Assembly: GCF_014200015.1 (NCBI RefSeq)
Contig: NZ_JACHOT010000003.1
Coordinates: 124,001-188,000 of the forward strand
Direction of reading: 5' to 3'
Length of the DNA: 64,000 nucleotides
Origin: Aminobacter niigataensis
GTDB lineage: Bacteria; Pseudomonadota; Alphaproteobacteria; Rhizobiales; Rhizobiaceae
Below, in pieces: positions 1-64,000 of this stretch (positions are counted from its first letter, which is position 1; each line of letters opens with the position of its first letter). The translations under genes and the position numbers were made by a program. Under the pieces are notes generated by a model that made no database searches, was not told the DNA's origin, and saw only the letters and a list, made by a program, of their open reading frames with translations.

Positions 1-1468
1 TGTCGACGAGCAGGCAGCCGAGCGCGGAAGTGACACCAGGGTTCGGCGGGATGAGAACGACCGGGATGTACAGGTCCCTGGCAAGTGCCACGCCATGCAG
101 TGCGCCCGCGCCTCCGAACGCGACCAATGCGAAGTCGCGCGGGTCATAACCCTTCCTCAGCGAGACGAGGCGCACGGCGTCCGCCATGTTGGCGTTCGCG
201 ACCTTGAGGATCGAAAGCGCTGCCTCCTCGGTGTCCATGCCGAAAGGTTCGGCAATGACGCGGTTGATGGCACCTTCCGCAAGCTTGATGTCGAGTTCGA
301 CCTTGCCACCTGCAAGCTTGGTTCCGAGACGTCCGAGGAAGACATTGGCGTCGCAGTTGGTCGGCTCGGTGCCGCCATGGTTGTAGCAAACGGGGCCCGG
401 GGTCGAGCCCGCTGATTGCGGACCGTTGCGCAGTGCCCCGGCCTTATCGCGCCAGGCCAGCGAACCGCCGCCGGCCCCAATGGTCAGCACTTCGATGCTC
501 GGGAAGCGGATCGGATAGCCGTATTCCACATGCCAATCGTTGGTGACGTGGAGATGGCCATCCGAGCACAGGCTGATGTCCGTGCTGGTGCCTCCCATGT
601 CCAGGCTGATGGAGTTCTTGTATCCTGCCAGTTCCGAAATGAAGCGGCTTGCAATCGCACCGGCGGCAATGCCGGACGCTGCAAGACGCGCGGCAAACTT
701 CGTCGCGCCCTTGGCGGTCATCACACCGCCGCCCGAGTGGAGCAGCAGCACCTCGCCGCTATAGCCGCCGTCCTGCATGCGGCTCTCGAGCTCGGCACCG
801 TATTGTCCCGCGACCGGCCCAAGCACGGTGTTGGCAACGGTCGTATTGAAGCGCTCGTGCTCGAAGATTTCCGGCATGATGTCGCTCGACAGCGAAATCG
901 AAACGCCAGGGAGTTCCTCCAGCAGGATGTCGCGCATCCGTTGCTCGTTCTCGGGATTTACGAACGAATTCACGAAGCAGATGGCAACGTTGTTGACCTT
1001 GCGCTTCCTGATCACGCGGGCAAGTTCGCGCGCCTCGGCTTCATTGACCTCCGAGATGACTTTTCCGGAGTAGTCGATGCGCTCCGTGACCACCAGGCGG
1101 TCGCGGCGCGGCAGATAGGGAGCAGCCATCTCCTTATAGGTGTCCCAAAGGTCGTCGCGGGTGCCGCGACGAATCTCGATGACATCGCGAAAGCCCTTGG
1201 TCGTGACCATGATCGCTGGCGGGAAACGCCGGGTGATCAGCGCGTTCGTCGCCAGCGTCGTACCATGCGAAAACAGGATGATATCGCGCAGGGCGACGCC
1301 GCCCGCTTCGATCCCCTTGAGCACGCCGTCGATGGGGTCCGGCGTCGTCGGCGTCTTGGCCACGTGTATCTTGCCGGAAGCCTCGTTCAGGACGCACACG
1401 TCCGTAAACGTGCCTCCTACGTCGCAGGCAACGCGTACCATTGACCTATCGGTTGGTTCTGCAGTCAT
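1..1468 (-). CDS. hyuA: Hydantoinase/oxoprolinase family protein, HyuA-like (C-terminus beyond window)
   Basis: ATP-dependent hydrolase subunit of the N-methylhydantoinase A / 5-oxoprolinase / acetone carboxylase superfamily, which opens cyclic amides such as hydantoins or oxoproline; the exact substrate cannot be told. About 489 residues are visible and the gene runs off the window start. Two nucleotide-binding loops typical of the family are present: DVGGTFTDV near residue 16 and DMGGTSTDI near residue 290, with SHGTTLATNA between them. The ATG at 1468 is preferred because GGAGGAAG lies about 8 bases upstream; an in-frame ATG at 1441 lacks such a site. A HyuB partner would be expected downstream, outside the window. 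It lies behind amiC and amiR with a long structured leader (1469-1857), so induction by antitermination is likely (inference). Confidence 0.9.
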   Translation of the reverse strand, partial: MTAEPTDRSMVRVACDVGGTFTDVCVLNEASGKIHVAKTPTTPDPIDGVLKGIEAGGVALRDIILFSHGTTLATNALITRRFPPAIMVTTKGFRDVIEIRRGTRDDLWDTYKEMAAPYLPRRDRLVVTERIDYSGKVISEVNEAEARELARVIRKRKVNNVAICFVNSFVNPENEQRMRDILLEELPGVSISLSSDIMPEIFEHERFNTTVANTVLGPVAGQYGAELESRMQDGGYSGEVLLLHSGGGVMTAKGATKFAARLAASGIAAGAIASRFISELAGYKNSISLDMGGTSTDISLCSDGHLHVTNDWHVEYGYPIRFPSIEVLTIGAGGGSLAWRDKAGALRNGPQSAGSTPGPVCYNHGGTEPTNCDANVFLGRLGTKLAGGKVELDIKLAEGAINRVIAEPFGMDTEEAALSILKVANANMADAVRLVSLRKGYDPRDFALVAFGGAGALHGVALARDLYIPVVLIPPNPGVTSALGCLLVD

Positions 1469-1704
1469 AGACACTTCCTCCATCAACAGACGATACAGTT
1501 ACGGTCGTGCAGACTTCGCGCCCTTTCAGACACGGAGTTTCAATTCCGGGCATCGGATTTTTTTGGATTTCAGGTAAAACATCACCTCAATGCAGATTTT
1601 CTCCGCATTATCCTGATGTTTGAATTTTGATAGCTTCGTTGCTAGCGTTTATTACTTCACGCTCAAGCAACCGACGAAATCGGATGCTTCATAAAAAAGC
1701 AGAA

Positions 1705-1743
1705 ACAAAAAAGCTCTCGCAGGCATATTTCCCACGAGAGCTT
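1705..1743 (-). terminator. Intrinsic terminator in the hyuA leader (putative ANTAR-controlled attenuator)
   Basis: On the minus strand AAGCTCTCG (1743-1735) pairs perfectly with CGAGAGCTT (1719-1711); four further pairs, two of them G-U, extend the stem inward and leave a loop of about 7 bases. It is followed directly by a T-rich stretch (TTTTGTTT). It sits between amiR and hyuA, about 240 bases before the hyuA start, so it would stop transcription before hyuA. Its 5' arm overlaps hairpin P2 at 1738-1751, so the two structures exclude each other. The rest of the 1469-1704 leader shows no gene. Confidence 0.85.
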
Positions 1744-1773
1744 CTTTGCTCAATTTCTTTCGCAACGTTGCGA
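1738..1773 (-). promoter_or_regulatory. ANTAR-type dual hairpin (P1 and P2) in the hyuA leader
   Basis: Minus strand, in order: P1 TCGC-AACGTT-GCGA (1773-1760), an 8-base linker, then P2 GAGC-AAAGAA-GCTC (1751-1738). Both loops are hexaloops with A at position 1 and G at position 4, the recognition signature known for ANTAR antiterminator proteins such as AmiR, NasR and EutV. The 3' arm of P2 is part of the 5' arm of the terminator at 1705-1743. AmiR bound to P1/P2 would therefore stop the terminator forming and let transcription reach hyuA. The structure is seen in the sequence; the binding is inferred from the adjacent amiR gene. Confidence 0.75.
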
Positions 1774-1780
1774 TGATCTA

Positions 1781-1809
1781 TTGGTACTGCGACATATCGG
1801 CACTGTCAA
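1781..1809 (-). promoter_or_regulatory. Putative promoter of the hyuA transcript
   Basis: TTGACA at 1809-1804, 17-base spacer, weak -10 TACCAA at 1786-1781. Transcription would start just before hairpin P1, as expected for a leader under antitermination control. The spacer shares GTGCCG...TCGCA with the matching region upstream of amiC. The -10 is poor, so the call is tentative. Confidence 0.45.
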
Positions 1810-1857
1810 GGGATTGATTCAGGTGAAACTAAATTTACTTTGCCCTATCGGCAATGC

Positions 1858-2478
1858 CTACAGCAGGTCCCGCGCGGTGATCACCGCCATGGCGATCGCC
1901 TCGATGGTCGTGCGCTTGTTCATGGCCTGCTCACGCAACGTCTCGTAGGCGACCTGTTCCGACACGTTGTTGGCGGCCATGAGAATAGCCTTTGCCTTGT
2001 CGATGTCGCGATGCGCTTTCAGTTTCGCATCCATGCGCTCGACGCGCAGCCGCAATCGTTGTTCCCGCCTATGGTTATTCACGCTGAGCAGCAAATTGGC
2101 CAATATGCCGAAAGTGCGTAGCGGCAAGCCGATGACTGCCTGGGCACGCAGGCGCAGCACCTTCTCCACGATGATCGGATTCTCGTAGTCGACGATGGCA
2201 ATCAGGACCGCTGGAGGATCGTCTGCATTCCAGTTCAGGACGATGTCGCCCTCGACGATGGGGCGAACGAAGACGAAAACCACATCGGTGTTCGCCGGTA
2301 TTTCAGCCGGGGGCGGCCAGTTGGTCTGAACCTGGCAGCCAATTCTGTTCAGGTGCTGCCACAACTCCTCGCCTTCGCTGCTTTTTGGCTGCAGCAAGAG
2401 GACCCGAAGGTTCCTGAGATCCTTGATCAGGATGGGTGCCGATCGTTCGTTCGGCGAATGGGGGCTACGTGATACCAT
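1858..2478 (-). CDS. amiR: AmiR-like ANTAR-domain antitermination regulator
   Basis: RNA-binding positive regulator. The N-terminal part (about residues 20-130) resembles the AmiR pseudo-receiver, without a clear phosphorylation site. A coiled segment with LRLRVERMDAKL follows, then an ANTAR domain at the C-terminus with the characteristic AKAILM...SEQVAYETLREQAM pattern. AmiR proteins bind paired hexaloop hairpins in nascent RNA and block terminators; their activity is held in check by AmiC until an amide ligand arrives. ATG at 2478 is chosen because AAGAGGA lies just upstream; a TTG at 2496 is the alternative. The gene follows amiC after 87 bases, the known amiCR order. Candidate RNA targets lie immediately downstream (1738-1773) and upstream of amiC (3823-3859). 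Confidence 0.88.
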   Translation of the reverse strand: MVSRSPHSPNERSAPILIKDLRNLRVLLLQPKSSEGEELWQHLNRIGCQVQTNWPPPAEIPANTDVVFVFVRPIVEGDIVLNWNADDPPAVLIAIVDYENPIIVEKVLRLRAQAVIGLPLRTFGILANLLLSVNNHRREQRLRLRVERMDAKLKAHRDIDKAKAILMAANNVSEQVAYETLREQAMNKRTTIEAIAMAVITARDLL

Positions 2479-2565
2479 CGTTCCTCTTGGTGGCAACGTC
2501 GGGCTTTCCGCGCCAGCTGCATCGTCATCGATAAGCAGTGCGGGACCCGTTTCTTGGCTACCGGA

Positions 2566-3714
2566 CTAGTTCGAACGTATTGCCAGCCTCCCCCCCCATT
2601 CGTTCGGATCATAATTGGCAAGATAGGGATCGGGCCGAACGGCAGATTCTGACGCCGACAGGATTTCGAACTGGCCGTCAGTCCGAGCGCGACCGATCTT
2701 GGGCCACACATGGGTATGAGCGTTGTCTGGATCTATCCTCACTCGCCCCTGCGGAGCGTCGAACTCGGCCCCCAGAATTGCCGGCCGTAAGATATCGACC
2801 TCATCCGTGTCGGACTTGCACATGGCCTCGGCCACGATCTTCACCTGGAAATAGGCCGCCTCCCAGCACATGTTCGTCACCATGTCGTCGCCGAACCTTG
2901 CCGCATAGCGCTTCATGCAGGCCTCGTTTTGCGGGCTGGACTGGGCCTGGAAGTAGGTGGCCGAGGTAATGTGCCCTGCCCCGGCCTCGGTGCCCATGGC
3001 CCGGATGTCGGATTCGCTGGTGGTCAGACTTGCAATGGGCATGGTCTTGGGATCGAGCCCTGCCTCGGCAAACTCCTGATAGAAGTGGACGATGCCTTCG
3101 CCCACGAAATTGCAGAAGATCACGTCGGGTCGGCTGCGCTTGATATCGGCAACCAGCTTTTTGTAGGCGGAGCGCGGCGCATCCAGCTTGAGGTATCCGC
3201 GATCGGCGACCTGGCCACCGTGGGTCACGACCATCTCCGTCATGATACGATCGGACTCGCGCGGCCAGATGTAGTCGGAACCGACCATGTAGAACCGCTG
3301 GCCAACATGGTTCAGCAAATACTCTGCCAGTTGCGTGCTGTTCTGGTTGGGTGCCGCACCGCAGTAGATTGCGTTGCGGGAATATTCGAAACCCTCATAC
3401 TGGGCCGGGTAGCAGAGCAGCCCGTTGCGCCGTTCGACGGCCCGCAACACAGCCTTGCGCGAACTCGACATGTAGCAGCCGAATATCACCCTGATCCCGC
3501 TCTCGATCAGCAATCGGTTGGCCAGCCTGTTATAGAGAAATGGGTCGCCACCCGGATCGAAATGGATCGGAACGAGTTCGCGTCCGTTGATCCCACCGGC
3601 CTGATTGACTTCATCGATCGAAAACAGCGTGGCATTCAGCATGCTACGCTCCATGACCGCAGTTACTCCGGTTTGGGAGAACAGGACACCGACACTGATC
3701 GGTTCTTTGGTCAT
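2566..3714 (-). CDS. amiC: AmiC-like amide-sensing protein (substrate-binding-protein fold)
   Basis: Cytoplasmic ligand sensor related to the urea/short-chain amide binding proteins AmiC, FmdD and UrtA (periplasmic-binding-protein type I fold). At 382 residues it is close to Pseudomonas AmiC. The mature-type sequence starts immediately with EPISVGVLFSQTG and has no signal peptide, which fits a cytoplasmic regulator rather than a transporter component; no permease genes are adjacent. Family motifs include GGDPFLYNRLANRL and FGCYMSSSRKAVLP-like text around residues 65-100. ATG at 3714 has GAGGG 7 bases upstream; a longer reading frame upstream has no such site. It heads the amiC-amiR pair and would sequester AmiR until ligand binds (family knowledge). 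The ligand is probably a hydantoin, ureide or amide related to the hyuA substrate (inference). Confidence 0.85.
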   Translation of the reverse strand: MTKEPISVGVLFSQTGVTAVMERSMLNATLFSIDEVNQAGGINGRELVPIHFDPGGDPFLYNRLANRLLIESGIRVIFGCYMSSSRKAVLRAVERRNGLLCYPAQYEGFEYSRNAIYCGAAPNQNSTQLAEYLLNHVGQRFYMVGSDYIWPRESDRIMTEMVVTHGGQVADRGYLKLDAPRSAYKKLVADIKRSRPDVIFCNFVGEGIVHFYQEFAEAGLDPKTMPIASLTTSESDIRAMGTEAGAGHITSATYFQAQSSPQNEACMKRYAARFGDDMVTNMCWEAAYFQVKIVAEAMCKSDTDEVDILRPAILGAEFDAPQGRVRIDPDNAHTHVWPKIGRARTDGQFEILSASESAVRPDPYLANYDPNEWGGRLAIRSN

Positions 3715-3790
3715 ATGCGCCCTCAAAATCCCGGTTCCCTCAGGCATGTCAGGGAGCCGTCCGATCTGGGGGCGCCCTGAACCTCGAAAC

Positions 3791-3828
3791 AAAAAAGCGC
3801 CCCCTGCGAAGAAACCGCAGTAGAGCGC
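3791..3828 (-). terminator. Intrinsic terminator in the amiC leader (putative ANTAR-controlled attenuator)
   Basis: Minus strand: GCGC-TCT-(A)-CTGCG (3828-3816) pairs with CGCAG-GGG-GCGC (3808-3797). This gives a 12-pair stem with one bulged A, a 7-base loop GTTTCTT, and TTTTTT at 3796-3791 right after it. It lies 77 bases before the amiC start. Its 5' arm overlaps hairpin P2 at 3823-3836. Confidence 0.8.
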
Positions 3829-3859
3829 CATTGCTCGATTGTGAGGACGCAATCCTCAC
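3823..3859 (-). promoter_or_regulatory. ANTAR-type hairpin pair in the amiC leader
   Basis: P2 is GAGC-AATGGC-GCTC (3836-3823), a hexaloop with A1 and G4, with stem bases identical to P2 of the hyuA leader; its 3' arm overlaps the terminator. Upstream, GTGAGG/CCTCAC (3859-3841) forms a second hairpin whose loop reads ATTGCGT, seven bases with A1 and G4, or five if the A-T pair closes. P1 is therefore atypical. The arrangement suggests that AmiR also controls its own operon (inference). Confidence 0.6.
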
Positions 3860-3863
3860 CCTG

Positions 3864-3892
3864 ATCTTGGCTTATGCGACGGCACCAGTCAA
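3864..3892 (-). promoter_or_regulatory. Putative promoter of amiC-amiR
   Basis: TTGACT at 3892-3887, 17-base spacer, CAAGAT at 3869-3864. The -35 is good and the -10 weak. Transcription would start a few bases before hairpin P1. The spacer contains GTGCCG and TCGCA, as in the promoter upstream of hyuA. It overlaps the 3' end of the decayed RidA gene. Confidence 0.45.
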
Positions 3893-4200
3893 CTCGTTGC
3901 GCAGTCCTCTGCGCCGGCAGCAATGAGAGGCTCTGGTGCGTTCACTCCGCATGCATACCATGGGACGTAGGCGATCAGGTCCAGGAGGGCGTGCGCGCCG
4001 GGTACGTCCTGAGGCCCACGATAATGGTGGTGGACACCGGCTTCAGGCCGGGGAAATGCACCGCCCATTCGTCCATCCCCTCGGCGAAGCTGTCGCCGCG
4101 ATCGTGGAAGCAGGCGCGGCGCACGACATTTTCGAGCGACGTGCCGGTGGCCTCGCAGATCGCAGCCACGTTCTTCAGCACGTAGCGCATCTGCGGGTTT
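3889..4200 (-). pseudogene. RidA/YjgF-family remnant, 5'-truncated and frameshifted
   Basis: A minus-strand frame from about 4200 to 4010 reads like the middle of a RidA-family deaminase, with MRYVLKNVAAICEATGTSL, ENVVRRACF, then MDEWAVHFPG and PVSTTIIVGLR. It then runs into another frame, where the family's C-terminal text resumes in the next frame as VPGAHALLDLIAYVP, ending at a stop at 3889. A single missing base near 4011 would join the two halves. The usual N-terminal part, about 45 residues, is absent. RidA proteins often accompany amide, ureide and pyrimidine degradation genes, so this fits an older hyu/amiCR cluster. The stretch 4201-4446 shows nothing else recognisable. Confidence 0.7.
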
Positions 4201-4446
4201 CTGCGGCTTGTCGAATCCCGCCCTCTCCGCCAGCGCCTGCTCACTTCCCGATGTCAGCAGGCGTCGTTGAGAAGCCTCCAAGGCTGGCGTTCTGCGACAC
4301 GTTTCTGCCGGATCGCCCCGGCCCGTCCGTACGGCCCCTCGCATCGACCGGCTTCAAGGAATTTACAATTGGAATGAACGGAGCGACATTCATGGCGTCG
4401 TCCATTTGTACAGCTTTTACGCGAAACACAAATTGGAGGAACTGCC

Positions 4447-5031
4447 ATGAGGACTGCAAGTCTCGCGTGTTGCGTAGTCATTGCTCTGGCTGGTTTCTGG
4501 GGCGTGGGACAGGCCCCAGCAGAGGAGCCGAACAAGGCTGAAATCGACGCCATTCGCCAGGCGCTGGAGAAATACCAGGACCCCTACAATGCGATCCGCG
4601 ACCTCTATCTCTCGACGGTCGGGTGCGTTCACTACAGCGGCGAAAAGATCGAAGGGCACATGGAGTATCCGAAGGGAGCCATGGGGATCCACTTCGTCAA
4701 CGTCACCATCAGCGGCCCGCCGGATCCGAAGCGTCCGAACGTGCTGATCTACGAGCCCGACGGCAAGAAGCTGCGCCTGGTCGCGGTCGAATGGCTCGTC
4801 CCGCTTGCGGCAGCCAAGGAACGGCCAAGCATGCTAGGCCAGCCCTTCCAGGGTCCAATGGAGGGGCATGAACCGCTGATCCCGAAGGACTTCCTCCACT
4901 ATGACCTGCACGCCTGGCTGTTCAAGGACAACCCGCTCGGCATGTTCAGTCCGACAAACCCGGATGTGTCCTGCGACGGGTTCGACTTCAGCCTGCTGGA
5001 GACGCCGACCAAGATGGTGCACGCGCCATGA
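4447..5031 (+). CDS. Conserved hypothetical secreted protein
   Basis: I do not recognise a named family. The 194-residue product starts with a typical signal peptide: MRT, a hydrophobic core ASLACCVVIALAGFWGVG, and a likely cleavage after the alanines near residue 25. The mature part is soluble and begins with a helix (KAEIDAIRQALEKYQDPYNAI). It has three aromatic- and proline-rich stretches and two cysteines (residues around 59 and 178) that could form a disulfide. The ATG is set by GGAGGA 6 bases upstream. It is a single gene diverging from the amiC side and facing the end of the polyol operon. A periplasmic role is inferred only from the signal peptide. Confidence 0.75.
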   Translation: MRTASLACCVVIALAGFWGVGQAPAEEPNKAEIDAIRQALEKYQDPYNAIRDLYLSTVGCVHYSGEKIEGHMEYPKGAMGIHFVNVTISGPPDPKRPNVLIYEPDGKKLRLVAVEWLVPLAAAKERPSMLGQPFQGPMEGHEPLIPKDFLHYDLHAWLFKDNPLGMFSPTNPDVSCDGFDFSLLETPTKMVHAP

Positions 5032-5062
5032 GACAAGCGCCCAACAGATAGCGGCATCGGCC

Positions 5063-6634
5063 TCAGACGAGCTCGTCGAGCGCCTTGCGCTGGCGGTGCA
5101 TTTCTAGGAACACGCGGTAGTCGCGGTCGAAGCGCGGCCACGCTGCAGGATTTGGACGGCGCGCGCGGCCCTCCTGGCGCATCGCTGCACAGGCCTCGGT
5201 GAGGTTGGGGTAAAGGCCGGCTGCGGCCGCCGCCGCCATGGCCGTGCCCAGAAGCACGGCGTCGCCGCCGACCGGCTCGACGACGGTGCAGCCGGTGGCA
5301 TCGGCATAAAGCTCCATCAGCAGCGGGTTGCGGGTGTGGCCGCCGGTGACGTGCAGCGTGTCGATGCCATACCCGTTGGCGTTGAGCGCGTCGAGCACAT
5401 GGCGAAGGCCGAGCGCTATGGCAACCGCAGCGCGCCAGTAGAGCCGGCACAGGCTGTCGAAGGACGAATCGAGCGTCAGTCCGCTGATCACGCCGAGCGC
5501 ATGCGGGTCGGCCAGCGGCGAGCGGTTGCCGTGGAAGTCGGGCAGCACATGCAGGCGCCCGGCGAGGTCGAGGCCTTCGTCGGCGCGCAGTTGCATGATG
5601 CGTTCGGTGATCTTCCGGTGCAGCGCCGCATCGGGATCGCCGCCGGCGCCATGCCAGCGAACGATGTGATCGAGCAGCGCGCCGGTGGCCGACTGTCCGC
5701 CCTCGCTCAGCCAGAGGCCAGGCAGTGCCGCGCCGAAATACGGCCCCCAGACTCCGGCAAAGGCGCGCGGCTCGGGTGACATCGCCATGACGCAGCTCGA
5801 TGTGCCGGCGATCAGCGCGAGATGACGCTCGATGCCGGGCAGTCCGCCGATGACACCGACGGCACCGGCAAAGGCGTCGATCATGCCGGCGCCGACGCGG
5901 CAAGCGGTGGTCAGGCCAAGCGCTTCGGCGGCGGCCGGCGTGAGCGGGCCGAGATCGGTGCCGACCGGGCTGGCGCGCTCGGGCAGGGCGGCATGTTCGA
6001 AGATGTCGGCGAGGCCGACCGCGGCAAAGAAGTCGTGCCGCCAGGCCTCGCGCTCATGGGCGAGATAGGTCCATTTGGCGGTCAGCGTGCATTGCGAGCG
6101 GGCGAGCGAGCCCGATGCCTTGTGGCAAAGGAAATCGGCGAGGTCGAAGAGCTGGCCGGTGCGGGCCCAGCTTTCCGGCAAATGACGCTTGACCCACATC
6201 AGCTTGGGCGTCGCCATTTCCGGCGACATCACGCCGCCGGCATAGCCGAGCACCTCGTGGCCGGTTGCAGTGCATTCGTCGGCCTCGGCAAGGGCGCGAT
6301 GGTCGAGCCAGACGATGGTGTCCCAGCGGTCGCCGCCGCCGGGGGAAACGCCGACCTGCTCGCCACGCCTGCCCCTGAATACGGTCGAGCAGGTCGCGTC
6401 GAAGCTGATGCCGGCGACGTCGGCCGGCTCGACATCGGCGGACACGCGCGCCGCGCGCACCGCGGCGCAAGCCGCCTGCCAGATGTCTTCGGAATCGTGC
6501 TCGCAATGGCCCGCCGCCGATCGGTTCATGACGATGGGGAATTCGGCACGGGCGAGAAGCTTTCCGCGCTGATCGAAAATGCCGGCGCGGGCGCTGCCGG
6601 TGCCAACATCAACGGCGCAAAGATGGGCCGCCAT
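5063..6634 (-). CDS. FGGY-family carbohydrate kinase, D-ribulokinase type
   Basis: ATP-dependent sugar kinase of 523 residues. The N-terminal phosphate loop reads AVDVGTGSARAGIFD. GISFDATCSTV, TIVWLDHRA and SPEMATPKLMWVK match the subfamily of D-ribulokinases (YpCarbK-like) better than xylulokinase or glycerol kinase. The C-terminal half has AGTSSCVMAM and the second domain motif HVTGGHTRNPLLMELYAD. It is the last gene of the polyol operon, 159 bases after the mannitol-type dehydrogenase. It would phosphorylate the ketopentose made by the dehydrogenases, most simply D-ribulose to D-ribulose 5-phosphate (inference). In related smo operons this position is often annotated xylB, so a broader ketose specificity is possible. 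Confidence 0.85.
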   Translation of the reverse strand: MAAHLCAVDVGTGSARAGIFDQRGKLLARAEFPIVMNRSAAGHCEHDSEDIWQAACAAVRAARVSADVEPADVAGISFDATCSTVFRGRRGEQVGVSPGGGDRWDTIVWLDHRALAEADECTATGHEVLGYAGGVMSPEMATPKLMWVKRHLPESWARTGQLFDLADFLCHKASGSLARSQCTLTAKWTYLAHEREAWRHDFFAAVGLADIFEHAALPERASPVGTDLGPLTPAAAEALGLTTACRVGAGMIDAFAGAVGVIGGLPGIERHLALIAGTSSCVMAMSPEPRAFAGVWGPYFGAALPGLWLSEGGQSATGALLDHIVRWHGAGGDPDAALHRKITERIMQLRADEGLDLAGRLHVLPDFHGNRSPLADPHALGVISGLTLDSSFDSLCRLYWRAAVAIALGLRHVLDALNANGYGIDTLHVTGGHTRNPLLMELYADATGCTVVEPVGGDAVLLGTAMAAAAAAGLYPNLTEACAAMRQEGRARRPNPAAWPRFDRDYRVFLEMHRQRKALDELV

Positions 6635-6793
6635 CAGGACGACAATGTCCGGCTGCGGCCAGCACGCGTGCGGCCGACTGGCGGCGTTTGCCGCGAGATC
6701 AACCGGTCTGAAAACGCCGAGATCAAAACCATGATGCGCAGTCTATATGCGCGCCATGGCCAATGCCAGCGGGCAGCGGCGGCTCGGCCTGGC

Positions 6794-8272
6794 TCAGAGG
6801 CTGTCGCCGAGATAGCGCGTCAGGGTCTCTCTGGTCCCCAGAGTCCACAGCGCCTCGAGGCCATGGGCGAAGGCCGCGGCGAAGGGTGCCGACTTGCCGA
6901 CCTCGCCATAGATGTCTTCCATGGCGAGCCAAGCCTGGGGCATGTCCTTCGCCGCCGTGGCGGTCGCCTGCAGGCGGGTCCAGCTGGGATCGTTGGGCTC
7001 GATGACGGCACCGGAGTCGGTGGTGCCGAAGCAGTAGCGGCACCAGAGCGCGGATTCGAGCGCGAGGCCGGTCATGCCGCCGCCTGCCTTGAGCCGGTCG
7101 GCGATGGTCGGGATGATGAATTTCGGCTGCCGGTTGGAGCCGTCGAGACAGAGCCGCCGCACGGTGTCGCCGATCTTCGGGTTGGAAAAGCGGCGTTCGA
7201 TGAGCTGGCAGTACTCCTCGATCACGACACCCGGCACCGGCGGGACGGTGGGCATGATCTCCTCGCGCTCGAGCTTGGCCAGGAAGGCGCGCACGAGCGG
7301 GTTCTCCATCGCCTCGTGGACGAAATGGATGTCCATCAGCCCGGCCGGATAGGCGATGGTGGCGTGGCCGCCATTGAGGATACGGATCTTCATCAGTTCG
7401 AAGGGTGCTACGTCATGGACGAACTGGACGCCGACCTTTTCCAGCGCCGGCCGGCCATCGGTGAAACGGTCCTCCATCACCCATTGCTTGAACGGCTCGC
7501 AGAACACCGGCCAGTTGTCGTCGACGCCGAATGCGGCTGCAAGGATGCCGCGCTCGCGGTCGGTGGTTGCGGGCGTGATGCGGTCGACCATGCTGTTGGG
7601 GAATGCAACGTTGTCGCGGACCCAATCAGCGAGCGTCTCGTCGACCAGCCGGGCAAGACCGATCGTCGCATCCGACGCGACATGGCCGTTGCCGGGAATG
7701 TTGTCGCAGGACATGACGGTGAAGGGCACGATGCCGTCCTGGCGGCGACGGATCAAGCCGGCGAGGATGATGCCGAACACGGACTTCGGCGTGCCCAGGT
7801 TCTGCGCATCGGCGACGATATCGGGGTGGGTCGGATTGAAGAGCCCCGAGGCCGGATCGATGAAATAGCCGCCTTCGGTGATGGTCAGCGAAACGATGCG
7901 GATCGCCGGATCGGAAAGGCGCTCGATGATGGCTGCAGCATCGCCGGGCATCAAGAAGTCGATCATCACCGCGGTGACCCGCGCGCTCATATGGCCGCTG
8001 TCCTGCTCGACTACAGTGGTGAGCCAGTCCTGCTCGGCAAGCCTGGCGCGACCAACCTTTTCGCCGTCGAAGACACCGGCGCCGACGATCGCCCAATCAT
8101 GGCCGACACCGGAGTTGAACAACTCGTCGAGATAAACAGCCTGATGCGAGCGGTGGAAATTGCCGACGCCGAAATGGACGATGCCGGGCGTGAGCGCAGC
8201 GCGTTCGTAATTCGGGCGCGCGACATTGGCGGGGAGACTGCCGAGATTCGCTTGGGAGAGTTTCACGGGCAT
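6794..8272 (-). CDS. mtlK: Mannitol 2-dehydrogenase family polyol dehydrogenase
   Basis: NAD-dependent long-chain polyol dehydrogenase, 492 residues, the usual length for MtlK. It oxidises mannitol to fructose or arabinitol to xylulose in this family. The N-terminal Rossmann part carries IVHFGVGNFHRSHQA. The catalytic signature lies around residues 290-305 (KIRILNGGH, the K-x5-N-x2-H pattern), and SCDNIPGNG is also typical. It is cotranscribed with the SmoEFGK transporter and SmoS, as in Rhodobacter and Sinorhizobium polyol operons. A palindromic intergenic repeat (8325-8440) separates it from smoS. The exact polyol cannot be decided from sequence. Confidence 0.92.
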   Translation of the reverse strand: MPVKLSQANLGSLPANVARPNYERAALTPGIVHFGVGNFHRSHQAVYLDELFNSGVGHDWAIVGAGVFDGEKVGRARLAEQDWLTTVVEQDSGHMSARVTAVMIDFLMPGDAAAIIERLSDPAIRIVSLTITEGGYFIDPASGLFNPTHPDIVADAQNLGTPKSVFGIILAGLIRRRQDGIVPFTVMSCDNIPGNGHVASDATIGLARLVDETLADWVRDNVAFPNSMVDRITPATTDRERGILAAAFGVDDNWPVFCEPFKQWVMEDRFTDGRPALEKVGVQFVHDVAPFELMKIRILNGGHATIAYPAGLMDIHFVHEAMENPLVRAFLAKLEREEIMPTVPPVPGVVIEEYCQLIERRFSNPKIGDTVRRLCLDGSNRQPKFIIPTIADRLKAGGGMTGLALESALWCRYCFGTTDSGAVIEPNDPSWTRLQATATAAKDMPQAWLAMEDIYGEVGKSAPFAAAFAHGLEALWTLGTRETLTRYLGDSL

Positions 8273-8324
8273 GGTTCGACGCTTTCTTTTTCACGGTTCG
8301 GCGCAAGCGCCTCCGATCCCTTCG

Positions 8325-8440
8325 CCCCGTTTACGGGGAGAAGGTGGCCCGAAGGGCCGGATGAGGGGCGGCATCAATCTTGAAGGTCAGCGCTGCCCCT
8401 CACCTGCCTGCCGGCTCCTCTCCCCGTAAACGGGGAGAGG
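8325..8440. repeat. Rhizobial-type palindromic intergenic repeat, two inverted copies
   Basis: Two related units face each other. Unit 1 (8325-8370) starts CCCCGTTTACGGGGAGAAGG and continues with GGCCCGAAGGGCC. Unit 2 (8392-8440), read on the minus strand, starts CCTCTCCCCGTTTACGGGGA and ends in GTGAGGGGC. Each carries a CCCCGTTTACGGGG palindrome. Such elements are common between rhizobial genes. Here it lies within the operon between smoS and mtlK and would fold strongly in the mRNA. Confidence 0.8.
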
Positions 8441-8450
8441 AGCGCTGAAT

Positions 8451-9223
8451 TCAACTCATCCAGTTGCCGCCATCGACGTTGTAGGTCTGGGCGACGATGT
8501 ATTGGCTCTCCGGCCCGGCGAGAAAAATCGCCATGCCAACGAGGTCTTCCGCCGTGCCCATGCGGCCGAAGGGAACGGCCTCGCCGACAAGGCGCTTCTT
8601 CTCGCCTCTCGGCCGGTTCTCGTATCTGGCGAACAGCTCGTCGACATGTTCCCAATGCTCACCGTCGACGACGCCGGGCGCGATGGCATTGACGTTGATG
8701 CCGTGCTTGATCAGGTCGAGCCCGGCCGACTGGGTCAGGCTGATGACCGCGGCCTTGGTGGCGCAGTAGACGGCGACGAGCGCTTCGCCGCGACGGCCGG
8801 CCTGGCTCGCCATGTTGATGATCTTTCCGCCCCGTCCGGCAGCGATCATTGAGCGGGCAGCCGCCTGCATGGTGAACAGCGTGCCGGCGACATTGACCGC
8901 AAACAGCTTGTCGTAGCTCGCCTTGCCGATCTCGACGATCGGCGCGAGGTCGAAAAGTGCTGCGTTGTTGACCAGGATGTCGAGACCGCCTGCCCTCGCT
9001 TCGACGGCCTTGATCGCCTGATCTATCGAGTTCAGGTCGGTGACGTCGAGCTTGACGGCATAGGCCGACGGGCCGATCTCGGCGGCAGTCTTTTCGGCCG
9101 CTTCGAGGTTGATGTCGCCAATGGCGACTGTCGCACCCTCGCCGACATAGGCCTCGGCGAAAGCCCGGCCGATGCCGCGCGCAGCGCCCGTGATCAGCGC
9201 CGACTTGCCCTCGAGCCTGCCGC

Positions 9224-9227
<4 letters not shown>
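8451..9227 (-). CDS. smoS: SDR-family sorbitol (L-iditol 2-) dehydrogenase, SmoS-like
   Basis: Short-chain dehydrogenase of 258 residues that oxidises sorbitol or galactitol at C2 in the SmoS family. It shows the cofactor motif GAARGIGRA at residues 12-20, DILVNNAA near 82, and the catalytic YCATK near 152, with a Ser upstream in [12 protein letters not shown]. The start overlaps the last 4 bases of smoK (ATGA), showing translational coupling. Encoded between the transporter ATPase and the mannitol-type dehydrogenase, it supplies the second oxidation route for polyols imported by SmoEFGK. Confidence 0.9.
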
Positions 9228-10222
<995 letters not shown>

Positions 10223-10243
10223 GGTTTCCTCCCGCGGGTTCGA

Positions 10244-11068
10244 CTATTTCACGGCGCCGAAAGTCAGGCCGCGGACGAGCTGGCGCTGGGAGAACCAGCC
10301 CATGATCAGGATCGGTGCGATGGCCAGCGTCGATGCCGCCGAGAGCTTCGCCCAGAACAGCCCCTGCGGGCTGGAGAAGGACGCGATGAAGGCGGTCAGC
10401 GGTGCGGCATTGGTGGTCGTCAAGCGGATCGTCCAGAAGGCCTCGTTCCACGCCAGGATGATGTTGAGCAGCATGGTGGAAGCGATGCCGGGCACCGCCA
10501 TCGGCGTCAGCACATAGACGATCTCGCCCCACAGGGTGGCGCCGTCCATGCGCGCGGCTTCGAGGATCTCGCCGGGGATTTCGCGGAAGTAGGTGTAGAG
10601 CATCCAGACGACGATCGGCAGGTTGATCAGCATCAGCATGACGGTGAGGCCGATGCGGGTATCGAGCAGGTTGGTGTCGCGGAAAATCAGGTAGATCGGC
10701 ACCAGCACGGCGACCGCGGGCATCATCTTGGTGGAGAGCATCCACATCAGGATGTCCTTGGTGCGCTTGGTCGGCGAAAACGCCATCGACCATGCAGCCG
10801 GGACTGCGACCACCAGCGCGAGGATGGTCGAGCCGACGGCGATGATCACCGAATTCAGGAAGAACTTGAAATAGTTGCTCTGCGCCTGGACCTCGGCGTA
10901 GCTCTCCAGCGTGCCCGACGGGATCAGGCTGAAGCCGGCGATCGCCTCGGTCTCGGACTTGAAGCTGGTGATGATGGTGTAGAGGATCGGGAAGAAGATC
11001 AGCAGGGCAACCACCCAGGCGGCCACGGTGAAGCCGATCTTGCGATTGGTCGAAACTGCGCGTGCCAT
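10244..11068 (-). CDS. smoG: Polyol ABC transporter permease, SmoG-like
   Basis: Inner-membrane permease of the MalG/CUT1 type, 274 residues with six predicted membrane segments, beginning VAAWVVALLIFFPILYTII near residue 15. The EAA loop reads EAARMDGATLWGEIVYVLTPMAVPG, the contact site for the SmoK ATPase. It is spaced 10 bases from smoF and pairs with it to form the channel. Confidence 0.92.
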   Translation of the reverse strand: MARAVSTNRKIGFTVAAWVVALLIFFPILYTIITSFKSETEAIAGFSLIPSGTLESYAEVQAQSNYFKFFLNSVIIAVGSTILALVVAVPAAWSMAFSPTKRTKDILMWMLSTKMMPAVAVLVPIYLIFRDTNLLDTRIGLTVMLMLINLPIVVWMLYTYFREIPGEILEAARMDGATLWGEIVYVLTPMAVPGIASTMLLNIILAWNEAFWTIRLTTTNAAPLTAFIASFSSPQGLFWAKLSAASTLAIAPILIMGWFSQRQLVRGLTFGAVK

Positions 11069-11078
11069 GGGTTGCTCC

Positions 11079-11951
11079 TCACTTATCCAGGTTCTTGCCG
11101 ACGGCGCGCATCAGGAAGAAGGCGACGATGTTGGCCAGGATGACCGCAATGATGCCGCCGGCCGAAGCGCCGCCGACGTCGTAACCGAGCAGTGCCGTGC
11201 GGTAGATCAGGAACGGCAGGTTGGTCGAGGCGTAGCCCGGGCCGCCATTGGTGGTGACCAGGATTTCCGCATAGACGCCGAGCAGGAAGATGGTCTGGAT
11301 CAGGATGACCACGGTGACGGCGCGCGAGATGTGCGGGATCGTCAGGTAGATGAAGCGGCTGACGAAGCCGGCGCCGTCCATCTCGGCGGCTTCCTTCTGC
11401 TCGCCATCGAGCGACTGCAGCGCGGTGAGCAGGATCAACGTCGCGAATGGCAGCCACTGCCAGGCCACGATGATGATAATCGAAAACAGCGGATATTGCG
11501 CGAACCAGTCGACCGGCTGGGCGCCGAAGAACTTGGCGATGTCGGCGAAGACGCCGTAGCCGGGGTGCATGATCATGTTCTTCCACACCAGTGCCGCCAC
11601 CGGCGGCATGACGAAGAACGGCGAGATCACCAGGATGCGCACGATGCCCTGGCCGAACATCGGCTGGTCGAGTAGCAGCGCCAGCGCGATGCCGCCTATG
11701 ACGGTGATCAACAGCACGCCGAGGACCAGCACCAGCGTGTTCCAGATCGACTGGAAGAAGGCCGGGTCGGTGTAGAAGAACTTGTAGTTGAACAGGCCGG
11801 CGAAGCTGACATTGGCCGGATTGAGCAGGTTGTAGTTCAGGAACGAGAACCACAAGGTCATCGCCAGCGGCACGATCATCCAGATGAAGAGCAGGATCAC
11901 CGAAGGCGCCATCATGAAGCGCGCCAGCGTGGTGGTCTGTCGAGTAGCCAT
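11079..11951 (-). CDS. smoF: Polyol ABC transporter permease, SmoF-like
   Basis: Inner-membrane permease of the MalF/CUT1 type, about 290 residues with six membrane segments; the first is MMAPSVILLFIWMIVPLAMTL-like near residue 15. The EAA-type loop reads EAAEMDGAGFVSRFIYLTIPHIS. ATG at 11951 is preferred over the GTG at 11960 because GGGG lies about 9 bases before the ATG. It follows smoE after a stable intercistronic hairpin (11999-12027). Confidence 0.9.
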   Translation of the reverse strand: MATRQTTTLARFMMAPSVILLFIWMIVPLAMTLWFSFLNYNLLNPANVSFAGLFNYKFFYTDPAFFQSIWNTLVLVLGVLLITVIGGIALALLLDQPMFGQGIVRILVISPFFVMPPVAALVWKNMIMHPGYGVFADIAKFFGAQPVDWFAQYPLFSIIIIVAWQWLPFATLILLTALQSLDGEQKEAAEMDGAGFVSRFIYLTIPHISRAVTVVILIQTIFLLGVYAEILVTTNGGPGYASTNLPFLIYRTALLGYDVGGASAGGIIAVILANIVAFFLMRAVGKNLDK

Positions 11952-11998
11952 GGCGATCACCCCGGTTCGAACAGATGAGGTTTCAGGTCACCGAAAGG

Positions 11999-12027
11999 GG
12001 CCGTCCGGACTGGGAGACCGGACGGCC
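11999..12027 (-). promoter_or_regulatory. Intercistronic hairpin between smoE and smoF
   Basis: GGCCGTCCGG (11999-12008) and CCGGACGGCC (12018-12027) form a perfect 10-pair stem with a 9-base loop. It begins 18 bases after the smoE stop. No T-run follows on the minus strand, so it is more likely a 3' stabiliser or partial attenuator, a common way to make more binding protein than permease, than a full terminator. Confidence 0.6.
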
Positions 12028-12044
12028 AGGCAGGGAGGATCTGC

Positions 12045-13355
12045 CTACTTGATGTAGCCGGCGCGGGTCATCTCGCGGACCGCTGCGGTCTGTGCTCCGG
12101 CAAGCGCGTCATCGACGCTCGACTGTCCGGCGAGGGCCGCCGAGAACAGCTGGCCGACGGTCGTGCCCAACCCCTGGAACTCGGGAATGGCGACGAACTG
12201 GCCACCAGTGTAGGGCACCGGCTTCACGCTCGGCTTGGTGATGTCGGCTGCATCCATTGCCGCCAGCGTCGGGCCGGCAAAGGCGGCCGCTTTCTTGTAG
12301 TCCTCACTGTTGTATAGCGAAGTACGCGTTCCGGGCGGTGCGCTGACCCAACCTTCCTTGGACGCGACGAGTTCGGTGTATCCCTTGCTGGTCGCCCAGG
12401 AGACGAACTTCTGTGCTGCTTCGCCCTTTTGCGAACTGGCGGGAACGGCCAGATTCCACGACCACAACCAATTGCCGTGATTACCGTTTCCAGTATCGGG
12501 GAAGATCGCGAACCCGATCTTGTCGCTTACACTCGATTCCTTGGGATCCGACAGCTTGGATGCCGCCACCGTGGCGTCGATCCACATGCCGCATTTGCCC
12601 TGTCCGAACAAGGTCAGGTTCTCGTTGAAGCCGTTCGACGAAGCGCCTTGCGGGCCGGCGTCCTTCATCAGATCGACGTAGAACTGGAGCGTGTTCTTCC
12701 ATTCAGGCTGGTCGAATTGCGGCTGCCACTTTTCGTCGAACCAGCTCGCACCGAAGGAGTTGGACATGGCGGTCAGCAAGGCCATGTTCTCGCCCCAGCC
12801 GGCCTTGCCGCGCAGGCAGATGCCGTTGATGTCGGCGGCGCGGTCGGTCATCTTGCGCGCTGCGTCGGCGATGAATTCCCAGGTCGGCTTTTCGGGCATG
12901 GTGAGCCCGGCCTTCTCCATCAGGTCCTTGCGATACATGATCATCGCCGACTCGCCGTAGAACGGCGCGGCGTACAATTTGCCATCGAGCGAGATGCCAC
13001 CGCGGATGGAAGGCAGGATGTCATCCACGTCATAGTCGGCACCGAGCTTGTCGAGCGGCAGCAGCCATTGCTGCTTGGCCCAGATCGGAACCTCGTAGTT
13101 GCCGATGGTGACGACATCGTACTGGCCACCCTTGGTGGCGATGTCGGTGGTGACGCGCTCGCGCAGCACGTTCTCTTCGAGCGTGACCCATTCGAGCTGG
13201 ATATCGGGGTTCTTGGCGGTGAAGTCGTCCGTCAGCTTCTGCATGCGGACCATATCGCCATTGTTGACCGTGGCGATGGTGATGGTCTCGGCATGAGCGG
13301 CAAACGCAAGCGCGCTCGCTCCGCACAGGCCCAGGAAGAGCGTGTTCAGTTTCAT
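12045..13355 (-). CDS. smoE: Polyol ABC transporter periplasmic binding protein, SmoE-like
   Basis: Extracellular solute-binding protein family 1, about 436 residues, that captures sorbitol, mannitol or related polyols in the periplasm. A signal peptide is clear: MKLNTLFLGLCGASALAFAA-HAE, cleaved after the alanines near residue 22. Family text such as YAAPFYGESAMIMYRKDLMEKAGL and GKCGMWIDATVAASKL is present. ATG at 13355 is chosen for its GGGAGGAA upstream and because the signal peptide starts there. It is the first gene of the operon, with a good promoter at 13404-13431. Confidence 0.93.
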   Translation of the reverse strand: MKLNTLFLGLCGASALAFAAHAETITIATVNNGDMVRMQKLTDDFTAKNPDIQLEWVTLEENVLRERVTTDIATKGGQYDVVTIGNYEVPIWAKQQWLLPLDKLGADYDVDDILPSIRGGISLDGKLYAAPFYGESAMIMYRKDLMEKAGLTMPEKPTWEFIADAARKMTDRAADINGICLRGKAGWGENMALLTAMSNSFGASWFDEKWQPQFDQPEWKNTLQFYVDLMKDAGPQGASSNGFNENLTLFGQGKCGMWIDATVAASKLSDPKESSVSDKIGFAIFPDTGNGNHGNWLWSWNLAVPASSQKGEAAQKFVSWATSKGYTELVASKEGWVSAPPGTRTSLYNSEDYKKAAAFAGPTLAAMDAADITKPSVKPVPYTGGQFVAIPEFQGLGTTVGQLFSAALAGQSSVDDALAGAQTAAVREMTRAGYIK

Positions 13356-13379
13356 CGAATTCCTCCCAAAAGCCAAGGT

Positions 13380-13389
13380 GAGCATTTGC
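13380..13389. promoter_or_regulatory. Half-operator downstream of the smoE promoter
   Basis: GAGCATTTGC matches 9 of 10 bases of the arm GCGCATTTGC of the large palindrome upstream of the SorC-type regulator (14552-14586). It lies about 15-25 bases past the smoE -10, a place where a bound repressor would block transcription. Operator function is inferred. Confidence 0.45.
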
Positions 13390-13403
13390 TTTGGCTGTGG
13401 GCA

Positions 13404-13431
13404 ATTATTCATCCGATGTGATTTATGTCAA
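13404..13431 (-). promoter_or_regulatory. Promoter of the smoEFGK-smoS-mtlK-kinase operon
   Basis: TTGACA at 13431-13426, 16-base spacer, AATAAT at 13409-13404 (5 of 6 match to TATAAT). It lies about 50 bases upstream of the smoE start and is the best sigma-70-type promoter seen in this region. Confidence 0.65.
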
Positions 13432-13556
13432 GCAGGAATCTGGACACGGCGACGCAGCCACCGGATTGGCGGCAGATACAGGAAGCGATGAAGGGAAACG
13501 GCGCACAGCCGTGCGCAGCGCCTATGCGCTAGAATGCGCGGCTGGGGAGCTTCGGT

Positions 13557-14507
13557 TCAAGCAGCCAGCAAAGCTGCTGCCGTACGCTCGTCGGTGATCA
13601 GGCCGTTGACGAGGCGCCGGGTGACGGCGGCCAGGATGCCGGGCAGCTTGCGCTCGCCCATGGCGAGCGCAACCACCAGGGAGCGTTCGCGCGACGGCAG
13701 CGGCGCGGAGGCAACGCGGTCGTTGGTGATGCCGTCGATGAGCTTGCCGTCGCGGTCGAAGGCCCAGCCGACAATCTCACCGACAGCGCCGGCCTTCTGC
13801 AGCGCCTTGAGTTCGGTTTCGGTGATGAAGCCGTCCTCGTAGAGCGGCGCCTGGGGGCCCATGTCGCCAACGCCGACGAAGGTGACGTCGGCCTGGGCCG
13901 CAAGCGCCAGCGTCGGCTGGATCAAGGGCTGGCCATGCAGCATGCGGCGCTCGTCCGAGGACGAGGCAATGGCCGGCAAAGGCATGGGAAAGCTGCGCGC
14001 CTTGATGGTGTCGGCCATGGTGAAGATGACGTTGTAGAATGCCGCCGAACCATCCGGCGAGATGTTGCCGGTCAGCGAAACCACCTTGTGCTGCGGGCAT
14101 TCCATCGGCGGCAGCTGTTCGATCGCTGCCTTGAGCGTGCGGCCGGTGCCGATCGCCATGACGATCGGCTCGGGCGAGCGCAGCCATTTCTCGATCTCGG
14201 CGGCCGCCGCCTGGGCAATGCCGATCGTCGTCGACGACGAATCCGGATCGCTGGGCGTGACCTCGACAAGGTCGAGCGCAAAACGGGACCGGAGCCTTGC
14301 GGCAAGATCCAGGCAGTTGGCGATCGGATGGTCGACACGAACCTTGATCAGACCTTCCGACATGGCCAGCGACACCAGCCGCTGCGCTGTCTGGCGCGAG
14401 ACGCCGAGCTTTGTCGCGATCTGGTCCTGGGTGTTGCCGGCAACATAATAGAGCCAGCCGGCGCGGGCGGCGTCATCGAGCCTTGGGTTTTCGCTCCGGG
14501 AACTCAT
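13557..14507 (-). CDS. SorC/DeoR-type sugar-binding transcriptional regulator
   Basis: DNA-binding regulator with an N-terminal helix-turn-helix (residues about 8-45, YYVAGNTQDQIATKLGVSRQTAQRLVSLA) and a C-terminal SorC sugar-phosphate-sensing domain (GTGRTLKAAIEQLP, GNISPDGSAAFY, VGVGDMGPQAPLYEDGF). ATG at 14507 is chosen; GATGAGG lies about 9 bases upstream and the HTH begins soon after. It lies directly upstream of the polyol operon on the same strand, with its own operator-like palindrome 45 bases before its start. SorC proteins respond to a phosphorylated sugar product of the pathway they control. It is the likely controller of the smo genes (inference). Confidence 0.88.
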   Translation of the reverse strand: MSSRSENPRLDDAARAGWLYYVAGNTQDQIATKLGVSRQTAQRLVSLAMSEGLIKVRVDHPIANCLDLAARLRSRFALDLVEVTPSDPDSSSTTIGIAQAAAAEIEKWLRSPEPIVMAIGTGRTLKAAIEQLPPMECPQHKVVSLTGNISPDGSAAFYNVIFTMADTIKARSFPMPLPAIASSSDERRMLHGQPLIQPTLALAAQADVTFVGVGDMGPQAPLYEDGFITETELKALQKAGAVGEIVGWAFDRDGKLIDGITNDRVASAPLPSRERSLVVALAMGERKLPGILAAVTRRLVNGLITDERTAAALLAA

Positions 14508-14551
14508 GCGTCGTGCCTCATCATCTGCCGAGGCAGTTTCGCAGGGTTTTC

Positions 14552-14586
14552 GCAAATGCGCAATTGCCCGGCAATCGCGCATTTGC
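14552..14586. promoter_or_regulatory. Long palindromic operator upstream of the SorC-type regulator
   Basis: GCAAATGCGC (14552-14561) and GCGCATTTGC (14577-14586) are perfect inverted arms. Inside them ATTGC and GCAAT form a second inverted pair around CCG, so nearly the whole 35 bases is symmetric. It lies 45 bases upstream of the regulator start. A 9/10 copy of one arm occurs at the smoE promoter, which supports an operator shared by the regulator gene and the operon. Confidence 0.65.
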
Positions 14587-14630
14587 TCGGATCGACTCTT
14601 TGCCGCAACTGGCAGCGATCAGCGTTGCCG

Positions 14631-15068
14631 TCAGCCGGCGCTGGCCGGCGCCGAGGTGTCGACGACTTCGAAATCGTGGGTGATGACCGCCGACTTGGCG
14701 AGCATCGCCGAGGCCGAGCAGTATTTCTCGATCGAGAGGCTGACGGCACGCTCTACCTTGGCAGCCGCAAGGCCACGGCCCTTGACCACGAAGTGCATGT
14801 GGATGCGGGTGAAGACCTTGGGGTCGGTGTCGGCGCGGTCGGCGTCGAGCTCGACGGTGCAGTCCTCGATCGCCTCGCGGCCCTTCTCCAGGATATGGAC
14901 GACATCGTAGGCAGAGCAGCCGCCGGCGCCGATCAGCATCAGTTCCATCGGGCTCGGGCCCGGCGTCTGGCCGCCCGGTTCCTTGGAGGTTCCGAGCACG
15001 ATCTTGTGCCCGCTGCCGGATTGGCCAACGAAGGTGCGATCCTCAACCCATTTGATGCGTGCCTTCAT
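14631..15068 (-). CDS. OsmC/Ohr family protein
   Basis: Small thiol-dependent peroxidase-family protein, about 145 residues, using two cysteines to reduce organic hydroperoxides in characterised members. The two reactive-site regions are visible: SPMELMLIGAGGCSAYDVV with the first Cys, and SIEKYCSASAMLAK with the second. This is the YhfA-like branch, whose substrates are less certain than those of Ohr. ATG at 15068 is set by AGGGAAGG about 9 bases upstream; an ATG at 15077 lies too close to that site. It is a single gene between the SorC regulator and the divergent prkA. Confidence 0.88.
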   Translation of the reverse strand: MKARIKWVEDRTFVGQSGSGHKIVLGTSKEPGGQTPGPSPMELMLIGAGGCSAYDVVHILEKGREAIEDCTVELDADRADTDPKVFTRIHMHFVVKGRGLAAAKVERAVSLSIEKYCSASAMLAKSAVITHDFEVVDTSAPASAG

Positions 15069-15474
15069 GACAGCCATCCTTCCCTGCAAAACTGCCCGCC
15101 ATCGTGCGGTCCCAGTTCATAACCGGGCGAAGGTCGCAGCGTCGAGTGCCGCCTTGTGTCGCGGCGCAGATTTCAACACCAAGCACTGGCGACGCGTTCA
15201 CAAATCCATCGACTGGACAGGCCATATCCGGGCGGCCCGCCCTATCGCCGGACAACAGCCCAAAGTTGAACTTCGGCGCAAGCAAAGCGCCGTCATGGAC
15301 AGACCCTCTCCGCGGTTCGTCAAGCGGAGTGCCGCGCCACAATTCCATGCATGCAAACTAAATCTGCGATCACGACATTCTGTGCGGAACTTTGGCTGAC
15401 CAACGAAGTTGAGATGAAGGCAAAAGGTCGAAGTGGTGTTACACTCCCACCGACTTCGGCATTGTGAGGGTGCC
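15069..15474. other. Divergent intergenic region between osmC-like gene and prkA
   Basis: About 400 bases without a credible gene. It should hold the promoters of the OsmC-like gene and of the prkA operon. A GGAAC at 15391-15395 resembles the -35 of the rhizobial general-stress sigma EcfG, but no CGTT stands at the required distance, so I do not call that promoter. No strong terminator or repeat was seen. Confidence 0.6.
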
Positions 15475-17424
15475 ATGCAAACACGTGAAACCGACGTCTT
15501 CAATCTCTTCTCGGAAATCTACAGCAGTCAGACAACCGAGGAGATGAGCCTCCAGCAATATTTGCTCGCCTGCCGCGACCAGCCGGCCATGTATGCCACG
15601 GCAGCGGAGCGAATGGTGGACGCCATCGGCGCCCCCACGCTGGTCGACACAAGTGCTGACCCCCGCATGGGGCGCATCTTCGCAAACCGAACAATCAAGC
15701 TTTATCCGGCATTTGCCGAGTTCTACGGCATGGAAGACACGATCGAGCGGATCGTCGGCTACTTCCGCTACGCCGCGCAAGGTCTGGAAGAACGCAAGCA
15801 GATCCTGTACCTGCTCGGCCCCGTCGGCGGCGGCAAGTCGTCACTCGCCGAACGGCTGAAGAAGCTGATGGAAGAGCGGCCGATCTACACACTCAAGATC
15901 GGTGGCCAGCTCAGCCCGGTCTTCGAATCACCCCTTGGCCTGTTCCATCCAGATCGCATGGCCGACCTGCTCGAGGACAAATATGGCATCGCCCGGCGCC
16001 GGCTGACCGGCCTAATTTCGCCATGGGCGGCCAAGCGGCTCGAAGAAATCGGCGGAGACGTCTCCAAGTTCAGCGTGGTCAAGCTGATGCCGTCGCGGCT
16101 GCGCCAGATCGGCATAGCCAAGACCGAGCCCGGCGACGAGAACAACCAGGACGTGTCAGCCCTGGTCGGCAAGGTCGATATCCGCAAGCTTGAGAATTTC
16201 AGCCAGGCCGACCCCGACGCCTATTCCTACAGCGGCGGCCTGAACCGCACGACGCAAGGACTGTTGGAATTCGTCGAGATGTTCAAGGCGCCGATCAAGG
16301 TGCTGCATCCGCTGCTGACGGCGACCCAGGAAAGCAACTATAACGGCACGGAGAGCTTCGGCGCCTTCCCCTACCAGGGCATCGTACTGGCGCACTCCAA
16401 CGAATCCGAATGGCTGCAGTTCAAGAGCAACAGGAACAACGAGGCGTTCCTCGACCGCATCCTGGTGGTCAAGGTGCCCTACTGCCTGCGCGTCACCGAA
16501 GAGCGGCAGATCTACGAGAAGCTGCTGCGCGAAAGCGAACTGGTGAGCAATCCCTGCGCGCCCGAAGTGCTCGACATATTGAGCCGCTTCACGGTGTCGA
16601 CCCGGCTGGCCGAACACGAAAACTCGCCGCTCTACACCAAGATGCGCGTCTATGACGGCGAGAACCTCAAGGACGTCGACCCCAAGGCCAAGTCGATGCA
16701 GGAATATCGCGACGCCGCCGGCGTCGACGAAGGCATGAACGGCGTCAGCACGCGCTTTGCCTTCAAGGTGCTGTCGGAGACGTTCAACTACGACACCAAG
16801 GAGATCGCCGCCGACCCGGTGCATCTGATGTATGTGCTCGAACAGGCGATCAAGCGCGAGCAGTTCCCCAATGAGATCGAGCAGTCCTATCTCGATTTCA
16901 TCAAGTCGGAGATCGCCACGCGCTATGCCGAGTTCATCGGCCACGAGATCCAGAAGGCCTATCTCGAATCCTACAGCGAGTACGGCCAGAACCTGTTCGA
17001 TCGCTACATCGCCTATGCCGACGCGTGGATCGAGGACCAGGACTACAAGGACCCCGACACCGGCCAGATCCTCAATCGCGGCATCCTCGATTCCGAGCTG
17101 TCGCAGATCGAGAAGCCTGCCGGCATCGCCAACCCGAAAGACTTCCGCAACGAGGTGGTGAAGTTCACGCTGAGGGCGCGCGCCAAGAACAATGGCCGCA
17201 ACCCGTCATGGACCAGCTACGAGAAGCTGCGGGAGGTGATCGAGAAGCGCATGTTCGGCCAGGTCGAGGACCTCTTGCCTGTCATCAGCTTCGGCGCCAA
17301 GCGCGACAGCACGACCGAGAAACAGCATGCCGAATTCGTCGAGCGCATGACCGAGCGCGGCTACACGCAGCGCCAGGTCCGGCGACTCGTCGACTGGTAC
17401 ATGCGGGTTAACAAGGCGGGCTGA
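15475..17424 (+). CDS. prkA: PrkA-family AAA+ protein (serine protein kinase / protease)
   Basis: Stress-related AAA+ protein of 649 residues; homologues in E. coli (YeaG) and Bacillus were described as serine kinases and more recently as ATP-dependent proteases. The Walker A motif is LGPVGGGKSSLAERL near residue 105. TQESNYNGTESFGAFPYQGIVLAHSNESEW in the second half of the ATPase core and the C-terminal PrkA domain (NRGILDSELSQIEKP, NPSWTSYEKLREVIE) are typical. The start at 15475 has GAGGG 6 bases upstream and is preferred to an in-frame ATG 42 bases earlier. It is the first gene of the prkA-yeaH-spoVR operon, 12 bases before the next gene. No sugar or spore genes are nearby. Confidence 0.93.
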   Translation: MQTRETDVFNLFSEIYSSQTTEEMSLQQYLLACRDQPAMYATAAERMVDAIGAPTLVDTSADPRMGRIFANRTIKLYPAFAEFYGMEDTIERIVGYFRYAAQGLEERKQILYLLGPVGGGKSSLAERLKKLMEERPIYTLKIGGQLSPVFESPLGLFHPDRMADLLEDKYGIARRRLTGLISPWAAKRLEEIGGDVSKFSVVKLMPSRLRQIGIAKTEPGDENNQDVSALVGKVDIRKLENFSQADPDAYSYSGGLNRTTQGLLEFVEMFKAPIKVLHPLLTATQESNYNGTESFGAFPYQGIVLAHSNESEWLQFKSNRNNEAFLDRILVVKVPYCLRVTEERQIYEKLLRESELVSNPCAPEVLDILSRFTVSTRLAEHENSPLYTKMRVYDGENLKDVDPKAKSMQEYRDAAGVDEGMNGVSTRFAFKVLSETFNYDTKEIAADPVHLMYVLEQAIKREQFPNEIEQSYLDFIKSEIATRYAEFIGHEIQKAYLESYSEYGQNLFDRYIAYADAWIEDQDYKDPDTGQILNRGILDSELSQIEKPAGIANPKDFRNEVVKFTLRARAKNNGRNPSWTSYEKLREVIEKRMFGQVEDLLPVISFGAKRDSTTEKQHAEFVERMTERGYTQRQVRRLVDWYMRVNKAG

Positions 17425-17436
17425 TCGGGGACACAC

Positions 17437-18753
17437 ATGCCGAACTTCATCGATCGGCGCCTCAACCCCAAGGACAAGAGCCTTGGCAACAGGCAGCGTT
17501 TCCTGAGGCGCGCTCGTGACGAACTGAAACGTGCGATCAACGACCGGGTCAGGTCCGGCAAGATCGAGACGGCGGACCAGGACCAGATCATCCCGATCCC
17601 CCGCAAGGGCATCAGCGAGCCGACGTTCCAGCGCGCGCCGCATTCCGGCCACCGGGAGGACGTGCTTCCCGGCAACAAGACCTTCGGCACGGGCGACCGA
17701 ATCCCGCGCCCGGCAGCCGGCGGCGGCAAGGGCTCGGACCCCTCATCCTCGGGCGACGGCGCGGACGATTTCCAGTTCGTCCTGTCGCGTGGGGAGGTGC
17801 TCGACCTGTTTTTCGAGGACCTCGAACTGCCCGACCTGGTCAAGCACAACCTCAAGGAAGTCGTGACCTTCCGGCCGCGCCGGGCCGGCTTTACGATGAG
17901 CGGCAACCCGACCAGCATCAGCGTCGGGCGCACGATGTTCAACAGCTTCGGCCGGCGTATCGCGCTGAGGCGGCCAAAGCAGGCCGAAATCGACGAACTC
18001 GCGGCGGAACTCAAGAAGCTGGAGGGTGAGAGGCGGCCAAGCGCCGCCACTCAGCAACGTATCGCCGTACTGCGCGTCGATCTGGCGACACTGGCGCGGC
18101 GCCGCAAGCTGATCCCTTATATCGATCCCATCGACATCCGCTTCAATCGGTTCGAGCCACAGCCGGTACCCAACGCCAATGCGGTGATGTTCTGCCTGAT
18201 GGACGTCTCGGGCTCGATGGGCGAACGCGAGAAGGATCTCGCCAAGCGCTTCTTCGTGCTGCTGCACCTGTTTCTCAAGCGCCGCTACGAAAAGACCGAC
18301 ATCGTCTTCATTCGCCACACGCACGAGGCCTCGGAGGTCGACGAGGACACCTTCTTCTACAGCACCCAAAGCGGCGGCACTGTCGTTTCCACCGCGCTGG
18401 AGGAGATGCTGCGCGTCATCCGCGAGCGCTACCCGAGCAAGGACTGGAACATCTACGCGGCGCAGGCTTCGGACGGCGACAACATCCCCAACGACTCCGA
18501 GCGCTGCGTGTCGATACTCGACAAGACGCTGATGCGGCTCTGCCAGTACTACGCCTATGTCGAGATCATCGACGAGCGCGAAAGCGAGATGTTCCGCCAT
18601 GCCGACAACGGCACGTCGCTATGGAACGCCTATCGCGAGGTCAGCGCCGAGTGGCCGAATTTCGCGATGACGCGCATCGCCAAGCCATCCGACATCTATC
18701 CCGTCTTTCATGAGTTGTTCGCCAAGGCACCGGCGCCGGCAAAACGCGGATGA
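17437..18753 (+). CDS. yeaH: YeaH/YhbH family protein (DUF444)
   Basis: 438-residue protein with a basic, low-complexity N-terminal region and a von Willebrand A-like domain in the second half. The metal-site motif FCLMDVSGSMGEREKDLAKRFF lies near residue 252 (DxSxS), and TQSGGTVVSTALEEM is also typical. It is almost always encoded between prkA and spoVR and works with them in nutrient-stress responses; the biochemical role is not known. Spacing is 12 bases from prkA and 9 to spoVR, indicating one operon. Confidence 0.92.
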   Translation: MPNFIDRRLNPKDKSLGNRQRFLRRARDELKRAINDRVRSGKIETADQDQIIPIPRKGISEPTFQRAPHSGHREDVLPGNKTFGTGDRIPRPAAGGGKGSDPSSSGDGADDFQFVLSRGEVLDLFFEDLELPDLVKHNLKEVVTFRPRRAGFTMSGNPTSISVGRTMFNSFGRRIALRRPKQAEIDELAAELKKLEGERRPSAATQQRIAVLRVDLATLARRRKLIPYIDPIDIRFNRFEPQPVPNANAVMFCLMDVSGSMGEREKDLAKRFFVLLHLFLKRRYEKTDIVFIRHTHEASEVDEDTFFYSTQSGGTVVSTALEEMLRVIRERYPSKDWNIYAAQASDGDNIPNDSERCVSILDKTLMRLCQYYAYVEIIDERESEMFRHADNGTSLWNAYREVSAEWPNFAMTRIAKPSDIYPVFHELFAKAPAPAKRG

Positions 18754-18762
18754 GGACACCAC

Positions 18763-20319
18763 GTGGAGAATCGCGCAAAAAGCTCCCAACTGCTCTTCAC
18801 CAGTTCCGACTGGAACTTCGACGACCTGTCGCGCGCCTATGACGCGATCAAGGAGATCGCGGTCGACGAACTTCGCCTCGACTTCTACCCCAACCAGATC
18901 GAGGTGATCTCATCCGAGCAGATGCTCGACGCCTATTCCTCGATCGGCATGCCGCTGATGTACCAGCACTGGTCCTTCGGCAAACATTTCGTCCACGAAT
19001 CGAACCTCTACCGCAAAGGGCGCATGGGGCTCGCCTATGAGCTGGTGATCAATTCCAATCCCTGCATCACCTACCTCATGGAAGAGAACACCATGGCGTT
19101 GCAGACGCTGGTCATCGCGCACGCCTCGTTCGGCCACAACCACTTCTTCAAGAACAACTACCTGTTCCAGCAGTGGACCGATGCGGGCGCCATCCTCGCC
19201 TATATGGAGTTCGCCAAGAGCTACATTGCGCGTTGCGAAGAACGCTATGGCCCGGCCGCGGTGGAAGCCGTTCTGGACGCCGCCCATTCGCTGATGCCGC
19301 AGGCGGTGTTCCGCTATCGCCGGCGCCCACGCCTGTCGGTCGAAAGGGAGCAGGCGCGCATCCGCGAGCGGCTGGAGCATGAGGAAAGGACCTTCAGCGA
19401 CCTGTGGCGGACACTGCCGCAAGCAACGGAAGCCGAAGCGCCGCGCGAGGTCGAGACCGACATGTCGGAGCGGCAGTCGGCGATCGAATATCCCGAGGAA
19501 AACCTGCTCTATTTCCTGGAGAAATACAGCCCGGTGCTCAAGGCCTGGCAAAGGGAGATCCTGCGCATCGTCCGCGTCATCGCGCAATATTTCTACCCGC
19601 AGCGTCAGACCAAGGTGATGAACGAAGGCTGTGCCACTTTCGTGCACTACACGATCATGAATCGCCTGTTCGACAAGGGCCAGATCAGCGAAGGCACGAT
19701 GCTGGAGGTGCTGCAGAACCACTCCAACGTGGTGTTCCAGCCCTCCTTCGACGATCCGCGTTACGGCGGCCTCAACCCCTACACGCTTGGCTTCAACATG
19801 ATGCGCGACATCCAGCGCATCTGCACGACGCCTACTGCCGAAGATCGCGACTGGTTCCCGGACTTTGCCGGCAATGGCGACTGGTGCGGCACGCTGCTGG
19901 ACGCATGGGCAACACACCGCGACGAGTCCTTCATCCGGCAGTTCCTGAGCCCAGCGCTGATCCGCGACATGCGGCTGTTCTCATTGCAGGAAGAAGCCTC
20001 GGACCCCTATTACGAGGTAACGGCGATCCACGACGAACGCGGCTACGAACGCGTGCGCTCGCGGCTCGCCGACAACTACGATGTCGGGGTGACGCAACCA
20101 GACATCCAGGCGATCGACGCCGATCTCAAGGGCGACCGCAAGCTGCGCATCAAGCACACGGTCCACCACGGCACCACGCTGCAGGAAGACACGCGCAACG
20201 AGACGCTGCGCTATATCCAGCGGCTCTGGGGCCACGAAGTCAGCATGGTCGGCATCGACGATACGACCGACAAGACGCTCTACGAAATCTCGACCAAGGA
20301 TTTGGGCGAGAAGACCTAA
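18763..20319 (+). CDS. spoVR: SpoVR family protein (YcgB-like)
   Basis: Conserved 518-residue protein of the SpoVR/YcgB family, third member of the PrkA-YeaH-SpoVR stress module; its biochemical function is unknown even though it is named after sporulation, and this organism does not sporulate. Conserved stretches include MYQHWSFGKHF, YELVINSNPCITYLMEEN, HASFGHNHFFKNNYLF and NEGCATFVHYTIMNRL, rich in His and Asn. Start GTG at 18763. The stop TAA shares bases with the stop of the convergent cutC (positions 20316-20319), so there is no room for a terminator between them. Confidence 0.92.
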   Translation: MENRAKSSQLLFTSSDWNFDDLSRAYDAIKEIAVDELRLDFYPNQIEVISSEQMLDAYSSIGMPLMYQHWSFGKHFVHESNLYRKGRMGLAYELVINSNPCITYLMEENTMALQTLVIAHASFGHNHFFKNNYLFQQWTDAGAILAYMEFAKSYIARCEERYGPAAVEAVLDAAHSLMPQAVFRYRRRPRLSVEREQARIRERLEHEERTFSDLWRTLPQATEAEAPREVETDMSERQSAIEYPEENLLYFLEKYSPVLKAWQREILRIVRVIAQYFYPQRQTKVMNEGCATFVHYTIMNRLFDKGQISEGTMLEVLQNHSNVVFQPSFDDPRYGGLNPYTLGFNMMRDIQRICTTPTAEDRDWFPDFAGNGDWCGTLLDAWATHRDESFIRQFLSPALIRDMRLFSLQEEASDPYYEVTAIHDERGYERVRSRLADNYDVGVTQPDIQAIDADLKGDRKLRIKHTVHHGTTLQEDTRNETLRYIQRLWGHEVSMVGIDDTTDKTLYEISTKDLGEKT

Positions 20320-21047
20320 ATCCTGTCCAGCGCAGCCCTCATCTTGCGCACGATGTCAGCATCCGTGTGCTTCGGCCGCGGCGAGACGAAGCCGAGTTCC
20401 AGCGCCTTGCCGCTTGGCCCATCTGCCACCACCGAGCAGGAAGAATGAATTTCGCGGAAGGGCAGCCGCGCCTTGATGGCGCCGAGGGTTTCGAGATTGA
20501 CGCCCGAGCCCGGCATGACGGCGATGCGGTCGCCGGCATGGGCAAAGCAGGCTGCCAGCGCGCCCAGCCCCTGCAGCGCCGTCGTTTCGCCACCCGAGGT
20601 GAGGATGCGCTCGAAGCCCAGTTCGACGGCGAGGTCGATGGCCGGCGCAAAGTCGGGACCGGCGAGATCGAAAGCGCGATGCAGCGTCATGCCCAGCCCC
20701 CGGGCATGTGCAGCCAGCCTAGCCAGAACCTCGCGGTCGAGGCTGCCATCGACATGGCTGGCGCCAAGTACGACGCCCGCCAGACCGGCAGCACGCACGG
20801 CGTCGACGTCGGCCAGCAGTGCTGCCATGTCGTTGTCGGCGTAGACGAAGTCGCCGGGCCGCGTGCGGATCATCGCGTAGACCGGGATCGGCGCCTTGGC
20901 CGCAAGCGCCATCAGGCCGGGCGACGGGGTGAGGCCACCGGTCTCCAGCGCCGCGCAAAGCTCGATGCGGTCAGCGCCGCCAGCGATCGCTGAGGCGAGG
21001 CCCTCGGGGCTGTCGACGCAGACCTCGAGCAGGATGTTCTCAGACAT
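20316..21047 (-). CDS. cutC: CutC family protein
   Basis: TIM-barrel protein of 243 residues, named for copper homeostasis in E. coli, though a direct copper role is disputed. Family motifs are LEVCVDSPEGLASAIAGGADRIELC at the N-terminus, GGLTPSPGLM, MIRTRPGDFVY near residue 62, and GVVLGASHVDGSLD. It overlaps the end of the ROK gene by 8 bases, so the two are translated together. Both sit beside a LacI regulator and a glycosylasparaginase/ABC operon, which favours a role in amino-sugar metabolism here (inference) over metal handling. Confidence 0.9.
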   Translation of the reverse strand: MSENILLEVCVDSPEGLASAIAGGADRIELCAALETGGLTPSPGLMALAAKAPIPVYAMIRTRPGDFVYADNDMAALLADVDAVRAAGLAGVVLGASHVDGSLDREVLARLAAHARGLGMTLHRAFDLAGPDFAPAIDLAVELGFERILTSGGETTALQGLGALAACFAHAGDRIAVMPGSGVNLETLGAIKARLPFREIHSSCSVVADGPSGKALELGFVSPRPKHTDADIVRKMRAALDRI

Positions 21048-21954
21048 TGGCGATCTCCTGGAGGCCGAGGGCGGCAGCACCGATCAGGCCCGGCTCCGTG
21101 GTCAGTGTTGCCTTGACCAGCAGCGGGCTCTGGGCCCGCCTGAGCGTACGTCCGCGCACCTCATTGTCGAGTGCAGCGATTAGTTCGGGCACGTTGGAAA
21201 GCCCGCCACCGACCGGAACGACGGACGAGCCGATGATGTTGAGCGTCAGGGCCAAAGGCACGCCGACCAGTTCGAGATAGATGTCGATGGTACGGCTCGC
21301 CCTGGCCTCGCCCGAGAGCCAGCGGTCTATGACCTCGGTGCTCGACAATAGCTCGCCGCAGAGCAAATGGTGCAGCTTCTCCATGCCGCGCGCGCCGCCG
21401 ATGGTGTCGACGCAGCCGGACTGGCCGCAGCCGCAGGCGAAATGCGGCACCTCGACCGGCGGCTGGCCGACACGCGTCTGCAGCGCCTTGCCGTGGCCCC
21501 ACTCGCCGGCATAGCCGCCGGCGCCAGCAACTATGCGGCCATCGATGACGAGCCCGCCGCCAACGCCGGTGCCCAGGATGACGCCGAAGACGTTGCGGTG
21601 GCCCTTGCCGGCGCCACTGGTCGCCTCGGCCAGCGCAAAGCAGTCGGCATCATTGGCGATCCTGACCGGCAGGCCGATGACGCGCTCGAGATCGGCTGCG
21701 ATCAGCCGGCCGTCGAGGCACGGGATGTTGGCGCATTTCAGGCTGCCGGAGGCGGGGTCGACGACGCCGGCGATGGAGATCGAGACGCCCTTCGTGCGGC
21801 CCCTATCCGCTGCAACGCGCTCGGCGAGCACGGAGGCGAAGGCCTGAAAGTCGTCGAGCGGCGTCGCTACCCTGTCGATGATCTCGATTTCGCCGGCCGA
21901 GCGGGCGCGGGCGCTTTTTATCGTTGAACCGCCAATGTCGAAGCAGGTAATCAT
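21040..21954 (-). CDS. ROK-family sugar kinase
   Basis: Cytoplasmic ATP-dependent hexose or N-acetylhexosamine kinase, 304 residues. The N-terminal phosphate loop is CFDIGGSTIKSA, the catalytic Asp region is IANDADCFALAEA, and EWGHGKAL precedes the zinc motif CGCGQSGCVDT characteristic of ROK kinases. ATG at 21954 starts exactly at the phosphate-loop strand; only a weak ribosome site precedes it. It is divergent from the LacI gene with an 86-base gap and coupled to cutC. Given the neighbouring glycosylasparaginase, N-acetylglucosamine is a reasonable substrate guess (inference), but glucose or ManNAc cannot be excluded. Confidence 0.88.
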   Translation of the reverse strand: MITCFDIGGSTIKSARARSAGEIEIIDRVATPLDDFQAFASVLAERVAADRGRTKGVSISIAGVVDPASGSLKCANIPCLDGRLIAADLERVIGLPVRIANDADCFALAEATSGAGKGHRNVFGVILGTGVGGGLVIDGRIVAGAGGYAGEWGHGKALQTRVGQPPVEVPHFACGCGQSGCVDTIGGARGMEKLHHLLCGELLSSTEVIDRWLSGEARASRTIDIYLELVGVPLALTLNIIGSSVVPVGGGLSNVPELIAALDNEVRGRTLRRAQSPLLVKATLTTEPGLIGAAALGLQEIANV

Positions 21955-22040
21955 CAAATCAGTTCCCGAAAGAAATTCTGCGGCGGGACGCCCCGGCCGG
22001 GACGCCTGGATTTCCAGACCGACACTTCGCAAAGGCAGCA

Positions 22041-23039
22041 ATGGACAGTTCGCGCAAACGACGCACCTCGCCGACCATCGCCGATGTCGCCGAGCTTGCC
22101 GGCGTCTCGCGCGCCATCGCCTCGCGGGCGCTGTCGAGCGAAAGCCGCCCGGTGTCGGCCGACAAGCGGGCGCGTGTGCTTGAAGCAGCAGAGAAGCTCG
22201 GCTTCAAGCCCAATCTGCTGGCGCGCAGCCTGACCACCAAGACCGTCAATCTCATCGCGGTCATCGTCAACCACATCCACGATTTCTCCGACCTCGACCT
22301 GTTCGACCTTCTGATCGGCGAAATCCAGTCGATCGGCAAGCAGGTCATCTTCCTGCGCGTCGGCTCGGTCGAGCGCATCGAGGAATTCCTGCGCAACGGC
22401 GTCGCCTACCATGTCGATGCGGCACTGGTGTTCTCCGACTTCGCCGACGCCGAAAGCGTGCGCAAGATGTTCCGCAGCGACGACGTCTTGATGCTCAACG
22501 GCATGCATGACGGCTCTTCGCCCTCGGTCGTTCCCGACGAGGCCATCGGCATCGCCGAAGCGGTGGCCGACGCCGCCGGCAAGGGGATCGGCACGGCTGC
22601 GCTTGTCACCGGCCGTGTGTCCTCGCCCGTCGAACAGATCCGCGTCGCCGCCTACAAGGCCGAGATGCAGCGCCACGGCATCCGGCTCGTTGCCGAACTG
22701 CGCGGCGACTATTCCTACGCCAGCGGCCGGCAGATGGCGCAGTCGGGCGACTGGCCCGATATCGACGCGGTGTTCTGCACGTCGGACGCCATGGCGATGG
22801 GCGTGATGGACGTTCATCGCGATGCGTTCCCGCAAAACCAACCCAGTCGCTTCAGACTCTATGGCTTCGACAATCTGTCGCTGACCGACTTCGAGGCCTA
22901 TCCGATCTCGTCCATCGGCTACGACAAGAAAGCCTATGTCGGTGAGATTCTGCGTTTCCTCACCCGACCGGGCGAATTCGCCGACGGCAATGCCGACGTG
23001 ACGGTGCCAACCTTTTTCGTGCCGCGCGCGACGTCCTGA
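22041..23039 (+). CDS. LacI-family transcriptional regulator
   Basis: 332-residue repressor with an N-terminal LacI helix-turn-helix (PTIADVAELAGVSRAIASRALSS, residues about 11-33), hinge helix PNLLARSL, and a periplasmic-binding-like effector domain ending VTVPTFFVPR. It is unusual in having I-A-S-R-A-L where V-S-R-V-L is usual. It is divergent from ROK-cutC and convergent with the ABC/glycosylasparaginase operon. A perfect CG-centred palindrome at the operon promoter (26928-26945) has the form of a LacI-family operator and is its likely target. Confidence 0.9.
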   Translation: MDSSRKRRTSPTIADVAELAGVSRAIASRALSSESRPVSADKRARVLEAAEKLGFKPNLLARSLTTKTVNLIAVIVNHIHDFSDLDLFDLLIGEIQSIGKQVIFLRVGSVERIEEFLRNGVAYHVDAALVFSDFADAESVRKMFRSDDVLMLNGMHDGSSPSVVPDEAIGIAEAVADAAGKGIGTAALVTGRVSSPVEQIRVAAYKAEMQRHGIRLVAELRGDYSYASGRQMAQSGDWPDIDAVFCTSDAMAMGVMDVHRDAFPQNQPSRFRLYGFDNLSLTDFEAYPISSIGYDKKAYVGEILRFLTRPGEFADGNADVTVPTFFVPRATS

Positions 23040-23043
23040 ATGC

Positions 23044-23072
23044 AAAACGGGCAGGCCGGATCGCCCTGCCCG
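23044..23072 (-). terminator. Terminator of the ABC/glycosylasparaginase operon
   Basis: CGGGCAGG (23048-23055) and CCTGCCCG (23065-23072) form an 8-pair stem with a 9-base loop. On the minus strand TTTT (23047-23044) follows immediately. It lies between the convergent LacI gene and the binding-protein gene. Confidence 0.75.
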
Positions 23073-23092
23073 CCCGCTGCCTCGGCCTTATC

Positions 23093-23890
23093 CTACCAGA
23101 GCGGGGTCAGCGCCGGCGGGTTGGCGGTTTCGCCCCACCACTTCTTGTAGTTGGTCTCGTAAGCGCCGCTCTGGATGTAATCCGACACGAACATGTCGAT
23201 CCAGCGAACGAAGCCTTCGTCACCCTTGGCGACAGCGATGCCGATCGGGTCGTTGGAGTGGAGGCCCGGCAGCGTCACCAGGTTTTCGTTCTTGGTGGCG
23301 AGATAGTCGAGCAGCGAGGAGTCCTCGATGGCCGCATCGACACGCTTCTGCTGCAGCAGCAGCACGCCTTCCGGCGAGAAGTTGTCGGTGTAGACTAGCT
23401 CGGCCTGGGGTGCCGCGTTCTTGATGAAGGTCTCGCCCGTCGAGCCGCGGCCGACGACGATCTTCTTGCCGGCGAGGCCTTCGAGCGAGGTGATGCCGGC
23501 GTCCTTCTGGACGATGATGCGCAGGCCGGCACGGTTGTAAGGAATCGAGAAATCGACCGACTTGGCGCGCTCGAGCGTCGCCGAGGTGTTGGCGACGGCG
23601 ATGTCGATCTGGCCCGAAACCAGCATCGAGATGCGGGCGTCGCCCGACACGTCGACGAACTCGACCGGCACGCCGAGTTTTTCGGCGAGCATGGTGGCGA
23701 CATCGACGTCATAGCCGACCGGGTTGTTCTGGTCATCGCGGAAGCCGATCGGCTCGCCGCCGAGCGACACGCCGATGCGGACGGTGCCGCGCTCGCGGAT
23801 CTCGTCGATCTTGCCGGCCTGGGCAGCGCCGGTGGCGGCAAGACCGACTGCCAGCGCCATGCCGGCCAGTTTCGTCATCAGGTTCTTCAT
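23093..23890 (-). CDS. Amino-acid-type ABC transporter substrate-binding protein
   Basis: Periplasmic binding protein family 3, 265 residues. The signal peptide MKNLMTKLAGMALAVGLAATGAAQA is clear. The mature protein begins GKIDEIRERGTVRIGVSLGGEP, typical of polar amino-acid binders, and ends KKWWGETANPPALTPLW. ATG at 23890 has GAGAGGGAA upstream. It is the last gene of the operon permease-permease-ATPase-hydrolase-binding protein. Together with the hydrolase it suggests that the ligand is asparagine carrying a sugar (inference). Confidence 0.9.
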   Translation of the reverse strand: MKNLMTKLAGMALAVGLAATGAAQAGKIDEIRERGTVRIGVSLGGEPIGFRDDQNNPVGYDVDVATMLAEKLGVPVEFVDVSGDARISMLVSGQIDIAVANTSATLERAKSVDFSIPYNRAGLRIIVQKDAGITSLEGLAGKKIVVGRGSTGETFIKNAAPQAELVYTDNFSPEGVLLLQQKRVDAAIEDSSLLDYLATKNENLVTLPGLHSNDPIGIAVAKGDEGFVRWIDMFVSDYIQSGAYETNYKKWWGETANPPALTPLW

Positions 23891-23910
23891 TTTCCCTCTC
23901 CCTCGGGTTT

Positions 23911-24834
23911 CTAGGATGTGAACGGTTCGGCGAAGCGATGTTCCGGTTCGGGCAGATTGGTGTCCCAGAACCAGTATTTGATCTGCTCTTCGCAATTCAG
24001 GCTGACGACCTTGTGGTTGCCCTTGGCGTCAAGCGCATGGATGACGACGCCGGCAAGGAAGCCGCTCTTCAGCTCGCGCAACTCCTCGATGGCGAGCGCA
24101 ATAGCCGCGTCGAGCGAATAGCCCAGCCGCATGGCGAGCACGATGGTGCGCGCTGTGCCACAGCGCATGGTCATCTCGCCGGTGTGGGTGCAGGCGGCGG
24201 CACCGAAGCGGCTGTCGGCGTAGAAGCCGGCGCCGGGAATCGGGGAGTCGCCGAGGCGGCCCGGATATTTCCACGCCCAGCCTGACGTCGAGGTCACGAC
24301 GTTGAGCCCGCCAAGGCTGTCCTGCGACAGGAACACGGTGGTGTCGCGCACGCGCTCCGGGTCGGTGATGGTGCGGCTGAGCGGGGCAAGCGGAATGTCG
24401 GGGAACTTCGCCAGTTCTTCCGGCGAAAGCTCCTTTTCCAGCCGCTTCCACCAGACGCGCTTGCTCTCTTCGTAGAGCGTCTCGTCGTGGGCGAAGCCGA
24501 TCTCGGTGGCGAAGCGGCGGGCGCCGTCGCCGGTCAGCATGACATGCGGCAGGCGCTTCATCACTTCATGGGCAAGGGCTGCCACCGGAATGGTGTCGGG
24601 CACAGCGCCGACCGAGCCCACTTCACGCGTCGTGCCGTCCATGACGCCGGCGTCGAATTCCATCCGGCCAAGCATGTTCGGCCAGCCGCCGAAGCCGACC
24701 GAGCGGACCTTGACCTCGCGCTCGACCTCGCCGATGCCGGCGACCATGGCGTCGATGCCATGGCTACCGCCCTTCAGCAGTTCGACACTCTTGGAGAAGC
24801 CGGGCCAGGCCTCGGAATTGGCAAGCAGGATCAT
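23911..24834 (-). CDS. N4-(beta-N-acetylglucosaminyl)-L-asparaginase family hydrolase
   Basis: Ntn-type amidohydrolase of about 307 residues, cleaving the amide between a sugar and asparagine in characterised glycosylasparaginases; related proteins are isoaspartyl peptidases. Family landmarks: N-terminal GSHGIDAMVAGI, ARRFATEIGF, then RDTTVFLSQ, where Thr165 aligns with the autoprocessing nucleophile, and TSTSGWAWKYPGRLGDSPIP, which is specific for the glycosylasparaginase branch, followed by GAAACTHTGEMTMRC. The usual H-D-T-I-G around the nucleophile is R-D-T-T-V here, a deviation worth noting. It starts 1 base after the ATPase stop and is followed by the binding-protein gene, so it is part of the transporter operon. 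No signal peptide, so it acts in the cytoplasm after uptake. Confidence 0.85.
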   Translation of the reverse strand: MILLANSEAWPGFSKSVELLKGGSHGIDAMVAGIGEVEREVKVRSVGFGGWPNMLGRMEFDAGVMDGTTREVGSVGAVPDTIPVAALAHEVMKRLPHVMLTGDGARRFATEIGFAHDETLYEESKRVWWKRLEKELSPEELAKFPDIPLAPLSRTITDPERVRDTTVFLSQDSLGGLNVVTSTSGWAWKYPGRLGDSPIPGAGFYADSRFGAAACTHTGEMTMRCGTARTIVLAMRLGYSLDAAIALAIEELRELKSGFLAGVVIHALDAKGNHKVVSLNCEEQIKYWFWDTNLPEPEHRFAEPFTS

Positions 24835-24835
24835 T

Positions 24836-25567
24836 TCAGTCTTTACGCATCTTGGAGAGGAATTGAGCCACGCGCGGCAGCGCCATGCCCTTGTCGGAGA
24901 AGAACTCTTCGGTCGGCAGGTCGGCGATGAGCGTGCCCTTGTCGAGGAAGGCGATGCGCGAGGAGATGGAGCGCGCGAATTCAATCTCGTGGGTGACGAA
25001 CACCATCGTCGTGCCGCCCTTGGCGAGCTTGGCCAGGATCGACAGTACTTCTGACGTCATCTCGGGATCGAGCGCGCTGGTGACCTCGTCGAGCAGGAGG
25101 TAGCTCGGCTTCATCGCGAGCGCCCGGCAGATGCCGACGCGCTGGCGTTGGCCGCCGGACAGCTGCGAGGGATAGGCGTCGGCACGATCGGTCAGCCCGA
25201 CCGACTGCAACAGCTCGCGTGCTTCGGTCTCGGCCTGCTTGCGCGGCACCTTCAGCACCTCGACCGGCGCGAGTGCGATGTTCTGCACCGCGGTCATGTG
25301 CGGATAGAGATTGAACAGCTGGAACACCGTGCCCGAGCGCTTGCGAGCCTCGCTCAGCTCGCGCGGCTTCGAAACGTCGAATCCGTCGACCGTGATCTTG
25401 CCGGCGTCGATCTTTTCCAGCCCGTTGATGCAGCGGATCAGCGTCGACTTGCCCGAGCCGGACGAGCCGAGCACCGAAACGACCTCGCCCTGGCGGATTT
25501 CGAGGTCGACGCCGTCGAGCACAGTGGCGGCGCCAAAGGATTTGCGTAGGCCCGATACGCTGATCAT
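24836..25567 (-). CDS. Amino-acid-type ABC transporter ATP-binding protein
   Basis: 243-residue ATPase of the HisP/GlnQ class. Walker A GSSGSGKSTLIRCINGLE near residue 34, Q-loop FQLFNLYPHMTAVQN, signature [16 protein letters not shown], and Walker B YLLLDEVTSALDPE are intact. The C-terminus FFSDKGMALPRVAQFLSKM resembles polar amino-acid ATPases. Its start ATG shares one base with the stop of the upstream permease (TGATG), showing translational coupling. Confidence 0.92.
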   Translation of the reverse strand: MISVSGLRKSFGAATVLDGVDLEIRQGEVVSVLGSSGSGKSTLIRCINGLEKIDAGKITVDGFDVSKPRELSEARKRSGTVFQLFNLYPHMTAVQNIALAPVEVLKVPRKQAETEARELLQSVGLTDRADAYPSQLSGGQRQRVGICRALAMKPSYLLLDEVTSALDPEMTSEVLSILAKLAKGGTTMVFVTHEIEFARSISSRIAFLDKGTLIADLPTEEFFSDKGMALPRVAQFLSKMRKD

Positions 25568-26238
25568 CAGAGACCTCTCCATGCCGTGTGCGCCCTGAGC
25601 CGCTTTTCAAAACGGCCTCCGGCGTAGGCGACCAGCTTTGCGGTCAGGTAGTAGAGCGCGCCGACGGCGGTCCAGACGAGGAACGGCTTGAGCGTGCGCA
25701 GGTTGAGGATGTTGCCGACCTTGGTCAGGTCCATGACGCCGATCACCGAGATCAGCGAGGTGACCTGCAGCTGGTTGACCAGGAGGCCGGTGAGCGGGCC
25801 GATGGCAAAGGCCGCGGCCTGCGGTGCGATGACCCAGCGCAGGGTCTGCCAGCGGGTGAGGCCGAAGACACGCGCCGCCTCGATCTGGTCGCGGCCGACG
25901 GACTCGATGGCTGAAACCGCGATGACATAGATGAAGGCAGCACTATTGCCGGACAGCGTGATGACAGCGGCTTCGGTCGGTGTGACATTGATCTTGAAGA
26001 AGGCCGGCAGGCCGAAGAACACCAAAAACAGCTGCACCAGCACCGGCGAGTTCTTGAGCAGCTCGGCGACGAAGGTAACGATCTGCATCAGCACCGGCAC
26101 GCGGTAGAAGCGGATCACTGCCCAGGCCGTGCCGATGACGAGGCCGATCAGCGCGGTCGAGACGAACAATGCCAGCGAGACACCAAGGCCTTGCAACAGA
26201 AGGACTATGTCGAACGGCGTGAAGTCCCCGTAACGCAT
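25567..26238 (-). CDS. Amino-acid-type ABC transporter permease (second)
   Basis: HisMQ-type inner-membrane permease of 223 residues. Starts MRYGDFTPFDIVLLLQGLGVSLALFVS; five membrane segments are likely. The EAA loop reads EAARVFGLTRWQTLRWVIAPQAAAFAIGP. The start shares a base with the stop of the first permease and its stop with the ATPase start, so the three genes form a tightly coupled unit. Confidence 0.9.
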   Translation of the reverse strand: MRYGDFTPFDIVLLLQGLGVSLALFVSTALIGLVIGTAWAVIRFYRVPVLMQIVTFVAELLKNSPVLVQLFLVFFGLPAFFKINVTPTEAAVITLSGNSAAFIYVIAVSAIESVGRDQIEAARVFGLTRWQTLRWVIAPQAAAFAIGPLTGLLVNQLQVTSLISVIGVMDLTKVGNILNLRTLKPFLVWTAVGALYYLTAKLVAYAGGRFEKRLRAHTAWRGL

Positions 26239-26909
26239 CAGACCGCTCCCTCTTGCTGGTGGCGGTTGAGATGGCGGTGCAGCATGCCGATGAGGATCGA
26301 TACGGCATAGGTCAGCGCGGCGTAGGCGACGAGCAAGACGAAATAGACCTCGAACGGCCTGAACGTGTTCGATGCCACGATCTTGGCCGAGCCGGTCAAC
26401 TCGTTGAGCGTGATCGTCGACAGGATCGACGAGGTCAGGATCAGGTTGATGAACACCGATCCGAGCGGCCGGATCGAGGCGCGCAGGGCAATCGGCAGGA
26501 TGATCTTGCGGAAGATTGTACTCTTCCTCAGCCCACTGACCTGCGCTGCCTCGATGACGCCCGGGTCGATTGCCAGGATGCCCGAGCGGATGACATCGGA
26601 AGTGAAGGCGCCGCCGGCGATAGAAAGCGCAACGACGCCGGTGGTGAAGGCGTCGATGTAGATGCCGATCTCCGGCAGGCCGAAATAGAAGAAGAACAGC
26701 TGCACGATGAAGGGGATATTGCGGAAGATATCGACATAGATCGCAGCGACCCTGTTGAGCAGCGGCGAGGCCGATGTCCGCATCGCACCGACGGCAAGGC
26801 CGAGCACAAGGGAACCGATCACGGCAAGCGTACAGGCCTGCAGCGTCAGCCACGCCCCTTCCAGCAGGAAGGGGATGTGCTTGGCGAGGATCGACAGGTC
26901 GAACTTCAA
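26238..26909 (-). CDS. Amino-acid-type ABC transporter permease (first)
   Basis: HisMQ-type permease, 223 residues from the TTG at 26909 (M/LKFDLSILAKHIPFLLEGAWLTLQ). The EAA loop is EAAQVSGLRKSTIFRKIILPIALRASIRP. The frame is open further up to a TTG at 26960, but that would place the operator palindrome (26928-26945) and the predicted transcription start inside the gene. The later TTG, with a purine-rich GGGAACGAG upstream, is therefore preferred; it also gives the same length as the second permease. It is the first gene of the operon. Confidence 0.85.
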   Translation of the reverse strand: MKFDLSILAKHIPFLLEGAWLTLQACTLAVIGSLVLGLAVGAMRTSASPLLNRVAAIYVDIFRNIPFIVQLFFFYFGLPEIGIYIDAFTTGVVALSIAGGAFTSDVIRSGILAIDPGVIEAAQVSGLRKSTIFRKIILPIALRASIRPLGSVFINLILTSSILSTITLNELTGSAKIVASNTFRPFEVYFVLLVAYAALTYAVSILIGMLHRHLNRHQQEGAV

Positions 26910-26927
26910 GCGGGGCTCGTTCCCAAG

Positions 26928-26945
26928 AGTGAAACCGGTTTCACT
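26928..26945. promoter_or_regulatory. LacI-type operator palindrome
   Basis: AGTGAAACCGGTTTCACT is a perfect 18-base palindrome centred on CG, the layout of LacI/GalR-family operators. It overlaps the -10 and the expected start site of the ABC/glycosylasparaginase promoter, so a bound repressor would block transcription. The LacI gene at 22041-23039 is the obvious candidate. Confidence 0.75.
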
Positions 26946-26971
26946 TTGCAAAACGACCAACCCGATGTCAA
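26943..26971 (-). promoter_or_regulatory. Promoter of the ABC/glycosylasparaginase operon
   Basis: TTGACA at 26971-26966, 17-base spacer, weak -10 CAAAGT at 26948-26943, overlapping the operator. The predicted start lies inside the palindrome, about 30 bases before the chosen TTG start codon. Confidence 0.5.
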
Positions 26972-27073
26972 CGCCCGGGCGATCTGCAAATCTGCTTTTT
27001 CACACGATGAGCGAAGGGTCGCGCGGCACCTGAACTGTGCGCTGATGCCGCGTTCGCAGCCTAGAAAGCGACA

Positions 27074-27094
27074 GCCGCCGGGCGAACCGGCGGC
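27074..27094 (-). terminator. GC hairpin after the alanine-rich secreted protein gene
   Basis: GCCGCCGG and CCGGCGGC form an 8-pair stem with a GCGAA-type 5-base loop, 40 bases after the stop at 27134. Only a weak T stretch (CTTTCT) follows on the minus strand, so termination may be partial. Confidence 0.45.
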
Positions 27095-27133
27095 GGCTGG
27101 ACGCTTATGACCGGCAGTACCTGGGGAACCGCT

Positions 27134-28255
27134 TCAGTTAGCCGGCACCAGGACAGGCTCCGGAGCCGGCTCGACCACTATCACCGGCTCAAGCTCGGGC
27201 TCTGGCGCCGCAGCCGCAGTCTCTGTCGGCAGCGTAGCCTTGATCTCATCGATCTTGCCGTAAGCCTCGCCGACGCCGAGAACATCCTTGGCCCAATCCA
27301 TCACGTCGTCGTTCAGATAGTCGTCGCCATATTCGGCAACGCGGTTGGGATTGGCTGCCGCCAGCAGGGCTTCCCTCAGATCCGCTTCCGTCGTCCCTTC
27401 GGCCGCCGCATCAGCGGTAGCCTGGGCATCGTCTGCGGCCTGATCGGCGGCTGCCAGGTCATCGGCAGCGGCGATTGCATCGGCCAAGGCCTGCTTCTCG
27501 GCATTGAACGCGTCGAGCTCCGACGGATCGGCCGGGAGCTCCAGACCGTTCAACTCATCAAGGCGCGCCTGCAGCGCATCCGTCGTCGGATCGGCGATCG
27601 GAGCACTGCCGTCAAATGGCTCGATGGCAGCGATGGCCGCGTCGAAGGCAGTCTGCGCCAGTGCTGCCTTTTCGGCCGCAGCGGCAAGCGCCTCCGCTGC
27701 CAGATCCGCCTTGGCGGAATTGAGCACATACTCCCTGACGAGAGCCATGCGCGGCGACTGCGAATTCAGATAGGCGTGGTAATTCCGCTTGAGGGAATTG
27801 AGGCCGGCCAGGCGGGCATTCAGGTTCTTTTCCTTGACCGGCTTCACCGCCGGAACCTCCACGGAAGCCGGCAGGACTTTGGCCACAGACTTCGGCTTCT
27901 GATTTGCCTTGGCATTCTTCGGCGTCGTGCGCTTTGCGCCGGTGGCGGCCGCCTTCTTGGTCTGCCCACCGCCGAACAACGATTTCATCAGCCCACCTGC
28001 GGAAGCAGTCTGGACACTGCCGCCCGATCTGGTCTTGCCGGCTGCGGACGCCGACTTGCCATTGGACGAGCCACCGCCCTTGCCACCGCTGTTGCCCCGA
28101 TCGTTGCCACCTCCGTTACCGCCACCATTCTCGCTCTTGGCATAGGCTGAGGTCTTGGCGATGCCAACGCCGGCCCCAAGGTCGAGCTTGACCGGCAAAG
28201 CGCTGATCGCGAGCGCAGAGGCCGCGCTGACAAGAAGCTTCCTGCTGTATTTCAC
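27134..28255 (-). CDS. Hypothetical secreted Gly/Asn- and Ala-rich protein
   Basis: I do not recognise a named family. From the GTG at 28255 the product has 373 residues: an N-terminal signal-like stretch (MKYSRKLLVSAASALAISALPV), a low-complexity segment of Gly, Asn and Ser (about residues 35-65), then a basic Lys/Pro region. A long alanine-rich helical part follows (about 165-310, ADLAAEALAAAAEKAALAQT, AIAAADDLAAADQAADDAQA), probably coiled coil. The C-terminal tail is Pro/Glu/Val rich. Conserved-looking text is NSLKRNYHAYLNSQSPRMALVREYV. GGGAGAAAAT lies upstream of the GTG; an in-frame start further up would precede the signal peptide by 85 residues. An envelope or surface role is inferred from composition only. 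Confidence 0.7.
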   Translation of the reverse strand: MKYSRKLLVSAASALAISALPVKLDLGAGVGIAKTSAYAKSENGGGNGGGNDRGNSGGKGGGSSNGKSASAAGKTRSGGSVQTASAGGLMKSLFGGGQTKKAAATGAKRTTPKNAKANQKPKSVAKVLPASVEVPAVKPVKEKNLNARLAGLNSLKRNYHAYLNSQSPRMALVREYVLNSAKADLAAEALAAAAEKAALAQTAFDAAIAAIEPFDGSAPIADPTTDALQARLDELNGLELPADPSELDAFNAEKQALADAIAAADDLAAADQAADDAQATADAAAEGTTEADLREALLAAANPNRVAEYGDDYLNDDVMDWAKDVLGVGEAYGKIDEIKATLPTETAAAAPEPELEPVIVVEPAPEPVLVPAN

Positions 28256-28604
28256 CGGATTTTCTCCCTCTCTCGGTGCAAAGATCGAATCAAGCCCACG
28301 CCACATTAGGTTCCGGCCATATGCCCGCCAGCCACTATGTGTTGCAGCGTGAAACGCTTTGTGGCGCGATTGCCCGGCGCTCCGCACGCCGCCACATGGT
28401 GTGGCGGCATGCATTGGCGACCGCCATGGCCACACGCCGTGGCACGCGCCAAATTCTTCTGCTCCGATGTGTAGAAAAACCACATGGCCTGCCCCACGGC
28501 TGCGGGACATTAGGACATGCTGACATTTCAGGAATTATTGCCGAGATCGTTAAAATGCCAACGATCTCGATACATGTCGCGAAGCCACCGCGGCTCCGCC
28601 AGCC
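28256..28604. other. Intergenic region with strong hairpins
   Basis: About 350 bases without a convincing gene, downstream of the diguanylate cyclase and upstream of the alanine-rich protein. GCCGCCACA-TGG-TGTGGCGGC (28388-28408) is a perfect 9-pair hairpin with a 3-base loop. A weaker GCCAC/GTGGC pair follows at about 28429-28443, and several further CCACATGG-like words are scattered around. No T-run follows the main hairpin on either strand. A small RNA, protein-binding sites or a repeat element are all possible. Confidence 0.5.
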
Positions 28605-29411
28605 TCAGGCATTGAGGCTGGGCTTGCCGCCGTCTTCCGACATGTCGGCGAATTCGATGCGGTTGCGGCCGCGCGCCTTGGCCTCGCTGAGGCGGTCGTC
28701 GGCATGGCGGAACATATCGTCGAACTCGACCTGGTCTTCGAACAGCACGGCACCGACGCTGACCGACAGAGGCAGTTGCCGAGCACCCGGCTCGAGCACC
28801 GTGTCGGAGACAGTGCCGCGGATACGCTCGGCGACGCGCTCGGCGTTCTCGCGGCTGGTACCGGGCAGGAAGATGCCGAATTCCTCGCCGCCGATGCGAC
28901 CGACCAGATCGCCCGCGCGCACCGAGGCCTTGATCGTTCCGGCGACGCTCTTCAGCACCTCGTCGCCCCAGGCATGGCCGAACTTGGCGTTGATGGCGCG
29001 GAAATCATCGATCTCGACGACCAGCAGAGCACCCTGACGGCGACCGCCTGATGCCGAGCTGCCGCGGAAAGCATCGATCAGATTGGCGAAGACGCCGCTG
29101 TTGAGGCAAGAGGTGAGCGCGTCGGTCGACGACAGCCGGCTGACCTCGGATTTCAGCGCGCCGAACTTGCGCCGTTCATTGGCAACGATGGTGAGCAGCG
29201 GTGCAGCGACCAGACCGGCAACGACACCGGCGCCAATCACGCCGCGCCAGAATACCTGGTCGCCCTGGCCCTGAAACAGGATTGCCGCGGCCCCTGCCGC
29301 AACAGCCACGCAAGCGGCCGTGCCGAGCAGCGCATAGCGGGCGACCGGCGCCCAGCTTCGACCCGCATTCCCTGCACCAGAATTGTCCACGCCAGATCCC
29401 TCCGCTCTCAT
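28605..29411 (-). CDS. GGDEF-domain diguanylate cyclase, membrane-anchored
   Basis: Makes cyclic di-GMP from two GTP. Two membrane segments are visible near residues 22-75 (ARYALLGTAACVAVAAGAAAILF and GVIGAGVVAGLVAAPLLTIV), then a GGDEF domain (residues about 95-260) starting LSSTDALTSCLNSGVF. The active-site motif is GRIGGEEF, with EIDDFRAINAKFGHAWGDEV before it. No RxxD inhibitory site is evident five residues before the GGEEF motif. The start is uncertain: ATG 29411 (MRAEGSG) lacks a good ribosome site, and ATG 29441 (MFHSQRV) has GGAGGG but too close. No EAL or HAMP domain. It lies near a type I secretion system with LapG-like proteases, but an operon link is not shown. Confidence 0.88.
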   Translation of the reverse strand: MRAEGSGVDNSGAGNAGRSWAPVARYALLGTAACVAVAAGAAAILFQGQGDQVFWRGVIGAGVVAGLVAAPLLTIVANERRKFGALKSEVSRLSSTDALTSCLNSGVFANLIDAFRGSSASGGRRQGALLVVEIDDFRAINAKFGHAWGDEVLKSVAGTIKASVRAGDLVGRIGGEEFGIFLPGTSRENAERVAERIRGTVSDTVLEPGARQLPLSVSVGAVLFEDQVEFDDMFRHADDRLSEAKARGRNRIEFADMSEDGGKPSLNA

Positions 29412-29546
29412 GTCGAATCGATCTACCCGTTGAGAATGAAACATTCCCTCCGTGAATACGAACAATTTGACGGATTTGCCGGAAAGTAGCCGAAGCTGGC
29501 GCTTTTGAACAGGCCCAAGCCATTTTGCGGCGTCGATTTGTGCCGA

Positions 29547-30257
29547 TCAATCCGGCGGGCCGAACACCCCCATGCCGGCCTTCCGCGCTACCTCTTCGGC
29601 CTTTTCATAGCCACCACCGGGCAGCGCATGCGCCCAGCCATTGGAAACGAGCCATGCGCCGACATCCTGCTTGCCGATCCTGCAGGCGGCCGCCACCGGT
29701 TGCCGTTCGGCCGGCGGAAACACCTGGCACAGAGGTGCGCGGCCGCGAAGCCAGTATCTGAAGGCGAGCATGGCGCGCTCGCCGCAACGCCAGGCAACCC
29801 CCTCGAACCGGCAGGTCTGGCCAGGGTCGATCGCCTCGGCGCCGGCAACAAATATGACGTAGCCCATCGCCTCGAATGAGGCCGAGGATGTCACCACGGG
29901 ACGATACAGCAGCGTGCCCTCCCAGTCGTCAGGCCCGACCCGCTTCGGCGGCGGGGCAAGCCCGAGATCCCCGAGAGGTGGCCTGGCCTCGATACGCTCC
30001 AATTGAAGCCTGGCGACTTCGGGAGGCGCGACAATGTCGGGTGCGATCGATCGGGCCGGGCTCGGCGGCACCTCGGCGACGGCTATTCCAGCGCCCTGAT
30101 GTCGAGGCGACGGCAACGACAGCGTTTCGGCCGGCACGCTTTCAAGTACCGGCGGCGGCGGCAGATGTACGCTTTTCGCCGCCATGATCGTCAGTGCGAC
30201 AGCGCTGATGGCCATCGCCGCTCCGGCGTGAACCAGCATCCTTCGCGCCATTGTCAT
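29547..30257 (-). CDS. Thermonuclease (SNase-like) family protein, probably degenerate
   Basis: About 236 residues: an N-terminal membrane anchor or signal (MLVHAGAAMAISAVALTIMAA), a proline-rich linker to about residue 100, and a C-terminal SNase-like fold. There QTCRFEGVAWRCGERAMLAF and AACRIGKQDVGAWLVSNGWAHA match the 3' half of the rhizobial thermonuclease family. The catalytic-loop DAPE-type motif is replaced by EAIDPG, lacking the usual Glu, so nuclease activity is doubtful. ATG at 30257 has GAGGG about 8 bases upstream. It probably acts in the periplasm or at the membrane; function unknown. Confidence 0.7.
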   Translation of the reverse strand: MTMARRMLVHAGAAMAISAVALTIMAAKSVHLPPPPVLESVPAETLSLPSPRHQGAGIAVAEVPPSPARSIAPDIVAPPEVARLQLERIEARPPLGDLGLAPPPKRVGPDDWEGTLLYRPVVTSSASFEAMGYVIFVAGAEAIDPGQTCRFEGVAWRCGERAMLAFRYWLRGRAPLCQVFPPAERQPVAAACRIGKQDVGAWLVSNGWAHALPGGGYEKAEEVARKAGMGVFGPPD

Positions 30258-30514
30258 AAGACCGGCCCTCGCCCGCACCGGACCGGCAAGGATTCAAATC
30301 TGCTAAGTGCCATCGTTAGGCCGCTCGCACTCCTCCGCTCGAGGTCAACAAGGCCATGGATCGTGCGGCTGCGCCAGCCCCCGACAAATCGAAGTAGAAA
30401 ATTCGCGTAAAATTCGATGCAAAGTGCAACTATAAGATTATCTTCTGATTACCTGCGTTCCTTTCCGATAATTTGAGACGATGTTGCTAGCTTTCACCAA
30501 AATAGGTGGGCGAC

Positions 30515-31447
30515 ATGAAAGCAACACTAGCTAACGCTTCGAAGTTCGGATTGAATATCCTTGCGGCAACAGCATTTCTTGCCGCGGCACTGCACGGCGC
30601 CCATGCCAGCCAGGATTCCGATGCCGGTGCTTCCGCCGCCAATCAACCACACGCCACACGGCTTCTCGGCGGCCTGATGCTGCCGGAACCAACTGCGGCC
30701 GCGGTTGCAAACAAGCCTTTCCAGTTCGGCCAGGACTTCGACGGCTACGGCCTGGCCGTGCGCACCGCTTCGCAGGCAGACGTCACTCCCGAGGGCATCG
30801 ACCCGATCAAGACGGCTGCCATCGTGCCCGGCGTGTTCGGCTCGGTCGCCATTCCGATGCGCAACTTTCCCGTCGCCGGCCGCTGGGCCAAGGTCTACAG
30901 CAAGATAGGCGACTGTGCCGACGCGACCAACTGCGGCAAGCGCGGTGCCGCATTCGCGGCCGTCGCAACTGGCGCCCGCGACAAGAAGTTCATGGACAAG
31001 CTTGCCAGCGTCAACCGCGCCGTCAACACGATGATCACCTACCGCAAGGACGACGCGGTCTACGGCAACCTCGATTATTGGGCGAAGCCGGCGGAAATAC
31101 TGTCGCGTGGCGTCGGCGACTGCGAAGACTACGTCATTCTCAAGATGGCGGCGCTGATCGAAGCCGGCGTTCCGGCGCGCAGCATGTCGCTGGTTGTACT
31201 TCAGGACACCGGCCGGGGGGTGTTTCACGCAGTCCTGTCGGTTGCCACCCAAAGTGGAAACTTCATCCTCGACAATCTGAGCAACACGGTGGCCAGCGAC
31301 GGCGCCTACAGGAGCTATGTTCCGCTCTATTCGTTCAGCACCGACCGCGCCTGGATCCACGGCGCGCGGCCTGGATCGGCGCAGATCGCTTCTGCAGGCG
31401 GCAATTTCGCAGCAATTGCTCCCGGAGAGGGGCCCCAGCCGCAATAG
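30515..31447 (+). CDS. LapG-like transglutaminase-like cysteine protease (BTLCP, DUF920)
   Basis: Periplasmic cysteine protease of the bacterial transglutaminase-like family, 310 residues. The signal peptide is MKATLANASKFGLNILAATAFLAAALHGAHA. The catalytic triad is readable: Cys203 in GDCEDY, His238 in GVFHAVL and Asp253 in FILDNLS. LapG of Pseudomonas, the best-known member, cleaves a large surface adhesin exported by a type I system. The N-terminal 110 residues are longer than in the second copy (37501-38073). ATG at 30515 has AGGTGG 5 bases upstream. The gene precedes the TolC-ABC-HlyD operon by 305 bases on the same strand. Confidence 0.88.
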   Translation: MKATLANASKFGLNILAATAFLAAALHGAHASQDSDAGASAANQPHATRLLGGLMLPEPTAAAVANKPFQFGQDFDGYGLAVRTASQADVTPEGIDPIKTAAIVPGVFGSVAIPMRNFPVAGRWAKVYSKIGDCADATNCGKRGAAFAAVATGARDKKFMDKLASVNRAVNTMITYRKDDAVYGNLDYWAKPAEILSRGVGDCEDYVILKMAALIEAGVPARSMSLVVLQDTGRGVFHAVLSVATQSGNFILDNLSNTVASDGAYRSYVPLYSFSTDRAWIHGARPGSAQIASAGGNFAAIAPGEGPQPQ

Positions 31448-31752
31448 GCGCAGGCGCTAGAATCGCTTGGCCGATTCCAGCAATTGCCGGTTGACCCCCA
31501 AACCGCCAGCCGCCCCACCCGCGGCAGCCCTGTACACAACCCCGGCGTTTATTACGAAATTCCGATTTAGCAACTGGATATGTAGTATTTTTGCACCAGT
31601 GCTTTCACCAAATAGCATAAATCCTCATGATTCAGCATATGGACAATCAAATTGCTGTCGATTTTCATGCGCTGCTGGATAATTGCTCACGGCGGGTACG
31701 TATAGGGATCCTGGCTGTGACGAATGTCGGGATGGAGTGGGGGAGAGTTTAG
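31448..31752. other. Intergenic region upstream of the type I secretion operon
   Basis: About 305 bases, markedly AT-richer than its neighbours between 31540 and 31690, without a plausible gene. It probably carries the promoter of the secretion operon. I could not fix a promoter, terminator or operator in it with confidence. Confidence 0.5.
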
Positions 31753-33198
31753 ATGCAGTTGAATTTTGGGCGCTTTGCGCAGCGGCTGGCGGTTTTGTTG
31801 GCAGCGACCATGCTATCGGGCAATGGCGCGAACGCGCTGTCGCTGAAGGAAGCGATGGCGGTGGCGGTCGAATCCAACCCCGAGATCGGCCAGGCCGTCG
31901 AGAACCGCGAAGCGATCGAATTCGAACTGCGCCAGGCGAAGGGCCTCTATCTCCCCAGCGTCGACCTGGAAGCCTCGACCGGCGTGCGCCGACTCGACAA
32001 CCCGTCGCGGCGCGCCCTGTCGATCGAAGACGATGCGCTCTATCCGTCGGAAGCCGGCGTCGTCGTCACCCAGAAGCTGTTCGACAACGGCGCACGCCGC
32101 GCCGAACTGACCCGCCAGGCATCGCGCGTCGACGGCGCATCCTTCCGCGTTCTCGAGCGTTCGGAATTCATTGGCCTTTCGGTCGTCCAGGATTACCTCG
32201 AATACGTACTGCAGGCCCAGATCGTGGGCGAGGCCAAGCGCAATCTCGGCTTCCACCAGTCGATCCTCGGCGACATCCGCGAGGGTATCCAGGGCGGTGC
32301 GCTGACCGACGCCGACCGCCAGCAGGCCGAAGAACGCCTGTTCGCCGCCAAGGCGCGCGTGCAGGAAGCGTCCGAGGAACTGGAAGCGGCCAAGATCCGT
32401 TTCTTCAAGACCGTGGGCAAGCCGCTGGTCAGCCCGTCCAAGCCCGGTTCGGTGGCCAAGGCCCTGCCGCGTTCGCTCGATGATGCCATCGGCCTCGCCC
32501 GCCGCAACAATCCGCGCATCCACATGGCCAGCAGCGACATCGACGCCGCAGCTTCGCTGGTCGACGCAGCACGCGCCAAATACGGCCCCGAGGTGGTAGC
32601 GGAAGGCCGCGCCCGCGTCGGCAACGACATCGACGGCTCCGCCGACGAGACCAACGACCTGCAGGCCCGCCTGGTGTTGCGCTGGAACCTCTATCGCGGC
32701 GGCATCGACAAGGCCAACGAGCAGGAACAGATCCGCCGCGTCAGCGAGCAGCGCCTTGCCATGCATCAGGTGCAGCGCGAGATCGAAGAAGCCGTGCGCA
32801 TTTCCTGGGATCGCCGCTTCCGCCAGGCCGACCTCGCCAAGACGCTGCGCCAGCAGGCCGTCGCCAATGACAGGCTGGTGACCTCGTATCGCGAGCAGTT
32901 CAAGGTCGGCCAGCGTTCGCTTCTCGACGTGCTCGACGCGCAGAACACGCGCTTCAACACCGAGACCCTTGCAAATACCGCATCATTCGCGTCGTTGTTC
33001 GCCGAATATCGGCTGCTCGCAGCGACTGGCCAGTTGCTGAAGACCATGAACATCGCACCGGCGAAGCAGGCTGCCGCCTACGCCCGCACCGAGTTCAACG
33101 TGCCGGCGACCGCCGACACCGAGACCTACGCACGGACGCCTTCGGAACAGGTCAACGACATGCCATTCGACCTGCTCGCCCCGGTCAGAAAGAAGTAG
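31753..33198 (+). CDS. TolC-family outer membrane protein of a type I secretion system
   Basis: Outer-membrane export channel of 481 residues. It has a signal peptide (MQLNFGRFAQRLAVLLAATMLSGNGANA), then two outer-membrane efflux repeats. The first is around residues 30-210 (LSLKEAMAVAVESNPEIGQAVENRE) and the second from about 240 (LDDAIGLARRNNPRIHMASSDIDAA). The closing text VGQRSLLDVLDAQNTRFNTE is classical for TolC/AggA-type proteins. It forms the tunnel for the ABC exporter and HlyD adaptor that follow 31 bases downstream. Confidence 0.92.
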   Translation: MQLNFGRFAQRLAVLLAATMLSGNGANALSLKEAMAVAVESNPEIGQAVENREAIEFELRQAKGLYLPSVDLEASTGVRRLDNPSRRALSIEDDALYPSEAGVVVTQKLFDNGARRAELTRQASRVDGASFRVLERSEFIGLSVVQDYLEYVLQAQIVGEAKRNLGFHQSILGDIREGIQGGALTDADRQQAEERLFAAKARVQEASEELEAAKIRFFKTVGKPLVSPSKPGSVAKALPRSLDDAIGLARRNNPRIHMASSDIDAAASLVDAARAKYGPEVVAEGRARVGNDIDGSADETNDLQARLVLRWNLYRGGIDKANEQEQIRRVSEQRLAMHQVQREIEEAVRISWDRRFRQADLAKTLRQQAVANDRLVTSYREQFKVGQRSLLDVLDAQNTRFNTETLANTASFASLFAEYRLLAATGQLLKTMNIAPAKQAAAYARTEFNVPATADTETYARTPSEQVNDMPFDLLAPVRKK

Positions 33199-33229
33199 GG
33201 TGTCTGCCTGACGGCAGGCCCCGTCCGTC

Positions 33230-35365
33230 ATGAACCAGCAGACGCATATCCAGACTCCGGTCGAAGCGTTCAAATCCTGTTTTTCGGCTGTGGCTGCCTA
33301 TCTCGGGCGCCCCAGTGCCGAGACAGTGCTGTTTTCCGGCGTGCCTATCTCGGAGACGAGGGTCGAAGTCCAGGAAATCCGCCACCTGGCCGAACGCATC
33401 GGCCTTGAAACGCAAGAGTTCGAACATCGCGATTTCGTGCGCGGCCGCTTCGACCTGCCGGCCATCGTCTTCCGTTCCAACCGGTTGCCCATCGCCATCC
33501 TGGCCGAGCAGAGGGATGGTGCGGAGTTCCTGACGGGACCGCAGGAAGATGGTCGCACCTCGATCTCGCGCGCCGAGTTGATGGGCGTGCCCATATCAGG
33601 CGGCGTCGGCTTCTCCATCACCTATGCCAATGCTGCCGAGGACATGACCGTCGGCACCGCGGCGAAGATAGAACGCCCGCACTGGCTGTACGGCACGCTC
33701 GGCGCGTTCTGGCGATCTTATTCGCGCGTGGCGCTGGCGGCGATCTTCATCAACCTCCTGGCCATCGCCTCGCCCATCTTCACGATGAACGTCTACGACC
33801 GCATCCTGCCCAACAAGTCGATCTCGTCGCTGTGGGTACTGGCGATCGGCGTGGCAACCGCCATCCTGTTCGACCTGCTGTTGAAGACGGCGCGCGCCGC
33901 GCTCATCGACCATGCCGGGCGCAAGGCCGACCTGCGCATCTCCTACATGCTGTTCGAGAAGGTGCTGAACACCTCGCTCAGCGCGCGCCCCGCCTCCACC
34001 GGCGAATATGCCAACCGGGTGACGCAATATGAGTTCGTGCGCGAGTTCTTCACCTCGAACACGGTCAGCACCTTCATCGACACCGCCTTCGTCTTCATCT
34101 TCCTGCTGGTGATCTATGCCGTGGCGAGCTGGCTGGTGGTCATCCCTGTCATCGCCTTCATTTTGGCCGTTATCATCGGGCTGGTGGCGCAACAGCGCAT
34201 CGGCAAGCGGGTCGCCGCCTCGCTGAACGAAGCGTCGCAGCGCCAGTCGCTGCTGGTCGAGTCGATCTCGACGATCGAGACGATCAAGTCGCTGCGCGCC
34301 GAAGCCTACCTGCTGCGCAAGTGGCGCGAGCATTCCAAGAATGCCGCCAACACCTCCGAAAAGATCAAGGAGCTGTCGGCGGCGGCCGCCAACATGACGC
34401 AGTTCATCCAGCAGATGGTGACCGTGGCCCTGGTGGTCGCGGGTGCCTATGCCTTCGACAGCGGCGCCATCTCGACCGGCGCCATCATCGCGGCCGTCAT
34501 GCTGTCGGGCCGCGCTGTGGCACCGCTCGGCCAGTTGGCCATGACCCTTTCGCGCTTCCGCCAGGCGACTTTGTCGCTCAAGGTGCTGAACACCATCATG
34601 CAGCAGCCGGAAGACCGGCCCGACACGGTCGGCTTCGTCAACCGCCCGATCCGGGTCGGTGCTCTGACGCTGCGCAATGTCGGCTTTATCTATCCCGGTA
34701 CCGAGACCGAGGTCCTGACGGGCGTGAACCTGTCGATCAATCCCGGCGAGCGCGTCGGCATCATCGGCCGCATCGGCTCCGGCAAGACGACGTTTGGGCG
34801 GCTGGTCGGCCGGCTCTACCTGCCGACGACCGGCGAGCTACTGCTCGACGGCATCGACATCCGCCAATACCACCCTTCGGAGGTCCGCTCCGCCGTCGGC
34901 ATCGTCGCCCAGGCCGGCGACCTGTTTTCCGGCACGATCAAGGAAAACCTGCTGATGGCGCGGCCCGAAGCCAGCGACGAGGAAATCATCGATGCCGCCA
35001 AGCTGGCCGGCGTCGACGACTTCGTCTCACGCCATCCGCGCGGCTACGACATGAATGTCGGGGAGCGCGGCACCAACCTGTCGGGCGGACAGAGACAGGC
35101 CGTGGCGATCGCCCGGCTGCTGATGACGAAGCCCAAGATCGTGTTCCTCGACGAACCGTCCGGCTCGATGGACCTTGCGTCCGAGCGCCAGCTGATAAAA
35201 CAGCTGAAGACCGCGTTCAACGACAAGACCACGCTGATCATTTCGACCCACCGCTACAGTATGCTCGAGATCGTCGACCGCCTCATTGTCGTCGAACAGG
35301 GCCGTATAGTTGCGGATGGTCCCAAGGAAAAAGTCATTCAGGCACTGCAGAAGCCAAATAGCTGA
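33230..35365 (+). CDS. Type I secretion ABC transporter, permease/ATPase fusion (LapB/LssB-like)
   Basis: Exporter of 711 residues. The N-terminal ~140 residues resemble a C39-like domain that seems to lack the catalytic Cys: the FKSCFSAVAAYLG stretch aligns with the second Cys position of C39 peptidases. It would therefore bind, not cleave, its substrate, as in RTX-adhesin exporters. Membrane segments span about 160-430. The ATPase follows with Walker A IGRIGSGKTTFGRL near residue 520, signature NLSGGQRQAVAIARLL and Walker B KIVFLDEPSGSMD. The expected partner substrate, a large repetitive RTX or adhesin protein, is not in the window. Confidence 0.92.
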   Translation: MNQQTHIQTPVEAFKSCFSAVAAYLGRPSAETVLFSGVPISETRVEVQEIRHLAERIGLETQEFEHRDFVRGRFDLPAIVFRSNRLPIAILAEQRDGAEFLTGPQEDGRTSISRAELMGVPISGGVGFSITYANAAEDMTVGTAAKIERPHWLYGTLGAFWRSYSRVALAAIFINLLAIASPIFTMNVYDRILPNKSISSLWVLAIGVATAILFDLLLKTARAALIDHAGRKADLRISYMLFEKVLNTSLSARPASTGEYANRVTQYEFVREFFTSNTVSTFIDTAFVFIFLLVIYAVASWLVVIPVIAFILAVIIGLVAQQRIGKRVAASLNEASQRQSLLVESISTIETIKSLRAEAYLLRKWREHSKNAANTSEKIKELSAAAANMTQFIQQMVTVALVVAGAYAFDSGAISTGAIIAAVMLSGRAVAPLGQLAMTLSRFRQATLSLKVLNTIMQQPEDRPDTVGFVNRPIRVGALTLRNVGFIYPGTETEVLTGVNLSINPGERVGIIGRIGSGKTTFGRLVGRLYLPTTGELLLDGIDIRQYHPSEVRSAVGIVAQAGDLFSGTIKENLLMARPEASDEEIIDAAKLAGVDDFVSRHPRGYDMNVGERGTNLSGGQRQAVAIARLLMTKPKIVFLDEPSGSMDLASERQLIKQLKTAFNDKTTLIISTHRYSMLEIVDRLIVVEQGRIVADGPKEKVIQALQKPNS

Positions 35366-35388
35366 AGGCAGTCCGTTTGACAGTGTGA

Positions 35389-35412
35389 TTATATTGAACG
35401 TGTTCAATATAA
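35389..35412. promoter_or_regulatory. 24-base palindrome between exporter and HlyD genes
   Basis: TTATATTGAAC and GTTCAATATAA are perfect inverted arms of 11 bases around a central GT. It fills much of the 57-base gap between the exporter stop and the HlyD start and is AT-rich in a GC-rich region. It could be an operator for a dimeric regulator, giving the HlyD-RHH genes their own promoter, or an mRNA hairpin. A TTGACA at 35377-35382 lies just before it, but no -10 stands at the right distance. Confidence 0.6.
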
Positions 35413-35422
35413 CGGGGCATTG

Positions 35423-36712
35423 ATGATAGCCAGAGAAGACAGACCGCCATTTTTCGCGTCGGCCGCGGTGCTGATCATCGCGGCATTGTTCGTGGCGTTC
35501 GTCGCCTGGGCCTCGTTTGCCGAAGTCGACGAGATCGCGCGCGGCGAAGGCAAGGTCATTCCGGCATCCAAAACCCAGATCGTGCAGGCGAGCGAGGCCG
35601 GCGTGGTCCAGGAAATCGCCGTCCAGGTCGGCCAGGTGGTCAAGAAGAACGACCTCATCGTCCGCCTCGACAACACCGTCAGCACTTCCAGCCTGGGTGA
35701 ACAGCAGGCCAAGGCGCGCACGCTCGGCGCACGCATCGCCCGCCTCAAGCAGGAGCAGGAAGGCCGGATCGCCGAACCGCTGGCCTGCCCGGAAAACCTG
35801 ATGCAGACGGCGCCCCAGATCTGCGAGAACGAACAGAAGCTCCTGGTGGCGCGCCGGCAGAATTTCGACACCAAGCTCAACGTGCTGAAATCGCGGCTCG
35901 ACCAGCGCGAAAAGGAACTCAACGAAGCCAAGGTCAACGTAACCAGGCTGACGGAAAGCCTGGCGGTCAGCGACCGGGAGGCGGCGCTGGTCAGCTCCAT
36001 GGTCAAGCGCAACCTGATGGCCAAGACCGAGCAGATCCGCGTCGACCGCGAGCAGACCGAAATGCGCGGCCAGCTCAATCTCGCCGACGAGACGATCAAG
36101 AGAACCGCGGCAGCGATCGTCGAAGCCAAGCTCCAGGTCGACGAATTCGGCCTGCAACTCCAGCAGGAGGCCCTGGACGAACTGACCCAGGCGCTGGCCG
36201 AGCTTTCGGTCGTCGACGAAACCATCCGCGGCGCCACCGACCGCGTTGCCCGCACCGACATCCGCTCGCCGGTCGATGGCATCGTCAACACGCTCGACGT
36301 CAATACGCTCGGCGCCTTCGTGCAGCCCGGTGCCGTGGTCGCAGGCATCGTGCCGACCTCCGAGACCCTGCTGGTGGAGGCCCGCGTCTCGCCGCGCGAC
36401 GTCGCCTTCATCCGTCCCGACCAGAAGGCGCTGATCAAGGTCTCGGCCTATGATTTCTCGGTCTTCGGCGGCCTCGACGGCAAGGTGCAGACCATCACCG
36501 CCGACAGCTTGGTCGACCAGAATACCGGCGAACCCTATTACCAGGTTCGCGTCTCGACCGACCGCTCGGCGCTGGAAAGGGACGGCAAGTCCTATTCGAT
36601 CATTCCTGGCATGATCAGCACGGTGGAGATCATCACTGGGCGGAAGACCATCCTGAGCTACCTGCTCAAGCCCATCAACAAGGCACGCGACGAGGCGCTT
36701 CGTGAACGATAG
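35423..36712 (+). CDS. HlyD-family membrane fusion protein of the type I secretion system
   Basis: Periplasmic adaptor of 429 residues linking the ABC exporter to TolC. A single N-terminal membrane anchor (VLIIAALFVAFVAWASFAEVDEI) is followed by a lipoyl half-motif (GEGKVIPASKTQIVQASEAGVVQEI). A long coiled coil covers about residues 90-270, and the closing beta-barrel carries RSPVDGIVNTLDVNTLGAFVQPG. The usual end motif of the LapC/HlyD class is present (GMISTVEIITGRKTILSYLLKPI). ATG at 35423 follows GGGG. Its 3' end overlaps the next gene by 11 bases. Confidence 0.92.
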   Translation: MIAREDRPPFFASAAVLIIAALFVAFVAWASFAEVDEIARGEGKVIPASKTQIVQASEAGVVQEIAVQVGQVVKKNDLIVRLDNTVSTSSLGEQQAKARTLGARIARLKQEQEGRIAEPLACPENLMQTAPQICENEQKLLVARRQNFDTKLNVLKSRLDQREKELNEAKVNVTRLTESLAVSDREAALVSSMVKRNLMAKTEQIRVDREQTEMRGQLNLADETIKRTAAAIVEAKLQVDEFGLQLQQEALDELTQALAELSVVDETIRGATDRVARTDIRSPVDGIVNTLDVNTLGAFVQPGAVVAGIVPTSETLLVEARVSPRDVAFIRPDQKALIKVSAYDFSVFGGLDGKVQTITADSLVDQNTGEPYYQVRVSTDRSALERDGKSYSIIPGMISTVEIITGRKTILSYLLKPINKARDEALRER

Positions 36713-37334
36713 CGCCACCTCGCCCGAGAGCCACGGAATCCACGTCTTTTCGACCGACGATCTGACCACCGATTTTCGCGTCGTCGTCCGCCTAGGCACC
36801 CGGCGCGGCATCAGGCTCGAGCGACTGTTCTGGAACACGCTGCGGCAACTCGCCGAGCACAACCACCTGACCATCGGCGAGATGGTGGAGGTGATCGCGC
36901 AGGCCAATGGCGATACCGCAAACCTCGCCTCGGCGATCCGCGTGGCCTGCCTGCGCTGGATGTCCGACCAAGGTGCAGCGCTCGGCAAGCTGGCCTCGCT
37001 GCGCACGATCAATGCCATTCTCGGCGCCTGCCCAGCGCCGGCCTTCGCGCTTTCATCGACCAAGAAGATCCTGACGTTCAATCCCGCTTTCCAGCACCTG
37101 GTCAGGCGCCAGCTGCCCGTCGGGTTCGGCGAAGACGCGCATCGCGATCTCAGGCTCTCGCTCGATCTCAACGTCGCCGACATCTTCGCCAAGCTCGACG
37201 CCAATGACGGCGTGCCGATCGCCAGCGGATTTGTCATCAGCGCCGCCGAGCGGCGTTACCGCGGCCAGCTCAACATCGTCCGTGCGCCGATAAAGACGCC
37301 AGAACTGCTGCTTTGCTTCGTGGTCAACGGCTAG
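36702..37334 (+). CDS. Ribbon-helix-helix domain protein with C-terminal PAS-like part
   Basis: About 210 residues from the GTG at 36702, inside the end of the HlyD gene. Residues about 24-85 match the RHH_4 type ribbon-helix-helix domain (GTRRGIRLERLFWNTLRQLAE, TIGEMVEVIA, SAIRVACLRWM). The second half (about 100-205: PAPAFALSSTKKILTFNPAFQHLVRR ... YRGQLNIVRAP) looks like a PAS-type sensory fold. It is translationally coupled to HlyD and so part of the secretion operon. A role as local regulator of the system, possibly at the palindromes 35389-35412 or 37373-37401, is inference; the family has no settled function. Confidence 0.7.
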   Translation: MNDSATSPESHGIHVFSTDDLTTDFRVVVRLGTRRGIRLERLFWNTLRQLAEHNHLTIGEMVEVIAQANGDTANLASAIRVACLRWMSDQGAALGKLASLRTINAILGACPAPAFALSSTKKILTFNPAFQHLVRRQLPVGFGEDAHRDLRLSLDLNVADIFAKLDANDGVPIASGFVISAAERRYRGQLNIVRAPIKTPELLLCFVVNG

Positions 37335-37372
37335 GCGGGCGACAAAAGCGCCCACCTGATGTCCGGTTAGTT

Positions 37373-37401
37373 CAAATTGTAATGACCTCGGCAACAATTT
37401 G
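37373..37401. promoter_or_regulatory. Inverted repeat upstream of the second BTLCP gene
   Basis: CAAATTGT (37373-37380) and ACAATTTG (37394-37401) are perfect 8-base inverted arms separated by 13 bases, about 100 bases before the GTG start of the second protease gene. An operator or a weak hairpin are both possible; no T-run follows. Confidence 0.4.
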
Positions 37402-37500
37402 TCAGCCGCGCCGCTATCGCTTTTGACAGAGTTTTATTTTAGCAACCCCTCATTAATCACCCTACGTCATTCTGAAATCCACACATCGGGGATATCTGCT

Positions 37501-38073
37501 GTGAAACGCTTCATTGCGCTGATCGCATTCTCGTCTTTGCTTGCCGGAATCCAGGCAGCCCAGGCCGGGACCACCATGGAAACCAAGGGCAAGGCCTTCG
37601 CGCCGCCCGCATTCGCCTCCTTCTGCGGCCGTGAACCCGGCCTGTGCAGCACATCGGGCGGTAAGAAGGTCGTTGCGCTGCAAGCCGACCTGAAGTCGGA
37701 GCTCAAGCAGGTCAACCGCGCCGTCAACTCGCGCATCAAGGAACGCAATGACAGCGGCGACGACTGGCGCGTGCCGGTCGCCTATGGCGACTGCGAGGAC
37801 TTTGCGATCCTGAAGAAGCGCGAATTGCTCAAGCGCGGCTGGCCGGCCTCGGCGCTGCTGCTCACCGTTGCGCGCTATCGCGGCGAGGGCCACACGGTCC
37901 TGACCGTGCGCACCAGCGAAGGCGATCTGATCCTCGACAATCTGACGAGTTCAATCCGCGACTGGTCGAGCACGCCCTACAGCTATTTCGCCCGCCAGGC
38001 ACAAGGCAACGGCAGCCGCTGGGAGCGCATCGGCACGGCCAAGCCGATCCTGTCGACGGCGTTCGGCGGCTAG
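37501..38073 (+). CDS. LapG-like transglutaminase-like cysteine protease (BTLCP), short form
   Basis: Second periplasmic BTLCP, 190 residues. Signal peptide MKRFIALIAFSSLLAGIQAAQA. The triad is Cys98 in GDCEDF, His131 in GHTVLTV and Asp146 in LILDNLT. It is close to the size of typical LapG proteins and lacks the N-terminal extension of the first copy. GTG at 37501 is set by GGGGAT 8 bases upstream and by the signal peptide. Together with the first BTLCP it brackets the TolC-ABC-HlyD-RHH genes on the same strand. Confidence 0.87.
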   Translation: MKRFIALIAFSSLLAGIQAAQAGTTMETKGKAFAPPAFASFCGREPGLCSTSGGKKVVALQADLKSELKQVNRAVNSRIKERNDSGDDWRVPVAYGDCEDFAILKKRELLKRGWPASALLLTVARYRGEGHTVLTVRTSEGDLILDNLTSSIRDWSSTPYSYFARQAQGNGSRWERIGTAKPILSTAFGG

Positions 38074-38084
38074 CTCTCCGAACG

Positions 38085-38618
38085 TCAGCCCTGACGTTCG
38101 AGCAGGATCGTCGGCTCGCCGTGATAGGTGGTCCGACCGATCTCGCGATAGCCGTTCTTCTCGGCAACGCGCAGCGAAGCGCCATTGGCTGGATCGATGA
38201 TGCAGACCGTCCGGCCGCCAAACCGGCGGTCCGCCCATGCCACGAAGGCGCCGACCGCTTCGCTGGCCATGCCCTTGCCGTGCATCTCGGCGACGAACCC
38301 CCAGCCTGCTTCCGGGATGCCTTCGATCGACGGCACGATGTCGCGCTTCAGATCGTGGAAGCCGCCCTCGCCGATGAAGCGGCCGGTGGCCTTTTCCTCT
38401 ACCGCCCAGAAACCATAGCCGATCAGCGACCAAGAACCTGCATGACGCAGGAAGCGCTGCCAGCTTTCCTCGCGCGTGCGTGGCTTGGCGATGAAGCGCG
38501 TGACCACAGGATCGGCCCACATCGCGGCATAGGCCTCGAAATCATCAAGCTTGTGCGGCCGCAGGATCGTGCGTTCTGTCTCGATGACAGGAATGTCGGC
38601 AAGGGCAAAGGCGGTCAT
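38085..38618 (-). CDS. GNAT-family N-acetyltransferase (RimJ/RimL type)
   Basis: 177-residue acetyltransferase. It starts IETERTILRPHKLDDFEAYAAMWADP, typical of the RimJ/RimL subgroup that acetylates protein N-termini, amino acids or antibiotics. The acetyl-CoA site is around residues 110-125 (AEMHGKGMASEAVGAFVAWA), followed by IIDPANGASLRVAEKNGYREIG. The substrate cannot be predicted. It is a single gene convergent with the second BTLCP. Confidence 0.9.
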   Translation of the reverse strand: MTAFALADIPVIETERTILRPHKLDDFEAYAAMWADPVVTRFIAKPRTREESWQRFLRHAGSWSLIGYGFWAVEEKATGRFIGEGGFHDLKRDIVPSIEGIPEAGWGFVAEMHGKGMASEAVGAFVAWADRRFGGRTVCIIDPANGASLRVAEKNGYREIGRTTYHGEPTILLERQG

Positions 38619-38703
38619 CGATCAGGCTCCGTGAAACAGGACGCGGTCTATCACGGATGACGGATAAGGCAGCAGGCCAGAACGCGCCGATAGTGCCTGC
38701 CAG

Positions 38704-38931
38704 CTAGCCTTTCCAGGCCATCCGCATGTAGACGCCGCCGCGCTCAAGCTCTTCAAGCATCTGGTCGAGCCGCTTGCGTCGCGTCTCCGCGCGCTTGGCG
38801 CGCTCGATCCAGCCGAGATAATCGTTGCGCTGGTAGTCCGGCCGCGCCTCGTAGGCCGCAAGCACGCCGCGCGAAACGAGCTCGCTGCGGATCCAGTCCG
38901 GCATCGGGTTGATGTCGCGCCTCAGGGCCAT
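38704..38931 (-). CDS. YdeI/OmpD-associated family small protein
   Basis: Small protein of about 75 residues resembling the C-terminal part of the YdeI/OmpD-associated family (PDWIRSELVSRGVLAAYEARP, YQRNDYLGWIERAKRAETRRKRLDQMLEELERGGVYM). The full-length family has an additional N-terminal domain, so this is a short form or a fragment. Starts at 38931 (MALRRD) and 38904 (MPDWIR) are both possible and neither has a good ribosome site. It lies 73 bases after nth on the same strand. Confidence 0.65.
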   Translation of the reverse strand: MALRRDINPMPDWIRSELVSRGVLAAYEARPDYQRNDYLGWIERAKRAETRRKRLDQMLEELERGGVYMRMAWKG

Positions 38932-39004
38932 CGGCGAAATCTGCGGGCTGTGCGCCCGACCGTCAACCGGGAGGGCATCGCTCTGCTGACAAGACAAAAG
39001 GCGG

Positions 39005-39817
39005 CTACTGAGCCGCAACCTCCGCTTCAGCGCCTTCGATCGGGTCGATGTCGTCGAGTGGCACCAGCGGGGCCGGCTCGCTCGTGCTCTTTTCCGGTGA
39101 CTTGCAAATGTCGGCGATGACGCAGCGCCAGCAATCGGGCTTGCGCGCCTTGCAGACGTAGCGCCCGTGCAGGATCAGCCAATGGTGGGCGAGGCGCATG
39201 AATTCGTCTGGGATGATCTTCACCAGCAGCGCCTCGACCTGGTCCGGCGTCTTGCCGGGCGCCAACCCGATGCGGTTGCCGATACGCAGGATATGGGTGT
39301 CGACCGCCATTGTGTGGTGGCCGAATGCCATGTTGAGCACCACGTTGGCGGTCTTGCGGCCGACGCCCGGCAACTCGACGAGCAGGTCGCGATCGTCGGG
39401 CACTTCGCCGCCATGGTCGCGGATCAAGGCTTCCGAGAGCGCAATCACGTTCTTGGCCTTGTTGCGCCACAGGCCGATGGTGCGGATGTGCTGGCCGACC
39501 GTCTCCTCGCCCAGCGCAAGCATCTTGTGCGGCGTGTCGGCAATGGCGAAGAGCGCCCGCGTCGCCTTGTTGACGCCCGCATCGGTCGCCTGGGCCGACA
39601 GCACCACCGCCACAAGCAGGGTGAAGGCATTGACGTGCTCGAGTTCGCCTTTCGGTTCCGGTCGCTGGACCGCGAAACGGCGGAAGATCTCCCGGATTTC
39701 ATCCGACGAGTAGAGCGACCGGCGGCGCACCGTGCGCGGCTTGGGCTTGGCCTTCGAAGCCTGGCCAAGGCCTGCAGGTGCCGTCAGCGCAACATCTTTT
39801 GTCTTGGGGTTTTTCAT
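39005..39817 (-). CDS. nth: Endonuclease III
   Basis: Base-excision-repair DNA glycosylase/AP lyase for oxidised pyrimidines, 270 residues, with about 40 extra basic residues at the N-terminus and an acidic tail beyond the E. coli length. Helix-hairpin-helix VELPGVGRKTANVVLN, the catalytic Lys region LLVAVVLSAQATDAGVNKATRALF, and the catalytic Asp in MAVDTHILRIGNRIG are present. The [4Fe-4S] cysteines show as C-x6-C-x2-C-x5-C near the C-terminus (VCKARKPDCWRCVIADIC). ATG at 39817 is used; an upstream ATG at 39841 overlaps the divergent gene. Confidence 0.95.
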   Translation of the reverse strand: MKNPKTKDVALTAPAGLGQASKAKPKPRTVRRRSLYSSDEIREIFRRFAVQRPEPKGELEHVNAFTLLVAVVLSAQATDAGVNKATRALFAIADTPHKMLALGEETVGQHIRTIGLWRNKAKNVIALSEALIRDHGGEVPDDRDLLVELPGVGRKTANVVLNMAFGHHTMAVDTHILRIGNRIGLAPGKTPDQVEALLVKIIPDEFMRLAHHWLILHGRYVCKARKPDCWRCVIADICKSPEKSTSEPAPLVPLDDIDPIEGAEAEVAAQ

Positions 39818-39839
39818 GGCCTCTCTATAATTAACCGGC

Positions 39840-40334
39840 ATGAGCGAGACAAACGCCACTTTCGCCGCCGACGAGCCCTTCTTCAAGGCGCTGCTTCTGC
39901 CGCACCGGTCGCTCGGGCGCACCGGCTTCATCATCCTGATGGGCGCATTGCTGTTCGGCTGGATCGTCACCGGCGTGGTGTTCCTCAGCAATGGCGCATG
40001 GCCGATATTCGGTTTCTTCGGCCTTGATGTCGTAGCCCTCTACGTCGCCTTCCGCCTCAACTACCGCGCCGCCCGCGCCCGCGAGGAAGTGAGCGTGTCG
40101 CGCACCAGCCTCGACATCCTCAAGACCGCGCCGTCCGGCAGGTCGGAGCGCTTCCATTTCAACCCGTTCTGGGCGCGGTTTGCCATATCCCGCCATGACG
40201 AGATCGGCATCACCGGCATGGCTGTCGAGTCGCGGGAGAAGAGCGTTTCGATCGGCAGTTTCCTCAATCCCGACGACCGCGAGAGCTTTGCCACCGCGTT
40301 TTCGCGCGCTTTGGCCACGGCACGGTCGCGGTGA
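39840..40334 (+). CDS. DUF2244 domain-containing membrane protein
   Basis: 164-residue inner-membrane protein of unknown function found widely in alphaproteobacteria. Two adjacent membrane segments near residues 28-70 (TGFIILMGALLFGWIVTGVVFLS and IFGFFGLDVVALYVAFRLNY) are followed by a cytoplasmic domain (EEVSVSRTSLDILKTAPSGR, RFAISRHDEIGITGM). It is divergent from nth with 22 bases between starts. The Ada-like gene follows about 60 bases downstream. Confidence 0.85.
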   Translation: MSETNATFAADEPFFKALLLPHRSLGRTGFIILMGALLFGWIVTGVVFLSNGAWPIFGFFGLDVVALYVAFRLNYRAARAREEVSVSRTSLDILKTAPSGRSERFHFNPFWARFAISRHDEIGITGMAVESREKSVSIGSFLNPDDRESFATAFSRALATARSR

Positions 40335-40396
40335 GCAGGAATCGGGTGGGAATTCCCAATCCGGCAGCCGATATTGGCGTTCAAGGAGACATTGCC

Positions 40397-41290
40397 ATGA
40401 ACGCCCAGACGAGAATGAGCCCCATCGCCACGCTGCAACAGGACATCACGCCCGTCGGCGCCGAATACGAAACCGTACGACGGGTGATCGAAAAGATCAG
40501 CCTCGACTATCGCGACCAGCCTTCGCTCGAAGCATTGGCTGACGAAGTCGGCGAAACGCCGACCGGCCTGCAGAAGCTGTTCAGCCGCTGGGCCGGCCTG
40601 TCGCCGAAGGCCTTCCTGCAGGCGGTGACGCTCGACCATGCGCGCAAGCTGCTCGACGACGGCCTGCCGCTGCTCGAAACATCGTTCGAACTCGGCATGT
40701 CCGGTCCGGGACGCCTGCACGACCTCTTCGTCACCCACGAAGCGATGTCGCCGGGCGACTACAAGACGCGCGGCGCCGGGCTCACCATCCGCTACGGCTA
40801 CCACATCTCGCCCTTCGGCGTGGCGCTCGTCATGGTCACCGACCGCGGCCTTGCCGGCCTGTCCTTCAACGACGCCGGCGAAGAACGCGAAGCCTTTGCC
40901 GACATGGCCGGCCGCTGGCCCAACGCCACCTATGTCGAGGACATGAGCGCCACGGCACCTTACGCGGCACGCGTCTTCGACCCGGCGCGCTGGCGGCAGG
41001 ACCAGCCGTTGCGCGTGGTGATGATCGGCACCGATTTCCAGGTTCGCGTCTGGGAGGCCCTGCTCAAGATCCCGATGGGCCGGGCCTGCACCTACTCGTC
41101 GATCGCCTCCGAGATCGGCGCGCCGAAGGCCAGCCGGGCCGTGGGTGCCGCCGTCGGCGCCAACCCACTTTCCTTCGTGGTGCCCTGCCACCGTGCGCTC
41201 GGCAAATCAGGCGCGCTCACCGGCTATCACTGGGGCCTGACGCGCAAGCGCGCCATTCTCGGCTGGGAGGCCGGCCAGGTGACGCGCTAA
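40397..41290 (+). CDS. Ada-like methylated-DNA--protein-cysteine methyltransferase with AraC-type domain
   Basis: 297-residue DNA-repair protein. An AraC-type helix-turn-helix occupies about residues 25-115 (SLEALADEVGETPTGLQKLFSRWAGLSPKAFLQ). The O6-alkylguanine-DNA alkyltransferase domain follows, with the acceptor Cys264 in the PCHR motif (PLSFVVPCHRALGKSGALTGYHWG). The N-terminal zinc-binding methyl-phosphotriester domain of E. coli Ada is missing, so methyl-triester sensing is not expected, though the protein may still regulate. ATG at 40397 has AAGGAG about 8 bases upstream. Confidence 0.92.
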   Translation: MNAQTRMSPIATLQQDITPVGAEYETVRRVIEKISLDYRDQPSLEALADEVGETPTGLQKLFSRWAGLSPKAFLQAVTLDHARKLLDDGLPLLETSFELGMSGPGRLHDLFVTHEAMSPGDYKTRGAGLTIRYGYHISPFGVALVMVTDRGLAGLSFNDAGEEREAFADMAGRWPNATYVEDMSATAPYAARVFDPARWRQDQPLRVVMIGTDFQVRVWEALLKIPMGRACTYSSIASEIGAPKASRAVGAAVGANPLSFVVPCHRALGKSGALTGYHWGLTRKRAILGWEAGQVTR

Positions 41291-41388
41291 GACGACGCGC
41301 CGTCTCGCCGTCCGGCAAATGACGAGACGGCATCTGGCAAGCGGGCCCGACACGGGTTAGTTTCCGGCCGAGTTTTCAGGAGACTGTC

Positions 41389-42288
41389 GTGATCACCGTT
41401 GTCGGATCCATCAACCTCGACCTCATCGCAACCGTAAGCCGTCTTCCCGGTCCCGGCGAGACAGTTCCCGGCGCCGATTTCAAGTCGGCGCCCGGCGGCA
41501 AGGGCGCCAACCAGGCGCTCGCGGCGGCGCGTGCGGGTGCTCAGGTGCGGATGGTCGGCGCGGTCGGCAAGGACGCCTTTGCCGGCGAAGCCACGGCCTA
41601 TCTCAAGGCGGGCGGCGTCGATCTCGGCGGCGTCGCCGAAATCCAGGCCGCCACCGGCATCGCCCTGATCCTGGTCGGCGGCGACGGCGAGAACATGATC
41701 GCCGTGGTGCCCGGCGCCAACGGTTCGGTGGTGCAGGGCGATCTCAACAAGGCGCAGTTCAAGAAGGGCGATGTCGTGCTGCTGCAGCACGAGATCCCGC
41801 TGCCCACCGTGGATGCGGCGATCGATGCGGCGCGCAAGGCCGGCGCCATAACCATGCTCAACACCGCACCCTTCCGCGCGGAGGCCACGAGTTTTGTGGG
41901 CAAGGCCGACTATGTCGTCGCCAACGAAACCGAATTCGACCTCTATGCCGAAGCGCTGACCCTGCCCGCCGGCGAACGGCCGCAGCGCATGGGCGAGTTC
42001 GCCCGCCGCACCGGCGCGACCGTCATCGTCACGCTCGGCGGCGACGGCGTGCTGGCAGCCAAGGGCGACGAACTTGTCCAGGTCGACGCGCTCAAGATCA
42101 CGCCGGTCGACACCGTGGGCGCCGGCGACACTTTCTGCGGCTATCTTGCCGCCGGACTGTCGGCCGGGCTTGAGCTGGAAGAGGCGCTTCGCCGCGCCGC
42201 CGCGGCCGGCTCCCTCGCCTGCCTCAAGCCAGGCGCCCAGCCGGCGATCCCGCTTGCCGCAGAGGTGGACGCAGCACTGAAGGGTTGA
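41389..42288 (+). CDS. rbsK: Ribokinase
   Basis: PfkB-family sugar kinase of 299 residues that phosphorylates ribose at O5. N-terminal SINLDLIATVSRLPGPGETVPG, the double-glycine motif APGGKGANQALAAARAGAQVRMVG, and the anion-hole/catalytic-base motif DTVGAGDTFCGYLAAGL near residue 240 are present. GTG start at 41389 with CAGGAG upstream. The nucleoside hydrolase at 43056-43997, which releases ribose, is close by on the other strand; together they could salvage nucleosides (inference). Confidence 0.92.
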   Translation: MITVVGSINLDLIATVSRLPGPGETVPGADFKSAPGGKGANQALAAARAGAQVRMVGAVGKDAFAGEATAYLKAGGVDLGGVAEIQAATGIALILVGGDGENMIAVVPGANGSVVQGDLNKAQFKKGDVVLLQHEIPLPTVDAAIDAARKAGAITMLNTAPFRAEATSFVGKADYVVANETEFDLYAEALTLPAGERPQRMGEFARRTGATVIVTLGGDGVLAAKGDELVQVDALKITPVDTVGAGDTFCGYLAAGLSAGLELEEALRRAAAAGSLACLKPGAQPAIPLAAEVDAALKG

Positions 42289-42357
42289 GTTTCCCTTCGC
42301 TGGACACGCAGGATTTCCGCGTGCTTACTTGCGGGCGACAGCCGAAGGAACGGAAAA

Positions 42358-42972
42358 ATGTCGCTCGAACTCTACGTCGCCTATGTCGTTGCCTGTATCG
42401 TCATCGTGCTGATCCCGGGACCGACCGTCACGCTGATCATCGCCTCGAGCATCAGGCACGGCACGCGCGCCGGGCTCGCCAACGTCGCCGGTACCCAGAT
42501 CGGCGTGGCGATGATGATTGCCATCGTCGGAATCGGCCTCAACTCGATGATCGAGACGATGGGCCACTGGTTCGAATGGGTCAGGCTACTGGGAGCCGCC
42601 TACCTGATCTGGCTCGGCATCCAGATGTTCCGCTCCAGCGGCAAGCTGGAAGCGGACGGTATGCCCAGGCGGCCGCGCGGCGGCTTCTTCCTGCAGGGTT
42701 TCCTCGTTGCCATCTCCAACCCCAAGACGCTGATCTTCTTCGGCGCCTTCATCCCGCAGTTCATCGACCCGACCGCCAATTATGCCCAGCAGATCGTCAT
42801 CATGGGCGTCACCGCCATGGTCTTCGCCGCGCTGTCGGATTCCACCTATGCAGTGGCCGCCGGGCGCGCCGGCAGGTTCCTGTCGGCCCGGCGCCTGAAG
42901 CTGATGACCCGCATCAGCGGCACGTTCCTTGTCGGCGGCGGCGTGTGGCTGGCGTTCTCGCGAGCCAAGTAA
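42358..42972 (+). CDS. LysE/RhtB-family exporter
   Basis: Inner-membrane exporter of 204 residues with about six membrane segments; family members export amino acids or homoserine lactones. The N-terminal LIPGPTVTLIIASSIRHGTRAGLANVAGTQIG is diagnostic, and FLVAISNPKTLIFFGAFIPQFIDP follows mid-protein. It is followed 22 bases later by a strong terminator. The substrate is unknown. Confidence 0.9.
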   Translation: MSLELYVAYVVACIVIVLIPGPTVTLIIASSIRHGTRAGLANVAGTQIGVAMMIAIVGIGLNSMIETMGHWFEWVRLLGAAYLIWLGIQMFRSSGKLEADGMPRRPRGGFFLQGFLVAISNPKTLIFFGAFIPQFIDPTANYAQQIVIMGVTAMVFAALSDSTYAVAAGRAGRFLSARRLKLMTRISGTFLVGGGVWLAFSRAK

Positions 42973-42994
42973 GGCAAAGGCACCGTCAGACGTG

Positions 42995-43021
42995 AAAGGG
43001 GCGGCTCGCGCCGCCCCTTTT
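42995..43021. terminator. Bidirectional terminator between lysE-type gene and nucleoside hydrolase
   Basis: AAAGGGGCGG (42995-43004) and CCGCCCCTTT (43011-43020) form a perfect 10-pair stem with loop CTCGCG, followed by T on the plus strand; the symmetric A/T ends can serve both convergent genes. Confidence 0.8.
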
Positions 43022-43055
43022 CGCTTTGCCTGCCCGTGTCGGAGCGGGAAAACGG

Positions 43056-43997
43056 CTAGAGCCTGCCCAGACGCTCGACCAGCAGCGCGAAGAAGCCGTC
43101 ATGGTCGATGTCGCGCATGACGATGGCGTTCTTCGGCCGCTTGGTGACGCCCCACCAGTCGACGACGGTCATGCCCATGGTCAGTTCCGAGGCGGTCTCG
43201 ACGGTGACGTTGCAGTGGCGGCCCTGGAACAGCTCAGGCTTGATAAGGTAAGCGATGACGCACGGATCGTGCAGCGGACCGCCGTCGGTGCCATATTTGC
43301 CTTCGTCGTAGCGCTCGAAGAATTCAAGCATCTGTGCGGTGGCAAGGCCGACCTTGGTTCCGAGCTTGCGGAAAGAGTCGATGCGCTTGGTCGTGGTCAG
43401 CGCCTTGTGGGTGACGTCGAGCGGCATCACGACGATCGGAACGCCCGAGCGGAACACCACGTCGGCGGCGTGCGGGTCGACATAAATGTTGAACTCGGCC
43501 GAAGGCGTGACGTTGCCGCCTTCGAAGAAACCACCGCCCATCAGCACGATTTCCTTGATGCGCGGCGCAATCCTGGGCTCGCGGATCATGGCGAGGGCGA
43601 TGTTGGTCAGCGGGCCGAGCGGGCACAGCGTGATGGTGCCGGCTTCCTCGCGCATCAGCGTCTCGACCAGATAGTCGACGGCGTGCTGCTCCTCCAGCTT
43701 CATGGTGGGTTCGGGCAGGTCGGGGCCGTTGAGGCCGGTCTTGCCATGAACTTCCTCGGCGGTGACGAGTTCGCGGATCAGCGGGCGGATGGCGCCGGAA
43801 TAGACCTTGACGTCGGGGCGGCCGGCCAGTTCGCAGATCTTGCGGGCATTCTTTTCGGTCAGCTTCAGCGGCACGTTGCCGGCAACAGCGGTGATTCCCA
43901 GGATATCGAGTTCGGGGCTTCCGAGCGCCAGCAATATGGCGACGGCATCGTCCTGACCGGGGTCGGTGTCGATGATAATCTTGCGCGGTACGGGCAT
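43056..43997 (-). CDS. Inosine-uridine-type nucleoside hydrolase
   Basis: 313-residue enzyme that hydrolyses nucleosides to base and ribose. The calcium-binding signature IIIDTDPGQDDAVAILLAL is at residues 7-25; ITAVAGNVPL, TLCPLGPLTNIALA, EIVLMGGGFFEGGNVTPSAEFNIYVDPHAA and the final ligand region GGPLHDPC are all family landmarks. ATG at 43997 has AAGGAAAG upstream. It faces ribokinase/LysE and is divergent from hsp20. Confidence 0.93.
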   Translation of the reverse strand: MPVPRKIIIDTDPGQDDAVAILLALGSPELDILGITAVAGNVPLKLTEKNARKICELAGRPDVKVYSGAIRPLIRELVTAEEVHGKTGLNGPDLPEPTMKLEEQHAVDYLVETLMREEAGTITLCPLGPLTNIALAMIREPRIAPRIKEIVLMGGGFFEGGNVTPSAEFNIYVDPHAADVVFRSGVPIVVMPLDVTHKALTTTKRIDSFRKLGTKVGLATAQMLEFFERYDEGKYGTDGGPLHDPCVIAYLIKPELFQGRHCNVTVETASELTMGMTVVDWWGVTKRPKNAIVMRDIDHDGFFALLVERLGRL

Positions 43998-44028
43998 TTT
44001 CTTTCCTTGTTGGGCAGGTTTTTGCAGT

Positions 44029-44057
44029 CTTGAAGTTGCCGACGGGGCGGACCATAT
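44029..44057 (+). promoter_or_regulatory. RpoH-type heat-shock promoter of hsp20
   Basis: CTTGAA (44029-44034), 17-base spacer, CCATAT (44052-44057), a close fit to rhizobial sigma-32 promoters. It is 70 bases upstream of the hsp20 start. Confidence 0.7.
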
Positions 44058-44126
44058 CAACAACTGTCGGAAAAATGCCATCCGGGTTTTTCCGCATTAT
44101 GTCGCTCTCGGAGGACAAGCTGTAAC

Positions 44127-44552
44127 ATGAGCCGTATGACGCCCTTCTCGAGCCCGCTGCTTCTGGGCTTCGACACGATGGAAAAGACGCTGGAGCGCCT
44201 TGCCAAGTCGGGCGACAGCTATCCGCCCTACAACATCGAACGCATCCGGGATGCCGACGAACGGGGCGAAAGGCTGCGGATCACGCTGGCGGTGGCGGGT
44301 TTTGCCGAAAACGACCTGGAAGTCACCGTCGAGGAGAACCAACTCATCGTGCGTGGCCGACAGGGTGACGAAAAGGAGCGCGAGTTCCTGCATCGGGGCA
44401 TTGCCTCGCGGCAGTTCCAACGCTGCTTCGTGCTGGCCGACGGGATGCGGGTTATCGCCGCCGACCTGAAGAACGGTTTGCTGTCGGTCGACCTCGACCG
44501 ACCGGAAGCTGAACGCCTAGTACGAAAAATAAACATATCGGTAGCAGAATAA
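44127..44552 (+). CDS. Small heat-shock protein, Hsp20 family
   Basis: 141-residue alpha-crystallin-type chaperone holding unfolded proteins for refolding. The alpha-crystallin domain covers about residues 35-130 (YNIERIRDADERGERLRITLAVAGF, NQLIVRGRQGD, FQRCFVLADGMRVIAADLKNGLLSVDL). It resembles rhizobial class A Hsp20 proteins. Preceded by an RpoH-type promoter and followed by the DUF1150 gene after 62 bases, a pairing often seen in alphaproteobacteria. Confidence 0.93.
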   Translation: MSRMTPFSSPLLLGFDTMEKTLERLAKSGDSYPPYNIERIRDADERGERLRITLAVAGFAENDLEVTVEENQLIVRGRQGDEKEREFLHRGIASRQFQRCFVLADGMRVIAADLKNGLLSVDLDRPEAERLVRKINISVAE

Positions 44553-44614
44553 ACACTGCCGAAGCTCTCATGCGGGATGGCCATCATGGCATCCAGGCTA
44601 GAAGGAGGCTGAAA

Positions 44615-44872
44615 ATGCCCAATACTGACCAGAGACACACCATGACCACGGGTGAACTCGCCCATCTCGGCGAAGGCTCCGTCGCCTATCTCCGGAAGGT
44701 TTCCAGCGACGACCTGCGCGGCCGTTTCCCAGGCCTGACGCAGATCGATCCCGGCCTTGAGCTGTGGGCGCTGTTTGCCGCCAATGGCGAGCCGATCCTG
44801 CTGTCCGATGCCCGTGACCGCGCCCTTGCCGGCGCCATGGAAAACGATCTGACGACCGTCGCCATCCACTAA
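44615..44872 (+). CDS. DUF1150 family protein
   Basis: Small 85-residue protein of unknown function, conserved next to hsp20 in alphaproteobacteria. Family text: LAHLGEGSVAYLRKVSSDDL, PGLELWALFAANGEPILLSDARDRALAGA. ATG at 44615 is set by a strong AGAAGGAGG upstream. Probably cotranscribed with hsp20 and therefore heat-induced (inference). Confidence 0.88.
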   Translation: MPNTDQRHTMTTGELAHLGEGSVAYLRKVSSDDLRGRFPGLTQIDPGLELWALFAANGEPILLSDARDRALAGAMENDLTTVAIH

Positions 44873-44920
44873 CCTTGCAGGGGTTGTCGGCCCGGCAGGC
44901 CGATGTGACAGGCGAAACGG

Positions 44921-44945
44921 AAAAGGGCCGCAAGACGCGGCCCTT
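44921..44945. terminator. Terminator between DUF1150 gene and ptsN
   Basis: AAGGGCCGC (44923-44931) and GCGGCCCTT (44937-44945) form a 9-pair stem with loop AAGAC. On the minus strand it is followed by TTTCC, suiting ptsN, and it can also serve the plus-strand gene, with CTTTTT a few bases on. Confidence 0.7.
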
Positions 44946-44969
44946 CCAAGCTTTTTCCAACAATCGAAA

Positions 44970-45434
44970 TCAGGCGGCGTGCGACGCAGGCGTTTCCGAC
45001 AGCAGCGCGTGTATGGCCGACGAATCGCGGGTGCCGCGAATCTTGGCAACCGTGTCGGCATCGCGCAGCACACGCGCGATGCGCGACAGTGCCTTGAGAT
45101 GATCGGCACCGGCGCCTTCAGGAGCCAGAAGCAGAAAGACGAGATCGACCGGCTGGTCGTCCAGCGCCTCGAAATCGACCGGCGTTTCCAAGCGCGCGAA
45201 GACGCCGGTAATGCGCTTCACCCCTGCGAGCTTTCCATGCGGGATGGCGATGCCATTGCCGACACCGGTCGAGCCAAGACGCTCGCGCTGTAGGATGGTG
45301 TCGAACACCTCCCGCTCGGGGATGCCGGAAATCGCTGCGGCCCTTTCGGCGAGAAGTTGCAAAAGCTGCTTCTTCGAGTTCGCCTTCAAGGCCGGCATGA
45401 TCGCCGGTACCTCGATCAGATCACTCAGATCCAT
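44970..45434 (-). CDS. ptsN: Nitrogen-regulatory PTS IIA protein PtsN
   Basis: 154-residue EIIA-Ntr, the last phosphoacceptor of the nitrogen phosphotransferase chain, which adjusts potassium, carbon and nitrogen metabolism. The phosphorylated His66 lies in GNGIAIPHGKLAGVKRITG; LVFLLLAPEGAGADHLKALSRIARVL is also typical. It follows hpf and rpoN in the widely conserved rpoN-hpf-ptsN order. Confidence 0.95.
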   Translation of the reverse strand: MDLSDLIEVPAIMPALKANSKKQLLQLLAERAAAISGIPEREVFDTILQRERLGSTGVGNGIAIPHGKLAGVKRITGVFARLETPVDFEALDDQPVDLVFLLLAPEGAGADHLKALSRIARVLRDADTVAKIRGTRDSSAIHALLSETPASHAA

Positions 45435-45499
45435 GCTGAAATTCCCTTGCTGTGCTCATCGCCGCATTACCCCAAATCCCCACATGCGGTCGGCGGCGA

Positions 45500-46084
45500 C
45501 TATCCCTGAGCGACCTTTGCGGTCGAGGGATCTATCCAGCCGATGTTTCCATCAGACCGGCGGTAGACGATGTTGAGTTGCTCGTTGCCGGCATTGCGGA
45601 AGACCACAACGGGGCTGTCCTTGGTGTCGAGCTCGATGACCGCAGAAGCCACCGACATGGTCTTCAGTACCATCGTCGATTCGGCGACGATGGCGGGTGC
45701 GAAATCCTCGGGCACGTCTTCGTCGTCATCGACGAGGGCTGCCACCACCGAGTAGGCAATGTCGGTCAACTCGCCGTTGCCTGCACCCATATTGTGTGAC
45801 TTGAGCCGGCGCTTGTAGCGCCTCAAGCGGGTTTCGAGCTTGTCGGCCGCCGCGTCGAACGCGGCAGTCGGTTCCTGGGCGTCTCCGGTCGCTTGCAACG
45901 ACATGCCCGAATCGAGCCGCACCACGCAATCGGCGGTGTAGCGCGAGCCGGCCTTCACGACGTTGACGTGTCCGGAAAATCCACGATCGAAATATTTGCC
46001 GATCGCTTCGCCGATACGTCCTTCGATGCGCGCACGAAACGCATCGCCGACATCCATGTGCTTTCCTGAAATACGCAGGCTCAT
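45500..46084 (-). CDS. hpf: Ribosome hibernation promoting factor, long form
   Basis: 194-residue long HPF that drives formation of inactive 100S ribosome dimers in stationary phase. The N-terminal HPF/RaiA domain covers residues 1-100 (LRISGKHMDVGDAFRARIEGRIGEAIGKYF) and the C-terminal dimerisation domain about 130-190 (SPVVVFRNAGNEQLNIVYRRSDGNIGWIDP). It lies between rpoN and ptsN with its own probable promoter at 46298-46326. Confidence 0.94.
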   Translation of the reverse strand: MSLRISGKHMDVGDAFRARIEGRIGEAIGKYFDRGFSGHVNVVKAGSRYTADCVVRLDSGMSLQATGDAQEPTAAFDAAADKLETRLRRYKRRLKSHNMGAGNGELTDIAYSVVAALVDDDEDVPEDFAPAIVAESTMVLKTMSVASAVIELDTKDSPVVVFRNAGNEQLNIVYRRSDGNIGWIDPSTAKVAQG

Positions 46085-46297
46085 CTGAAAACTGACCTTT
46101 TCTGTTCAGACTTCAAACTGGTCCGAGTTTATACCCGTGGCCGATGCAAACAAGCGTTGCCTCGCTTGCCACACCGAATTTAAGTCCGAACCTGTCGGCT
46201 GATCTTGGGCCACCACCCGGCAGCCGCTGGCTCGTGTCGCAAGCCATCCTGTGCCGCATCTTTCCTTGGCGGGCTTAGCCCTCTTCATGCGGGCGGG

Positions 46298-46326
46298 CTT
46301 CTAGACACTTCATTAGGGATTGTCAA
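46298..46326 (-). promoter_or_regulatory. Putative promoter of hpf-ptsN
   Basis: TTGACA at 46326-46321, 17-base spacer, TAGAAG at 46303-46298, between rpoN and hpf. It leaves an untranslated leader of about 200 bases, in which I see no gene. Confidence 0.5.
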
Positions 46327-46364
46327 TCAAGGGCCCGGATCGGCCCAAATACACCGCTTTGCGG

Positions 46365-47900
46365 CTAGTTCGCGGTACCTGCTATAGCGCGCTTTTCGCG
46401 CCGGCGCTGCACCGACGAGGCGATGTTCATGCCCTCACGATATTTTGCGACGGTGCGGCGAGCGATGTCGACGCCACTTTTCTTCAAGATATCCACAATG
46501 GCATCGTCCGAAAGCACGTCAGCGGCCTGCTCCTCCTCGATCATCTGTCGAATCCGGTCCCTGACTGCCTCTGAAGAGTGGGCGTCGCCGCCCTCGGCAG
46601 ACGCGATCGAGGCGGTGAAGAAGTAGCGCAGTTCGAAGACGCCGCGCGTCGTCAGCATGTATTTGTTGGCCGTGACGCGGCTGACCGTCGATTCATGCAT
46701 GCCGATGGCGTCGGCGACCGTGCGCAGGTTGACAGGCCTGAGATGGCGCACGCCATGGACGAGGAAGGCGTCCTGCTGGCGGACGATCTCGGCGGCGACC
46801 TTGAGGATGGTCTTGGCGCGCTGGTCGAGGCTGCGCGTCAGCCAGTTGGCATTCTGCAGGCACTCGGAGAGGAAGTTGCGCTCGCCCTGGTCCTTGGTGC
46901 GGCCCGTCACCTCGGCGAAATAGACCTGGTCGACCAGGACGCGCGGCAACGTCTCCGGATTGAGCTCGACGGCCCAGCTGCCGTCGGCGGCCTGGCGCAC
47001 CTCGACGTCGGGCACGATGGTGTCGGCTGCACCTCCGACAAAGCCGCCGCCCGGCCTGGGGTCGAGGGCACGGATCTCGGCCAGCATGGCGAGCAGATCC
47101 TCCTCGTCGACGCCGCAGATGCGCTTGAGGCTCTGGAAATCGCGCTTGGCCAGCAGTTCGAGATTGTCGACCAGTGCCGCCATCGCCGGATCGAGGCGGT
47201 CGCGGCGCCCAAGCTGGATGCGCAGGCACTCGGCAAGATCGCGCGCAAACAGGCCAGCCGGATCGAGGCCCTGGCAACTGGCAAGCACCTTGAGAACAAA
47301 GGCCTCGTCGACACCGAACCGCCCGGCGATCTCGACAGGCTCGCCTCGGAAGTAGCCCGCCTCGTCGAGCCAGTCGGTTAATTCGGAAGCGACCAGCCGC
47401 TCCGCCGGATCGACAAAGGCGAATGAAATCTGCTCGCCGACATGATCGCGCAGTGTCACTGCTGCAGCGGCCATATCCTCCATGTCGAAGCCTTCGGACG
47501 AGCCGCCGGAGCTGGAACCGGCGGAGGCCGACTTCCACTGCATGGCAAGGTCCGGGCCCATTCGCTCGACGGCACCGGGATCGTCGGGAAACAGGTTCTC
47601 GAGCGAAGTGTCGAGCTTTTCGGAGATGGCCTCGGAACTCCAGCCGGCCTCGCCTTCGAACCAGTCGTCGCTCGGCGCAGCGTTGGCCTCGCCTTGCGTT
47701 TCAATCTTGGGAAACTGGTCGCCGGGCGCGTCTTCGGGCGCTTCGGCGCGTTCCAACAGCGGATTGCGCTCGATCTCGTCGTCGATGAATCGCTCAAGCT
47801 CGGTGTGGGTGAACTGCAGCAGCCGGATCGACTGCATCAGCTGGGGCGTCATCACCAGGGACTGCGACTGCCGTAGCTGTAGTTTTGCCGACAGCGCCAT
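46365..47900 (-). CDS. rpoN: RNA polymerase sigma-54 factor
   Basis: Sigma factor for nitrogen-regulated and other enhancer-dependent promoters, 511 residues. The glutamine-rich activator region I starts SAKLQLRQSQSLVMTPQLMQSIRLLQ. An acidic linker follows to about residue 120, then the core-binding domain. The C-terminal helix-turn-helix (IGMHESTVSRVTANKYM) and the RpoN box (ARRTVAKYRE) come last. It follows the lptCAB genes, the usual rhizobial arrangement, 204 bases after lptB. Confidence 0.96.
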   Translation of the reverse strand: MALSAKLQLRQSQSLVMTPQLMQSIRLLQFTHTELERFIDDEIERNPLLERAEAPEDAPGDQFPKIETQGEANAAPSDDWFEGEAGWSSEAISEKLDTSLENLFPDDPGAVERMGPDLAMQWKSASAGSSSGGSSEGFDMEDMAAAAVTLRDHVGEQISFAFVDPAERLVASELTDWLDEAGYFRGEPVEIAGRFGVDEAFVLKVLASCQGLDPAGLFARDLAECLRIQLGRRDRLDPAMAALVDNLELLAKRDFQSLKRICGVDEEDLLAMLAEIRALDPRPGGGFVGGAADTIVPDVEVRQAADGSWAVELNPETLPRVLVDQVYFAEVTGRTKDQGERNFLSECLQNANWLTRSLDQRAKTILKVAAEIVRQQDAFLVHGVRHLRPVNLRTVADAIGMHESTVSRVTANKYMLTTRGVFELRYFFTASIASAEGGDAHSSEAVRDRIRQMIEEEQAADVLSDDAIVDILKKSGVDIARRTVAKYREGMNIASSVQRRREKRAIAGTAN

Positions 47901-48104
47901 TATCTGAGGTAACCGATCCCGACCCAGGACGGCCGAAAACCGGCACGCCTACCAGCGAGATAGAACTGGCCCAGCTTTTGCATGTCAAGCAGATTGGGGC
48001 TTCGCCGACGCTATTTGCAGCGCAGGACACCCTCGGCATGCCAAGCAGACACGCAATGGCAACAAACCGCTGCCCGGTTCGCGCGCAGGCTGTGCAATCG
48101 CCAG

Positions 48105-48926
48105 CTAGAGGGTAAAACCCTCGCCGAGATAGAGGCGGCGGACGTCGGGATTGGCGACGACTTCGTCCGCGCGGCCATGGGTCAGCACCTCGCCGGCATG
48201 GATGATATAGGCGCGGTCGATGAGGCCGAGCGTCTCGCGGACGTTGTGGTCGGTGATCAGGACGCCGATGCCGCGCTTGGTCAGGTGGCGGACGAGCTGC
48301 TGGATGTCGGCGACGGCGATCGGGTCGATGCCGGCAAAGGGCTCGTCGAGCAGCATGTAGTTAGGCCGGCTGGCGAGAGCCCGCGCAATCTCGAGCCGCC
48401 GCCGCTCGCCGCCCGAAAGGGCGATCGCCGGGGCCTTGCGCAGGTGGCTGATGTGGAATTCCTCGAGCAGCGCATCGAGCGACTTCTCGCGCTCCTTGCG
48501 GCTCTTCTCGACCACTTCGAGAATGGCGCGGATGTTGTTTTCGACCGAAAGGCCGCGGAAAATCGAGGCTTCCTGCGGCAGGTAGCCGATGCCGAGGCGC
48601 GCACGGCGATACATCGGCATCTGCGTGACGTCGAAACCGTCGATCTCGATGGTGCCCTGGTCGACCGGCACGAGGCCGGTGACCATGTAGAAGCAGGTCG
48701 TCTTGCCGGCGCCGTTGGGGCCGAGCAGGCCGACGGCTTCGCCGGCACGCACGCCCAGCGTCACGCCCGACACCACCTGCCTGCCCTTGTAGCTCTTGGT
48801 CAGGCCCTTGGCGATCAGGGTGCCCTTGAACTTGCCGTTCCTGGCACTGCCCATCGTCGCGGGCGCGGCGAGTTCCTGCGCCGAGCCAGGCTTCAGACGC
48901 GACAACAGCGGGGATGCCTCCGTCAT
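48105..48926 (-). CDS. lptB: LPS export ABC transporter ATP-binding protein LptB
   Basis: 273-residue ATPase that powers LPS extraction from the inner membrane. Walker A LLGPNGAGKTTCFYM near residue 63, signature LSGGERRRLEIARALA, and Walker B YMLLDEPFAGIDP are intact. It carries about 30 extra N-terminal residues compared with E. coli. Its start shares one base with the lptA stop (TAATG), showing translational coupling. Confidence 0.95.
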   Translation of the reverse strand: MTEASPLLSRLKPGSAQELAAPATMGSARNGKFKGTLIAKGLTKSYKGRQVVSGVTLGVRAGEAVGLLGPNGAGKTTCFYMVTGLVPVDQGTIEIDGFDVTQMPMYRRARLGIGYLPQEASIFRGLSVENNIRAILEVVEKSRKEREKSLDALLEEFHISHLRKAPAIALSGGERRRLEIARALASRPNYMLLDEPFAGIDPIAVADIQQLVRHLTKRGIGVLITDHNVRETLGLIDRAYIIHAGEVLTHGRADEVVANPDVRRLYLGEGFTL

Positions 48927-49507
48927 TATTTCTTCTGCGAACCCGGCGTGATCGACATCATGACGCGGCCGTTGCCCTTGGTGCCCTTGTTGCAGCCATC
49001 GACCTGGGCGAGACCGGTCTTCATCTGGACGGTGAGCTTGCAGCCGACGAGCACGTTGTCGCCTTCGGACAGGACGACTTCCTTGCCCGACATCACCAGC
49101 ACCTCGGTCTTCATGTCGAAGGTGCCGCGATCGCCGGTGGCAACCTGCTTGTCGGACTTCACATAGACCTTGTCATCGACTTCGAGCCGATCGATGTTGG
49201 CCGAACCGGTGGCCGCCGAGCCGCCATCCTTGGCGTAGTAGACGGTCATCTTGCCCGACTTCATCACCGTCGGGCCCTGGGTGACGCTGACATTGCCGGT
49301 GAAGATCGCCAGATTCTCCGATTCGCGGACCTCAAGCTTGTCGCTCTCGATCTGGATCGGCTGGTCGCCCGACAGCTTGAGGCCCGAAAGCCTGCTCTGG
49401 CTGTCCTGGGCGTAAGCACCCGTCACGCCAAGCGCCACCCCTGCGCATGCTAGGGCGGCCAATGACCGCCAAGACCTAATTTGCCGCACTCCCGCCTCCG
49501 CTGCCAT
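48926..49507 (-). CDS. lptA: LPS transport periplasmic protein LptA
   Basis: 193-residue OstA-like periplasmic bridge protein carrying LPS to the outer membrane. The signal peptide ends near AYAQDS (residue 34). The OstA/LptA domain includes PIQIESDKLEVRESENLAIFTGNVSV and VKSDKQVATGDRGTFDMKTEVLVMSGKEVVL. It overlaps the lptC end by 32 bases if ATG 49507 is right. Confidence 0.92.
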   Translation of the reverse strand: MAAEAGVRQIRSWRSLAALACAGVALGVTGAYAQDSQSRLSGLKLSGDQPIQIESDKLEVRESENLAIFTGNVSVTQGPTVMKSGKMTVYYAKDGGSAATGSANIDRLEVDDKVYVKSDKQVATGDRGTFDMKTEVLVMSGKEVVLSEGDNVLVGCKLTVQMKTGLAQVDGCNKGTKGNGRVMMSITPGSQKK

Positions 49508-50195
49508 TCTGTGCCGCCTTCATTCGCGCCGGATCAATGTCCATGCGCACACGCTTCTCGAAGACGACCACCTTGCCGTTCTCAAGCATCGACATCGAAT
49601 CGGACGTGATCTTCGAACCGTCAAGGGTTATTTCGACCGGTTCGTCGGTCTTCATCGCACCGCTGCCCATGTCGAGATACGCCGATTTAAGCTTGGCGAC
49701 CATGCCGTCGCTGGTCGTTACGGTTACTTGTTCGGTCAGGTTGAGCGTATTGCCTACGCGGTCGTAGACGCCGCGTGCCGCATCGACCTCGGCGACGTTG
49801 TCTGCGGAGAGCGGCAGATTGGCGTCAATGCCATGCAATTCGACGACGCCCTGGTTGGCCGGATCCTGAACCGCGCGCTCGGCTGTCATCGAATAGGGCA
49901 GATTGTCCCGGGTGAAACCGCTGAGCTGGGGCTTGGCCATCACCAGCTTGCCCTCCGAGAAGGCGGCTCCTTCGGCCTTGACCTGGAGGGAGGGCGGTGC
50001 GGCAAGATAGGAATAGCCGCCGAACAGGACGGCAAGCGCCACCGCGGCTGCCGGCAAGGCGCGCTTGAGGACGCGGACCCGGCGCGAATGGCGCGCGGCA
50101 AGATCGAAGGCATCGGCGCGCGACGTCGCAAGCGCGATCGCGGTGTCCACCGCAACGCCGCTTCCGCCGCCGCTCGTCTCGATTGGTCGCGCCAA
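49476..50195 (-). CDS. lptC: LPS export periplasmic protein LptC
   Basis: 239-residue bitopic protein linking the LptBFG complex to LptA. One membrane segment near residues 45-65 (RALPAAAVALAVLFGGYSYLA) is followed by a beta-rich periplasmic domain (KLVMAKPQLSGFTRDNLPYSMTAERAVQDP, GVYDRVGNTLNLTEQVTVTTSDG). First gene of lptC-lptA-lptB; divergent from sppA with a gap of about 270 bases. Confidence 0.92.
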   Translation of the reverse strand: MARPIETSGGGSGVAVDTAIALATSRADAFDLAARHSRRVRVLKRALPAAAVALAVLFGGYSYLAAPPSLQVKAEGAAFSEGKLVMAKPQLSGFTRDNLPYSMTAERAVQDPANQGVVELHGIDANLPLSADNVAEVDAARGVYDRVGNTLNLTEQVTVTTSDGMVAKLKSAYLDMGSGAMKTDEPVEITLDGSKITSDSMSMLENGKVVVFEKRVRMDIDPARMKAAQNGSGGGSAAN

Positions 50196-50462
50196 CGCAA
50201 ATGTCCTTCTTCGAACTATTCCAGGCCGCCTTCAGGCCGGCACGGTGAAACGGATGAAAGCCACAAAAATATGACCATAAGGTCAAAGAGTTGCGGCCGG
50301 ACGCGCAATAGACGCGCATCCGGCTGCCGAAATGCAAACCCGAATATGGCTATTTACCTTACAAATCCAAGGTCCCGCAACGGCAGCTGCGTCAGGAAAG
50401 CGGTGGCTCTCGCCAAACCGTTGCGATAAAAGCGCAGGCTTGCACAGCATGCGAGGCCCGCA

Positions 50463-51437
50463 ATGTCCATGAAAGCCGACGATCTGATCGACCGACGCCG
50501 GTTGCGGCGCAAGCTCACTTTCTGGCGTATCGCAGCCTTCCTCATCGCCGGACTGGCCATTGTCGGCCTCTCGACATGGCTTGCCGGCGAGAGAATTCCC
50601 GGTGTGGCCAGCGATCATATCGCCAAGGTCAGGATCGAAGGCACCATCACCGAGGACGAGGACCTGCTCGACCGGCTCGACCAGGTGCGCAAGTCCAGTT
50701 CGGTCAAGGGCGTGATCCTGTCGATCGATTCGCCCGGAGGCACCACCGCCGGCGGCGAGGCGATCTTCGATGCCGTTCGCAAGCTGGCCGCCGAAAAGCC
50801 TGTCGTCGCCCAGGTCGGTACGCTGGCAGCATCGGCCGGCTACATGATCGCCTCGGCTTCCGACCACATCGTCGCGCGAAAGTCGTCGATCGTCGGCTCG
50901 ATCGGCGTGCTCGTACAGTTTCCCGACCTGACCGGCCTCATGGACAAGCTCGGCATCAAGCTGGAAGAAGTGAAGTCGTCGCCGCTGAAGGCCGAACCCT
51001 CGCCCTTCAACCCGACGACCGAGGAAGAACGCGCGATGATGCGCAACATGATCCTCGACAGCTACGACTGGTTCGTCGGCATCGTCGCCGAGCGCCGTTC
51101 GATGTCGAAGGCGGAAGCCACCGCGCTCGCCGACGGTTCGGTATTCACCGGACGCCAGGCGCTTGCCAAGAAGCTGATCGACGAGGTCGGCGGCGAAGAC
51201 CAGGCCATCGCATGGCTCGGCACCAAGGGTGTCGACGCCAAGCTGTCGGTGGTCGAATGGAAGCCGGCAGGCAGCGGCAGCATGTTCCTGCCGCGCGCAC
51301 TGGCGCAGGCGCTGGGCCGCACGCTCGGCGTCGGCGACTTCTCCGCCGAACTGCTCAGGGAAATGGGCGCGGAACGCTTGTTCCTTGACGGTATGCTGTC
51401 GCTCTGGCAGGCTGAAAAAGCCGTGTCAGGCGACTGA
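50463..51437 (+). CDS. sppA: Signal peptide peptidase SppA
   Basis: Membrane-bound serine protease clearing cleaved signal peptides, 324 residues, the short single-domain form. One N-terminal membrane segment (FWRIAAFLIAGLAIVGLSTW, about 22-41). The Ser/Lys dyad is readable: Ser124 in TLAASAGYMIASASDHIVA and Lys176 in SSPLKAEPSPFNP, 52 residues apart as in Bacillus SppA. IDSPGGTTAGGEAIF is also typical. ihfB follows after 42 bases. Confidence 0.94.
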   Translation: MSMKADDLIDRRRLRRKLTFWRIAAFLIAGLAIVGLSTWLAGERIPGVASDHIAKVRIEGTITEDEDLLDRLDQVRKSSSVKGVILSIDSPGGTTAGGEAIFDAVRKLAAEKPVVAQVGTLAASAGYMIASASDHIVARKSSIVGSIGVLVQFPDLTGLMDKLGIKLEEVKSSPLKAEPSPFNPTTEEERAMMRNMILDSYDWFVGIVAERRSMSKAEATALADGSVFTGRQALAKKLIDEVGGEDQAIAWLGTKGVDAKLSVVEWKPAGSGSMFLPRALAQALGRTLGVGDFSAELLREMGAERLFLDGMLSLWQAEKAVSGD

Positions 51438-51479
51438 AAAACAAGCAAAATCATCATAATTTCGACGGGGACCGCGCTC

Positions 51480-51764
51480 ATGATCAAGTCTGAACTGGTG
51501 CAAATCATTGCGACACGCAATCCGCATCTTTTCCTGCGGGATGTCGAGAACATCGTCAGCGCCATCTTCGACGAAATCACCGATGCGCTGGCCGACGGCA
51601 ACCGTGTCGAACTGCGCGGCTTCGGTGCGTTCTCGGTCAAGAACCGTCCGGCCCGCACCGGCCGCAACCCGCGCACCGGCGAATCCGTCGAGGTCGAGGA
51701 AAAGTGGGTGCCGTTCTTCAAGACCGGCAAGGAGCTGCGCGAGCGGCTGAACTCGGCGAAATAG
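51480..51764 (+). CDS. ihfB: Integration host factor beta subunit
   Basis: 94-residue DNA-bending protein, partner of Ihf[22 protein letters not shown] opens the family fold and the arm region reads [45 protein letters not shown]. The sppA-ihfB-lapA order is common in alphaproteobacteria. Confidence 0.95.
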
Positions 51765-51805
51765 GCCGGCGTGCGGCCGCCCCGGGGGCTCAAACGGGAA
51801 GATTC

Positions 51806-52135
51806 ATGTTCAATCGCTTCATGCTCATCGTGGTGTTCGTGCCGGTGGCGATCGTGCTCATCGCACTCGCCGTGGCCAACCGCGCCCCTACCGCCTTCAC
51901 GCTCGATCCGTTCAACCCGGGCAACCCGGCGCTGACGGTTCAGGCACCGCTGTTCGTGCTGCTGTTCCTGGCGTTGGCGCTCGGCGTCATCCTCGGCGGC
52001 GCGGTGACCTGGTTCAAGCAGGGCCGCTACCGCAAGGTGGCGCGCCAGCGCGGTCTCGAAGCCGAAAGCCTGCGCCAGGCAGCGGCCCAGCGGCCTCCGG
52101 TTGCTCAAGGCCCGGCCCTGCCGCGCCCCAACTGA
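51806..52135 (+). CDS. LapA-domain (DUF1049) inner membrane protein
   Basis: 109-residue protein with two membrane segments (residues about 4-24 and 47-70) and a short basic cytoplasmic tail with a predicted helix. It matches the lipopolysaccharide assembly protein A domain; in E. coli LapA helps regulate LPS synthesis. This LapA is unrelated to the LapA adhesin of LapG-type systems. It lies between ihfB and the ornithine cyclodeaminase homologue. Confidence 0.88.
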   Translation: MFNRFMLIVVFVPVAIVLIALAVANRAPTAFTLDPFNPGNPALTVQAPLFVLLFLALALGVILGGAVTWFKQGRYRKVARQRGLEAESLRQAAAQRPPVAQGPALPRPN

Positions 52136-52174
52136 TCCGCTCCGGCGCGTGAGCGCCTTTTCAAGGAGAATTCC

Positions 52175-53140
52175 ATGCTGCACTTTTCGGCCGGCGACAT
52201 CGACCGGGCGCTGACCTTTCCCGGATTGGTCGAGACATTGCGCACCGCCTTCCGCGAGGGCGCGGTGCAGCCGGTGCGCCACCATCACACCGTCGAGCGT
52301 GCCCAAGGCACCGATTCGACGCTGCTGCTGATGCCCGCCTGGACCGACTTCAAGGCTGCGGGCGCTGCCGCCGAGGGCCATATCGGCGTCAAGATCGTCA
52401 CCGTCTCGCCCGACAACAACGACATCGCCAAGCCCGCCGTGGTCGGGCTCTACCTGCTGCTCGACGGGGTCACCGGCGAACCGCAGGCGCTGATGGATGG
52501 TCCGCGCCTGACGCAATGGCGCACGGCCTGCGCCTCGGCGCTGGCAGCAAGCTACCTGGCGCGCGAGGATGCCTCGAAGCTGCTGGTGATCGGCGCCGGC
52601 GCGCAGTGCCAGTTCCTTGCCCGCGCCCATGCCGCGGTGCGGCCGGTCAAGGAGATCCGCGTCTGGAACCGGACACTTGCCAACGCCGAGAAGCTTGCCG
52701 CCTCGCTGCGCGGCGACGGTTTTGAGGCGAAAGCCGTATCGGATCTCGACGCCGAGCTCGGATGGGCCGACATCATCACCGCCGGCACGATCTCGACGGT
52801 GCCGTTGGTCAAGGGCGCCAAGCTCAAGCCGGGAGCGCATGTCGACCTCGTCGGCGGCTTCACGCCGGGCATGCGCGAGGCCGACGACGACGCAATCGCC
52901 AAGGCCCGTGTCTATGTCGACACCCGCGCCGGCGCCACCAAGGAAGCCGGCGACATCGTCCAGCCGATTGCCGCAGGCGTGCTCAAGGCCGACGACATCG
53001 TCGCCGACCTGCACGAACTCGCCCGCGACCAGAAGCCCGCCCGCCAGTCGGCGGACGAGATCACCTTGTTCAAGTCAGTGGGCGCCGCACTCGAGGACCT
53101 CGCCGCCGGCATCGCCGTCTATAAGGCGCTTAAGGCATAG
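52175..53140 (+). CDS. Ornithine cyclodeaminase / mu-crystallin family protein
   Basis: 321-residue NAD(P)-dependent enzyme family with ornithine cyclodeaminases, alanine dehydrogenases and imino acid reductases. The N-terminal half carries the substrate site (VKIVTVSPDNNDIAKPAVVGLYLLLD). The Rossmann part begins LLVIGAGAQCQFLARAHAAV near residue 130. HVDLVGGFTPGMREADDDAI is typical. AAGG-AGA lies upstream of the ATG. The neighbours do not point to a pathway, so the substrate is left open. Confidence 0.88.
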   Translation: MLHFSAGDIDRALTFPGLVETLRTAFREGAVQPVRHHHTVERAQGTDSTLLLMPAWTDFKAAGAAAEGHIGVKIVTVSPDNNDIAKPAVVGLYLLLDGVTGEPQALMDGPRLTQWRTACASALAASYLAREDASKLLVIGAGAQCQFLARAHAAVRPVKEIRVWNRTLANAEKLAASLRGDGFEAKAVSDLDAELGWADIITAGTISTVPLVKGAKLKPGAHVDLVGGFTPGMREADDDAIAKARVYVDTRAGATKEAGDIVQPIAAGVLKADDIVADLHELARDQKPARQSADEITLFKSVGAALEDLAAGIAVYKALKA

Positions 53141-53299
53141 CCCCGCGAACCCTGGCGATCACGTAGCTGGCTTTCTGCTGCAGAACGCGCAGCTACGGCC
53201 CTGCCGGAAATCGTCCTGTCCGGGCGCGCGACCTCCCGTCAGGTTGCGGCGTGCGGTGCCCTGTGTCAAAAGCGGCCAACCGTCCGGAGAGATTTTTCC

Positions 53300-54394
53300 T
53301 TGAAGCACCCGCGTGACAAACGCCGCGACAGCCGCCCGCAGCCCTCCCGCAAGGGCAGTGCCGCACCCGCGCAGGCGCGCGACCGCGTCGAACGGCAGCC
53401 GGAGCGCAAGCCGGAGCAGCAGCGCCTGGCTCCAAGACAGGACCATCAGCCGGAGCCGAAGGCGGAACCGCGCAAGCTGGTGCGCCGCGAAGGCGCCTTG
53501 CCGGCCGAACGCCTGCCGCTGATCCTCGAAGTCGCGCCCAACGACGATTATGCCCTGCTCGACAGCGGCGACGGCGAGAAGCTCGAACAATACGGCCCCT
53601 ATCGCATCGTCCGGCCCGAGGGCCAGGCTATCTGGCAGCGCGCACTGCCGGCCAAGGAATGGGAGCGCGCCGACGCCGTCTTCACCGGCGACACCGACGA
53701 AGAAGGCCTTGGCCGCTGGCGTTTCCCGAAGGCACCGCTCGGCGAGACCTGGCCGATGCGCCATGACGGACTGCACTATCAGGGCCGCTTCACCTCGTTC
53801 CGCCATGTCGGCGTGTTTCCCGAGCAGGCGAGGCACTGGGACCACATGGCGCGGTTGATCGAGGACGCCAAACGCCCGGTCAAGGTGCTCAACCTGTTCG
53901 GCTACACCGGTGTGGCCTCGCTGGTCGCGGCACGCGCCGGCGCCGAAGTCACCCATGTCGACGCCTCCAAGAAGGCCATCGGCTGGGCCCGCGAGAACCA
54001 GGAGATGGCAGGCCTCGCCAACAAGCCGATCCGCTGGATCTGCGAGGACGCGATGAAATTCGTCGAGCGCGAGGAGCGCCGCGGCAGCCGCTACGACATC
54101 ATCCTGTTCGATCCGCCGGCCTATGGCCGCGGCCCCAAGGGCGAGGTGTGGCAACTGTTCGAGAGCTTGCCCGCCATGACCGACATCTGCCGCTCGATCC
54201 TGACGCCGAAGCCGCTGGCAGTGGTGCTGACGGCCTATTCGATCCGCGCCTCGTTCTTCGCCATCCATGCCCTGATGCGCGACACCTTCGCCGGCATGGG
54301 CGGCACCATCGAATCGGGCGAACTGGTCATCCGCGAGAAGTCGGCCGGCCGAGCCCTGTCCACATCGCTTTTCTCGCGCTGGGTAGCCCAATGA
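53300..54394 (+). CDS. Class I SAM-dependent RNA methyltransferase, RlmI-like
   Basis: 364-residue protein. A basic, low-complexity N-terminal tail (about 1-60, likely RNA-binding) precedes a PUA-like region and a Rossmann methyltransferase domain with the SAM motif VLNLFGYTGVASLVAARAGAEVTHVDASK. The catalytic-type motif is ILFDPPAYGRGPKG. It resembles 23S rRNA cytosine-5 methyltransferases of the RlmI group, but without the usual full N-terminal PUA domain. TTG start at 53300 with GGAGAG upstream. The stop overlaps the next start by 4 bases (ATGA). Confidence 0.85.
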   Translation: MKHPRDKRRDSRPQPSRKGSAAPAQARDRVERQPERKPEQQRLAPRQDHQPEPKAEPRKLVRREGALPAERLPLILEVAPNDDYALLDSGDGEKLEQYGPYRIVRPEGQAIWQRALPAKEWERADAVFTGDTDEEGLGRWRFPKAPLGETWPMRHDGLHYQGRFTSFRHVGVFPEQARHWDHMARLIEDAKRPVKVLNLFGYTGVASLVAARAGAEVTHVDASKKAIGWARENQEMAGLANKPIRWICEDAMKFVEREERRGSRYDIILFDPPAYGRGPKGEVWQLFESLPAMTDICRSILTPKPLAVVLTAYSIRASFFAIHALMRDTFAGMGGTIESGELVIREKSAGRALSTSLFSRWVAQ

Positions 54395-55227
54395 GCGAAC
54401 ACCGCACCGGGGCGCCCGGCCGCGTCAAGGAAGTGACGAGCCTGGCCAATCCGCTGGTCAAGGACATCAAGGCCCTGGCGCTCAAGAAATTCCGCGACCA
54501 GCAGAACGCCTTCATGGCCGAAGGCCTGAAGCTGGTCATCGACGCGCTCGATCTCGGCTGGACGATCAAGACGCTGATCTTCGCCAAGTCGGCGCTGGGC
54601 AACCAGGCCGTCGAGAAAGTCGCGGCGCGCACCGTCGCCTTGGGCGGCGACGTGCTCGAGGTCTCCGAAAAGGTGCTTACGGCGATCACCCGGCGCGACA
54701 ATCCGCAGGCGGTGGTCGGCGTGTTCACGCAGCGCTTCGTGCCGCTCAAGGACATTCGCCCGCACAGCAATGACGTCTGGGTGGCGCTGGACCGGGTCCG
54801 CGACCCGGGAAATCTCGGCACCGTCATCCGCACCGTCGATGCCGTCGGCGCCAAGGGCGTGATCCTGGTCGGCGAAACCACCGACCCGTTCTCGCTCGAA
54901 ACCGTGCGCGCGACGATGGGGTCGATCTTTGCCGTGCCGGTCGCCAAGACCACCCCCGAGGGCTTCCTCGCCTGGCGCAAGGATTTCCCCGGCACCGTCG
55001 CCGGCACACACCTCAAGGGCGCGGTCGACTATCGTTCCGTCGATTTCGGCAACCGCCCGGTGCTCCTGATGATGGGCAACGAGCAGCAGGGCCTGCCCGA
55101 CAATCTGGCCAATGGCTGCGACAAGCTGCTGCGCATCCCGCAGGCGGGCCGCGCCGATTCGCTCAACCTGGCGGTGGCCACCGGCGTCATGCTGTTCGAG
55201 ATCCGGCGCAACGCCCTGAAGCTTTAG
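54391..55227 (+). CDS. TrmH/SpoU-family RNA methyltransferase
   Basis: 278-residue 2'-O-ribose methyltransferase of rRNA or tRNA. The N-terminal substrate-binding part (VTSLANPLVKDIKALALKKFRDQQNAFMAEG) is followed by the knotted SPOUT domain with its three motifs: DRVRDPGNLGTVIRTVDA, LLMMGNEQQGLP and IPQAGRADSLNLAVATGVMLFE. Coupled to the upstream methyltransferase by a 4-base overlap and 9 bases before lspA, so the three genes are one operon. Confidence 0.93.
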   Translation: MSEHRTGAPGRVKEVTSLANPLVKDIKALALKKFRDQQNAFMAEGLKLVIDALDLGWTIKTLIFAKSALGNQAVEKVAARTVALGGDVLEVSEKVLTAITRRDNPQAVVGVFTQRFVPLKDIRPHSNDVWVALDRVRDPGNLGTVIRTVDAVGAKGVILVGETTDPFSLETVRATMGSIFAVPVAKTTPEGFLAWRKDFPGTVAGTHLKGAVDYRSVDFGNRPVLLMMGNEQQGLPDNLANGCDKLLRIPQAGRADSLNLAVATGVMLFEIRRNALKL

Positions 55228-55236
55228 GAGCCCCAT

Positions 55237-55728
55237 GTGAAGCCAGCCGCATTCTATGGGCTCGTGACGATACTCGCCGTCGCACTCGACCAGTGGATCA
55301 AGCTGCTCGTCGAGACCATGCTCGTCATGCACGAGAAAGTGGACGTGCTGCCGTTCCTGGCGCTCTACCGCACCTACAATACCGGCATCGCCTTTTCGAT
55401 GTTCTCAAACGTCGGCGATACCGGCCTCATCGTGCTGACCGGCATCGTCATCGCCTTTGTGAGCTACCTGGCCATCCGCACGACCCCGGCGCAGATCATA
55501 TCCCGCTTCGGTTTCGCGCTGATCGTCGGCGGGGCGCTGGGCAATCTGATCGACCGCACCGTCTACGGCCACGTCATCGACTACATCCTGTTCCACACGC
55601 CAGTGTGGTCGTTCGCCATCTTCAATCTTGCCGACGTTTTCATCTCGGTCGGCGCAGCACTGGTCGTGCTCGACGAGTTCCTGGCGTGGCGGCGCAGCCG
55701 CCACCAGGCGGCCCCATCCGACGATTAA
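55237..55728 (+). CDS. lspA: Lipoprotein signal peptidase (signal peptidase II)
   Basis: 163-residue aspartyl protease that removes lipoprotein signal peptides, with four membrane segments. The catalytic aspartates lie in GHVIDYILF and FNLADVFISVGAALVVLD; GGALGNLIDRTVYG is also diagnostic. GTG start at 55237 after AGGAG. Confidence 0.95.
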   Translation: MKPAAFYGLVTILAVALDQWIKLLVETMLVMHEKVDVLPFLALYRTYNTGIAFSMFSNVGDTGLIVLTGIVIAFVSYLAIRTTPAQIISRFGFALIVGGALGNLIDRTVYGHVIDYILFHTPVWSFAIFNLADVFISVGAALVVLDEFLAWRRSRHQAAPSDD

Positions 55729-56035
55729 TTCTGCCGTCGCACCGCCAATCCGGACCGAATCCGGGCCGGATCAAGTTGTCTTACGTTCAGTTATCTCTAC
55801 GTGAAGTTAGACGGAATTTTCCCACAGACTTCATTTAGCGGTTAAGAATTTTTTGACGAAGGTCGCAATCGGGTCCAAGCTCTGCCACAATCGGTGATCA
55901 TGGTGCGTTCGGCGGACGGGCCGAAAGGCACCGCCTAAACTGTCTTGCGGCCACGTGGCGAAGATTTGCGGGTCGAAACGACAGGTGGGGACGCTCGATA
56001 TTGCGAGCGCTTGGGGCCTGAGTGGAGAGTTGCTT
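55729..56035. other. Intergenic region downstream of lspA
   Basis: About 307 bases without a convincing gene. The part 55790-55870 is AT-rich and probably holds the promoter of the SH3-domain gene. TTAA-7-TTGA at 55842-55856 is one base from the CtrA-binding pattern TTAA-N7-TTAA. No strong terminator was found after lspA. Confidence 0.45.
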
Positions 56036-56782
56036 GTGAAAATGCCCTTCGGGTTGGGCGCAGCGAATCAGCCGCGCTCCGCTATGATGTTCACAAAGAC
56101 CGAGACCGCCTCGTGGCGCGAGAACGCGCCTAACCGTGGCCTGGTCTGCGGCGTCCTGGCCATGACCGCGCTCATGAGCGTCACCGCCGTCTCTGCATTG
56201 TTCATCCTCCCGCATATGGGCCAGCAGTCCGTCGACGCGGTGCAGGAGATCCAGCAGGCCGCTGCCGAGCCGGCAAAAGAAAAGATCACAACCATTACAG
56301 CCGAACCAACCGGCCGCAAGGAGCGGGTTGCCACCTCGCGCAGTTCGATCCTGGTTTCGGAAGCGTCCGCGTCGGAAGCGTCCGACATGCCGCTGGCGGC
56401 CGATCCGCGCTGGGCGCAGGTCGTGGCCGCAGGCGCGACCCAGCCGCTCGAGGCGATGCCGGCAATCCCCGGCGCCGAAAAGGTGATCGCAAGGGATCTC
56501 AGCGAAACCGCACCACTCGCGCTGGCCGAAACCCACGCCGAGACCGATCCCGGCGAGACCTCAGCCGTCAAGGCGCTCCAGGCCGAGATAAAGACCACCG
56601 AGGGCACGCGCGGCGGCACGGTCAAACGCTCGGTGAACATGCGCGCCAAGCCCCAGAAAGGTGGCGCGGTCCTGGGCGTCATACCCGCCAAGACCGCCGT
56701 CGAAGTGGTCTCGTGCACGCAATGGTGCGAAATCGTTTTCAACGGCAAGCGCGGCTACGTCTACAAGAGCTACGTCCAGTAG
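56036..56782 (+). CDS. Membrane-anchored bacterial SH3-domain protein
   Basis: About 248 residues from the GTG at 56036, which has GGAGA upstream. A single membrane segment (CGVLAMTALMSVTAVSALFIL, about residues 38-58) is followed by a long acidic, Ala/Glu/Ser-rich linker. A C-terminal SH3 (SH3b) domain lies at about 185-248 (GTVKRSVNMRAKPQKGGAVLGVIPAKTAVEVVSC, WCEIVFNGKRGYVYKSYVQ). SH3b domains usually bind peptidoglycan or peptides in the periplasm. Function unknown; a cell-wall sensing or anchoring role is inferred. Confidence 0.8.
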   Translation: MKMPFGLGAANQPRSAMMFTKTETASWRENAPNRGLVCGVLAMTALMSVTAVSALFILPHMGQQSVDAVQEIQQAAAEPAKEKITTITAEPTGRKERVATSRSSILVSEASASEASDMPLAADPRWAQVVAAGATQPLEAMPAIPGAEKVIARDLSETAPLALAETHAETDPGETSAVKALQAEIKTTEGTRGGTVKRSVNMRAKPQKGGAVLGVIPAKTAVEVVSCTQWCEIVFNGKRGYVYKSYVQ

Positions 56783-56873
56783 TTCTCACGATTACAGCCA
56801 AAAAGCGCGCGACCGCTAAAATTCGAACTATCCGCCCAAATCTTCCCTAAGCTCTCCGCGCTAGCATTCCGCC

Positions 56874-59162
56874 ATGATGACGGAGTCCGAGACCGCGGAA
56901 GGAACGACGACGCAAGGTGCCGCCGATATCGGCGCCGGCGCCGCGATGTCGCACCGTCGCATCATCTCGCCGCCACCGCTGGCGCCGGAACTGCTGAAGG
57001 AGCCGCCGCGCGGCCTCTACTTCACCACCCTGGTCGCCGTGCTCGTCCTTGCCGGCCTTTCCCACCTGACTGGTGCGCCAGCGTTCATCAGCATCGGCCT
57101 GCTTGCGGCCGGCCTCAGCGGTCTGGTGCTGCTCGCCCGTAGCCTGGGCGAGCGTGAACGTGCCGCGGAAGCGATCAGCGAAAACGCCTCGCGCAGCCGC
57201 GCCGAGATCGAAACGCTCGCCGACCGCATGTGGGAGTTGCAGGAAAGCGAGGAGCGTTTCCGCGGTCTCATCGACGCGCTCGGCGACCTGGTTGTGCACC
57301 GCGACCGCGACGGCCGCATCGTCTACGCCAACAAGGTGTTCGCCGAGCTTATCGGGCAGGACCAGCGCGACCTCGCCGGCCGCACCCTGTCTGAAATCGG
57401 CGTCGATGTCGGCGTGGTGCCGGATGCCGCCTTCTCGGAGGGGGAGTGCCTGAGCTCGACCGATGTCGGCATCCGCTCGGCGGGCATGGTGCGCTGGTTC
57501 TCGTGGATCGAGCTGTCGGTGCGCGACAAGACCAGCAACGCCGTGTCGCACCGGGCCATCGCCCGCGACATCACCGCCCGCAAGCGCGCCGAAACGGCGC
57601 TGATCAGCGCACGCGAGCGCGCCGAATATGCGAGCCAGGCCAAGTCACGCTTCCTCGCCACCGTCAGCCACGAAATCCGTACGCCGATGAACGGAATCAT
57701 GGGCATGGCGAAGCTGCTTCACGACACCGAGCTTTCGCCCGAGCAGCGCACCTATGTCGGCGCAATCTCGACATCGGCAAGCGCCCTGCTCGCGCTGATC
57801 GAGGACCTGCTCGACTATTCCAAGATCGAGGCCGGCCGGTTCGACCCAGAGCCGCAGCCGATGTCGCCGCGCGAGATCGCCGACAACGTGGTCGAACTGC
57901 TGGCCGCGCGCGCCTACGGCAAGGGCATCGGCCTTGGCTGCCACGTCGCACCCGACGTGCCGCAGATGATCACCGCCGATCCCGGCCGCGTGCGCCAGGT
58001 GCTGCTCAACCTGATCGGCAACGCCATCAAGTTCACCGACGCCGGGGGCGTGCGCCTCACGGTCGAGCGGACCGGCGACGAACACCCCGGCAGGATCCGC
58101 TTCACCGTCACCGACACCGGCGCCGGCCTGCGCGCCGAGGACATGGAACGCATCTTCGAGGAGTTCGAGCAGGGCGACGGCACCTCCACCCGCTCGCATG
58201 GCGGCGCCGGCCTCGGTCTTGCCATCTCCAAGCGGCTGGTCATGTCGATGGGCGGCACCATCGCCGCCAGGAGCATGCCCGGCGAAGGCTCGGAGTTCTT
58301 CTTCGACCTGCCCGCCTATGGCGCCACCGACGGAACGCCGGCCAAAACCGATGTCCTGGCCGGCCGCTGCGCCGTGATCCTGTCCAGGAACGCCACCGAG
58401 GCCGAAGCGATCGCCGACACCATCCGCGCCCATGGCGGTCGCGCCAATGTCGTCGTCACCCCGGAGCAGGCAGCCGCCATTTCCGACGGCTGCAATGCGA
58501 TCCTCGTCGATGCGGCGATGGAAGAAAACGACGGCCGGGTGCTCAGGCAATTGCGCGAGAACGGCTTCGCGGCGAGCGAGGCCGTGACGCTGATTGCGCC
58601 TACCGACCGCGGCCTGCTGGGCGAATTGCGCGCCAGCGGCTACTCGACCTTCCTTGCCAGGCCGGTGCGCGCCGAGACCTTGCTCCGTGTGCTCTTGGCG
58701 AACCAGAATGGACTGCAGCCGCAGCCGACGAGCCGCCGCGCCGCGGCAAAGCCGGCTGCGAGCCGCCACCTGCAGGGGCTTTCGGTGCTGATCGCCGAAG
58801 ATAACGAGATCAATGCCATGCTGGCCCGTGCGGCATTGTTGAAGGCGGGTCACCGGGTCGACGTCGTCAGCAACGGCAAGGCCGCCGTCGAAGCCGTGAC
58901 AGGGGCCGCCCGCAAGCGCCGCTATGACGTCGTGCTGATGGACATGCACATGCCGGTGATGGACGGGCTGGACGCGATTTCGGCCATCCGCAGGCATGAA
59001 GAACAGCATGGCCTTGCCGCGGTGCCGATCCTCGTCCTGTCGGCCGACAGCCAGGAAAAGACCCGCCATGCAGTGCTTGCCCATGGCGCCAGTGGCTTTG
59101 TCACCAAGCCACTCGACCCCGACGTACTGATCAACCTTGTCGAGCAACGGGCGGCAGCCTGA
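56874..59162 (+). CDS. Hybrid sensor histidine kinase/response regulator
   Basis: 762-residue membrane-bound signalling protein. Two membrane segments near residues 48-88 are followed by a PAS domain (about 122-235, [29 protein letters not shown]). The HisKA domain carries the phospho-accepting His266 in [11 protein letters not shown], and the HATPase domain has N-box [14 protein letters not shown] and [12 protein letters not shown] degenerate receiver-like stretch (about 490-610) precedes a true C-terminal receiver (about 640-760) with Asp690 in [13 protein letters not shown]. No partner regulator is adjacent; ligand and output are unknown. The upstream reading frame starts MMTES; the second Met is equally possible. 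Confidence 0.92.
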
Positions 59163-59243
59163 ACTACAACTGCCTGATTTTCCTAGCCGGCTAGGCTCTC
59201 TTGCCGCCCGACCAAGTCTTGCCCGGGCGGGTCGATCACGATA

Positions 59244-59261
59244 CTGTCACAATCCTGTAGC
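59244..59261 (+). promoter_or_regulatory. PHO-box-like site upstream of olsB
   Basis: CTGTCAC-AATC-CTGTAGC has the 7-4-7 layout of a PhoB box (CTGTCAT repeats spaced by 4). The first half matches almost fully; the second differs at the AG of CTGTAGC. It lies 51 bases before the olsB start. Ornithine lipid synthesis is known to be induced by phosphate starvation through PhoB in Sinorhizobium, which supports the call. Confidence 0.6.
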
Positions 59262-59312
59262 ACCGACACCGTATCCCCGCGCCAGGAGGGATGGCTCGAA
59301 GGAGAATCACCC

Positions 59313-60194
59313 GTGCATACAGCCTTGCCGGACAGTGACACTCAGAAAGCCAATGGCGCCAAGGTGACCGTGCCTTCCAAACCTCTGTTGCCTGAAGCGC
59401 CGCTCGGACGGATCGGAACACTGGAGGTTCGCCTCGCCCGCAACGAATCAGAGATCGCGGCGGCCCAGGAAGTGCGCTATCGCGTGTTCTTCGACGAACT
59501 CGGTGCAAGGAAGCAGGCGCTGCACTCGATCGACCGACGCGATGCCGACCGGTTCGACGACATTTGCGACCATCTTCTCGTCTTCGACACCTCGATCAAC
59601 GGCCCCGAGCATCGCCGTATCGTCGGCACCTACCGCCTGTTGCGCCAGGAACGCGCTACTGAAGCCGGCGGCTTCTACTCCGACGACGAATTCGAGCTCA
59701 ACAAGCTGATCGCCCGCCATCCCGGCCAGCGCTTCCTGGAACTCGGCCGCTCCTGCGTGCTGCCGGAATACCGCTCGAAGCGGACCATCGAGGCGTTGTG
59801 GCAGGGCATCTGGGCCTATCTCAACCGTTACGACATCGACGTCATGACCGGCTGCGCCTCGTTCCACGGCACGGTGCCGGCGGCACATGCCGAGGCGCTG
59901 ACCTATCTCGCCCATCACTGCCGCACCAGCGCCGACTGGGACGTGCGCGCGGTCGCCGGGCGCTATTGCCAGATGGACCTGATGCCGATCGAGGCGGTCA
60001 ATGCCAAGGCGGCGATCACGGCCATGCCGCCGCTGGTCAAGGGCTATCTGCGCGTCGGCGCCAAGATCGGCGACGGCTGCGTCATCGACCATGATTTCGG
60101 CACCGTCGACGTCTTTGTCGTCATGCCGGTCAAGGAAATCGGCACCCGCTACATCAATTACTATGGCGGTGAAACGCAGCGCTTCGCCGCTTAG
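59313..60194 (+). CDS. olsB: L-ornithine N-alpha-acyltransferase OlsB
   Basis: Transfers a 3-hydroxyacyl group from acyl carrier protein to ornithine, the first step of phosphorus-free ornithine lipids in the membrane. 293 residues. Family text: LEVRLARNESEIAAAQEVRYRVFFDELGA, RIVGTYRLLRQERA, RFLELGRSCVLPEYRSKRTIEALWQGIWAYL and GCASFHGTVP. GTG start at 59313 with AAGGAG upstream. A PHO-box-like site precedes it. olsA is not adjacent, as usual in rhizobia. Confidence 0.92.
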   Translation: MHTALPDSDTQKANGAKVTVPSKPLLPEAPLGRIGTLEVRLARNESEIAAAQEVRYRVFFDELGARKQALHSIDRRDADRFDDICDHLLVFDTSINGPEHRRIVGTYRLLRQERATEAGGFYSDDEFELNKLIARHPGQRFLELGRSCVLPEYRSKRTIEALWQGIWAYLNRYDIDVMTGCASFHGTVPAAHAEALTYLAHHCRTSADWDVRAVAGRYCQMDLMPIEAVNAKAAITAMPPLVKGYLRVGAKIGDGCVIDHDFGTVDVFVVMPVKEIGTRYINYYGGETQRFAA

Positions 60195-60198
60195 CATC

Positions 60199-60552
60199 AT
60201 GGCCGACAACCTCCAGCCCGCCTTCGACAAGCTGCGCGCAGCGGCCGAGGGGCTGGCGGAGGTGGTTGAGGGCACGTCCTACGGCACGCCGTCTCTTCAC
60301 GTCCGCAAGAAATTCCTCTGCCGCGTCAAGGATGCCGACACGGTCGCGGTGATGTGTGCGCTGGAAGAGAAGGAGATGCTGATGGAGGCCGATCCGCATC
60401 TCTATTTCGAGACCGCCCACTACAAGGGCTGGCCGGCAATGCTGGTCCGCGTGCACGACATCCCGCTCGATCAGTTGAGGACACGGCTTGAACGCGCCTG
60501 GCTGATGCAGGCGCCCAAAAGCCTGGTCAAGGCACGGCAAGCGACGGCCTGA
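60199..60552 (+). CDS. MmcQ/YjbR family protein
   Basis: 117-residue small basic protein of the MmcQ/YjbR (CyaY-like fold) family, sometimes called DNA-binding. VEGTSYGTPSLHVRKKFLCRVKD and WPAMLVRVHDIPLDQLRTRLERAWLMQAPKSL are characteristic. It starts 4 bases after the olsB stop and is probably cotranscribed. Function unknown. Confidence 0.88.
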   Translation: MADNLQPAFDKLRAAAEGLAEVVEGTSYGTPSLHVRKKFLCRVKDADTVAVMCALEEKEMLMEADPHLYFETAHYKGWPAMLVRVHDIPLDQLRTRLERAWLMQAPKSLVKARQATA

Positions 60553-60580
60553 ACGGCCGGGGAGACGGAGGGGACGAAGG

Positions 60581-61057
60581 ATGACGAATACCCGGGAGAC
60601 CCGGCGGACCGATATCGGGTCAAGGATCATCAAGGCTCCGCCCGAGGTTATCTATCGCGCGCTGGTGGACCCGGAAGCCGTGGCAAGCTGGCGTCCGCCA
60701 AAGGGCATGCGGGCCGAAATCCTGGCCTTCGAACCCCGCCAAGACGGCACCTTTCGCATGGCTTTCATCTACGAAGGTGCCGGTTCGCACGGCAAGACCA
60801 CCGACAGCGCCGACGTCTTCGAGGGCCGCTTCGTCGAGCTGGTGCCCAACAGCCACGTCGTCGAGCTCATCGCGTTCGAATCGGATGACCCCGCCTTTGC
60901 CGGGAGCATGCGGATCATCACCCTGCTGGAGCCCGTCAAAGGCGGCACAAAAGTCACTGTCCGGTGCGAGGATGTGCCGCCGGGAATCGGCGAGGACGAC
61001 CATCGCGAGGGCATCGCCTCTTCGCTCGAAAACCTCGCCGCTTTCACCGAAACGTAG
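60581..61057 (+). CDS. SRPBCC/AHSA1-like ligand-binding protein
   Basis: 158-residue START-like fold protein (polyketide cyclase / activator of Hsp90 ATPase homologue group). SRIIKAPPEVIYRALVDPEAVASWRPPKGM and the C-terminal GGTKVTVRCEDVPPGIGEDDHREGIASSLENLAAF match the family. GGGACGAAGG lies upstream of the ATG. Ligand unknown. 28 bases after the YjbR gene, so possibly in the olsB transcript. Confidence 0.88.
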   Translation: MTNTRETRRTDIGSRIIKAPPEVIYRALVDPEAVASWRPPKGMRAEILAFEPRQDGTFRMAFIYEGAGSHGKTTDSADVFEGRFVELVPNSHVVELIAFESDDPAFAGSMRIITLLEPVKGGTKVTVRCEDVPPGIGEDDHREGIASSLENLAAFTET

Positions 61058-61120
61058 GACGGGAACCCGGCTGGCAAACTGTGGCACTTGAGGCGTGGTT
61101 CAAGATCGGCGTGGGCAGTT

Positions 61121-62422
61121 TCACCTGATCCGGCCGGGCGCTGGCGGCTCGGCCTGCTTGGCGAGCGACAGGTCGGCGGCCTCGCCCTGGGTGATCAGCC
61201 GTGCGCTACGCTGGTTGCGGGCATGAATCCAGAGCCAGTTGATTGCCACACTCAACCGGGCGCGCGAGCCGATGAGGAAGTAGATATGGGCGGCACCCCA
61301 TAACCACCACGCCAATGCGCCGCGCAGCTTGATGCGACCGAAGTCGATCACCGCGCGCCGTTTGCCGATCTGGGCAAGGCTTCCCTGGTGGCGATAGCGA
61401 AACGGCATTGGCTCGGTCTTGCCGCCCAGCCGTGCCTTGATGATGCCGGCGACATGCTTGCCCTCCTGCTTGGCGGCAGGCGCAATGCCCGGAACGGGCT
61501 TGCCGGTCGGGCCTGCCACCGTCACCACGTCGCCAATGGCGAAAATGTCGGGATGACCGGGCACCGTCAGGTCGGGCATCACCTCGAGGCGCCCTGCCCT
61601 GTCGGCCGGCGCATCCAGCCACTCGGCGGCGGGCGAGGCGCGCACGCCGGCGGCCCAGATGATGGTTCTGGTGGCCAGGCGAACGTCGCCATAGGCGACG
61701 CTGTCAGCCGTGCAGTCAGAAACCGCGCGACCGAGCTCGACCTCGACGCCGAGCTTGCGCAGCGAACGAAGGGCGTAGTCCGAGAGATCGTCGGGAAAGC
61801 CTGCCAGCACCCGCGGTCCGGCCTCGATCAGCACGACGCGGGCCCTGGCGGTGTCGATGTTGCGAAACTCCCGCCGCAGCGTGTCCCGCGCCAGCTCGGC
61901 GATCGTTCCGGCCATTTCCACGCCGGTTGGACCGGCGCCGACGATGACGAAGGTCAGCAACGCCGCCTGCCTGGTTGGGTCGGTCTCGCGCTCGGCCTGC
62001 TCGAACGCCATCAGGATGCGCCGCCGGATGGTCGTTGCATCCTCGAGGGTCTTCAGGCCAAGGGCGAAAGGCTCCCATTCGTCATGGCCGAAATAGGCGT
62101 GGCGGGCGCCGGTCGCCAGCACCAGCGTGTCGTAGGGCACCGTCTTGCCGTCCTGGAGCAACACGTGCCGGCGCGCGGCATCGACGCCCGTCACATTCGC
62201 CAGCACCGTCGTAATCTCGGGCCTGTCCCGCACCAGCGAGCGGATCGGCCAGGCGATCTCCGATGTCGCCAGCGAGGCGGTGGCCACCTGATAGAGCAGA
62301 GGCTGAAACAGGTGATGGTTGCGCCGGTCGATGAGGGTGATGCCGACAAGCGCGCCGGCCAGGTCCTTGACGACTTCCAGGCCGCCGAATCCGGCGCCGA
62401 CGACCACAACCCGATGCTGCAT
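61121..62422 (-). CDS. ndh: Type II NADH dehydrogenase (NDH-2)
   Basis: Single-subunit, non-proton-pumping NADH:quinone oxidoreductase on the inner membrane face, 433 residues. FAD site VVVGAGFGGLEVVKDLAG at residues 5-22, second dinucleotide site TFVIVGAGPTGVEMAGTIAELA near 160, and the conserved GHPDIFAIGDVVTV near 293. The C-terminal membrane-association region contains ALAWWLWGAAHIYFLIGSRARL. It is a single gene convergent with the SRPBCC gene. Confidence 0.93.
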   Translation of the reverse strand: MQHRVVVVGAGFGGLEVVKDLAGALVGITLIDRRNHHLFQPLLYQVATASLATSEIAWPIRSLVRDRPEITTVLANVTGVDAARRHVLLQDGKTVPYDTLVLATGARHAYFGHDEWEPFALGLKTLEDATTIRRRILMAFEQAERETDPTRQAALLTFVIVGAGPTGVEMAGTIAELARDTLRREFRNIDTARARVVLIEAGPRVLAGFPDDLSDYALRSLRKLGVEVELGRAVSDCTADSVAYGDVRLATRTIIWAAGVRASPAAEWLDAPADRAGRLEVMPDLTVPGHPDIFAIGDVVTVAGPTGKPVPGIAPAAKQEGKHVAGIIKARLGGKTEPMPFRYRHQGSLAQIGKRRAVIDFGRIKLRGALAWWLWGAAHIYFLIGSRARLSVAINWLWIHARNQRSARLITQGEAADLSLAKQAEPPAPGRIR

Positions 62423-62491
62423 CGTTTCTTTCCTCTGCCTTGCCGAGACATAGTAAGACCGGCTTTCCTGACAGGTATATAGGTCCGCGGC

Positions 62492-63124
62492 TCAGGGAAT
62501 GTCTTCCGGCCTCCGCCCGGGGCGGCTGCGATAGGCCGGGAAGGTCCAGCCGAATTTCAGCGCACCGCCACGCACCATGAAGGCGGCGACAAAGGCGACG
62601 ACCGCCGACACCTCGGGCGGCAGGTCGGCGAGCTCGGCCAGCGTGTAGATGCCTGCCCCCGCCATCGCCGCCGAGACATAGATCTCGGGCTTGAGCAGGA
62701 CCGACGGCTCGCCGGCGAGCAGGTCGCGCAGGATGCCGCCAAAGGTCGCCGTCAGCATGCCCATGATGATGGCAACCGTCGGCGAGCCGGTGGCTTCCAG
62801 GCCCTTCGCCGCACCGATGGCGGCATAGGCGGCCATGCCCAGGGCATCGAGCCAGAGCAGCAGCTTGTAGCGGGATTCGACGAGATGGGCGGTGAAGAAG
62901 ACAAGGACCGCGATCGCGGCGCAGACCAGCACATAGGCCGGGTTGACCACCCAGAACACCGGCAAGCCAAGGATGACGTCGCGGACCGTTCCGCCGCCGA
63001 TTCCGGTGAAACTCGCCAGGAACAGGAAGCCGATGACATCGAGCTCTTTGCGCGAGGCGGCAAGCGCGCCCGTGGCGGCAAACACCGCCACGCCGGCATA
63101 GTCGAGGTAGAGCAGCGGATTCAT
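62492..63124 (-). CDS. Trimeric intracellular cation channel (TRIC/UPF0126) family protein
   Basis: 210-residue inner-membrane protein with about seven membrane segments in two repeats. Each repeat carries the glycine-rich UPF0126 signature: GIGGGTVRDVILGLPVFWV near residue 42 and MGMLTATFGGILRDLLAGEPSVLL near 125. Prokaryotic members conduct potassium in structural studies. The start ATG at 63124 has no ribosome-binding site because a repeat of the GCGAATAG type lies directly upstream. Confidence 0.9.
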   Translation of the reverse strand: MNPLLYLDYAGVAVFAATGALAASRKELDVIGFLFLASFTGIGGGTVRDVILGLPVFWVVNPAYVLVCAAIAVLVFFTAHLVESRYKLLLWLDALGMAAYAAIGAAKGLEATGSPTVAIIMGMLTATFGGILRDLLAGEPSVLLKPEIYVSAAMAGAGIYTLAELADLPPEVSAVVAFVAAFMVRGGALKFGWTFPAYRSRPGRRPEDIP

Positions 63125-63127
63125 GAA

Positions 63128-63245
63128 GGGAGCGAATAGGCAGTAGTGAGTAGCGAATAAAAGAAGAACATTGCAGGCACCCCGGCTTTACAGCCACATT
63201 ACCCGCCAATTCCCTATTCGCTACTCCCTATTCGCTATTCGCTGC
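63128..63245. repeat. Inverted clusters of GCGAATAG/CTATTCGC words
   Basis: The left cluster (63128-63160) contains GGGAGCGAATAGG and GAGTAGCGAATA. The right cluster (63209-63243) contains CCCTATTCGCTACTCCCTATTCGC and a third CTATTCGC, that is, the same words on the other strand. The clusters lie between the TRIC start and the grpE stop. They look like a short dispersed intergenic repeat that could fold into a long hairpin. Confidence 0.7.
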
Positions 63246-63878
63246 CTACGCGTCCTTCTCGGCCTGCTCGTTGACCGGGCCGGGCTCCGCCGGAGCCTCG
63301 GCGACATGCTTGGGGCCGCCCTTGGCGACACCGACCATGGCCGGACGCAGCACGCGATCACCGATGGTGTAGCCGGACTGCACGACCTGCACGACCGTAT
63401 TGGCCGGCACGTCGGGGTTCGGCACCTCGAACATCGCCTGGTGGAAATTGGGATCGAACTTCTCGCCCTGCGGGTCGAGCTTGCGCACGCCATGGCGTTC
63501 CAGGGCCGTGAGCATCGCACGCTCGGTCACCTCGACGCCTTCGATGAGGCTTGCAAGTCCAGCGCCGCCGGCAGCCTTGGCCTCGTCGGAAACCGCTTCG
63601 ATGGCGCGGCGCAGATTGTCGGAAACCGAAAGCATGTCGCGGGCGAAGTTGGCCACCGAATAGGCACGGGCATCCTGAACGTCGCGCGCGGTGCGGCGGC
63701 GCAGGTTCTCCATCTCGGCAACCGTGCGCAGGGCGCGGTCCTTCAGTTCCTCGTTTTCTTTCAGCAGCCGCACGACGGCTTCATAATCGCCATCGACGCC
63801 GCCCTCGATCTTTTCGGCCTGGGCCTCGACAGCCGCCGTCTCGTCGGGCGCGCGTTCGTCTTTTGCCTGGTCGCTCAT
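63246..63878 (-). CDS. grpE: Nucleotide exchange factor GrpE
   Basis: DnaK co-chaperone that releases ADP, 210 residues. An acidic N-terminal tail is followed by the long coiled coil ([34 protein letters not shown]) and the C-terminal beta-wing ([58 protein letters not shown]). ATG at 63878 is chosen over an upstream TTG. A heat-shock promoter lies 42 bases upstream. hrcA, its usual neighbour, would be beyond the window. Confidence 0.95.
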
Positions 63879-63919
63879 CGCCAATTCCCGTTATTCGGAT
63901 ACGTTGGAAGTTGCGCCCG

Positions 63920-63948
63920 ATATCGAGGTTCGGGGGCCAAAAATCAAG
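63920..63948 (-). promoter_or_regulatory. RpoH-type promoter of grpE
   Basis: CTTGAT (63948-63943), 17-base spacer, CGATAT (63925-63920), with the same spacing and form as the hsp20 promoter at 44029-44057. It gives grpE its own heat-shock start separate from any upstream hrcA transcript. Confidence 0.6.
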
Positions 63949-64000
63949 GGGCAAGGGCCGCCGGGCGCGATGCCGCGCCCTTTCGCCGCCCCGAGCGGCG

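Follow-up and report, generated by a model that had tools for sequence, protein, structure and literature searches.

What controls a hydantoinase-type operon that adjoins an amidase-type sensor and regulator pair in Aminobacter niigataensis? The window, by which we mean the whole 64,000-nucleotide stretch analyzed (positions 124001-188000 of its contig in a 5.28-Mb genome), encodes on its minus strand amiC, amiR and, after a 371-nt gap, hyuA; hyuB, a permease-like ORF and a DRL_cat/SAF oxidoreductase lie downstream of hyuA, beyond the window (Table 1). The original prediction read the gap between amiR and hyuA as a leader with two hairpins and an overlapping terminator, and proposed that AmiR brings about antitermination there. 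We put at about 85% the probability that this hyuA leader is an ANTAR-type conditional terminator, with AmiC/AmiR antitermination acting on the hyuA-hyuB-permease operon and on amiC-amiR itself.

Table 1. Features of the amiC-amiR-hyuA region; positions are those of the window unless a locus is named.
Feature	Position	Strand	Details
-35-like TTGACT of amiC leader	3887..3892	-	CAAGAT at 3864-3869, 17-nt spacer; score reached by 0.7% of 300 shuffles
P1 of amiC leader	3841..3859	-	GTGAGG[ATTGCGT]CCTCAC; seven-base loop, A1 and G4
P2 of amiC leader	3823..3836	-	GAGC[AATGGC]GCTC; A1 and G4; short linker after P1
Terminator of amiC leader	3791..3829	-	overlaps P2; -21.1 kcal/mol
amiC	2566..3714	-	ligand-binding protein, Peripla_BP_5; best solved match AmiC 1pea
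amiR	1858..2496	-	AmiR_N and ANTAR domain; best solved match 1qo0 AmiR
-35-like TTGACA of hyuA leader	1804..1809	-	putative -10 TACCAA at 1781-1786, 17-nt spacer
P1 of hyuA leader	1760..1773	-	TCGC[AACGTT]GCGA; 4 bp, hexaloop with A1 and G4
P2 of hyuA leader	1738..1751	-	GAGC[AAAGAA]GCTC; 4 bp, hexaloop with A1 and G4
Intrinsic terminator of hyuA leader	1707..1744	-	shares P2 loop and 3' arm
Second hairpin in hyuA 5' UTR	1578..1620	-	-17.8 kcal/mol; also folds in A. aganoensis, changed sequence, -17.6
hyuA	2..1486	-	hydantoinase/oxoprolinase A; continues past the window as 692-aa ORF of L006
Permease-like ORF, third hyu operon gene	L006 9937-11328	-	membrane protein

AmiC, AmiR, HyuA and HyuB are members of their respective families. 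The AmiR homologue that had been claimed next to the leader is real, with both domains above cut-off (PF21332, 111.2 bits; PF03861, 50.5 bits), and upstream of it stands an AmiC homologue that matches 1pea with an E-value of 8.5e-85, compared with 3e-59 for the urea-binding proteins that come next. HyuA, whose nearest solved relative is an N-methylhydantoinase, falls below the curated equivalog cut-offs of the CapA (501.6 bits against 1000) and ApcC (315 against 1500) models, which represent caprolactamase and acetophenone carboxylase, specific enzymes of the HyuA-HyuB superfamily. Among 57 HyuA loci, from which its own or very near genomes are possibly excluded, its closest named relatives belong to four Aminobacter species (94-98% identity). 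Translation probably starts at ATG 1468, after GGAGGAAG, rather than at TTG 1486. The permease-like ORF itself has no meaningful family match; PF02133 was reached, weakly, by two of the six members of its alignment (best E 8.8e-4), comparison with solved structures gave nothing useful, and the predicted structure has a mean pLDDT of only 34.4. We presume, tentatively, that it may be of the NCS1 type. A relative of this gene also adjoins amiC-amiR in two further loci (L009 and L010). No plasmid record matched positions 1480-3900.

The promoter-like TTGACA, P1, P2 and the terminator occur between amiR and hyuA in the predicted order, with small corrections to their coordinates, and A1 and G4 are present in both hexaloops, as had been stated. 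The P1/P2 linker, AAGAAATT, is 8 nt long (1759-1752, minus strand). AACGTT is self-complementary and RNAfold pairs A1 with U6 within the P1 loop, so that this A1 would be free only with the pair open. The terminator comprises a core (1744-1710), a T-tract (1712-1707) and an extended stem (1750-1704). Its overlap with P2, originally described as inclusion of the P2 3' arm in the terminator 5' arm, is genuine; that description was incomplete, as the P2 loop is used too. The predicted energy of the terminator, about -22 kcal/mol, outweighs that of P1 and P2 together (-10.7, with -4.7 for P1 and -4.0 for P2 singly); hence termination is the predicted default fold and the switch would be off unless a protein holds P2. 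The leader thus has two hairpins of at least 3 bp, A1/G4 in both loops, a linker within 5-12 nt and a terminator overlapping P2, which matches the anatomy published for ANTAR targets.

The same DNA could be read more simply, as an ordinary terminator closing off the amiC-amiR transcript, with two hairpins ahead of it by chance, hyuA being constitutive or otherwise controlled. The terminator is indeed strong alone and directly follows amiR, and the second 5'-UTR hairpin and the long leader would allow other forms of control. Several observations speak against this. 1) A promoter-like sequence precedes the hairpins, P1 beginning 7 nt past the putative -10; 2% of 300 shuffled versions of the 70-nt segment match or exceed the promoter score, the -10 is weak, and a stricter scan of 1400-4000, which covers the -35-like motifs of both the hyuA and the amiC leader, returned zero sites. 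2) P2 together with its loop agrees exactly with the 13-nt eut element AGCAANGRRGCUY, of which 137 loci contain nine occurrences (window included, six loci repeating the window region dropped, L020 and L050 being the same DNA); eight of them belong to amiC or hyuA leaders, and the ninth, in L074, is unrelated. 3) When the window was scanned strictly for a pair of 4-bp hairpins with A1/G4 hexaloops and an overlapping terminator behind them, one site was found, and just 2 of 824 whole-window dinucleotide shuffles contained the combination. Since the window holds four strict hairpin pairs when no terminator is required, the overlap with the terminator is what makes the hyuA leader rare. A relaxed form of the dual-hairpin-plus-terminator scan yielded 10 matches across 131 loci and 886,462 bases (window included, some loci overlapping, four that repeat the hyuA-leader site dropped), situated upstream of amiC (L019, L024, L037, L038, L052), of hyuA (window, L040) or of an ABC binding-protein gene (L124, L125 and L134, which repeats L125).

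The original prediction found the hyuA leader and missed a second ANTAR-type leader, upstream of amiC (3791-3892, minus strand), which our hairpin-terminator pattern scanner likewise does not recognize. With one leader before hyuA and another before amiC, the circuit is probably autoregulatory too.

A covariance-model search over homologous leaders had been proposed as a check, and its outcome in part favors the prediction. Alignments A5, A10 and A11 were used; A3, A4 and A6-A9 were set aside because MAFFT had mis-registered their rows with a seven-base P1 loop, and A5 and A11 retain a P1 misregister in two such rows, those of L019 and L024. In A5 (8 leaders, 7 distinct, amiC and hyuA mixed) 94.4% of cells are paired, and four of the eight pairs show changes on both sides. 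The amiC leader of the window is in no model's training set. Model R3 lacks the rows of both the window and A. aganoensis (L040) and contains the amiC leaders of three other Aminobacter species, L019 and L024 together with the L041 hyuA leader; among the best 150 of 1974 candidates in the genome it places the hyuA leader first (22.9 bits) and the amiC leader, matched over 3823-3855, second (21.2 bits). The genome-wide E-values are 0.31 and 0.70, respectively, and the strength of these matches is in rank and position, not in E-value. Model R1 recovered the held-out amiC leader as second of seven genome matches (best 150 of 1633 candidates); the five below it were discarded for lack of an overlapping terminator. 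Model R2, whose training set consisted solely of the amiC leaders of three Aminobacter species, put the hyuA leader at the bottom of its 17 matches in the window, with 6.0 bits, and placed the amiC leader second in the genome, below site C4:146862 (best 150 of 325 candidates). First rank under a model built from other leaders is hard to reconcile with chance hairpins before an ordinary terminator, and P1 and P2 are moreover identical in L040, though this is a close genome; we therefore regard that explanation as improbable. Rfam detected no family at gathering threshold in the window, and a permissive search over 1600-3950 gave three sub-threshold matches only. Some other attenuator, such as a leader-peptide or His_leader-type element, could draw on a weak His_leader match; at 24.5 bits (E 0.35) this is far under the gathering score of 49, and we rejected a His-leader-type attenuator on score. 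An attenuator of this general kind appears very improbable.

How far do relatives retain this arrangement? Proximity of amiR to hyuA was found in 14 of the 57 HyuA loci and additionally in L015 and L018, which with the window makes 17 clusters in which amiC-amiR accompanies hyuA. Conservation is stronger in the amiC leader than in the hyuA leader. A P2 with A1/G4 is present upstream of amiC in 13 of these 17 clusters (window, L040, L037, L038, L052, L048, L050, L051, L053, L058, L088, L015 and L018), its loop having seven bases in L048, L058 and L018; L050, identical to L020, was missed by the automatic test and read by eye. Variant P2 loops begin with C in L044 and with G in L049, and in the Hyphomicrobiaceae MAG L039 no P1/P2 amiC leader was recognized. 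The automatically flagged ccggatg[ACGGCG]catctgg of L059 was left uncounted, as its overlap by eye is just a 4-bp stem before a T-run. For the hyuA leader, the expectation that homologues would keep A1/G4 held in A. aganoensis, where both hexaloops are retained, and failed in A. anthyllidis, A. carboxidus and A. ciceronei (L037, L038, L052), where the P1 loop GACGCT has lost A1 (now G) and the P2 loop AAAAAG has lost G4 (now A). Most members of the Methylopila group, read by eye, have hyuA leaders with P1-like hairpins containing one mismatched pair and with P2 loops mostly of seven bases, e.g. TAAGGGA. Linkage to amiR brings no enrichment of a strict P2 plus terminator ahead of hyuA (2 of 14 linked against 2 of 41 unlinked loci, p = 0.27). 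A loose rule gives 7 of 14 against 3 of 41 (p = 0.0013), a difference that is indicative only, the rule having been framed after some leaders had been read and the loci being related; L081 and L087, with little upstream DNA, were left out, and this fuller count replaces an earlier one without wobble pairs (7 of 14 and 0 of 41, respectively). In L124 and L125, from the same family as the window, a dual A1/G4 leader separates amiR from a downstream UrtA-like ABC binding-protein gene, the product of which in L125 scores under the UrtA curated cut-off. L037 (minus strand, about 1311-1255), L038 and L052 have a third leader with an overlapping terminator, situated downstream of amiR; in L037 this leader precedes an XRE-cupin regulator gene. 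Its P1 is CCCGC[ACCGAT]GCGGG in L037 and L052 and CCCGC[ATCGAA]GCGGG in L038, with A1/G4 constant and other loop bases varying, and its P2, GAGC[AAAAAA]GCTC in all three, is without G4.

The genome encodes five ANTAR genes, amiR included; AmiR is therefore a likely, yet not the sole, candidate, and one of the other four ANTAR proteins might be what acts on the hyuA leader. A related hyuA leader in the Rhodobacteraceae MAG L041 (3758-3830; P1 GACATT, P2 AACGAA, overlapping terminator) lends this some weight: no AmiR was seen at that locus, and the AmiR profile matches a single protein of that genome, which is of another, receiver-plus-ANTAR type and is encoded beside an NMT1-like binding protein; we take this pair to be of the NasT/NasS type. 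The hyuA leader of the window, however, lies directly between amiR and hyuA and has a sibling at amiC; in three Aminobacter species (L037, L038, L052) the amiC-amiR and hyuA units stand side by side in opposite orientation with a hairpin-terminator leader on each; and no P2-plus-terminator leader was detected around the other four ANTAR genes by the scanner, which also misses the amiC leader of the window. Hence we consider control by another ANTAR protein to be unlikely, and retain AmiR as the probable regulator.

A different departure from the dual form is seen in ten relatives, whose amiC leaders have P2 only (L015, L016, L017, L018, L020, L026, L044, L051, L053, L088). The best -10 lies 7-9 nt from the first hairpin in all ten, and 4-12 nt from it in the twelve dual leaders tested; in 5 of these 22 leaders (amiC of L040, L037, L019, L024 and L051) the promoter score is no better than in shuffles (p above 0.05). 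The 48 nt upstream of P2 contain no A1/G4 hairpin of at least 3 bp in nine of the ten, and L026, the tenth, has two, both overlapping the -35. Across 397 genomes of the order, a promoter-plus-P2 pattern matched in nine and its reversed form in one. An overlapping terminator accompanies six of the nine matches, namely five already-known amiC leaders and L147 (L020 and L147 by eye), and L144, L150 and L151 show none by eye. The L147 leader (1501-1590) is P2-only and precedes a carbon-nitrogen hydrolase gene (PF00795, 297 bits), with no AmiC/AmiR match in the 3 kb covered. It is conceivable, if on balance doubtful, that the amiC leader of Methylopila, Hansschlegelia, Chelatococcus, Methylobacterium and their kin is a one-hairpin ANTAR switch, in which the transcript would start at or a few bases before P2, without P1, and AmiR would act via a single hairpin, contrary to the published two-hexaloop rule; L147 would then make the leader a reusable module. 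If so, dual leaders (in Aminobacter) and single ones would coexist within one operon family, and the latter would offer a natural test of the need of ANTAR proteins for two hexaloops.

From the arrangement in the window we infer the following course of AmiR binding and antitermination, together with the likely extent of the operon and nature of the ligand. Without inducer, AmiR would be held by AmiC, the terminator would fold, and transcription from the TTGACA promoter would end before hyuA. Once AmiC has bound its ligand, in all likelihood a small amide, ureide or cyclic amide akin to the substrate of HyuAB, AmiR would be released, and its dimer would bind both hairpin loops of the nascent RNA and keep P2 closed. 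The terminator would thereby be deprived of the P2 loop and 3' arm, and polymerase would proceed into hyuA, hyuB and the permease-like gene. Through the amiC leader the sensor and regulator genes would answer the same signal. Compared with 1pea, the AmiC of the window keeps the residues at Y83 and S85, whereas T106 and P107 are replaced by A and Q, and we take these four positions to line the amide pocket. The two substitutions therefore make a different AmiC ligand likely, as far as can be judged from residues. As this ligand should be the inducer, it would offer a route to the substrate of the hyu operon. If the proposed reading holds, AmiC/AmiR would control not only amidases but also a hydantoinase/oxoprolinase-type operon that includes a permease-like gene, and would do so through two leaders in a self-amplifying layout.

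AmiR is the expected actor because of what is established for AmiC/AmiR and EutV, as set out in passages of PMC3369931 and PMC8934654. The amidase operon of Pseudomonas aeruginosa (AmiC-AmiR, amiE), as described in part of PMC3369931, has the same AmiC-type sensor, the same AmiR with N-terminal pseudo-receiver and ANTAR domain, and a dual A1/G4 leader overlapping a terminator. It differs in that the target here is hyuA-hyuB with a permease-like gene instead of an amidase, in that amiC-amiR and hyuA have separate leaders here, and in the A and Q that replace T106 and P107 of its AmiC. With the eut system of Enterococcus faecalis, in which EutV acts by dual-hexaloop antitermination, the hyuA leader shares a P2 of the eut form, a terminator over P2 and a linker in the permitted range (PMC3369931, PMC8934654, relevant passages); that range is 5-12 nt, linkers of 3 or 14 drastically reducing induction (PMC3369931, same passages). 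EutV is phosphorylated by a kinase, whereas AmiR-type proteins are held by AmiC, according to the same portions of these sources. The literature covered by open-licence PMC full text includes, among the matches listed, no paper on ANTAR or antitermination control of hydantoinase, hydantoin or oxoprolinase genes; PMC12316311 mentions both subjects separately in the part available, and PMC3546935, in its abstract, reports two Aminobacter strains with hydantoinase and dihydropyrimidinase activity. The original prediction also held that the target class differs from the amidase operon known for AmiC/AmiR. ANTAR targets other than amidase are not new in general: section 10 of PMC3369931 already lists ANTAR-controlled nitrogen-metabolism operons, among them urea transporters, P-II and glutamate synthase, so only the hyuA target is new. 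Those operons resemble the present one in a nitrogen-related target, a dual hairpin and an overlapping terminator, as does the leader between amiR and the ABC binding-protein gene in L124 and L125; they differ from it in that hydantoinase/oxoprolinase is not among the section 10 targets, the word hydantoin being absent from the main text of that article. Thus, with high probability, the locus combines a known mechanism with a new target operon and a two-leader layout.
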